From assembly GCA_023260255.1 (NCBI GenBank), contig JALQVV010000015.1:1-36843 (forward strand): a DNA stretch of 36,843 nt, in the 5' to 3' direction. Positions within the stretch are counted from its first letter, which is position 1; the number at the start of each line of letters is the position of its first letter. Below, one piece after another: positions 1-36,843 of the stretch. The stretch comes from Candidatus Saccharimonadia bacterium (lineage in GTDB: Bacteria > Patescibacteriota > Saccharimonadia > Saccharimonadales > Saccharimonadaceae). The position numbers and the translations under genes are program-made. The notes below the pieces were generated by a model. It was not told the origin of the DNA and made no database searches. It worked only from the letters and a program-made list of their open reading frames with translations.

Positions 1-1232
1 GCCGGTGTAATCACACCATCGGCCAATGCGTTCGAGTAATAAATTGGCTTAAAGCTTGAACCCGGCTGCCGCAGCGCTGTCGTAATATTCACTTTGCCAA
101 ACTGCTCATTATTCCAATCATAACTACCAACCAGCCCGCGAACCTCGCCTGTTGTTGGGTCGATGGCAACGGCCGCTACATTGCTTCCCTTATTGCGTTG
201 AATGGTTGGCATATTTGCACTGATTGCTGATTGCAACTGACCCTGCACATTTGCATCCAGCGTTGTTGTAACCTGGTAACCACTACGAGCGACTGTTTCC
301 TCACCGTATTTTTTATATAGTTCATCGAGCACCATTTCGGCAAAATGCGGTGCAATACTGTTGTTAATGGGTGACTTTGGCGGCTGATAGGCTAATTGCT
401 CTGCGAGTGCCGATTGCTTTTCCGCCTCCGTAATGTAACCATTCGTAACCATACGAGTCAGCACCGTTGTCTGGCGCTCCTTTGCGTACTCTGCGTTACC
501 ACTCACCGGAGAATAAACACTTGGTGCCGGCAATACACCAATCAACATCGCGGCTTGGGCCAGATCTAATTTGTCTGGCGTCGTACCAAAATACGTCTGC
601 GCCGCATCCTGAATACCAAATGCGTTTTCACCAAAATAGACTGAGTTCAGATACATTTCCAGAATCTGATCTTTGGAATACGTGTTCTCGATTGCCACTG
701 CAATTGAAAATGCCTGATATTGCCTGAGGAAACTTCGATCGCTCGAAAGAACAGTAATTTTGGCCAGCTGCTGCGTAATGGTTGAGCCACCGAAACTTCC
801 GCCTCCGCTAATCAGGTATCCGTATACCGCACGAAGCGTGCTGAAAATCGAAAAGCCACCGTGATTATAAAAATCTTTATCCTCGCTGGCAATCAAGGCA
901 TCTTTAACCGGTTTGGAGATCTTGTCCAGCGTTAACAAGTCATGATGCTCTGCCCGTCCGCTACTATATACTTCTGTTTTGCCATCGTTTGCATACAGGA
1001 CGATACCCGTATTGTTGCGGTTCATCAGCCGATTTTGATCTGCAATATCCCTTGCGAAGTAAAAGTAGGTTGCCAGTGGTAAAATAATCAAAAAAGCGAG
1101 GATTGGGCCGCCAATCACCAACAGGCGTTTTTTCCAGCTCAGCTTGCGCCACCAACGGAACCTGTGCTTAACCTGCCGCTTCACTTGTTGTGCCGGTGTT
1201 ACGCGTCGTGTGTATTTTCCTTGACGTCGCAT
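1..1232 (-). CDS. Penicillin-binding protein 1A-like bifunctional transglycosylase/transpeptidase (3' end truncated by window edge)
   Basis: Minus-strand frame open from ATG at 1232 to window start (not in ORF track because no stop is present): MRRQGKYTRRVTPAQQVKRQVKHRFRWWRKLSWKKRLLVIGGPILAFLIILPLATYFYF (TM), then IASEDKDFYNHGG and GGSTITQQLAK (GT51 motifs), LDLAQAAMLIGVLPAPSVYSP, and RQPGSSFKPI (transpeptidase SxxK). Confidence 0.93.
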   Translation of the reverse strand, partial: MRRQGKYTRRVTPAQQVKRQVKHRFRWWRKLSWKKRLLVIGGPILAFLIILPLATYFYFARDIADQNRLMNRNNTGIVLYANDGKTEVYSSGRAEHHDLLTLDKISKPVKDALIASEDKDFYNHGGFSIFSTLRAVYGYLISGGGSFGGSTITQQLAKITVLSSDRSFLRQYQAFSIAVAIENTYSKDQILEMYLNSVYFGENAFGIQDAAQTYFGTTPDKLDLAQAAMLIGVLPAPSVYSPVSGNAEYAKERQTTVLTRMVTNGYITEAEKQSALAEQLAYQPPKSPINNSIAPHFAEMVLDELYKKYGEETVARSGYQVTTTLDANVQGQLQSAISANMPTIQRNKGSNVAAVAIDPTTGEVRGLVGSYDWNNEQFGKVNITTALRQPGSSFKPIYYSNALADGVITP

Positions 1233-1316
1233 TTGCTCTATTATACCAGTTTTCTGGGTTTGAGTCTTGCAACCACAATCAAAAACTGCCAGAATAGCCC
1301 TGTATACGGAGGGTAT

Positions 1317-2210
1317 ATGACAGTAATCATCGAAACGAAAAAATTGACGAAAAAATATGGCTCAAAAGCTGCCCTCGACAGCCTCGACCTGACGGTAAAT
1401 AAAGGAGAGGTCCTTGGTTATCTTGGACCAAATGGTGCCGGCAAAACCACGACTATACGACTACTCTTGGGCTTGACTCATCCTTCTGACGGTAGCGCGA
1501 CTATCTTTGGTGAAGACGCAACTCGACACGCGGCCGATATACACAAACGTATCGCCTACGTACCTGGTGAAACCAATCTCTGGCCATCCCTCAGTGGGGC
1601 CGAAACATTAAAATTCCTTGCTAATCTTCATGGATCTATCGACGAAGCCTACCAGAAAGAACTTATTAAAAAATTTGATTTTGATCCGAACAAAAAAGTC
1701 CGCACATACTCAAAAGGTAACCGTCAAAAAATTGCCCTCATCGCGGCATTTGCAACGCGCGCCGACTTGCTGATTTTTGACGAACCAACAAGCGGGCTTG
1801 ACCCCGTAATGGCAAAGATATTCCGCGACGAAGTACTGGCTGCAAAAAAGAATGGCCAAACCGTCTTTTTGTCGTCACATATTCTCGAAGAAGTCGAGGA
1901 ACTGTGTGACCGTATTGCCGTACTTCGTGCTGGCAAACTTGTCGAACTAGGCACTCTTGATGAACTACGTCACTTTTCGGCTGTCACTGTTGAAGCCACA
2001 TTCACCGGCAAACCACCAAGTGTGTCTGGTATTAAAGGTGTCTCTAATATTGAAATTCATGATCATTTTCTCCGATGTAATATCACTGGTTCAATTGATG
2101 AATTGCTTACTGTTATTAGCAAGGCAAAACCAGTCAGCTTTCTCAGCCGCAAACCCTCGCTCGAAGAACTTTTCCTTGCCATTTACAAAACACCTTCCGG
2201 AGAAAAGTAA
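1317..2210 (+). CDS. ABC transporter ATP-binding protein
   Basis: Walker A GPNGAGKTT, signature SKGNRQK, Walker B LLIFDEPTSGLDP. Likely start is the internal ATG at 1317 preceded by GGAGGG rather than the ORF-track start at 1164. Confidence 0.93.
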   Translation: MTVIIETKKLTKKYGSKAALDSLDLTVNKGEVLGYLGPNGAGKTTTIRLLLGLTHPSDGSATIFGEDATRHAADIHKRIAYVPGETNLWPSLSGAETLKFLANLHGSIDEAYQKELIKKFDFDPNKKVRTYSKGNRQKIALIAAFATRADLLIFDEPTSGLDPVMAKIFRDEVLAAKKNGQTVFLSSHILEEVEELCDRIAVLRAGKLVELGTLDELRHFSAVTVEATFTGKPPSVSGIKGVSNIEIHDHFLRCNITGSIDELLTVISKAKPVSFLSRKPSLEELFLAIYKTPSGEK

Positions 2211-3835
2211 TGGCTAAACGGACATTTTCACCAAGTCGTGCGATGAGGCGTTTCGGCTTTCGCCAAACAATCCGTGGAGCTCTCATTATTGGTGTGCTCA
2301 GCGGTCTCATGATGGGAGCTCAGGGTGCTGCATACGCCGCCGCTTATCCCAACCAGAAAGATCGTGATGCGTTTGTTACCTCGCTTTCAAGCGTTCCCGC
2401 TCTTGGCTTCATGGCTGGTGAGGCAAAAAATGCACTGCTTCCCGCCAGCTACTCAATATATAAATCCATTGCGCTGACCACGCTTCTCGCTGCCATTTGG
2501 GGACTTATGACAACAACTCGTCTCCTTCGCGGGCAGGAAGAAGACGGGCGGTTAGAACCCATCCTTGCTGGACGGACAACAAAGATGGCAGCCTCTCTGC
2601 ACATACTGATCGGCTACGGGTATTCGTTTGTGATTGCCATAGTCATTTCATGGGCTGCAATTGCTGCATTAGGTCTTGATCCTCAAGTCGATCTATCGAT
2701 TGGCCATGCAGGACTCCTCAGTCTCGGTGTTTTCTTGCCGGGCTTGTTCTTTGCCAGCCTTGGTGTCCTTACCAGCCAGCTTGCCCTCACACGAGGGAGG
2801 GCACTTGCCTATGGCCTGGGCGTGCTCCTGTTTTTATTCACTCTCCGAGGCGCCGCTAATAGTATTACTGATTGGAATGGCTGGAAACATTTCAGCCCGT
2901 TTGGCTGGACTGACCTTCTGAATCCCGTGCTCGACCCACAGCTTATATGGATACTTCCAACACTTGCCTTCACCATCATTGTCATACCGCTTGCTCTGTT
3001 CTTTGCAAAACAACGCGATCTGGGTGAAAGCGTGTTACCAGAATCCCAGTTTGCTCGCTCCCATTTCTACCTACTCGGATCAGATTTTGGCTACAGCATA
3101 CGTCAAAATATCTGGCCATTCATATGGTGGACACTTGGTGCAATTGCTTACGCCGGCCTTCTTTCATCTATTGCAAAAGTAGGTGCCGACGCACTTTCCA
3201 GCTCCCCCGCTTTTGTAAAAATTGTCAGTACACTTGGTGGTAATCACGATGACATCGTCATTTCGTTTCTCGGACTTGGTGGCATGTTCACAGCATTAAT
3301 ACTCCTCGTTATGTCGGCAGTTTCTATCGGTAGCATTCGCCGTCAAGAAGCAAAAGGCTACCTGGATACTATTTTGGTCCAGCCAATTCACCGAAGCGCA
3401 TGGTTGACCAAACGACTCATTATTCTTGCGGTCATGGTTCTTGCTATATCGCTGATTGCCAGCTATACCATATGGCAAATTGCAGAGAATACGGGTGTTT
3501 CGTTGGATCTTTGGATCATTTTGCAAAATGGCACCACGCTCGTTGGGAGCGTCCTCCTGCTTATTGGTGCCGGCGCATTACTTTATGGTGTGCTCCCCCG
3601 ACTCGCCGCCATTGTTATGTATGTTGCAATTGTTTGGGGATTCGTCGTTGACGTACTCAAATCGTTCTTAACACTCGACGATTCCATCGATAAAACATCG
3701 CTTTTGCACTACGCAACATTTACACCCACAAAAACACCCGACTGGGAAACATTTACATGGCTTTTAGGTATAGGTATATTTCTCGCAGCACTCGGCGTCT
3801 GGCGTTTTGCCAAACGTGACATTGTTAACGAATAA
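2210..3835 (+). CDS. ABC-2 type exporter permease (polyketide-antibiotic exporter-like, ~12 TM)
   Basis: Overlaps the stop of the upstream ATPase; 541-aa polytopic membrane protein with TTTRLLRGQEEDGRLEPILAGRT and a second-half analogue RRQEAKGYLDTILVQPIHR, as in fused two-half ABC permeases. Confidence 0.85.
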   Translation: MAKRTFSPSRAMRRFGFRQTIRGALIIGVLSGLMMGAQGAAYAAAYPNQKDRDAFVTSLSSVPALGFMAGEAKNALLPASYSIYKSIALTTLLAAIWGLMTTTRLLRGQEEDGRLEPILAGRTTKMAASLHILIGYGYSFVIAIVISWAAIAALGLDPQVDLSIGHAGLLSLGVFLPGLFFASLGVLTSQLALTRGRALAYGLGVLLFLFTLRGAANSITDWNGWKHFSPFGWTDLLNPVLDPQLIWILPTLAFTIIVIPLALFFAKQRDLGESVLPESQFARSHFYLLGSDFGYSIRQNIWPFIWWTLGAIAYAGLLSSIAKVGADALSSSPAFVKIVSTLGGNHDDIVISFLGLGGMFTALILLVMSAVSIGSIRRQEAKGYLDTILVQPIHRSAWLTKRLIILAVMVLAISLIASYTIWQIAENTGVSLDLWIILQNGTTLVGSVLLLIGAGALLYGVLPRLAAIVMYVAIVWGFVVDVLKSFLTLDDSIDKTSLLHYATFTPTKTPDWETFTWLLGIGIFLAALGVWRFAKRDIVNE

Positions 3836-6235
3836 TTACTTTTCCGCGTCTTCGCCTTCAATAGAAAGATGCGGCAGCAGACGGTCAAGCCAGCCCGGCA
3901 ACCACCATGCAGCTTTGTCGAGAAGTGTCATAACGGCAGGCACAAGTGTCAGACGGACGATAAAAGCATCAATGAATATTCCGACCGCCAGTCCAAAACC
4001 AATCGTTTGAATCGTTGCATCATGATTGCCAACAAACCCAGCGAAGATTGCGACCATGATAAATGCTGCGGCAACAACAACCTTGCTGGCATGTGCAAAT
4101 CCCCGGCGTACCGACCGCAGTGGCTCACCCGTTTCCTGATAGGCCTCATGCATACTTGTCACCAGGAAAAACTCATAGTCCATTGCTAGCCCAAACATGA
4201 TCCCGATTGTAATAATCGGCAAGAAACTAATGATTGGCCCAGGCGCTTCCGCAATGCCGAACCAACCCCACTGAAAGACCATGACGATCGCGCCAAACAT
4301 TGCCAAAACTGATAGCAAGAATCCAAGCGTTGCTTTGAGCGGCACCAGAATCGATCGAAACGCAACAATCAAGATAATAAACGACAGGCCAACCACAACG
4401 GCAAGATAAACAGGTAATGCATTAGAGAGTTTAGTGTTGATGTCTGTCTGTAGGGCGGTGGATCCTGTGACCAATAGTGAAATTGATGAGCTGCCTGTAA
4501 GATCTTGTTTCTCCGACGGATCACGCAGGTGATTGATGAGATCGATCGTCGCTTGGTCAGATGGGCCGGAATTTGGAATCACCTGTATCAACCCCGCCGT
4601 GCCGTTATCAGTCGCTGCAGCAGGGAGTGCTGTCTTGACATTAACTTGACCAGCAATTTTGTCGGCAACTTTTTTCAGCTGGACCAGTTTGGCGTATTGG
4701 GCGACCGTCTGATCGATCTTGGCAAGCGCTGCGGCTTTCTGCTGCTCGCCCTGTTGTTGTGCTGCGGCTATTTCTGCCTGAAGTGCAGCCGCCTGCTCTG
4801 GCGTTTGTACTTGAGCAGCCTTTTGTTCAAACTGTGCCTGCTGCGCAGCCTGCGCCGCTGCAGCTTGTTTATTAAATTCCTGCATAGCTTGCTCGCGTAC
4901 TGCAGCGCGATCCGTGTCACTCACCGCCGGCAATCCTTCGGCAACCACGAGGAGTGGACCATTAAATCCTGGACCAAAACCTTTGGCGAGGAGATCATAA
5001 GCCTTACGTTCCGTTGATGACTTGGCCGCATATTCATCAGTTGGTAACGCAAGGTGTAAATGCTGTGCCGGCCAGGCAATAAATCCAATAACAATCACAC
5101 TGATGAGCAGAATAGCAATGGGGAATTTAGTAATGAAAACTCCCCAGCGATACCATACCGTCGTGCGTTTGGCATGGTGATCCTCGTGCGCGCCTTTCTT
5201 TTGTGCGGCAACCACCGCCTTACGCTCCTTGGGTGAAAAAACGAAACGTCCAACCAGCCGAAGCATTGCAGGGATCAATGTGATCGCAACAAGTGCGGCA
5301 ACCGCAATAGCTGCAGCAGCTGCAAGTCCCATCGTTGTCATGAAAGGAATTTGCACTACCGTCAGTGCAGCAAGTGCAATAATAACCGTTGCAGCCGCAA
5401 AAACAACAGCATTACCAGCGGTCCCAATTGCTCGTGCCGCGGCATCTCCGTAGTTATAACCTTCGTGAACGTATGTTCGATAACGATTAATGATGAAGAG
5501 TGAGTAATCAATACCAACTGCAAGTCCCAACATCACGGCCAGCACCGGCGTCGTTGAACTGATCGTGATAACCTGACTCAGCGAAAACAATCCCGTCATA
5601 CTCACACCCACCGCAACCAATGCAGTCACAAGTGGCATCCCTGCCGCTACAAGTGATCCAAGCGTTACCGCAAGAACGATGAGTGCAATCACCAATCCCC
5701 CGATTTCACCGACACCGACAATATCGCTTGGTGCCCGCTGTACAACATCGCCGCCCATTTCAACTTGCAAGCCATCCTTGCGTGCATCATCAACCACGTC
5801 CGTAATCGAATGAATCAATGAATCACTGACATTACCCGTACCGTTCTTCAACTGTACTTGCGTATAGGCGATTGTTTTGTCTTCTGATACGGCTTTTGTA
5901 TTTGCTATCGGATCAACAACTTGGGACACACCATCAATTTTTGAAAGTGCGGTAGTGGTGTCAGTGATTGTTTGCTTGTAATCATCGATCGTTTTACCAT
6001 TTGACGTGGCAAATACGACGCGCGCCGAACCCTTACCTGCACTGGGGAATAATTCCGACATACGATCTAGGGCTTTCTGTGCCTCTGTGCCTGGAATCGA
6101 AATTGCCGAACTTGTGGGTTTGATAAACTGCGACGCAGTAAATCCGAGGATAGCGAGGATAACCACCCAAACCCCAATGATCACAAATGGATTCCTGAAG
6201 GCAAACGCGCCCAGTTGATGTAATTTCCGACCCAT
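3836..6235 (-). CDS. MMPL family (RND superfamily) transporter
   Basis: 799 aa; two SSD-like blocks (VGIDYSLFIINRYR; FGLAMDYEFFLVTSMHEAY), large extracytoplasmic loops, typical MMPL architecture. Confidence 0.92.
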   Translation of the reverse strand: MGRKLHQLGAFAFRNPFVIIGVWVVILAILGFTASQFIKPTSSAISIPGTEAQKALDRMSELFPSAGKGSARVVFATSNGKTIDDYKQTITDTTTALSKIDGVSQVVDPIANTKAVSEDKTIAYTQVQLKNGTGNVSDSLIHSITDVVDDARKDGLQVEMGGDVVQRAPSDIVGVGEIGGLVIALIVLAVTLGSLVAAGMPLVTALVAVGVSMTGLFSLSQVITISSTTPVLAVMLGLAVGIDYSLFIINRYRTYVHEGYNYGDAAARAIGTAGNAVVFAAATVIIALAALTVVQIPFMTTMGLAAAAAIAVAALVAITLIPAMLRLVGRFVFSPKERKAVVAAQKKGAHEDHHAKRTTVWYRWGVFITKFPIAILLISVIVIGFIAWPAQHLHLALPTDEYAAKSSTERKAYDLLAKGFGPGFNGPLLVVAEGLPAVSDTDRAAVREQAMQEFNKQAAAAQAAQQAQFEQKAAQVQTPEQAAALQAEIAAAQQQGEQQKAAALAKIDQTVAQYAKLVQLKKVADKIAGQVNVKTALPAAATDNGTAGLIQVIPNSGPSDQATIDLINHLRDPSEKQDLTGSSSISLLVTGSTALQTDINTKLSNALPVYLAVVVGLSFIILIVAFRSILVPLKATLGFLLSVLAMFGAIVMVFQWGWFGIAEAPGPIISFLPIITIGIMFGLAMDYEFFLVTSMHEAYQETGEPLRSVRRGFAHASKVVVAAAFIMVAIFAGFVGNHDATIQTIGFGLAVGIFIDAFIVRLTLVPAVMTLLDKAAWWLPGWLDRLLPHLSIEGEDAEK

Positions 6236-6343
6236 ACTTCCTCCACTTAAATTACTATCTAGTATAGCGCAGTTGGAGCATAATTATTCTCTCCTCGTCT
6301 CAGCAAGCGCCACTCGTTTCTGAAACCAGATTTTATTATTGGC

Positions 6344-6826
6344 TTACTTTAGCGCCGGCCGCTCCATCATGGCATGAGTGATTGCTGCCGCAAGCGCATC
6401 GGCACAATCGTCTGGTTTTGGCACTTCGCTCAGACCAAGTTGTAGCCGCACCATTTCTTGCATCTGTTTTTTATCGGCTTTACCATAGCCAGTTAATGTC
6501 TGTTTGATTTGCTGTGGCGTATATTCATGAATCGGCAGCCTCGCCCGTCGACCGGTCAGCATCGCAACACCACGCGCTTGCGCCACACTTATGGCAGTCG
6601 TCACATTCTGGGAAAAGAATAGTTTTTCGATCGACATTGATTCTGGATTCGTTTCGGCAATGATTTCAGTTAGACCATCAAATATTTCTTCCAACCGCTC
6701 GTCAATTGGCGTGTGCGCCGGCGTTGTAATCACGCCTGCGGTCACTAGCTTGAATTTATCCTTATGGACATCAACAACACCAAATCCTAGAATACCCGTA
6801 CCCGGATCAATCCCAATTATTCTCAT
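6344..6826 (-). CDS. ruvC: Crossover junction endodeoxyribonuclease RuvC
   Basis: MRIIGIDPGTGILGFGVVD, SIEKLFFSQNVTTAISVAQARGV, YTPQQIKQTLTGYGKADKKQMQ, KPDDCADALAAAITH. Start set at the second Met (6826). Confidence 0.97.
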   Translation of the reverse strand: MRIIGIDPGTGILGFGVVDVHKDKFKLVTAGVITTPAHTPIDERLEEIFDGLTEIIAETNPESMSIEKLFFSQNVTTAISVAQARGVAMLTGRRARLPIHEYTPQQIKQTLTGYGKADKKQMQEMVRLQLGLSEVPKPDDCADALAAAITHAMMERPALK

Positions 6827-6885
6827 AACCTTATTGTACCGCAATCGTGGATAGCAAGACGTGAGACTTGCTTTTAGGGGATGGG

Positions 6886-6918
6886 AATCTTATCTCGAAT
6901 TTACCTCGAGATAAGATT
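6886..6918. terminator. 13-bp perfect inverted repeat between rnfD-FNR and ruvC (possible terminator without a good U-tract)
   Basis: AATCTTATCTCGA (6886-6898) / 7-nt loop / TCGAGATAAGATT (6906-6918). Confidence 0.5.
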
Positions 6919-6943
6919 GGAAGAGTGAACCCTTCCTTTATAA

Positions 6944-8404
6944 TTAATAGCCGCTAAATTCGTCGACTTTTATGTGCTTAATGCCAAGGGAACGGACCAT
7001 TTGTCGTACATTCATTACCATTGCCGGCGGCCCAGAAATATAAACGATCGGCTGCTTGGCAACATCAATCAGCTCACGCAAAACAGCAGTCGTAATCACT
7101 CCTTGCTCATGTCTCCATTCAGGATCGGGTAGTGTGGCGTTGTCCTGTGACACGACTACAACATCGACCGTATGTTGTTTTAGTATGTCGACAAAACTCA
7201 ATTCATCGCTATTATTGACAGCGTAGATAAGCCGTATCGGCCGGTCCGCATTCATAGCAAAACTCACGTAGGGCGTCACACCAATCCCGCCCGCAATACA
7301 GACAACCGGTACCTGTGGATCATTTGGCAATACAAAATCGCCCCCGATCCGGGTCGCGTACACGGTGCTTCCCGTTTTTAAATTCATCAGCGCTCGTTTA
7401 AAACTACTCGGTTTTGCCGGTAATTTCGTTCCAATGCTTATCTGCTCATCGCCAGGATTGCCAACAATACTAAATACGCGCCGCTGCCCGCGGCTATCGG
7501 GCTGAGCATGCGGGAGCGTTAGTTCCATATATTGCCCTGATTCAAAAGCGAGTTTTTGTGTATCAAATAGTACTTCGTACACCGATTCGTTCAATTGCTT
7601 TTTGCCAACATATCGCAGTTTGATCGCCCGCCTTTGTCCAAACCACCAGCCGATAAGATTGCCGATGACGAGTGCAAGCGCTGGCGTCATTGTGATGCGG
7701 CCATAGTGTAGCGGCACCGTCATTAAGATGCCGACAATCGTCGCTTCGACATATTGCTGCCATGCACGCGGGGGTAGTGTCAGTGGTTCGCTAAGCATAA
7801 TCGCGCCAATGAATAGTAGCGGCCATGATACAAGTGCCGTTACGGGGTCCGTCCCTTGTATAAACAACGATGCCATTGCCACAATGACAAACAGAAGACT
7901 CACATACTGTTTTTTGGTTCTTTGCAGAATCAGAATACCGGCAATGATCGTGATCGGTATCATACCTGGTGTTGCTACCCACCAGCCGGCATAGCCCAGT
8001 CCACTAATGCTCGCAATGACAATAGCAATTGCAGCTGGGTTAAATACATGGCGACCACGTACTACCAGTACGTATTTTGATGCCATGGCAATCGCTGCGA
8101 TCAACCCCAGTTTGACAAAACCGAGCACTGACTCTGGTGGCACGAACAACAGCGACAAGATGATGCCGGTGATTAATGCCGATTCACTATGCGGCCGAAC
8201 GCCGAATAACCATCCGAACAAATGATTGGTACCATAGGCAATACCCACGCTTATTGCTATCGAGCCCAAAAATCCAATCGGCGAGTAGGGTACATTACCC
8301 GCAAACATAAGCAGGAGTGCCATGCCCGCAAGGGCAATCAAACAATAGAGCACTAGCCGATACATTGTGATGCGACCTAATTGTTCGTCAAGCCAGCCAG
8401 TCAT
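6944..8404 (-). CDS. RnfD/NqrB-like membrane domain fused to a ferredoxin-NADP+ reductase-like FAD/NAD domain
   Basis: N-term polytopic region with VRPHSESALITGIILSLLFVPP and GRHVFNPAAIAIV (RnfD/NqrB-like); C-term GQRRVFSIVGNPGDE (FAD-binding RxxS type), GGIGVTPYVSFA and VYISGPPAMV (NAD-binding). Confidence 0.88.
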   Translation of the reverse strand: MTGWLDEQLGRITMYRLVLYCLIALAGMALLLMFAGNVPYSPIGFLGSIAISVGIAYGTNHLFGWLFGVRPHSESALITGIILSLLFVPPESVLGFVKLGLIAAIAMASKYVLVVRGRHVFNPAAIAIVIASISGLGYAGWWVATPGMIPITIIAGILILQRTKKQYVSLLFVIVAMASLFIQGTDPVTALVSWPLLFIGAIMLSEPLTLPPRAWQQYVEATIVGILMTVPLHYGRITMTPALALVIGNLIGWWFGQRRAIKLRYVGKKQLNESVYEVLFDTQKLAFESGQYMELTLPHAQPDSRGQRRVFSIVGNPGDEQISIGTKLPAKPSSFKRALMNLKTGSTVYATRIGGDFVLPNDPQVPVVCIAGGIGVTPYVSFAMNADRPIRLIYAVNNSDELSFVDILKQHTVDVVVVSQDNATLPDPEWRHEQGVITTAVLRELIDVAKQPIVYISGPPAMVMNVRQMVRSLGIKHIKVDEFSGY

Positions 8405-9276
8405 ATATATAATTCTCCCACAAAATCCTCGGAACGCTCAATCATTCCGTTGGCATGCAGACGGACATACTGAAACTCCCAACCCGACAGCTCTTTTGCT
8501 GGTACAAAAAAGAGTGCCGTCGCCAGTCCATCTGCAACCATTGTCGACGACGCCATAACCCAAGTTGCCACGATGGATCTCATGGGCAGTCTTCGTTTTG
8601 GATCAACAATATGGTGCCAATCCCCCCACGTCCGGCGGTTCGTTGCCGATGCGCATAAACTTGCATCCCTTAACGGTACCGCGCCAATTACCGTCGATGC
8701 ATCAAATGGATTTTCCAGCCCTACAACTTCCGTGATGCCACGTGTTCGAATATCGCCACTCGCATCAACCACGTATTGTTCATAACCACTACGTTCAAGC
8801 AGTTCGCCGACCAAATCAGCAAGATAGCCCTTACCGGCTGCTCCAAAATCAAGCAATGCAGGACGCGACATTTCAACGGTAAGATCATCCCACTGCATCA
8901 CCTCATCCCATGCCGGTACTTTGCTAATCTGACCCGGCTGTAGCGAATAGGTTTTGTCATACCCCGCCTCACTCAGCAACTGCCCCACAAGCGGCGACAC
9001 CGCTCCATTGGTTGCTCTATAAAGTTCGCGGTAAAAACCGATCAGCTGCAAAGCATCACCTGGAAAGGCATACACGCCGGCTTTAGTCGCCATGCTACTC
9101 ACCAACGAATCATCACGAAACCGTGAATATGTTCGGTCAAAACTATCGATCAATTCACTTATTGCCGTACGTTCGTCAACGTCTAACGCCCGCGCGGTTT
9201 CGATAGACCACTGCGTGCCAATCGCTTCAAACTGCCAGTTATGCGTTGGCTTGTTTTTCGATGTCGGCAATGGCAT
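8401..9276 (-). CDS. apbE: FAD:protein FMN transferase (ApbE family)
   Basis: FEAIGTQWSIE, FDRTYSRFRDDS, LLDFGAAGKGYLADLV, VDASGDIRTRG, HHIVDPKRRLPM; ATGA overlap with downstream rnfD-FNR. Confidence 0.92.
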   Translation of the reverse strand: MPLPTSKNKPTHNWQFEAIGTQWSIETARALDVDERTAISELIDSFDRTYSRFRDDSLVSSMATKAGVYAFPGDALQLIGFYRELYRATNGAVSPLVGQLLSEAGYDKTYSLQPGQISKVPAWDEVMQWDDLTVEMSRPALLDFGAAGKGYLADLVGELLERSGYEQYVVDASGDIRTRGITEVVGLENPFDASTVIGAVPLRDASLCASATNRRTWGDWHHIVDPKRRLPMRSIVATWVMASSTMVADGLATALFFVPAKELSGWEFQYVRLHANGMIERSEDFVGELYI

Positions 9277-9730
9277 CGTTGAATCCGCCTGACGTCAATG
9301 ATGAACCAGCTACCCGACTCAGTTGCACTTCACCGATTTTCTTGCCAACAACTTGGGATTTAAATCCTGAAACGAACTTGTCCTGATATTCCTGCGCTTC
9401 ACCCGTTTTACCTTCTGGCGTCACCGTTGCGTCAGTAATTGTCCCGTCACCACCCAGCGTTACCGAAACAGCGATCGACTCCAGTCCGCCTGGTGTCTGG
9501 TAACTGCCAGTGGCGTTATAGGTGCCACTCTTAAAGTTTGTCGGGGCGTTTGTTGGTTGAGTCGTTGTCGATGCCTGTGGCGACACGCTGGCCGATGCTG
9601 TGTCACTGACGTTCGTATCTTTTGATGTATTGTTCTGGCCAAGCACAATCGCTGCTGTCGCGGCAATTGCCAGGAGCGCGATCACGATCACGCCGATAAC
9701 CGCTTTGTTAGGGGAGTGGGATGAATCCAT
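9239..9730 (-). CDS. FMN-binding domain (RnfG/NqrC-like) lipo- or membrane-anchored protein, predicted ApbE substrate
   Basis: N-term TM AVIGVIVIALLAIAATAAIVLG, T/S-rich linker, FKSGTYNATGSYQTPGGLESIAVSVTLGGDGTITDATVTPEG, and C-term VAGSSLTSGGFNDAI resembling the Ser/Thr flavinylation site. Confidence 0.88.
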   Translation of the reverse strand: MDSSHSPNKAVIGVIVIALLAIAATAAIVLGQNNTSKDTNVSDTASASVSPQASTTTQPTNAPTNFKSGTYNATGSYQTPGGLESIAVSVTLGGDGTITDATVTPEGKTGEAQEYQDKFVSGFKSQVVGKKIGEVQLSRVAGSSLTSGGFNDAIADIEKQANA

Positions 9731-9742
9731 ATATTAAGTATA

Positions 9743-11392
9743 CTATTTCTTACCTGATAAACCGCTGATGACCCTGCCAAAGTACACCCTCATCTCTCTC
9801 CGCCACTCCCATACCCCATAGCCGGCCGCTAACACTCCTACACCACCAAGCGCCCACCATCCAACAAACGCCATTGCCGTGTCCTTGACTGGTTGTACGG
9901 CAAAGGCCGACTCCGGCACGTGTGTCGCCGTAATGTTGCGGCAGCGGTTTGTTTCTTCGCTACGATATTGGTTATCCTTGCATGGTTTTTGAATGCTCGC
10001 CGTAACAATGTTACGACAACGATTCGTTTCCTCATTGCGATACTGGCCGAGTTTACAGGCAGCCAACACACTTGCAACCGGAATAGTACGGCAACGTCCT
10101 GTATCCTCACTTCGATATTTTCCGTCGCCACAGTCAGCCGACGCCTCAGATGCCACGATTTTATTACAGCGTCCTGTATCGACGTTTCGCACATAGCCAT
10201 CATCACACGGCAAATATTTTTGTATGACATTCGTGCTGCCTGGGGTTGGTGCATATGTCTGCCACCACGTACCATCATCTATGCGCGACCACGATGTATC
10301 ACTTGCTAAATTCACATACGCCTGGCTATCCACTTCGACAAGTCCATCAGATGACAGCAAGTACACTATTCCCGATGTCGTTTTGGTCAGGGTTAATTCC
10401 GTCTCGCTTATTGGGACTGTTCTGTAGGCACCTGCTGGTAGGGTCTCGGCACCAAAAACATACGATTTCGTCGTGCTGCGGTTTGTTTGCAGCTGACAGC
10501 CGTCGAGCGAGATAGTCTGGCTAGTACTATTCTGTAGTTCAATAAATTGGTTTGCACTGTTGGCTGCGATCTCATTAATCCGTAGGCCCTCACAGTTATT
10601 CACCAGCTCTGGCGGATCAGGTACGACACACGCCATACCAACAAAAGGCGTCGGTGCATCGTTGCCATATACGCTAAACTCCTTACTGGTGTCTCGCGGA
10701 CCAGCAAAGACCACAGCACCATTCAAAAAACAACGCTGCAAAGAATTATTCTTTGGTGGGACTACCGCGGGTTTTACATCAAAAATATATCCGCTTGCAG
10801 CAGACACGCTACCCCAAGCAACTTTATCCATCGCATTGCCCGAAGCAGACTGGCTGATGAATATTTCTCCCATCGTATCGTTAAGAGAATACGAGGTCTT
10901 TTCAAAGCTGATCACAGGATTCACCGTCGTCGCTATATGCCCAAACACCACAAATGCTTTTGGCTGCAGGATAATGCTGTTTAAATCTACCAGCTGCACG
11001 ATGCTCGTGCCGCTTCCGCGGTACCACAATGACAATCCCGTTAGAGGTAGCGGCTCATTGTTTGGGTTATAAAGCTCGACAAATTCATCCGTACCCGCTG
11101 TTTGCACTTCAGTAATAATTGGATTCTCTTTTACCAAAGAGTCTGTTGGATTTTCCTCGATTACTTGTTCCTGAGCAATCAAGGTTGCGGGTGTCGTTTC
11201 CGTCGTTCCTATCTTGGGTTGTTCACTTTCTGGTAACGCTTCTGCTACACCCTCAATGGTTGACCTTTCTACCTGAGTCGTATTGGTAGCTACCGTCTGC
11301 ACATTATCTGGCGCCACGCCTTCGGCCGCCACCGGAAACGGCACGCAACCAACCAACAAAGCAATACTAAGCACCACCCGGAGAAATCGCAT
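9743..11392 (-). CDS. Secreted, C-terminally membrane-anchored lamin-tail-domain protein with Cys-rich tandem repeats
   Basis: Signal peptide MRFLRVVLSIALLVGCVPFPVAAEG; two LTD-like blocks (IITEVQTAGTDEFVELYNPNNEPLPLTGLSLWY; RINEIAANSANQFIELQNSTSQTISLDGCQLQ); four Cx4YR..[TE]xRC repeats; TM WWALGGVGVLAAGYGVW near the C-terminus. Confidence 0.82.
   Translation of the reverse strand: MRFLRVVLSIALLVGCVPFPVAAEGVAPDNVQTVATNTTQVERSTIEGVAEALPESEQPKIGTTETTPATLIAQEQVIEENPTDSLVKENPIITEVQTAGTDEFVELYNPNNEPLPLTGLSLWYRGSGTSIVQLVDLNSIILQPKAFVVFGHIATTVNPVISFEKTSYSLNDTMGEIFISQSASGNAMDKVAWGSVSAASGYIFDVKPAVVPPKNNSLQRCFLNGAVVFAGPRDTSKEFSVYGNDAPTPFVGMACVVPDPPELVNNCEGLRINEIAANSANQFIELQNSTSQTISLDGCQLQTNRSTTKSYVFGAETLPAGAYRTVPISETELTLTKTTSGIVYLLSSDGLVEVDSQAYVNLASDTSWSRIDDGTWWQTYAPTPGSTNVIQKYLPCDDGYVRNVDTGRCNKIVASEASADCGDGKYRSEDTGRCRTIPVASVLAACKLGQYRNEETNRCRNIVTASIQKPCKDNQYRSEETNRCRNITATHVPESAFAVQPVKDTAMAFVGWWALGGVGVLAAGYGVWEWRREMRVYFGRVISGLSGKK
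9905..10209 (-). repeat. Four in-frame ~26-aa Cys repeats: CDDGYVRNVDTGRCNKI / CGDGKYRSEDTGRCRTI / CKLGQYRNEETNRCRNI / CKDNQYRSEETNRCRNI
   Basis: Direct reading of the 9743..11392 translation; coordinates approximate. Confidence 0.85.
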
Positions 11393-11434
11393 ATCCTTAA
11401 AATATACCGGAGCGATTTTGAATTGTAAACAATC

Positions 11435-12160
11435 CTATTCGGGTAATTCAGCTGTGATATCGGCGTTGGTATGAACGTTCACAACGTCATCCAAATCATC
11501 AAGCGCATCAAGGACCCTTAGTACTTTTTCTGCCTGCTCAGTCTCGTTGATTTCAATCATGTTTTTGGCAACATATTGCAATTCGGCGTCTTTGACATCA
11601 AGTCCAGCATCAACAATATTCGAACGAACTTTTGCCAAATCTTTCTGCTCGGTATAGACCACCAGCTCACCATCTTCCTCGACAGCATCTTCCGCGCCAG
11701 CGTCCAGCACAGTCAGCAGTGCATCCTCGCCAGTTGCCGCAACACGGATCACACCCTTGCGATCAAACTGAAACATCACACTACCTGCATCGGCAATCCG
11801 GCCCCCATTCTTGGTGAGCGCATTGCGCACTTCAGGGAATGTCCGGTTTTTGTTGTCGGTTGCTGTTTCAATGATGATTCCAACACCGCCTGGGCCCATG
11901 CCTTCGTAGGTAATTTCTTCGAGCACGGCAGCGTTCTTGTCATTCACACGGTCGATCGCCCGCTGAATATTTGCGTTTGGCATATTGGCCTGTTTGGCTT
12001 TTTCGATAGCGAGGGCGAGGGCAGAGTTCATAGTAGGGTCGGTACCACTACGTGCAGCAATGGCAATTTGATTGCCAATTTTTGTAAAGACTGCGCCACG
12101 CTTGGCGTCTTTGGCGCCTTTCTCACGTTTAATAGTTGACCATTTACTGTGTCCTGACAT
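11435..12160 (-). CDS. yebC: YebC/PmpR family protein
   Basis: MSGHSKWSTIKREKGAKDAKRGAVFTKI, YEGMGPGGVGIIIETATDNKNRT, GSVMFQFDRKG. Confidence 0.97.
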   Translation of the reverse strand: MSGHSKWSTIKREKGAKDAKRGAVFTKIGNQIAIAARSGTDPTMNSALALAIEKAKQANMPNANIQRAIDRVNDKNAAVLEEITYEGMGPGGVGIIIETATDNKNRTFPEVRNALTKNGGRIADAGSVMFQFDRKGVIRVAATGEDALLTVLDAGAEDAVEEDGELVVYTEQKDLAKVRSNIVDAGLDVKDAELQYVAKNMIEINETEQAEKVLRVLDALDDLDDVVNVHTNADITAELPE

Positions 12161-12242
12161 ATTTCGCCTCTATAAATTAAGAGATTATTTGTATGTAGTA
12201 TAAACTATTTTGCCTGTCTTTTCCACCTTACCCATCTAAAAT

Positions 12243-12280
12243 TTATACACATCATGTCCGATCGGGCATAATTTGTATAA
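12243..12280. promoter_or_regulatory. 38-bp dyad-symmetric operator-like site, copy 2 (upstream of yebC / downstream of PaaX-Cas2-like gene)
   Basis: TTATACAcatcATGtCCGATCGGgCATaattTGTATAA; symmetry centre 12261.5. Confidence 0.75.
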
Positions 12281-12282
12281 TA

Positions 12283-12765
12283 TTATGATAGTTTCTTGGT
12301 TTCGAACAGCTCCACCCAGCCGTTAACCTTAAGGTCCGCAACCGCTTCTTTGACCACCTGTTTATGGTCATGTGACGACACCCACACGCTACGCTGAACT
12401 TGTGTGAAGCCAAGGTGGCGCAGCAAATTACGCAGTTGCCGGCGATGTTCGCCAAAATCTTCTGGGATGTCAAAAATTACCATCAGCTGTTTACCGTCAT
12501 CTAATTTTTCAGCAACATACGGCTGCACCTGCTCCTTGCCCTTTGCAGTGAGCTTGGGTGTTCGGGTATCTGTTATCAGCCCGCGCTGTTTCAGCCGTGC
12601 ATACGATTGCTGCAGCGTCAAACGCTTCAGTCCAGATGTTTTTTCAAGTTCGTCAAAGAATTTTGACGGGTGGAATGTCAGTTGTAGATTGCGTTTGCTA
12701 TAGGGAATCAGCGCCAGTAGTATCTGAGTTGTTGCTGGTTGTGCGGAATGACGCCTTTTTGCCAT
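12283..12765 (-). CDS. PaaX-like / Cas2-like winged-helix regulator
   Basis: N-term winged-helix-like region (SGLKRLTLQQSYARLKQRGLITD), then Cas2/PaaX-like fold segment (KQLMVIFDIPEDFGEHRRQLRNLLRHLGFTQVQRSVWVSSHD). Likely start MAKRRHS at 12765 (other in-frame Met at 12774, 12828). Confidence 0.75.
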   Translation of the reverse strand: MAKRRHSAQPATTQILLALIPYSKRNLQLTFHPSKFFDELEKTSGLKRLTLQQSYARLKQRGLITDTRTPKLTAKGKEQVQPYVAEKLDDGKQLMVIFDIPEDFGEHRRQLRNLLRHLGFTQVQRSVWVSSHDHKQVVKEAVADLKVNGWVELFETKKLS

Positions 12766-12772
12766 ATCATTC

Positions 12773-12811
12773 ATTATACACTTTATGCCCGATCGGACAA
12801 TATGTGTATAA
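12773..12811 (-). promoter_or_regulatory. 38-bp dyad-symmetric operator-like site, copy 1, overlapping the predicted promoter of the PaaX/Cas2-like gene
   Basis: TTATACActttATGCCCGATCGGACAatatgTGTATAA (12774-12811), centre 12792.5. On the minus strand TTGTCC-16-TATAAT with -10 at 12778-12773, ~7 nt from ATG at 12765. Confidence 0.75.
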
Positions 12812-12847
12812 ACAGGGAAGTACGACACAAAAGTTTTGTGAGGGATT

Positions 12848-14317
12848 TTATTCGATGATATTTGCGTCGCGTAAATTATATTTTGTTACCCGCCACAAAT
12901 ACATACAGATAAACGCAATCGCTGCATATGCTACCCAAACCATCCATCCTTGTATTTCCACCGTCGTTTGCGCCCACGACAGCCCCGCAACATACTGTGC
13001 GACGGTGGTCATATAGGTCAACAACCACTGCGCCGGCAAACCTATGATGGTCGCAAGACCAGGCGCCGCAATCGCACCGATACCACCGATAAATGTTAGG
13101 AGCATTGCCAGTGGTACCAGGGGCAAAATCAGTAAATTCGCAATGATCGCAACATTACTAAACTGACCAAATGCATAGATAAGAATCGGCAAAGTTAGCA
13201 AAAATGCACTGATGGTTTCGCCCAAAATTTGGCGCACTATACCCGGTTTTTTATCGCCAAAAAAGTACCGCTGCAGCAGGGGCGCCAGTATCATGACGCC
13301 AGCAAATGCAGCAAAACTGAGCTGCCAGCCAAGATCATTCCAGGCATACGTCGGATCAATGAGTACGGTTACTGCCGCCGCAAATGGCAGTAGCACTAGG
13401 GGGTGAAACCGACGCCCATAATACCACGCCGCCAGACTCAATCCGGCGACCAGTCCTGCCCGCGACATGCTCGGGCTCGCACCCGTTACCGCCATAAATG
13501 CCACAATCATCGTTGTTGCAGATAACGTCGCCAAATATTTCGATACCCGCACAAATAATCGCCGCGCTAACCTGACCAAAATCGTCAAATTATACCCACT
13601 CGCCACTACCACATGCGTGAGCCCGGCGATCACCAGTGCTTGGTCGAGTTCGGGCGGCAGTGCCCGCCGCTGCCCTAGCAAATAACCCAGGCCCAAACTC
13701 GCCTGCGGTTCCGCAATGGCAAGGCGAACCTTGTCGGCAAACCAATCACGTACCTCGCGGGCAGTATCACCAGGTTGCGGCCGCTGAGCATTCACCAATT
13801 TTGCTTGGTACATGGCTGCCGCAAAACTCCCAAATCCTGTGTCCAATGTGCCACTCACTGTCACTACATCACCACGTTTTATTTCATTGGCTTTGCCAGT
13901 AGTTACCCATATTTTTCCAGCAACGTTATGGCCATCGACCTGCACATCATTAAATCGAAGCAGCGTTTCACCTTTTTTGCCGATGTCTGGATCGTCACTC
14001 ACTTTTCCCTGTAGTTGCACTCGATGACCGATAAGATTTTGATACACCGACAACTGTGATTGCGTCAGTGACCCACGCCACAAACCAATTATCAGTCCAG
14101 CAAGTATAATCATCGGTACCAGATACACCGATCGTCGCCACAATATCACGCCCAGTAGTACCACGCCGACAACCAACCAAACCCCCGAACCAAAAACGGA
14201 CTGGCCAAGCAGTGGCACCATCGCCACCCCTCCTACCACTGCCCCGCTGGCTAGAGCGATCAACCATGATGTATGGATTTTGCGCGTCAGCTGCCACAAT
14301 TGCATATTCACCAGCAT
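12848..14317 (-). CDS. comEC: ComEC/Rec2 family DNA-uptake channel
   Basis: DUF4131-like N-term, then ALVIAGLTHVVVASGYNLTILV, GASPSMSRAGLVAGLSLAAWYYGR, DPTYAWNDLGWQLSFAAFAGVMILAP. Confidence 0.92.
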   Translation of the reverse strand: MLVNMQLWQLTRKIHTSWLIALASGAVVGGVAMVPLLGQSVFGSGVWLVVGVVLLGVILWRRSVYLVPMIILAGLIIGLWRGSLTQSQLSVYQNLIGHRVQLQGKVSDDPDIGKKGETLLRFNDVQVDGHNVAGKIWVTTGKANEIKRGDVVTVSGTLDTGFGSFAAAMYQAKLVNAQRPQPGDTAREVRDWFADKVRLAIAEPQASLGLGYLLGQRRALPPELDQALVIAGLTHVVVASGYNLTILVRLARRLFVRVSKYLATLSATTMIVAFMAVTGASPSMSRAGLVAGLSLAAWYYGRRFHPLVLLPFAAAVTVLIDPTYAWNDLGWQLSFAAFAGVMILAPLLQRYFFGDKKPGIVRQILGETISAFLLTLPILIYAFGQFSNVAIIANLLILPLVPLAMLLTFIGGIGAIAAPGLATIIGLPAQWLLTYMTTVAQYVAGLSWAQTTVEIQGWMVWVAYAAIAFICMYLWRVTKYNLRDANIIE

Positions 14318-14354
14318 ACAGCACTATCAGGCAGGATGTGTCATACTGGGTGCT

Positions 14355-15068
14355 ATGAGTTCGGTCGAAGCCTTTGACGACAAACAACAGCTGGCACAAG
14401 CAGCAGCACAAGCAGCAGTCGATGCCCTCAAAACGGCGGTCGCCGCCAACGGTCAAGCCACCTGGGTACTTGCCGGTGGCTCAACCCCGCTCGCTGCGTA
14501 TCAGATCATCGCTCGTGACTACCAAGAAGCTATCGACTGGAGCAAGGTAACCCTACTCATTGGGGACGAACGTATCGGCCCGCTTGATGGCCCCGATAAT
14601 AACTGGCACGCTATTGAACAAACACTCACTAGTCTACCAACACAGAAACTCCGCCCTCGATCTGATCAATCCGCCGAACAAGCAGCGGTAGATTACGAAC
14701 AACAACTTGATAGTATCCCCAAACTCTCAAATGGCCTTCCCCGATTTGATTTGGTGTGGCTGGGAGTTGGTGAAGATGGCCATACATTATCACTTTTCCC
14801 CGCCCATGCCAGCCTATTGCCATCCGCCAGCCTGATTATCCCGGTCCATGATTCGCCCAAGCCACCCGCCGAACGCATTAGCCTGTCGCTACGCGCATTA
14901 CAAGGTACGCAAGTTGCCATGATTCTCGCAAGTGGTGCGGATAAGCACACGGCTGTCAGTAGTGCACTTGCCGGCAACCACTCCCCCATTGCCCTCGCTG
15001 TCAGTATCATCGAAACACACGACGGCAAAGTCACCTGGTTTGTCGACAAAGCTGCCGCAACAGATTGA
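14355..15068 (+). CDS. pgl: 6-phosphogluconolactonase
   Basis: WVLAGGSTPLAAYQII, WSKVTLLIGDERIGPLDGPDNNW, FDLVWLGVGEDGHTLSLFP. Start set at internal Met 14355. Confidence 0.93.
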   Translation: MSSVEAFDDKQQLAQAAAQAAVDALKTAVAANGQATWVLAGGSTPLAAYQIIARDYQEAIDWSKVTLLIGDERIGPLDGPDNNWHAIEQTLTSLPTQKLRPRSDQSAEQAAVDYEQQLDSIPKLSNGLPRFDLVWLGVGEDGHTLSLFPAHASLLPSASLIIPVHDSPKPPAERISLSLRALQGTQVAMILASGADKHTAVSSALAGNHSPIALAVSIIETHDGKVTWFVDKAAATD

Positions 15069-15092
15069 CAATACCTCTATAAATTGCTATAT

Positions 15093-16847
15093 TTACATGA
15101 GTTCGCCGACGCGGGTCCATAGCTCAGCTCTGCGTGAAACGCAAATTATGAGAGCACCGTGCTCTAACCAGCTGCAAGTAGTTGGCAAAGGCACAGCCCG
15201 AACGCGCGAGAAGAATATACCTAAATATACGGGTCCATAGCTCAGCTGGTTAGAGCACCTGCCTTTTAAGCAGGGTGTCGTGGGTTCAAGCCCCACTGGA
15301 CCCTCCATAGACATTATTTCAGACCCTTCGGGGTCTGATTTGTGTTTCAGACCCCCGTAAATTGGACTGATTTTAGGTATATAAACTTTTTTATTAGGAA
15401 GTATTAAAATTCCGTCGGGAAATAGCATTTGTTTACATATTTTGAACAAAACCATGTCCATACCCCAGATTTGCTCATTTATATTCGACAAGAAGCTCAA
15501 AGCATAGTCTATAAAGGCATCATAGTCCTGCTCAAAGTTCTCAGCTTGCCTGGCTTGCTCGTCAGCCTCAGCAATCAACACCTTTATCTTTTCTATTTCA
15601 GGCTTTATGTCTTCACCCAGCTCAGGATTTAAAGAAAGAGTCTCGATAAGCTTCGACTTTTTGGTGTTTAGATTTTCAACATGACCCCGCGCGATTCTTG
15701 CCTTCTCAATAAGGGTTCGTTCATAAGCGCCCCATACTTTCCTACAGTGTCTCTTAAGGTCTTCAATGTCTTGCTGTGTTAGATAGTGAAGCTCTAGCTC
15801 GCTCTTCACCGCCTCATGTAGTTGTTCTTGTCGAAGTCCCAAGTTGCAATCTCGGCAGCGGTACCGACGGTACCGCTTAAAGCCTTTCTTCTCACCATTA
15901 CTCTGCCAATATCCAACCAGTCTAGGATATGGATTTTCTCCCAGAACACACCTCAGACATTCAGCATCATTTGAAAAAGGAAATTCAGGATTATTTCTAA
16001 TAACAATAAACCTCTTGCCTTTATTCTTAACCATATTGACGAGTATTTCATGCTCGGCTTTGGTAATCATTTTTCTATGCAACCCCTCTTCATTGCGAGT
16101 ATCCCAATTTCCGAAAGTTATGACCCCACAATAATATGCGTCACACATCAGTTCTTTCCACCGATACATATCTATAGTCTTGCCGCCCGTGGACTTAGGT
16201 CCATAGTTTTTCGTTGTTAACCCTCGCTCCGTTGCCCGCTTTAATCCTTCACTTATACTACATTCTCCACGCGCCATCTCTTGAAAAGTATCTCGCATAG
16301 CAGACCAATTAGGCTCGTCAGGGATGTGCAGTCCAGGTGTTTCAGATTTCCTATACCCAGTATGCGGATTACTAGGATAGTATCCCGCCATTATGCGCGC
16401 CTTTTGATTAGCTGGGGTCTTTAATATTCTTTCTTCGTTGCTCTGCTGAGCTTTGAATATATCCATTAATTCCTCAAAGACAGCCATTGTGTCGTTGGGA
16501 TTTATCTCTGGACGTTTCGCAAAACGCAGTTCAACACCAATGATTTTGACCTTGGTTTTCCAATAGTAGTATTCGTCGATTGACCTCATAAATCTGTCGA
16601 CTTCATCAATTATGAGCATACTAACCGACTTATGAGCCTTACAAAACCTATACATCTCTACGATGTCTTTACGTTCTACGTTCTTACCTTTTCTACTTGA
16701 TATAGCGACACGCCACCATTGGAGTATTTCTGCATCAAGGAAAGCTGCTGCTTTCTTTATTCGTTCTTCTTGAGGCTCAAGATTACCATCAAGTAATTGC
16801 TTTTTGGTTGAAACCCTACACAATGCGATTGCTTTTACTGTACTCAT
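15093..16847 (-). CDS. Large serine recombinase; C-terminal part of the ORF is probably antisense-tRNA readthrough
   Basis: MSTVKAIALCRVSTKKQ (catalytic Ser region), LIIDEVDRFMRS, recombinase domain, Zn-ribbon CLRC...CRDC, coiled coil. Downstream EGPVGLEPTTPCLKGRCSNQLSYGP is reverse-strand translation of the tRNA gene; authentic protein end probably near 15360-15380. Confidence 0.9.
   Translation of the reverse strand: MSTVKAIALCRVSTKKQLLDGNLEPQEERIKKAAAFLDAEILQWWRVAISSRKGKNVERKDIVEMYRFCKAHKSVSMLIIDEVDRFMRSIDEYYYWKTKVKIIGVELRFAKRPEINPNDTMAVFEELMDIFKAQQSNEERILKTPANQKARIMAGYYPSNPHTGYRKSETPGLHIPDEPNWSAMRDTFQEMARGECSISEGLKRATERGLTTKNYGPKSTGGKTIDMYRWKELMCDAYYCGVITFGNWDTRNEEGLHRKMITKAEHEILVNMVKNKGKRFIVIRNNPEFPFSNDAECLRCVLGENPYPRLVGYWQSNGEKKGFKRYRRYRCRDCNLGLRQEQLHEAVKSELELHYLTQQDIEDLKRHCRKVWGAYERTLIEKARIARGHVENLNTKKSKLIETLSLNPELGEDIKPEIEKIKVLIAEADEQARQAENFEQDYDAFIDYALSFLSNINEQIWGMDMVLFKICKQMLFPDGILILPNKKVYIPKISPIYGGLKHKSDPEGSEIMSMEGPVGLEPTTPCLKGRCSNQLSYGPVYLGIFFSRVRAVPLPTTCSWLEHGALIICVSRRAELWTRVGELM
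15112..15173. other. Rearranged tRNA-Lys-derived fragment
   Basis: CGGGTCCATAGCTCAGCT (15112-15129) repeats exactly at 15230-15247; GTGCTCTAACCAGCT (15159-15173) is the exact reverse complement of 15244-15258 inside the tRNA. Confidence 0.8.
15231..15307 (+). tRNA. tRNA-Lys (anticodon TTT), CCA encoded
   Basis: GGGTCCA TA GCTC AGCTGGTTA GAGC ... CCTGC CTTTTAA GCAGG ... GTGGGTTCAAGCCCCAC TGGACCC T CCA; full cloverleaf can be paired by eye. Confidence 0.96.
15319..15338 (+). terminator. Terminator-like hairpin after tRNA-Lys
   Basis: TCAGACCC TTCG GGGTCTGA followed by TTTGTGTTT. Confidence 0.75.
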
Positions 16848-17065
16848 TTTATTTATCCCTTCTCTCGTGCATTCTAATTGCTTACGAATTGATATTCGAT
16901 TGGTTATTTAAGTCTTCTTCGGTTTGTCGTCTGATTTCTTCTACGACTTTTTCGTGTTTGTATAGTTCATACAAAAAGCGCGACATCTCCTCAAACGCTT
17001 TTTCTCTATCAGATTTCTTTACGGGCTGCTGCTCGTTTTCACATAAGTTGTTAGACACATCAAAA

Positions 17066-17148
17066 TGTCCTATTCTGCAATCGTCTAACGTGATGACTAT
17101 TGTTAGACGATTACTTCCGTCATCACACTTATGACTATAGATAGGACA
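17066..17148. repeat. Three interleaved perfect inverted repeats (A-B-C-B'-C'-A')
   Basis: A TGTCCTAT 17066-17073 / A' ATAGGACA 17141-17148; B ATCGTCTAAC 17080-17089 / B' GTTAGACGAT 17102-17111; C GTGATGAC 17090-17097 / C' GTCATCAC 17119-17126. Confidence 0.85.
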
Positions 17149-17182
17149 ATATAATCATTAAATTGACAAATAATACTGTGCT

Positions 17183-17947
17183 TTATATGTCCCTGTTTAG
17201 ACGTTTCTTTCCTCTTAGGATAATTTTTTTAATGCGCCCAACATTTACTTCTGGGTCTGTGTCGGGATAGTGTTTTAATGCTATCTGCCTATAAGTTAAG
17301 CCTCGTTCTTTGTCGCGAATCATATCTAAGTGCTGCATATCATTGGTGCGTGTTTTTCGCAGACGCTTACCAACTCCGAGAGGCTTAGAAACTACCTCCC
17401 ACGCATTAATATAGTCTTCGTAGCGTAAGCCTGGTTTTAGACGTACAAGAACTTCATTGTCATTATTAACTTCTTCAATCCATACAGTTTTTGGAAAGAT
17501 GAATAATGGCTTCTTTGGCTTAGTTTGATTAACAATATAATCTCCGACATAATACTTCCAGGCTTCATCAAGCCCAGCGGATTTTAGAACTTTATCAATT
17601 TCGTTATAGAATACTGCTTTATATTTTTCATAATCTTTATGGCTTCTACCAAGCAGACTGCCGCTCAAATGTTTGATTACCCACTTCGTAGTATCTTCTG
17701 TCTCAATGGGTTCTTCATTTGTAAGATTTAGATTCTTTCTAGCCTCTAATACCGCTACCTGAAATGCTGGCTTTTCAAGTACAAACATTTCATCTTTTAA
17801 ATAGTCCTTGGTATATTGCTCGCCAACATACTTTTGTAACATGACGCGTAGACCCGTTAAACGGTATCTATTTTCATCATCGTCTCTTATTTGCGAGTCT
17901 TGCCAACTAGCCGCCGCACGACGCTTTTCATCATCTCTCGAAGCCAT
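17183..17947 (-). CDS. Hypothetical island protein with C-terminal HTH-like segment
   Basis: MASRDDEKRRAAASWQDS...; C-term DKERGLTYRQIALKHYPDTDPEVNVGRIKKIILRGKKRL looks like a helix-turn-helix. Confidence 0.65.
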   Translation of the reverse strand: MASRDDEKRRAAASWQDSQIRDDDENRYRLTGLRVMLQKYVGEQYTKDYLKDEMFVLEKPAFQVAVLEARKNLNLTNEEPIETEDTTKWVIKHLSGSLLGRSHKDYEKYKAVFYNEIDKVLKSAGLDEAWKYYVGDYIVNQTKPKKPLFIFPKTVWIEEVNNDNEVLVRLKPGLRYEDYINAWEVVSKPLGVGKRLRKTRTNDMQHLDMIRDKERGLTYRQIALKHYPDTDPEVNVGRIKKIILRGKKRLNRDI

Positions 17948-18075
17948 ATAAAACATTGTAGTTGCTTGAATGGCTTTTTGTCATTTCTCACTGTTCCAGT
18001 CTCTGTTTTTGCTTTAGGCGGAGTAATAATTAAATCCTCTCCGTCAACGATAAACCTATTTGAGCGTTGATTCAT
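17887..18075 (-). CDS. Short overlapping ORF (MNQRSNRFIVDGEDLIITPPKAKTETG...), possible frameshifted 5' part of the 17183..17947 gene
   Basis: Overlaps the downstream ORF by 61 nt; a -1 shift near 17975-17980 gives a continuous reading ...TGTVRNDKKAIQATTMFYMASRDDEKRR. Confidence 0.45.
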   Translation of the reverse strand: MNQRSNRFIVDGEDLIITPPKAKTETGTVRNDKKPFKQLQCFIWLREMMKSVVRRLVGKTRK

Positions 18076-18076
18076 C

Positions 18077-18295
18077 TTAGTAGCTATTCCGCATTGCACT
18101 AATAAAATCTATGACTGGATAGCTTTTCTGGTTGTGTAATGTCGCAATTTCTTTTGCTCGCATATTAACACGCTTAATGATTGGAGCTGCTAATTCTTTT
18201 GCTTGCTCACGCGTAATTTCTGCAGAAACATACATTCTTTTTATTTCGGCTAAAGTAGCTCTATTATTTACCGCTTCATCTGATATTTCCGCCAT
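18077..18295 (-). CDS. Small hypothetical protein (72 aa)
   Basis: MAEISDEAVNNRATLAEIKRMYVSAEITREQAKELAAPIIKRVNMRAKEIATLHNQKSYPVIDFISAMRNSY; nearly abuts the downstream ORF. The track start 18586 crosses the divergent ncRNA/promoter region and is unlikely. Confidence 0.7.
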   Translation of the reverse strand: MAEISDEAVNNRATLAEIKRMYVSAEITREQAKELAAPIIKRVNMRAKEIATLHNQKSYPVIDFISAMRNSY

Positions 18296-18336
18296 ACTGC
18301 GTATTCTATAGCCAGTTATATAGAAGTCGAGCCATA

Positions 18337-18366
18337 TTGGGGTTATCTGGGATAATCCTATATAAT
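18337..18366 (+). promoter_or_regulatory. Predicted sigma70-like promoter for the ncRNA candidate
   Basis: TTGGGG (18337-18342), 18-nt spacer, TATAAT (18361-18366). Confidence 0.55.
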
Positions 18367-18370
18367 GCTG

Positions 18371-18533
18371 ACAAGTGGCATTGCCACTCGACCTAGAGCC
18401 GCCGCAAGGACAGGTATGGTCAACGAAATCTACAACGAAGAAATGCTCGTCATAGGGTGCTATTCGTTGTAGTTGCAGTTGGAAACGACTGTAGGGGCGA
18501 AAGCTCCGCTCTGTGGCGAGCTTTTTGTTTGCC
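18371..18533 (+). ncRNA. Candidate structured ncRNA / leader with intrinsic terminator
   Basis: Successive stems: AGTGGC-ATT-GCCACT (18374-18388); CTACAACGAA (18430-18439) / TTCGTTGTAG (18463-18472); CAGTTG-GAAA-CGACTG; GGGGC-GAAA-GCTCC; terminator AAAGCTC..GAGCTTTTTGTTT. No long ORF on the + strand here. Confidence 0.6.
18499..18530 (+). terminator. Intrinsic terminator of the ncRNA/leader
   Basis: AAAGCTCcGCTCTGTGGCGAGCTTTTTGTTT: A/T-extended GC stem followed by U-tract. Confidence 0.65.
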
Positions 18534-18559
18534 GTCAAAACTTTAATTAGGAGAATGTC

Positions 18560-18952
18560 GTGCAGCAGGAAAAACAGTATAGGCAAAGTAAGAACGCTAT
18601 TTTAATCAACTATATAATCTACCGATGGATTATAGCTGCGTTCACCTGTGGCATATTAGCCTTACATGATTGGCTCAACTTTAGAAATACTAAGTTAACA
18701 TTTGAAAAGAACTTCATTGTTTACGTTACAGGTGGCTTCACAACACGCAGCCAAGAAATTCCCTATGAAGATATTATGAGCGTGAATGTAGACCAGTCTA
18801 TTATCGGGCAATGGTTCAATTACGGAACTTTGAATATTGTTATGAAAGAGTCGCGCGACCTTGTTGCATTCAAATTCATCCACGACCCTGAAACAGTTAG
18901 GAAGTCAGTACAAGAGACTTACGTCCGCTCGATGAAGATGAAAATGAGCTAG
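18560..18952 (+). CDS. Membrane protein with bacterial PH (YdbS/YdbT-like) domain
   Basis: GTG start after AGGAG; TM segment then LTFEKNFIVYVTGGFTTRSQEIPYEDIMSVNVDQSIIGQWFNYGTLNIVMKES typical of bPH domains. Confidence 0.75.
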   Translation: MQQEKQYRQSKNAILINYIIYRWIIAAFTCGILALHDWLNFRNTKLTFEKNFIVYVTGGFTTRSQEIPYEDIMSVNVDQSIIGQWFNYGTLNIVMKESRDLVAFKFIHDPETVRKSVQETYVRSMKMKMS

Positions 18953-20140
18953 ATGTTCACATATCTAAAAGAGAGGGAGCACTACGAAACTCTTTACGAT
19001 GAAATCACCATAGAACTCTGTCGCGATAAAGAGGAGGTTTTACGAAAAGTTTATAACGAAGCTAAAGCAAAAGGCTTTCCTGAGATTGAGGATAAAAGCA
19101 AAGACCCTGAGCACGAGGCACTTCGTGTATTCAACATGATTCATTATTTTGAGGTTGATTTGCTTGCTGGTGAGCGTTGGGAGAGGCGTAGCGAAACAAT
19201 TCAAGAATGGATAGACGGGGACACCGCAAAAGACCAAAGAGTCAGTGACGCAAGATTATCGGCTGAGCCGAAATGTGTTCATTGCAATAAAACTGGACTG
19301 CGAATTATCGACAAGGATTTGCATCATCAGGGTAATGATTACGAACATGAAGATGTACTGTTTACGCTCGAATGTGCCGCCTGCGATAAACGCACTGCCG
19401 TCTGGCAGGACGGAACATTATGGGAACGAATATCTACTCCTTGCCCCAAGTGCTCTCAGACAATGTCAGAAACAAGCAGACGGGCAAAATACTCAATAAC
19501 AACTACTTATACTTGCCCAAACTGTCAGCATGCTTATAAAGACAAGCTCGACTTAGGTGTAAAGAAAGATAAGGAGAAACCCGACCCATATTGGGAAGAG
19601 GATAAGGCGCGATTCTTATTGACCGATGAAAAGGGACAAGAATATCTTAAGGGTAAACGAAACCTCGAAGAATTAGCTAAATGGGGCAGAGAGTTCAAAG
19701 AACGCCAAGCCAACAAAGATTTATACGAGGCCGTCGCTCAAATTCAAAAGATAAACATAGGGCAACTTGATAGTATTTTGAAACCCTCGATTGAAAAAGC
19801 TGGCTACACCGAGCTTACTTTCGATAAGCCAAAAGTAGGTAAAGATGTCTATGTTGGTTTTAGCTGTCTTGACGGGAAATCAGACCGAGCCGAATATGAC
19901 AGTCGCAAGCAACTAAAGAAAACAGTTGATGGGGTACTGGAAGAAACAAACTGGCGGCTAATGAGTGATGGAGTATCTTATAGGCTTGGTTATTTGTCTG
20001 GAAGAGTGCGAGCGTACGAAGATGAACAGGACTTAATCAAAATAGTTAATAGGCAGATAGCAGCAAAGCCCAGCAGAACTTCAACTAGCAATAGTCAACA
20101 CACCTTTAAGGGCAAGGACGGTACGGATATAATCCTGTAA
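18953..20140 (+). CDS. Hypothetical zinc-ribbon protein
   Basis: CVHC...CAAC and CPKC...CPNC pairs; stop codon directly abuts the stop of the convergent 20141 gene. Confidence 0.7.
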   Translation: MFTYLKEREHYETLYDEITIELCRDKEEVLRKVYNEAKAKGFPEIEDKSKDPEHEALRVFNMIHYFEVDLLAGERWERRSETIQEWIDGDTAKDQRVSDARLSAEPKCVHCNKTGLRIIDKDLHHQGNDYEHEDVLFTLECAACDKRTAVWQDGTLWERISTPCPKCSQTMSETSRRAKYSITTTYTCPNCQHAYKDKLDLGVKKDKEKPDPYWEEDKARFLLTDEKGQEYLKGKRNLEELAKWGREFKERQANKDLYEAVAQIQKINIGQLDSILKPSIEKAGYTELTFDKPKVGKDVYVGFSCLDGKSDRAEYDSRKQLKKTVDGVLEETNWRLMSDGVSYRLGYLSGRVRAYEDEQDLIKIVNRQIAAKPSRTSTSNSQHTFKGKDGTDIIL

Positions 20141-20953
20141 CTATTTGCCATTTTTCCAGTAGTTTCTCACACTCTCTGATTTAAGGTCAGCCATTATGAA
20201 CTTACCTGGTCTAACAATATAGAACTCAACCAAACTTCGTAAGATTATATAAACCATAATAAAAACTATATTAAGGAGAGCAACGATAATAATATTATGA
20301 ATATCAGATTCATATAACTTCCCATTACCACCACCTGACGTAATAATAAGTCCATATATTGAAAAGAGAATCGCGAAAATACCCGTTTGAGTAATGTACT
20401 TGTCAATTGCAAAATAATAGCTCAACTGCCCACGCTCAAATAAAGCAAGTCTCTTTCTCGTTAGGTAGTCGTGGCTTGTGACGAATAGTGAAAAAACGGC
20501 TATGAATATAGAAACCGCTGTTAGTAACCCGCTAAATACCTCATTAATAGAGTTACTGTCTGCATACATGTAGCCAAGAACATTGAGAATAACTAAAGGC
20601 AATAAAATCTTTCCAAATCTCATTACCCTGGACACTATGGCACTTCCCTGAAATAGCTCGTCAATTACAAACTTAAAATAATTTCCGTCTTTTTTAGATA
20701 CATTAACGACTTCGATGTGCGCTTTATCAACAAAGCTAAAATCAGCTTCTTTTCTGTAGTTTTCGACAGCAAATTCAACACCAGATAGTTCTTTGAATAA
20801 AACAAAACACATATCGTGCATAAGCAACACACGACATGATTTATCATCGAGAAACTTATAGATAGTTTTTACTTCTTCAAGTTCTACTTTGAGTAGACCA
20901 CCCTTTGTAGCCTTAAGTGTTTCGATAAAACCTTTATCAATTACTACTTTCAT
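20141..20953 (-). CDS. Putative membrane effector: ~105-aa soluble N-term plus four predicted TM helices
   Basis: Hydrophobic segments ILLPLVILNVLGYMYA, VFSGLLTAVSIFIAVFSLFVTS, GIFAILFSIYGLIITSG, IIIVALLNIVFIMVYIILRSLV; overlaps the upstream ORF by 17 nt. Confidence 0.7.
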   Translation of the reverse strand: MKVVIDKGFIETLKATKGGLLKVELEEVKTIYKFLDDKSCRVLLMHDMCFVLFKELSGVEFAVENYRKEADFSFVDKAHIEVVNVSKKDGNYFKFVIDELFQGSAIVSRVMRFGKILLPLVILNVLGYMYADSNSINEVFSGLLTAVSIFIAVFSLFVTSHDYLTRKRLALFERGQLSYYFAIDKYITQTGIFAILFSIYGLIITSGGGNGKLYESDIHNIIIVALLNIVFIMVYIILRSLVEFYIVRPGKFIMADLKSESVRNYWKNGK

Positions 20954-21875
20954 TATTGAACATGTCTATCTGCTCATTATTTGAGCGTCTTACTGTTCTA
21001 AGTGTATCAGCTCCTTGAAGCTTTTCGAGTATTGAGCCTATCTGGTTCTCTAAATCATAATCGCCTGAATCTATGGTAATTACCTCTTTTTTCTTTGTCA
21101 GACCATATTCCGTACGAACCACGGAGTCTTTCTTATATACAATCTTTATCGGTTTTCTAGACCCCTCTAACATCGCTCGAACAATTGGGTCTTTCTTGAA
21201 ACTCTCACCTTGCTTTGCTTTCACTGAAACTTTTTCGGTATTATTTCCGAATCTAAGAGCAGCTTCTTCCATGGCTGGTTGGTACGCATCAATTGGATTA
21301 AAATAAGTCTGATATTTATCACCTCTCAGCCTCTTTTCCTCCAAGACAAGATTCCTGTCAAAATCCTCAAGTTCAAGCTCAGATACAGAATCCGCTTCGG
21401 TATAGAAAATCTCCAAAATACGTCCTCTATCCACTTCATCTTGTGTGTAATCAAATGTGGATACAAGAAACTTTCCGTCAGAGGAAGATGCGATTAATTT
21501 CCATAAACCCACAAACTTCTTTATAATCTGCGTCGTTCCTGGTAGGTCAGCGGAGCGTTTCGCTTGAAGGTAAAGTTCGTACTTTCTCGGATAAAATACA
21601 AAAAGATATTCACCTGTATCTCTAATCTTTTGACTCTCTTCAAGCTTTGTTTCAGTATAATCAGTGACTACTTTCGGGTATTTTTGGACGAAAAGACCAT
21701 AAATCGCGTCATTGGTATGCCCACAATGAGCAAATCCATATTTTCGGTCTTCATCTTCTCCTTCAAAAGGCTGTTTGGAGAGTAAATCGGTGAATTTTTC
21801 AATATCCCCTAATTCGACTTTATCAGCTCCCCAATAAGGGTCACGTGCTTTAAGTCGATTAAGAGTAATATCCAT
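20937..21875 (-). CDS. Hypothetical protein in apparent operon with reverse transcriptase
   Basis: 312-aa ORF, 58 nt downstream of the RT stop, same strand; no motif recognised. Confidence 0.7.
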   Translation of the reverse strand: MDITLNRLKARDPYWGADKVELGDIEKFTDLLSKQPFEGEDEDRKYGFAHCGHTNDAIYGLFVQKYPKVVTDYTETKLEESQKIRDTGEYLFVFYPRKYELYLQAKRSADLPGTTQIIKKFVGLWKLIASSSDGKFLVSTFDYTQDEVDRGRILEIFYTEADSVSELELEDFDRNLVLEEKRLRGDKYQTYFNPIDAYQPAMEEAALRFGNNTEKVSVKAKQGESFKKDPIVRAMLEGSRKPIKIVYKKDSVVRTEYGLTKKKEVITIDSGDYDLENQIGSILEKLQGADTLRTVRRSNNEQIDMFNNESSN

Positions 21876-21933
21876 CAGTTGTGCTGATTATATTACTTTA
21901 TCTTGATGAGGCAAACCACATGCATTATAAGTG

Positions 21934-23493
21934 TCATGCTGCCAAGGTTCTCTTTGCATAATTTGCAGCACTAACTAAATGAGGCTCAGATACCACAGTA
22001 TCCCTCAAAAATGAATCGCGCGTCCTGACCTCTAGCCTGTTAAGGGAGCAGAGTACTGCTTCCTTTTCTTGTGCAGACGAGGCTTGCGTAAAGCTATCCC
22101 TAATTCTCGTCAAATCATGGTGCTCACCAAGCACTCCTAAAACCTGCTTAGCTATCGCCCGATAATACGCAGGCTTATTGTTATCAAATGCCACTGAGCG
22201 CATAAAGTCCAGAAAATCAGTGGATTGATAACTCTCATTAAAGAGCCACTGCGATATTAGATAATTCTGGTAGTCATAAACAGCATTGGTTGAATTCATA
22301 AACACAACCAACTGTGAATATACAATGCTACGCGATGACACCTTTCCAAAATATTTTAATATATACGAGGTTTCTTGCGGATGCTTTTCAAGTAAATCAA
22401 GACAGTAGCTTATTGCTAGTTCATCACCCGCATTCCCTAATTTATTGAGTAGGTAGTGGAAAAGTGTTTTATCAAACTCATTATTGTTGCCTGACAGAAA
22501 ATAGTCGTTAAAAGCTTGCTTGATAACATCGAGCTGCTCTGCATTAGGGCGTCCCGTATTTACTTGGATTTCAACAGCATAAGGATAACCTTCAACTTCA
22601 ACAAAATCAACCTCGCTTCTCAACTTTTCATGCAAGATATCTATGACTGTCGCTTTGCCAACTATCTCTAGCTTCGCCTCCTCAACTTGGAGTATCTTTG
22701 ATTTTGCCGATTGAAGATTAAGACCTCTTTTACGTAGAATATCCGTGAGTGCCATGAGTGCCTTTTTTGCCTCCGATACTGAGTTACAAAAAACTCTAAT
22801 ATCATCTACGAACCTAATCTGTTCATAGCCAAGATTTCGCATTTCAATGTCGACTCCACTCATATAAAGTTTCGCGAGTAGGTGCGATGCGCTGACACCT
22901 TGCGGAAGTCCTTTTGTGCCAACTTGGCTCCATTTTTTTAACAGTTTCCTGATTTCAGTTACCTTATCGGATGGGACTCCAATGCGTCTCAAATCAGCAA
23001 GGAGAAGATTATGGTCAATATTCTCGTAGCACCCTGTTACATCTGTGATGACTACAAACTGAAAACCCTGGTTTAGCTTATCAAGACTTCTGTCTTTAAA
23101 CTCATCCCAGCAAACAAACTGATGTTTATACCACTTATCACTACTAGCATTTGGTTGTAGTTGGTAAGCAAAATCGGATACTCCCTGCAATGGTAAGAGT
23201 TCTGTGCGGAACTTTTCATATTCACTATCAAGAAGTAATGTGTATGCGATTTGGTCGTCAATTGTTAAAATCGCGCCTGGTCGAACCGCACCCTTACCTT
23301 TTGGAACGTCAGCAATGACACATGGCTGAGGGACATATCTGCTTTCTTCAAGGTCACTCTTTATTTTTTCTAACCTTGCCTCTCGTTCACTCTCGAAAAG
23401 TTCGACTTCATAAGGATAGCGAACAAAGTTCAAGCCATTCTTTATGTCTTCTTTGACTATATCGTGAGAACGACGCGGGTTTGTAATTGTCAT
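21934..23493 (-). CDS. Reverse transcriptase of the UG/Abi (defence-associated) type with helical C-terminal extension
   Basis: Motif A FVVITDVTGCYENIDHNLLL, motif B GTKGLPQGVSASHLLAKLYMSGVDIEM, motif C YEQIRFVDDIRVFCNSVSEAKKAL; ~200-aa Leu/Ala-rich helical C-term; no intron maturase/HNH domain seen. Confidence 0.85.
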   Translation of the reverse strand: MTITNPRRSHDIVKEDIKNGLNFVRYPYEVELFESEREARLEKIKSDLEESRYVPQPCVIADVPKGKGAVRPGAILTIDDQIAYTLLLDSEYEKFRTELLPLQGVSDFAYQLQPNASSDKWYKHQFVCWDEFKDRSLDKLNQGFQFVVITDVTGCYENIDHNLLLADLRRIGVPSDKVTEIRKLLKKWSQVGTKGLPQGVSASHLLAKLYMSGVDIEMRNLGYEQIRFVDDIRVFCNSVSEAKKALMALTDILRKRGLNLQSAKSKILQVEEAKLEIVGKATVIDILHEKLRSEVDFVEVEGYPYAVEIQVNTGRPNAEQLDVIKQAFNDYFLSGNNNEFDKTLFHYLLNKLGNAGDELAISYCLDLLEKHPQETSYILKYFGKVSSRSIVYSQLVVFMNSTNAVYDYQNYLISQWLFNESYQSTDFLDFMRSVAFDNNKPAYYRAIAKQVLGVLGEHHDLTRIRDSFTQASSAQEKEAVLCSLNRLEVRTRDSFLRDTVVSEPHLVSAANYAKRTLAA

Positions 23494-23520
23494 GGCATTA
23501 TTATATTACAAGACTTAGTG

Positions 23521-23668
23521 GTGTAACTACTGCTGGGTATTAATATAAATTACTTTGTCGTCCCCGTATCTTATGCTGCTGGAATCGGTTGTCTAGTAGT
23601 CCTCTCCATCTCATCAGTTCCTCAACGATAATATAAACTACTTCCCTGGTCGACCTCCATGAAATCAT
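23521..23668 (-). repeat. Intergenic micro-ORF repeat, copy 1 (intact)
   Basis: Aligns end to end with 24419-24566; contains the intact 42-aa ORF. Confidence 0.85.
23540..23668 (-). CDS. 42-aa micro-ORF MISWRSTREVVYIIVEELMRWRGLLDNRFQQHKIRGRQSNLY
   Basis: Too short for the ORF track; its C-terminal block recurs in copies 2 and 3 with many synonymous changes. Confidence 0.5.
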   Translation of the reverse strand: MISWRSTREVVYIIVEELMRWRGLLDNRFQQHKIRGRQSNLY

Positions 23669-23679
23669 CTACTTTATAT

Positions 23680-23706
23680 AAAACAGAGGTCATAAACCTC
23701 TGTTTT
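23680..23706 (+). terminator. Intrinsic terminator hairpin upstream of the EEP gene
   Basis: AAAACAGAGGT CATAA ACCTCTGTTTT + TGTT. Confidence 0.75.
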
Positions 23707-23726
23707 TGTTATAAACTAATTCTAGT

Positions 23727-24419
23727 ATGAGTATTAGTTTTATAAGTCTGAATCTATGCGGCGGCACTGACTGGAAGTCGAGGCTCCCTAATATTGTCGA
23801 TTTCCTCAACACCCACCACGCTGATATTGTCTTACTTCAAGAAGTTCGGCTCAATGAATCGACTTCGCTCAACCAAGCATCCGAAATCAATCGACTACTA
23901 GCTGACAGCTTTCCTTATATTAATTCGGCTATTTCTCGCTTCTATCGTCCTAGCGTTGGCGAACCTTATCGTGAAGGACTTACAATACTAAGTCGACATC
24001 CAATGGCAAATAGTGAAGTCGTTATTCTTAATCAAGCTTTAGACGATAGGCACAGCCGCATCATCCAACTAGCGGACATAGTATTTGAGAATAATCCTGT
24101 TACAGTCTGCAATGTTCATTTTTCAAACAACGTACATTCAGTCGAACAACTGTCTGAGACACTTTCAATCATCGAAAACCGTAGCAAAAATACCGTTATA
24201 GCTGGCGACTTTAATATATTCAGTTTGAGTGATAATAAATCTCTCTACGACTCTCGCTATACATCCTCGACAGAAGTTGGTGAATACATATCATTTCCAA
24301 CCGAATCAAAGACGCTCGACTATGTACTTGTTCCAAAACCTATGAACTTTAGCTCATTTGAAACCGTTCCTGGCTTATCTGACCATTCCGCACTTCTTTT
24401 TACTGTCGATACTAAATAG
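23727..24419 (+). CDS. Endonuclease/exonuclease/phosphatase (EEP) family protein
   Basis: ISLNLCGG, DIVLLQEVRL, VTVCNVHFSNN, VIAGDFNIFS, TLDYVLVPKP, LSDHSALLF motif series. Confidence 0.9.
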   Translation: MSISFISLNLCGGTDWKSRLPNIVDFLNTHHADIVLLQEVRLNESTSLNQASEINRLLADSFPYINSAISRFYRPSVGEPYREGLTILSRHPMANSEVVILNQALDDRHSRIIQLADIVFENNPVTVCNVHFSNNVHSVEQLSETLSIIENRSKNTVIAGDFNIFSLSDNKSLYDSRYTSSTEVGEYISFPTESKTLDYVLVPKPMNFSSFETVPGLSDHSALLFTVDTK

Positions 24420-24566
24420 TGACTACTAATGAGTATTAAAGCAGATTGTTTTGTCGTTTCCGTATCTTATATTGTTCAAAACGGCTATCAAGAAGTTCCC
24501 TCCATCGCATCAGTTCCTCGACGATAATATATAAACTACTTCCCTGATCGACCTCCAAGAAATCAT
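24419..24566 (-). repeat. Intergenic micro-ORF repeat, copy 2 (frameshifted by a 2-nt TA insertion)
   Basis: Encodes MISWRSIREVVYI | IIVEELMRWRELLDSRFEQYKIRKRQNNLL across the shift. Confidence 0.85.
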
Positions 24567-24579
24567 TTATAAATGAAAC

Positions 24580-24608
24580 AAGATGTCACCGAGATGGTGG
24601 CATTTTGT
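24580..24608 (+). terminator. Intrinsic terminator hairpin
   Basis: AAGATGTCACC GAGAT GGTGGCATTTTGTTTT (one G-U pair). Confidence 0.7.
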
Positions 24609-24667
24609 TTTATAGGGCAAGTGCTATAAACCCACAGATAGCTTTGCTCGTACGCTACAATATATAC

Positions 24668-25387
24668 ATGCAACTCGAAAAAGTGAGGAAACTCTTGACT
24701 CTATACGAACAGGGCCTCATTCCTGTTCTGTCGCAACATGAAGTAAATCCTGAACTAGACCCAAGTAGTCGAGAAAACTACCTTTATTTCACTCTACCTG
24801 TCTGTATCAACTTTCAGCGAAGCTCACCAGCGATGTGGGCAGCAGCACTTGCAACGTGGCAAGACGAAAAGACAAGATATGTATTCTTCCCAGAAAAGTT
24901 GGCTAAAACGCCAATCGCAAAAATTCGAGCAGACCTGGTAAGGCATCGGCTCGCTTTGCAGCCAAATAAACATGTTCTTATTTGGACAACTATCGCAAAG
25001 ACTCTCCATGACTTTTATGAAGATGATCCAAGGAAGGTTATTGAAGAAGCTGAAAGTGATGCTGGCAAACTAATTACATTGCTTCAAAAGACACATCGGT
25101 CACGCTTCCCTTATCTCTCTGGCCCAAAACTTTCCAACTATTGGCCGTATATCTTATCTCACTATACCGACGTGCAGTTTATTAATTCGCAGGAGATTTC
25201 AATTATCCCCGATACTCATGTTCTTCAAAGTAGCATCCAGCTCGGTCTTACGACAGATGTCGCTACACCAATACAGGTTGAACAAGCATGGAAAGAACTT
25301 CTCAAGGATAGTGGTATCAATCCTTCGCATGTTCACCCTGTGCTTTGGAACTGGAGTCGTAATAAGTTTCAGCCTGAGGTACTATGA
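24668..25387 (+). CDS. HhH-GPD DNA-glycosylase-superfamily-like protein (tentative)
   Basis: IIPDTHVLQSSIQLGL resembles the [V/I]DTHVxRxxxRLGL signature of the EndoIII/AGOG superfamily; the rest is diverged. Start set at Met 24668; ATGA overlap with the next gene. Confidence 0.45.
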   Translation: MQLEKVRKLLTLYEQGLIPVLSQHEVNPELDPSSRENYLYFTLPVCINFQRSSPAMWAAALATWQDEKTRYVFFPEKLAKTPIAKIRADLVRHRLALQPNKHVLIWTTIAKTLHDFYEDDPRKVIEEAESDAGKLITLLQKTHRSRFPYLSGPKLSNYWPYILSHYTDVQFINSQEISIIPDTHVLQSSIQLGLTTDVATPIQVEQAWKELLKDSGINPSHVHPVLWNWSRNKFQPEVL

Positions 25388-25935
25388 AAAGTCTCGTATT
25401 TGTTACTAGTCACGCAAAGAAAGCAGAAGAGTTATCACTCTACTTAAAGAGATCCGTTACACACCATAAACTCGATTTGATAGAAATTCAGTCTCTTGAC
25501 CCCCACGAAGTAGCCAAAGCAAAAGCAGAAGAAGCCTACAAACAGATAAAGACACCAGTTCTCGTAGAGGATTATTCACTTCGATTTGAAGCACTTGGCA
25601 AGTTGCCTGGAACACTCATCAAATGGTTTCTTGATGAAATAGGAGTAGAAGGGATCTGTAAGTTACTTGATAGTTACGATAATCGTACAGCCTACGCTCA
25701 AACCTCATTTGGCTATTGCGACGAGAACGGGTCACAGGTATTTGATGGGATCCTAAAGGGAACAGTGCCAACCACAATAAGAGGCGACTATGGGTATGGT
25801 ACCGACAGTATATTCATACCAGAGGGCCAGAACAAAACATGGGGCGAGATGAACCAAGACGAATTAACCAAATACTCTATACGGCGTATTGCCCTAGAGA
25901 AGCTAGAAGCTTACCTGCAACAAAAGACTACTTAA
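25384..25935 (+). CDS. HAM1/RdgB-like non-canonical purine NTP pyrophosphatase
   Basis: FVTSHAKKAEEL, VLVEDYSLRFEAL, LPGTLIKWFLDEIG, GDYGYGTDSIFIPEGQNKTWGEMNQDEL. Confidence 0.88.
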   Translation: MKSLVFVTSHAKKAEELSLYLKRSVTHHKLDLIEIQSLDPHEVAKAKAEEAYKQIKTPVLVEDYSLRFEALGKLPGTLIKWFLDEIGVEGICKLLDSYDNRTAYAQTSFGYCDENGSQVFDGILKGTVPTTIRGDYGYGTDSIFIPEGQNKTWGEMNQDELTKYSIRRIALEKLEAYLQQKTT

Positions 25936-25944
25936 CCCAGCCAT

Positions 25945-26061
25945 GTCGCTACTACCGGGTATTAATGTAAATTATTTCTTTGTTTCTTTATCTTATGCTG
26001 TTGGAATCTATTATCGAGGAGGTATTTCATTCCATCAGTTCATCAACAAAAGTATATAATC
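25945..26061 (-). repeat. Intergenic micro-ORF repeat, copy 3 (truncated, 1-nt deletion)
   Basis: Encodes YTFVDELM | (fs) LLDNRFQQHKIKKQRNNLH; shares TAATACCC-GTAGTAG tail. Confidence 0.75.
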
Positions 26062-26067
26062 AAAATA

Positions 26068-26484
26068 ATGGATGTTATTGAAAAGAAATCATCAGGCGGG
26101 ATTATTCATCGAGACGGGAAATTTCTCACTATACATGTTCTTAATGAAAATGAAATTGTGTTTCCAAAAGGTACTATAGAGGAAGGCGAAACCCCTGAAG
26201 TGACCGCTATCCGAGAAGTCGAAGAAGAGACAGGTTACCACGCAAAGATCATTGCTCCGATTGGACAGACGAGTTACGAATTTGATGAAAATGGCAATCA
26301 TTATCGCAAAACCGTCTATCAATTCTTACTAGAGCTCATTGATCAGAATGAAAGACCGACACCACGTCGTGAAGAACACGAAGTATTTGAAAACCTATGG
26401 CTAACCGAGAATGAAGCTTTTGAGCGCTTGACTCATGAAGATAGTCGCAATACCCTCAAGAAGGCGCTTGCTGTATTGAAGTGA
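26068..26484 (+). CDS. Nudix hydrolase
   Basis: Nudix box GTIEEGETPEVTAIREVEEETG. TATAAT 7 nt before the ATG suggests a leaderless transcript. Confidence 0.92.
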   Translation: MDVIEKKSSGGIIHRDGKFLTIHVLNENEIVFPKGTIEEGETPEVTAIREVEEETGYHAKIIAPIGQTSYEFDENGNHYRKTVYQFLLELIDQNERPTPRREEHEVFENLWLTENEAFERLTHEDSRNTLKKALAVLK

Positions 26485-26602
26485 GCTGTCGCATTGATTT
26501 TTGTGTCTTCTCCTTGAGTAGGAATAATAATCAAGAAATTCTCCATCTCATCAATTCGTCGACAATAAAGAGTATATAAACTCCTTTCCCTATTAAATCC
26601 AG
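26484..26602 (-). repeat. Intergenic micro-ORF repeat, copy 4 (degenerate)
   Basis: Retains VYILFIVDELMRWR and the CTCCATCTCATCA core; the 3' half is poorly conserved. Confidence 0.6.
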
Positions 26603-26719
26603 ATGGAAAAATGCCTTCCAAAAGCAGGTGGTCTTTTCCTATGTCTGACTTATTTTTAAGCTTATGCTTGCTATTTCCCACCTTTGTAATAGAATAATCT
26701 GAATTAATTGGAGATACAT

Positions 26720-27607
26720 GTGGAGAAGCTGAAACATAACTCTAATAAACTAAGATCCCTCGTAGCGATAGGGCTAGCAAGTACTGCGCTAACAGCAGGT
26801 GGTGCGCCAGTAGAAGCAATGGAACAGCCCCCGCGAATCGAGCTCACCACCAACGAAGAACAATTCACACCGCCACTCGCACCGCCGTCGCCAGAAAGAG
26901 TAGATATCCAACCCGAACTGCTGCGCGCCTGGCAAGAAATCATCGCCAAAAACCCGGGTCGCATCGACGTTGCCCTCTTTGACAGCCGTACGGGTTCACT
27001 GACATCTACCTATACCGATGGCGGTTCATTCTACCCTGCCAGTATCGTCAAGCTCCCTATCGCCATCGAACTATTTCGCAAAGACCCCGCATATGCTCGG
27101 GCGCATATGGATGACATGCAGCGCATGATCAGCCATAGCGACAATGATGCCACTGCCAGATTATTCACCCGCGTGGGGTCTGTTGACCTCGAAGGGCTCT
27201 ACCGAGATGCCGGACTAGCAACGACGCATACGACTGGCGGCAATTGGAGTGCATCTACCACCGCCGCTGCCGATCAAGTCCGTCTGGTGAATATGGTCGC
27301 CTATCCCAGCCCGCTCATCGCACCCGAAGACGCCGCGACAATCCTTGACCTGATGTATCACACTGCGCCCGATCAACGTTGGGGCGTTCCTTCCGGTCTT
27401 CCGGCAGATGCCTCTAGTGCCAACAAAAACGGCTGGTATGCCGATAGCTGCAACTCCATCGGCCTTGTGAACGGGCAAGGCGTCAACTATACGATGGCCA
27501 TCATCTCTGACCATGACCCTAGCAATAACAGCTACTGTACCGACTTCAAAGAAACCAGCCGTCAGCCTTCGGCAGCTACCTGGCAAATCATGCGCAGTGC
27601 AGTCTAG
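26720..27607 (+). CDS. Class A beta-lactamase-related serine hydrolase (secreted)
   Basis: Signal-like N-term; SIVK (SxxK), SDN (SHSDNDAT), KNG (ANKNGWY) in correct order. Likely GTG start at 26720 after GGAG; the track start is TTG 26708. Confidence 0.85.
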   Translation: MEKLKHNSNKLRSLVAIGLASTALTAGGAPVEAMEQPPRIELTTNEEQFTPPLAPPSPERVDIQPELLRAWQEIIAKNPGRIDVALFDSRTGSLTSTYTDGGSFYPASIVKLPIAIELFRKDPAYARAHMDDMQRMISHSDNDATARLFTRVGSVDLEGLYRDAGLATTHTTGGNWSASTTAAADQVRLVNMVAYPSPLIAPEDAATILDLMYHTAPDQRWGVPSGLPADASSANKNGWYADSCNSIGLVNGQGVNYTMAIISDHDPSNNSYCTDFKETSRQPSAATWQIMRSAV

Positions 27608-27692
27608 CCGCCGGCAAGAGTAAGCATGACTAAGCATCCCTGGCGTTTTGTTTTATTGAGGCAGAAGACGCAAACAGCTATACTGAGTAATT

Positions 27693-28094
27693 ATGAGCGG
27701 ACAATACCCAAACACTTTCTACCGAGTTGCAGTGAAAGCCCTTATCAAAAATGACAAAGGCGAAATTTTACTAGTCAAAGAAAAATCAGACAAATGGGAT
27801 CTGCCAGGTGGTGGGCTTGATCATAATGAAGAGCCTGAAGATGGTATTAAACGAGAACTCTTAGAAGAAATCGGCGTTACCGAGGTTACTGTGGGCAAGC
27901 CAATACTCGTCAAGTCATTCTGGCTGGAAGATAAACAAGCGTGGCTCATGTGGATTGTGTATAACGTAGAGCTTCATAATAACCAATTCAGTTTCGGAGA
28001 AGGCGTTACTGCAATAGAATACCTCAAACCTGAAATCCTATCCCAAAGCCCTGATGAACGCGAACGATTCATCCCTTCAATTGCGCATTTATAA
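27693..28094 (+). CDS. Nudix hydrolase
   Basis: Nudix box GGLDHNEEPEDGIKRELLEEIG. Confidence 0.92.
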   Translation: MSGQYPNTFYRVAVKALIKNDKGEILLVKEKSDKWDLPGGGLDHNEEPEDGIKRELLEEIGVTEVTVGKPILVKSFWLEDKQAWLMWIVYNVELHNNQFSFGEGVTAIEYLKPEILSQSPDERERFIPSIAHL

Positions 28095-28137
28095 CTGCAG
28101 CATTTGGTACCGATTGGTACTTTCTACTTGAACAAAG

Positions 28138-28413
28138 ATGTACAATGAAATACACACTATGCCACATCCAGACATCATCCCCGAACCAGCACCCGTAACC
28201 CTCGAACAAGCTCTTGCCGCCATTGGTACTGCAGTCTACCAAGCAACAGGACTCGCTGAAGATCTAGAGCACAGCGGGAAAATCCAGGGCAATGGGCATC
28301 ATCTGCGTCAGCAAATGGCGCTCAAGGTACAGACGCTGCTATACGATGCATGGGGTAACGACAACGAAAAGATGTTGCTCAGCCCCACACACCCGGTTAA
28401 AGATCAGGACTAG
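28138..28413 (+). CDS. Small hypothetical protein
   Basis: 91-aa ORF, alternative Met at 28159; no motif recognised. Confidence 0.5.
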   Translation: MYNEIHTMPHPDIIPEPAPVTLEQALAAIGTAVYQATGLAEDLEHSGKIQGNGHHLRQQMALKVQTLLYDAWGNDNEKMLLSPTHPVKDQD

Positions 28414-28886
28414 TCTTTGTCTTTTTTCTTTGGCGTCTTGAGTGTCAAAATATCAAAAATCGCATAGGCAATCGCCGCAGTAATGATGATATTGCGGTTA
28501 TGAACTAGAAAATCGTAATATTCCTGGGTTGTGTCATCGAGCACCAGACCCGTACCTAAAGGTACGAGCAGGAACGACGTTGCCAGCAATGCAAACGCCG
28601 CCGCACCAACAATCCGCTGCCATCCTTTGTGATAACTCGGCCCACTAAAGAGCAGTAATACCGCAGGTAAGAGTGCGAGCCCAACAGCAACAACTGTACC
28701 TAATGGAGGTGCGAGCAGCCGTATGCCGGCACTTTGTACCAGCGGTGTCACATCAGCCGTCCACATGCTCGATATAAGCGAGCCAGCGCACAGCGCCAAA
28801 CCCAATACGCCAAACCGACGTTTGGTAAAATACGCTGTTGCAAACAGTGCCACGATGATAATGAGAAGGAAAAATGCCATGTCCAT
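28410..28886 (-). CDS. Hypothetical membrane protein
   Basis: 158 aa with several hydrophobic helices and a Lys-rich tail. Confidence 0.7.
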   Translation of the reverse strand: MDMAFFLLIIIVALFATAYFTKRRFGVLGLALCAGSLISSMWTADVTPLVQSAGIRLLAPPLGTVVAVGLALLPAVLLLFSGPSYHKGWQRIVGAAAFALLATSFLLVPLGTGLVLDDTTQEYYDFLVHNRNIIITAAIAYAIFDILTLKTPKKKDKD

Positions 28887-28891
28887 GAGTC

Positions 28892-29341
28892 TCAGGTCCC
28901 TGCGGGCATTCCGGCGATATCGCCTGTGCTTATGCCTGTCCGTTCTATCGTACCACTCACCAGCTCAATCACATAGCGGGCGGGCCTTTCAGGTTGAAAA
29001 ATTGTGTCCGGATAGCTAGACGGCTGAGCATTCTTGACCATGTGAACTACCTTGTGACCACTGTCCAACCACACGATATCGATTGGGTAATTCATGTCTT
29101 TCATCCAAATACCCCATTTGCTGTCGTTCGGAAAAACAAACAGCATTGCCCTATCGGCCGCCAAACTAGGCGTACCCGACAAGCCTTTTTCGCGCTCGTC
29201 CTCGCTTGTCAGGATGGTGGCGGCATATGATTTACCCACCAACTGTAGTGTTGACTGAGTATCTGTTACCTTGCCCCACAATACCGCGCCACTGACAATG
29301 ATGATCAGTAAAGTCCCAGCTGTCAGCGCCCACCGTTTCAT
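28892..29341 (-). CDS. DUF192 family protein
   Basis: MLFVFPNDSKWGIWMKDMNYPIDIVWLDSGHKVVHM is characteristic of DUF192; start set at internal Met. Confidence 0.88.
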   Translation of the reverse strand: MKRWALTAGTLLIIIVSGAVLWGKVTDTQSTLQLVGKSYAATILTSEDEREKGLSGTPSLAADRAMLFVFPNDSKWGIWMKDMNYPIDIVWLDSGHKVVHMVKNAQPSSYPDTIFQPERPARYVIELVSGTIERTGISTGDIAGMPAGT

Positions 29342-29360
29342 AGTTCTATCCTGAAGCCCC

Positions 29361-30266
29361 TTACGCGCCGACCTTGTCCTTCTTGTTGCGGCGTTTGGCA
29401 TTGCGCTCGACATATTCGATAATCTTTGTCGCAACATCGCGTTTGGTGATCAGCTCTGGTGTTTTCAAACTAGCAGACGAATTGACTTCGAGGACCAACG
29501 GCCCACGTTCACTGCGCATCATATCCACGCCACAAATTGGCAGACCCATTGCCTTAGCGGCTTTGACGGCTGTCTTTTTCTCTTCTTCGGTCAATTTGAC
29601 AGGGACGCCTTCCCCACCTTGATGGGTGTTGCTACGAAAATCACCATCCAAACTTTGCCGTTTGATACTTGCAACGACTTGGCTACCAACAACAATCGCA
29701 CGGATGTCCTCGCCGGCAGATTCCTTGACGAATTCCTGCACCAAAAAGTTCACGCCCTCAACATAAAATGCCTGCATGACGGCTTTGGCTGCTTTTGGCG
29801 TTTCGGCCAATACAACACCGTTACCGTGCGTACCACGTGCGACTTTGATAATCAGTGGCGTTCCACCGGCAAGTGCGACAACGTCTTCAAAGTTCGCTGT
29901 TTCACGAGCGAACACAGTCTTCGGAATACCAACCCCTGCTTTTGCCAAAATCTGATACGCACGCAGTTTGTCGCGTGATCGGACAATCGCGATTGAACTG
30001 GCAGTCGAAAACGCGCCTTGGTTTTCGAACTGGCGAACGATTGCAGTCCCGTATTTAGTGTAACTTTGGGCAATACGAGGGATAATCACATCAAAGTGAT
30101 CCAGCGAACGACCTTTGTACCGAACAACCGGTTGGTTTTTCTCGATCGATACATAGCATTTGGCATAATTAATAACTTCAACCTCGTGGCCACGCGCAAG
30201 CGCAACCTCTTTGAGCCGTCGTGTTGAGTAGTTCGCACCGCCCTTGGACAAAATTGCTATTCTCAT
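29361..30266 (-). CDS. RimK-family ATP-grasp ligase
   Basis: DHFDVIIPRIAQSYTKYGTAIVRQFE, PLIIKVARGTHGNGVVLAE, FLVQEFVKESAGEDIRAIVVG, GVDMMRSERGPLVLEVNSSASLKTPE. Confidence 0.92.
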   Translation of the reverse strand: MRIAILSKGGANYSTRRLKEVALARGHEVEVINYAKCYVSIEKNQPVVRYKGRSLDHFDVIIPRIAQSYTKYGTAIVRQFENQGAFSTASSIAIVRSRDKLRAYQILAKAGVGIPKTVFARETANFEDVVALAGGTPLIIKVARGTHGNGVVLAETPKAAKAVMQAFYVEGVNFLVQEFVKESAGEDIRAIVVGSQVVASIKRQSLDGDFRSNTHQGGEGVPVKLTEEEKKTAVKAAKAMGLPICGVDMMRSERGPLVLEVNSSASLKTPELITKRDVATKIIEYVERNAKRRNKKDKVGA

Positions 30267-30733
30267 AAGTTATCCTCCAAATTCTGCCTTAACTTTTTTG
30301 TTTGTTGCTGTTCAGCATCCACAAGAGGACTACCTTTACTTACATCAACGATGAATTTTCCCAGTAATACGTTTCTCCCCACAAGGACCGGATACACCTG
30401 TGTTGATCTGTTTGTCAGGGTAAACGACGCTCGAATTTTGCGGTCGACAAGCTTTACAAGTAATTTTACCTTATATCGAGTTTCTGTGATGCCGTTTGAA
30501 CTCGCAACGACCGTCCGCTCATAGTCATCAAAAGACAACTCTTTACCACTATACTCTGGATGTATGTCATCAAGGAGCACAACTTTTAAAACACCGTCTT
30601 CATCGACTGCTATCTTCGAGGCCCACAGTGCAGATGTTTTTGCACCGGTATCAACGCGGGCATGCAAAGTAAGGTCGAGTTCTGGAAACTCAACCACTTC
30701 AACGCGACCGATAGTGTTTTTTGCTTTCGACAT
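30263..30733 (-). CDS. RimK-associated ATP-dependent zinc protease-like (retropepsin-like) protein
   Basis: LHARVDTGAKTSALWA, YPVLVGRNVLLGKFIVDVSKGS; ATGA overlap with the RimK gene. Confidence 0.88.
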   Translation of the reverse strand: MSKAKNTIGRVEVVEFPELDLTLHARVDTGAKTSALWASKIAVDEDGVLKVVLLDDIHPEYSGKELSFDDYERTVVASSNGITETRYKVKLLVKLVDRKIRASFTLTNRSTQVYPVLVGRNVLLGKFIVDVSKGSPLVDAEQQQTKKLRQNLEDNL

Positions 30734-30770
30734 AGATACTAAAAAATTATATAATATTTACACAAAATTA

Positions 30771-31694
30771 TCAAGATTCCGTGCTCGGTTTTTCAAGCAT
30801 TTCTCGCAACATATCGGTATAGAGTGCAGCCTTTTCTTCCATGAAAGAACCCGATGAAATCTGCGGCGCGTTGTTGACCTCAAGAATTGAAAACGCACCT
30901 GTTTCTTTATTGATAACAACATCAACGCCGGCCACTTGTAGTTTGGTAATATTTGCCGCACGAGTTGCCACGTCGAGGATTGATTCGCTTATCTCACTCA
31001 GTGGGACAATAGCTGCCTGTCCACCTTGTGAAGTATTGTTCAAGTGTGTTGAGCCGTCACCGGAACGCTTAATAACAAGTTTTGGTTTGCCGTTTAAAAC
31101 AAGAACTCGCAAGTCGCTGTCATTTGGAATGAATTCTTGTAGCAAAAAATGTACATCGGCATGTTCAGTTGTAATCGCACGAATTTCATCTGCTGAATGT
31201 ACAACAAAATTCAATCGGCCTTTCGAACCCTCGTTGTCTTTGAGCACTGCCTTGCCACCAAGATCATCAAGCTTTTTGACTAGCTCATCGGTTGGACCAT
31301 AGAACGTTCGTGGTTGCTGCGTCACACCATGCAACCATAGCAAAAATTCAGTACTGAGTTTGTTATCCAATAGCAGTCGGTTGAGATATTCGTCGGTATA
31401 CTTGATGCCTAAGTGCTGGCAATACAGTGTAATTGCATGTGCTTCAACCGCATACGCGCCGATGTGGCGAATCACCACCAAGTCGAATTCGCGCAGGTCA
31501 AAGCCCTTTTGAGGATGATAGATCGCCATGCCATCCTGACTTACCTCAAACATGAGCTCTGTTATTTCACAATTTTCAATTGCAATATCATCACCTATCA
31601 AGGCTCGTATTCTATCTGCAAAATTATTGGCTTTCTGTTTTGCTTCGTCACTTCTCGCACGGGCAATAAGTAAAACTTTTTTCATATGTGTCAT
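30771..31694 (-). CDS. ATP-grasp domain protein (second, RimK-like)
   Basis: FDLVVIRHIGAYAVEAHA, KAVLKDNEGSKGRLNFVV, FLLQEFIPNDSDLRVLVLNGK, VAGVDVVINKETGAFSILEVNNAPQI. Confidence 0.88.
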   Translation of the reverse strand: MTHMKKVLLIARARSDEAKQKANNFADRIRALIGDDIAIENCEITELMFEVSQDGMAIYHPQKGFDLREFDLVVIRHIGAYAVEAHAITLYCQHLGIKYTDEYLNRLLLDNKLSTEFLLWLHGVTQQPRTFYGPTDELVKKLDDLGGKAVLKDNEGSKGRLNFVVHSADEIRAITTEHADVHFLLQEFIPNDSDLRVLVLNGKPKLVIKRSGDGSTHLNNTSQGGQAAIVPLSEISESILDVATRAANITKLQVAGVDVVINKETGAFSILEVNNAPQISSGSFMEEKAALYTDMLREMLEKPSTES

Positions 31695-31718
31695 TATAAG
31701 CTCCTTTGCTGGTTCGTG

Positions 31719-31988
31719 CTATGAGAATAATGCCGCTTGAGCTTCATTGGTCGGGTCGAATCGAGCTGAAAGAATCCAGCGAAGTTTTGCCTGGCGTTCT
31801 TCTTCCGGCAATTGTGCGATTTCGTTCAATGATTCGTTAGCGATAAACTCATTGCGCACTTCAGTACGGTTCCGTTCTCCAGGACCAGTCGTATACCAGT
31901 CATTCGAGCCAGTACCCGAAAAGGATTCGGCCCTAAATGCAGCATGTACATCCGGATGAACAGTATTTCTATTTTTATCGCTTATCAC
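31719..31988 (-). CDS. Small hypothetical protein preceding the ATP-grasp cluster
   Basis: 89-aa ORF, same strand, 24 nt upstream of the ATP-grasp ORF start. Confidence 0.55.
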   Translation of the reverse strand: MISDKNRNTVHPDVHAAFRAESFSGTGSNDWYTTGPGERNRTEVRNEFIANESLNEIAQLPEEERQAKLRWILSARFDPTNEAQAALFS

Positions 31989-32055
31989 TCTATTATATTA
32001 ACATAAGTATTATAAAAAGTCAATGATACATCTCTGTTCTATCACCAACGGAAAA

Positions 32056-32084
32056 GGGTGGCAACGATTGCCTCGTTGCCACCC
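32056..32084 (-). terminator. Intrinsic terminator for 32107..32598
   Basis: 12-bp stem GGGTGGCAACGA/TCGTTGCCACCC; TTTT follows on the minus strand. Confidence 0.8.
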
Positions 32085-32106
32085 TGTGACTTCCCCCGTT
32101 CCTTTG

Positions 32107-32598
32107 TTATCGGCCCAGCTCTGGTGCTGGGGGTTTCATGAGCGTGTCGGTGATGCCTAGCAGTGACCCGACATTCCACCAGCGCGGATACTTCTCGAGT
32201 TCGGCGGGCCGGTACAGCCCATCAGCACCGGTCTCGCTTTCGACGACGATTGCCCGCCCTCGGACAATTGCGATACCCGCGTACCACACCGGTACCGCCA
32301 TGCGTGGATCCCGGGCCGGGTTTCCGTGCCGGTCCCTCATGATTCCCTGCTTGTCTTTGTTGGTGCTCAACATCTGGACATAGCCCGGAACCTCCATGCG
32401 AACGCCACCATCCACGAACGTGATGGGGCGTTTGCGAAAGACACTCTCGCTGTGATCAGGATACTCACCCCTGACCTTGTTGTCTTCGAGCGCCTGCATG
32501 ACTCTCGGCAGACGACCTCGCAGATCGTTGATCGCCTCACGCAACGCCGATTCCGGCGAACGCGGGCCAACTCCCATGACCGTGTCGTGTCGCGGCAT
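32107..32598 (-). CDS. Hypothetical protein
   Basis: 163-aa ORF in a visibly GC-rich segment with its own terminator. Confidence 0.65.
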   Translation of the reverse strand: MPRHDTVMGVGPRSPESALREAINDLRGRLPRVMQALEDNKVRGEYPDHSESVFRKRPITFVDGGVRMEVPGYVQMLSTNKDKQGIMRDRHGNPARDPRMAVPVWYAGIAIVRGRAIVVESETGADGLYRPAELEKYPRWWNVGSLLGITDTLMKPPAPELGR

Positions 32599-32666
32599 TT
32601 GTTACCCTCTCTCATAGCACGACAATTGATTGCATCGGTATGACGCTAAACTATATTATACAATTT

Positions 32667-35456
32667 TTATAGCCCAGAATCAATGTCTTCATCTGGGGCT
32701 GGCGGTTGTGGTGGATTATCGTCAGGTGTTGGGAGCGGTGCTCCGCCGGTTGGATTGGTAAAATTCGTCCCCAAACGGCCAATATTAACGAGGTCGGTCA
32801 TGGCGTTGGTGCGCTCGCCCAAACGAACGCTAATACGTGGGTCCTGCATTGCTGTTTCGGCACTCGCAAACAAGCGATCAAGCTCGGTCGAAACTGCTGC
32901 CAACTGGTCACCTTCAAGGTGGACATGGCCACTGTCAAGTTCGCGAATAGCCTTGACGATAGTTTCCATACTGGTTTTGTCCTGATTGACCAATGTTTCG
33001 GCAGATAGTTTACCCTTGGCAATTGCAATGGCACTCGCACGCATCAGGTCATTGTACGAACCGAACTTACCATTGCGGACTTCGTCTATAATCTGCCCAC
33101 TCATAAATGCAGCCTGTTGCGGCAAACCGCCCTTGAGCATCGCGTCGGTTACAACCTCGCGGTGTTTGTGGAGTACTTGCCCCTCGCCAGTCTTCATGAT
33201 GAGCTCCAGCTTTTCTTTGACAGTACCGTTCGTCACCTGGTCTTCAACCGCAGACAGGAAGACGTATTCGCTGTCCCGCATATTAAATTCACGCGTCGAA
33301 CCATCATCAGCCTTACCAGTCACCGTAATACCACTTGCCAGTTGCTGACGCTGTTTAGATGTCAGGTTGTAGTACTGACTCAAACGGCGACCTTCGGCGA
33401 TCGATTCCAATTTGCCCTTATTGAGTGCTGCCAGGGCAGTAGCACGTGCCGAGTCTGCACCACCACTATCGATACCGCCAGCCTCTTTCGCCAATGCCGC
33501 TGCGATCGCCTGCGCTTCGGCGGTCGCACCACCAGTAATCGCCTTGGCATAGTCAATTCGCTGCATAGCCTGTGCCGTACCTGTGCGATATGCGGTGACT
33601 TGCGCCTGCTGGGCTTCACGCATAGCCGCGGTGTGCTTGTCGCGGAAGCGATTGTTCGCACCCATGTCGGCGGCTTTTGCCTCTTCCCATTCGGCCTCTT
33701 CTTTGGCCTGAAGGTTTTTAACGATATCTTCATTGATACGCTGGTTGGCGACATAGCGTTGCAGCCCCTTATCTCGTGCACGGCGACGTTCAAAATGTGT
33801 GTTGGCTGATGCTTCGCCAGACTTTTGGCGGAGCTCGGCCTCACCAAGCGCATCATGATGATCAGCATATCGTTCATCGTTGGCCCATGCCGCATTGAGG
33901 TATGACTCGCCGCGCTTTTTCCATGCTTCACGGTTCAACTTACCCGTTTCACGCTTAAACGCTGAGCGCTGGGCAAATGTACCGCCACCTTTGGCTACGC
34001 GCTCACGCGCCCGGGCAGCACGCACCTCAGCACGGTCTTTAGCCCAGTTGCTGGTACGATCGATAAGACCCTTTTGCGGGTTGTTGACCATACCAGCAAA
34101 ACGACCCAGCAGCGACCCGCTAAATTGGATAAGGAATGGCGTGAGCGCTAATGGCGCTACCTGGATGAACAGCGCGAGGAGGATAATCGTCAACTGATCG
34201 GCATTTTGCAAAATCAAATACGATGCCAGTTGCGAGCCGCCAAATAACAGCGAAAACATCGGGAATACGAGCATCATTGTCGTAAACAGTTCGCGCCATT
34301 TACTGAACCACTTCTCGGTATTTGGCAGCAGGAATGCCACAAACGCTAGTGGCGCCAACACCACGAGGACGGTAATCAGTGCCTGGCGAGCCGCCAGAAT
34401 AATCAGCGCTACTGTGACACTCAAAATACCCGCAACCAAAATCGGGAATAGCATAAATATCAGACCACTAATCGTACCGCCGACAGTTGCACCAGTGAAT
34501 GCCGTCCAACCGGCAAATGCCGCCGCACCGATCGTACCGCCACTCAACAAATATTCGGTGATGTTTTTGAAAGAAAAGGCATTCCAATCCCACCCCTGCC
34601 CCGTCGATGGTGCCGTACGCAACGCTTCACGGATTTGGATCAAGGCATCTTGTACACTGTCGCCGAGGACATTCGAGAGGTCTATCGCGATTCCACAAAT
34701 GAAATACGAGACATTGACTAATATGGCAGCGATGATCAGTTTGGGGATCATTTTTTTGATTTCGTAATTGCTAATACCAAAGCTGGTAATCTGCGAGTAA
34801 ATAATCACCAAAAATGCCAAAATAAAGCAGGCGTTAGCCAGGCCTCGGACAATTTCCCAAGCCTGGTACATACCATTATTAGTATCAGTCGATAGTGGTT
34901 TGACCGTCAGAAAGTCGCTAATCCAGCCATAGATCATATCCATGCCGTTAGCGATCCAGCGTGACGGTCCACAGATGATCCAGCCAACGCCTTCGATGTT
35001 ACATGACGTTTTTGCCACGCCATCCTCGGCGGTTGCTTCGCCCTCTGTCGCTGCTGCAGCGGCAGCAATGCTCACAGCCGACGGCGGCCCAGCACTTGAA
35101 TAGTTGTTGCCGGCGTCTTTTTTGAACGTACCCACCTGCGCATCGGTAATATCTTTGGATTTGTCGGGGTTTGGTTTGATGGCAATAATCGACACATTAT
35201 CACCATCGGCGGCCTGATAATACTGGCTGTTAGACGGCGAAAAACCAGGTAATGCCGAAGGTGGATTGGTCATTTTTGTATAGGTCTTGCCCCCATATTT
35301 GATCGAGTCACCTTCCCAGGTGGCACCATCAGCAAAAGTAGTGGTCGTATGTGCGATTGCCACGAACAAAGCCGACATTAGGGCGGCCACGATCAGCAGG
35401 GCAATTTTGCGCAAGGAAAAATTGCCCACTGCGGACAATCGATACGTATCCCACAT
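32667..35456 (-). CDS. VirB6/TrbL-like type IV secretion membrane protein with long charged C-terminal domain
   Basis: Signal-like N-term, soluble segment, ~6-7 TM helices including IYGWISDFLTVKPLSTDTNNGMYQAWEIVRGLANACFILAFLVIIYSQ and LIILAARQALITVLVVLAPLAFVAFLLPNTEKWFSKWRELFTTMM, then ~400 aa Arg/Ala/Glu-rich region. Confidence 0.75.
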   Translation of the reverse strand: MWDTYRLSAVGNFSLRKIALLIVAALMSALFVAIAHTTTTFADGATWEGDSIKYGGKTYTKMTNPPSALPGFSPSNSQYYQAADGDNVSIIAIKPNPDKSKDITDAQVGTFKKDAGNNYSSAGPPSAVSIAAAAAATEGEATAEDGVAKTSCNIEGVGWIICGPSRWIANGMDMIYGWISDFLTVKPLSTDTNNGMYQAWEIVRGLANACFILAFLVIIYSQITSFGISNYEIKKMIPKLIIAAILVNVSYFICGIAIDLSNVLGDSVQDALIQIREALRTAPSTGQGWDWNAFSFKNITEYLLSGGTIGAAAFAGWTAFTGATVGGTISGLIFMLFPILVAGILSVTVALIILAARQALITVLVVLAPLAFVAFLLPNTEKWFSKWRELFTTMMLVFPMFSLLFGGSQLASYLILQNADQLTIILLALFIQVAPLALTPFLIQFSGSLLGRFAGMVNNPQKGLIDRTSNWAKDRAEVRAARARERVAKGGGTFAQRSAFKRETGKLNREAWKKRGESYLNAAWANDERYADHHDALGEAELRQKSGEASANTHFERRRARDKGLQRYVANQRINEDIVKNLQAKEEAEWEEAKAADMGANNRFRDKHTAAMREAQQAQVTAYRTGTAQAMQRIDYAKAITGGATAEAQAIAAALAKEAGGIDSGGADSARATALAALNKGKLESIAEGRRLSQYYNLTSKQRQQLASGITVTGKADDGSTREFNMRDSEYVFLSAVEDQVTNGTVKEKLELIMKTGEGQVLHKHREVVTDAMLKGGLPQQAAFMSGQIIDEVRNGKFGSYNDLMRASAIAIAKGKLSAETLVNQDKTSMETIVKAIRELDSGHVHLEGDQLAAVSTELDRLFASAETAMQDPRISVRLGERTNAMTDLVNIGRLGTNFTNPTGGAPLPTPDDNPPQPPAPDEDIDSGL

Positions 35457-35541
35457 TTCATCTGTTATTATACCTTATTTTGGTTTTTATTTCAACTATA
35501 TTGTTATGTGTGCATACATAACCACTTTAGCGTAGAAAAAT

Positions 35542-35572
35542 GCCCGCTGCCGATGGAAACTTGGCAGCGGGC
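35542..35572 (-). terminator. Intrinsic terminator
   Basis: GCCCGCTGCC / GGCAGCGGGC 10-bp stem followed by ATTTTTC on the minus strand. Confidence 0.8.
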
Positions 35573-35600
35573 TGTGAGGTAAAGCTTTGGCGGCGCACGA

Positions 35601-35882
35601 TCAATCCCAGTCGACGGGATCGTCATCTGGATCACTGGTTTCGCGCCTTACGACATCTGGCCTGGTGGTGCCGATACGTTTGTGCAGGAGATGCGTGAAC
35701 CACCCACTACCAAACATAAACGTCTCCAGCAAAAAGAGCGTCACTGCCGCCAGCGGCAAGGCAACAATGATGCCCCAGGCGATCGCTTCAGTGGTGCTTC
35801 GCCCAAGGAGATCTATCAGCAAACCACTCAAGAACGCGAACACGCCGACAAGGAGGCCAAACGCAAGAAATGGTCCGCCCAT
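35601..35882 (-). CDS. Small 2-TM membrane protein
   Basis: 93 aa with FLAFGLLVGVFAFLSGLLIDLLG and AIAWGIIVALPLAAVTLFLLETF. Confidence 0.65.
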   Translation of the reverse strand: MGGPFLAFGLLVGVFAFLSGLLIDLLGRSTTEAIAWGIIVALPLAAVTLFLLETFMFGSGWFTHLLHKRIGTTRPDVVRRETSDPDDDPVDWD

Positions 35883-35960
35883 GTTACCTTCCCTTCACCC
35901 ACCATCAGACCGAGTGTCTGATTTATCTATACTCTATACTTAAACTTTAATTATGTCAAA

Positions 35961-36843
35961 CTAGAAGAGATGGCGTTTCTTGGCACCGCCAAATTGTTGC
36001 AGCAGTTCTTTTTGCTGCTTGGTCAGTTTGGTTGGGGTATCGACAAGGATCGTCACAATGTGTGGGCCGCGCGATTCTGAGCGCAGATGTGGGACGCCAT
36101 GCCCTGATAGTTTGAAATCGGTGCCACTTTGTGTGCCGGCCGGAACTTTCATACGCACTGCACCATCAACTGTTTCAACCTCAATTTCGGTACCAAGAGC
36201 GGCATCGATCATACCGACATGCTGTTCGGATAGGATAATATCGCCCTCTCGGGTGAAATGTTTGTGCGCTTTAACCCTCACGTGGACATATAAGTCACCT
36301 CGTCCGCCACCACCAATCGCTTCGCCGCGATCACGCAGACGGATTGTTGCACCGTCGTCGATACCGGCTGGGATTTTGACGGTCAGCTCTTGCTTGCGAC
36401 GTTCGGTGCCTTTGCCATGACAAACTGTACAGACTTTTTCTGGTACCTTGCCAGTCCCTTTACATTCAGGACAGGTTGTTGCCTGCTGGATCTGGCCAAA
36501 AATCGTGTTGACGACTTGGGTACGCTGGCCACTGCCCTGACATGTGGGGCAAGTTTTCATGCTATAACCTGGTTCGACAGTGGTGCCGTGACAGTGATGG
36601 CATTCGTCATCCATGTCGAGAACTATTTTTTCTTCGACGCCAAAGACCGCCCGTTCAAACGTCAGTGTGATAGTTGTCTCAACATCACGGCCACGGCGTG
36701 GGCCGCGTGATTGTTGCTGGCCACCGCCAAAAAACTGACTAAAGATATCGCCGAGTCCACCATCACCAAAATCAAAGTGTATGTTCTGACCACCGAATCC
36801 ACCAAAGTTTTCGAATGGATTACCACCGGCTCCACCGCCACCA
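35961..36843 (-). CDS. dnaJ: Chaperone protein DnaJ (N-terminus beyond window edge)
   Basis: Gly/Phe-rich GGGAGGNPFENFGGFGGQ, zinc-finger repeats CHHCHG, CPTCQG, CPECKG, CTVCHG, and DnaJ C-terminal domain; frame open to 36843 although the track starts at an internal Met. Confidence 0.96.
   Translation of the reverse strand, partial: GGGGAGGNPFENFGGFGGQNIHFDFGDGGLGDIFSQFFGGGQQQSRGPRRGRDVETTITLTFERAVFGVEEKIVLDMDDECHHCHGTTVEPGYSMKTCPTCQGSGQRTQVVNTIFGQIQQATTCPECKGTGKVPEKVCTVCHGKGTERRKQELTVKIPAGIDDGATIRLRDRGEAIGGGGRGDLYVHVRVKAHKHFTREGDIILSEQHVGMIDAALGTEIEVETVDGAVRMKVPAGTQSGTDFKLSGHGVPHLRSESRGPHIVTILVDTPTKLTKQQKELLQQFGGAKKRHLF

Follow-up and report, generated by a model that had tools for sequence, protein, structure and literature searches.

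The stretch of DNA analysed here (hereafter the window), 36,843 nt from a contig of Candidatus Saccharimonadia bacterium, contains an island in which a large serine recombinase gene on the minus strand lies to the left of a structured RNA element and two adjoining genes on the plus strand, the first of which encodes a bacterial PH-domain (bPH_2) protein with an N-terminal hydrophobic segment (Table 1). The RNA element is a member of the known family LOOT: its cmscan match to Rfam RF03000 scores 51.4 bits against a gathering cut-off of 46.4, and in a scan with all Rfam families it was the sole match in the window besides one tRNA. The copy in the window shares with the family the elements P1-P4, the conserved CCUA..AUGG and the GAAA loop. 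Its predicted fold has a free energy of -77.7 kcal/mol, compared with -57.3 +/- 4.2 kcal/mol in 200 shuffled sequences (z -4.9). Both the folding and the Infernal/Rfam comparison bear out the initial annotation of this region as a structured RNA, and all of the parts that it named (promoter, 5′ hairpin, 10-bp stem, two GAAA-capped stems, terminator arms and Shine-Dalgarno sequence) are present.

Table 1. Coordinates of the recombinase gene, the RNA leader and the genes behind it (window positions).
Feature	Positions	Strand	Sequence, basis or remark
Island large serine recombinase	15093..16847	-	Resolvase PF00239, 45.8 bits; PHROG integrase
Predicted promoter	18337..18366	+	TTGGGG 18337-18342, 18-nt spacer, TATAAT 18361-18366
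Small 5′ hairpin	18374..18388	+	AGTGG-cattg-CCACT; at presumed RNA 5′ end; sequence
LOOT RNA core	18390..18507	+	Rfam RF03000, model positions 1-121 of 121 (full model)
P1, GAAA-tetraloop-receptor-like	18392..18419	+	Strands CCTAGA 18392-18397, TATGG 18415-18419
P2 5′ arm	18430..18439	+	CUACAACGAA; sequence comparison
Pseudoknot 5′ strand	18445..18459	+	GCUCGUCAUAGGGUG; P2 apical loop; covariation
P2 3′ arm	18463..18472	+	UUCGUUGUAG; complementary to start region in many homologues, not in the window copy
P3 hairpin	18474..18493	+	Conserved GAAA loop 18482-18485
P4 hairpin	18494..18507	+	GGGGC-GAAA-GCTCC; loop varies within family
Pseudoknot 3′ strand	18507..18521	+	CGCUCUGUGGCGAGC; outside Rfam model; covariation
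U tract after pseudoknot 3′ strand	18522..18526	+	Possible conditional terminator; sequence
SD-like AGGAG	18549..18553	+	Sequence; GTG start at 18560
First gene, bPH_2 protein, 130 aa	18560..18952	+	Pfam PF03703, 53.6 bits
Second gene, 395 aa	18953..20140	+	Adjoins bPH_2 gene; weak zinc-ribbon match below Pfam cut-off

LOOT is an orphan family without a stated function, and its Rfam type is ‘Gene; sRNA’. The family was derived from ZWD alignments (PMC7779021), only two covarying pairs were added for it in Rfam 15 (PMC11701678), and CaCoFold flagged unusual cross-covariation in it (PMC7657543). In these three papers, which do not include the original description of 2017, LOOT serves as an example family or receives remarks on covariation, and no function is given.

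For comparison we collected 91 further LOOT loci with their flanks (92 with the window), together with a replication set of 57 more, so that about 150 copies were compared overall; genes, start codons and P2 arms were called mechanically by simple scripts. The distribution of LOOT is patchy, both among near relatives (22 of 101 genomes) and across the phylum (84 of 384 genomes), with up to seven copies per genome and a single copy in the genome of the window (1.02 Mb, 98% complete). In a pattern search of named genomes, the hosts belong almost only to Patescibacteria groups, including Nomurabacteria, Taylorbacteria, Moranbacteria, Woesebacteria, WWE3 and others, and the few other names presumably stand for short contigs that are probably misbinned, or for chance matches of the pattern. 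On viral contigs a first pattern gave 77 matches, of which about seven resemble genuine LOOT by eye, the others being different motifs. Two contigs classed as viral (L215 and L143), which are possibly phages or mobile elements of Patescibacteria, have LOOT copies carrying the start-site decoy described below.

Transcription of the window copy would begin just 3′ of the TATAAT box, at about 18371-18373. The promoter proposed in the initial annotation has a perfect -10 box but a weak -35 box (3/6), and a scan of the window for consensus promoters and terminators listed neither this promoter nor a terminator on the plus strand. Upstream of LOOT in general, a -10 box matching at least five of six positions is found at 76% of 91 loci, as against 40% in shuffled sequences, and a perfect one at 33% as against 6%. 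Several LOOTs of the same order have 5′ hairpins like that of the window. At many loci (e.g., L087, L092 and L095), a conserved stretch resembling ACAAUUUAAU lies directly upstream of LOOT; it is probably the 5′ end of the RNA, and the UUGU within the U-rich stretch on the 3′ side is a possible pairing partner for it.

The pseudoknot and a probable receptor in P1

P2 of the window is a perfect 10-bp stem (CTACAACGAA/TTCGTTGTAG), the apical loop of which is complementary to the sequence directly 3′ of P4; the Rfam model stops just before this second strand. Pseudoknot helices formed within a locus scored 25.96, compared with 15.29 +/- 0.40 between mismatched loci (z +26), and the pairing was repeated in the replication set of 57 (z -18). 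Loci related by descent, some of which have arms in common, do not count as independent, and these permutation z-scores, like those given below, carry no correction for phylogeny. In a sequence-only alignment of 38 LOOT copies (alignment A2), 91.2% of the cells of the 15-bp pseudoknot are paired, 72 cells are compensatory, and seven of the 15 pairs are changed on both sides, whereas pairing falls to 35-55% when the partner is shifted by one to three columns. The window has all 15 pairs. Read on the plus strand, the helix contains frequent U-G pairs, which suggests that it functions in RNA of the same strand as the gene.

Could the 3′ part of the element instead stop transcription? The initial annotation had placed an intrinsic terminator here, with a stem that might exclude P4, and its arms do exist in the window, as AAAGCTC (18500-18506) and GAGCTTT (18518-18524) followed by a T tract. 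Nevertheless, GAGCTTT is part of the pseudoknot 3′ strand and the U tract, and the conserved pairing in the window is the 15-bp pseudoknot and not the terminator hairpin. In an attenuator, transcription would end at the U tract behind either the helix of the pseudoknot or the hairpin AAAGCUC/GAGCUUU as long as the leader took up no other fold, and LOOT would control read-through rather than translation. This reading agrees with the position of the U tract directly behind the helix, with the stability of the window hairpin (-9.9 kcal/mol), with the unusually good pairing of the window P4 arm with the 3′ extension (rank 0.01) and with the five-T run present in 18 of the 26 loci of the order to which the window belongs (28 of 66 elsewhere). 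However, the exclusivity of P4 and terminator is strong in the window only: over the 92 loci, own pairs give -6.80 kcal/mol and permuted pairs -6.76 kcal/mol, a conserved terminator/antiterminator pair was not found, and in about half of the copies from other orders the tract is interrupted (e.g., UUUGUGUUU) or the sequence is a different one. An attenuator also leaves the start-codon copies described below unexplained, and we regard it as rather unlikely. The covariation among homologues thus upholds a conserved structure, but not the particular switch that had been proposed for it.

P1 may take part in a tertiary contact. Its strands have the family consensus CCUAA(A/C/G) and (C/U)AUGG, which resembles the 11-nt GAAA-tetraloop receptor CCUAAG/UAUGG, of which a UACGG variant was measured in the same study (PMC11381326); with CCUAGA, the window has a variant receptor. 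At least 84 of the 92 copies have GAAA as their P3 loop, whereas the P4 loop varies (GAAA in 29, GCAA in 24, UUCG in 12 and GUAA in 11), so that of the two GAAA loops pointed out in the initial annotation, only that of P3 is a conserved one. The conserved P3 loop and the receptor-like P1 make it likely that the former docks in the latter. On several viral contigs (L168, L193, L182, L153, L146 and others), a phage leader carries a CCUAAACC..GGCAUGGU motif that probably represents this tetraloop receptor as well; the leader precedes a conserved gene, has a different hairpin and looks unrelated to LOOT.

Position of LOOT ahead of island genes

The downstream neighbour shares the strand of LOOT in 87 of 92 loci, and the upstream neighbour lies on the opposite strand in 63 of 90. 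With start codons re-picked at least 25 nt past LOOT and nearer ones excluded, the start mostly lies 34-78 nt past the element (52 nt in the window). The 87 LOOT-led genes represent 71 families, which include DNA methyltransferases, nucleases, surface lipoproteins and many DUFs (Pfam, PADLOC). An N-terminal transmembrane or signal segment, scored as a hydrophobic stretch among residues 1-60, is found in 57 of the 87 (66%), compared with 311 of 1490 other local genes (21%; p = 6e-18), a control set that has some spurious ORFs. The short distance to a gene on the same strand, together with the diversity of these genes and their N-terminal membrane or signal segments, indicates that LOOT, the window copy included, is a cis-acting 5′ leader of mobile-island genes. 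Among the options of the initial annotation, a riboswitch or attenuator accordingly fits best as regards position.

A serine recombinase lies within 10 kb of 28 of 51 LOOTs in 20 genomes, where about 3.6 would be expected. This association would suit a DNA-level element, such as a recombination or attachment site of the recombinase, but one strand shows U-G pairs as well as compensatory changes, which speaks for RNA, and the orientation of LOOT is fixed to the start of a gene and not to the end of an element; such a site is highly improbable. We hold it to be just as improbable that LOOT is the template or effector RNA of the UG21-type reverse transcriptase (RT) encoded 3.4 kb away in the window (21934-23493, minus strand; PADLOC RT_UG21, 435 bits), which lies on the opposite strand and in a different operon; LOOT is widespread without this RT, and the flanks taken at the other 91 loci hold no convincing relative of it (best E 1e-4, 17 bits) and thus no conserved LOOT/RT neighbourhood.

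Put RNA and EAR are leader RNAs of mobile-element operons, located directly after the promoter of accessory operons. LOOT is like them in arrangement: it comes directly after a promoter and precedes cargo operons of mobile islands that are unrelated to each other. As a processive antiterminator of this type, its folded RNA would modify RNA polymerase and so allow read-through of the island operons. Such a mechanism gives no reason for the start-codon copies, in which LOOT differs from put and EAR, and no conserved link of LOOT with transcription factors was found; we think it improbable.

Copies of the P2 arm at start codons

In many copies the 5′ arm of P2 recurs, in the same sense, just 5′ of the start codon of the LOOT-led gene. 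Identical runs of 9 nt or more were seen at 18 of the 92 loci, compared with 0.4 expected from mismatched pairs, and at 22 of the 57 loci of the replication set, compared with 1.9 expected; between roughly one in four and one in three LOOT loci have such a start-codon decoy. The P2 3′ arm correspondingly favours the start region of its own locus over those of others (z -13.6, and z -5.1 without the 18 strongest loci), a result replicated in the 57 further LOOTs (z -11.4), whereas control segments (the 5′ arm, P1 and P3/P4) gave z between -1.1 and +1.4 against the start region. Several genes with strong decoys (at L087, L104, L114 and L085) encode long or soluble proteins. The effect is weak across the order of the window (z about -2), and the window copy shows no alternative pairing of this kind at its translation start: the start region there is matched no better by the P2 3′ arm of the window than by the arms of other loci (rank 0.61, 0.68), and exact, duplex and gapped comparisons for a start-site copy in the window were all not significant.

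In genome G445, which has seven LOOTs, each of three start-site boxes tested, taken with the following ATG, occurs only beside its own LOOT, which argues for cis action and copy-specific pairing. We consider it improbable that LOOT is a trans-acting sRNA merely situated upstream of cargo genes. Its Rfam type implies such a role, and its own promoter and a possible terminator, which the U tract could form to release a separate RNA, would be in keeping with it; the same-strand genes in 87 of 92 loci at a near-fixed distance and the start-site boxes that differ from copy to copy would not. The occurrence of LOOT in leaders and the G445 boxes likewise leave the standalone or copy-number RNA suggested in the initial annotation unsupported.

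How might the leader act? In the mechanism that we propose, the transcript would fold into P1 (the tetraloop receptor), P2, P3 and P4, the GAAA loop of P3 presumably being bound by P1. The fold would be closed by the long pseudoknot, supported by covariation, in which the P2 loop pairs with the nucleotides immediately 3′ of P4. The P2 3′ arm would be the switching strand. As long as the P2 5′ arm holds it, the start region would be free; in many relatives its alternative partner would be the start-codon region, where the sequence of the P2 5′ arm is present a second time, and translation would then be blocked, the complementarity being observed and its effect on translation presumed. The pseudoknot could persist in both states of this strand swap, and a factor that stabilises the core (a ligand, a protein or the order of folding) would set the level of expression. 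In the window, which has no start-site copy, the output step may differ, for example through termination at the U tract, or the effect may be weak.

On this basis we consider it fairly probable that the bPH_2 gene and the next gene form a cargo operon of a mobile island with the LOOT of the window as its structured, cis-acting 5′ leader, in a family in which the P2 3′ arm would be the switching strand. More tentatively, we suggest that LOOT could be a new class of cis-acting translational switch on cargo genes of mobile islands in Patescibacteria, with a docked pseudoknot core and a central strand that swaps between an internal decoy and a start-codon copy, the gene-specific decoys preventing cross-talk among the copies of one genome. 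LOOT shares the 5′ leader position, the compact pseudoknotted core and a probable tertiary contact with translational riboswitches of the anti-SD/anti-anti-SD kind and with H-type pseudoknot riboswitches (SAM-II), and many copies also share with translational riboswitches the exclusive pairing with the start region. Unlike in translational riboswitches, however, it is the P2 arm itself that mimics the start site, with a sequence that varies from copy to copy, and because the LOOT-led genes are common to no pathway, they suggest no ligand. As far as we checked, three findings are new: the role of LOOT as a leader, the extension of its pseudoknot past the Rfam model and the decoy of the start codon. 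The P1 receptor with the P3 GAAA loop appears to be a fourth new result at the level of the family; the original description of 2017 may already note some of these.

The leader role, the covarying pseudoknot and the decoy in many copies give an orphan RNA a testable function, and suggest a switch that would turn mobile-island genes on or off in the tiny Patescibacteria. LOOT would then be a widespread form of expression control over surface, secreted and DNA-modification genes that hard-to-culture bacteria have gained by horizontal transfer, and the presence of DNA methyltransferases behind it would fit control of modification genes upon entry into a new host. With a decoy matched to each gene, LOOT would moreover offer a natural supply of RNA switches that are orthogonal to one another.

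Other features of the island

The UG21-class RT of the window is, by its PADLOC match, a candidate anti-phage RT, and two unassigned genes on the same strand lie downstream of it (20141-21875). A diverged intergenic repeat of up to about 150 nt occurs at 23522-23635, 24418-24531, 25944-26052 and 26540-26568, its copies being 70-93% alike; the repeat, which had no Rfam match at the gathering threshold, precedes plus-strand genes encoding exo/endonuclease-phosphatase proteins (23727 and 24605), a NUDIX protein (26068) and a beta-lactamase-like protein (26708). At the other side of LOOT, 18 bp from the 5′ end of tRNA-Lys (15231-15307, plus strand) are repeated exactly, at 15112-15129 and 15230-15247. 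The serine recombinase ORF spans the tRNA-Lys gene, and this arrangement suggests integration at that gene.
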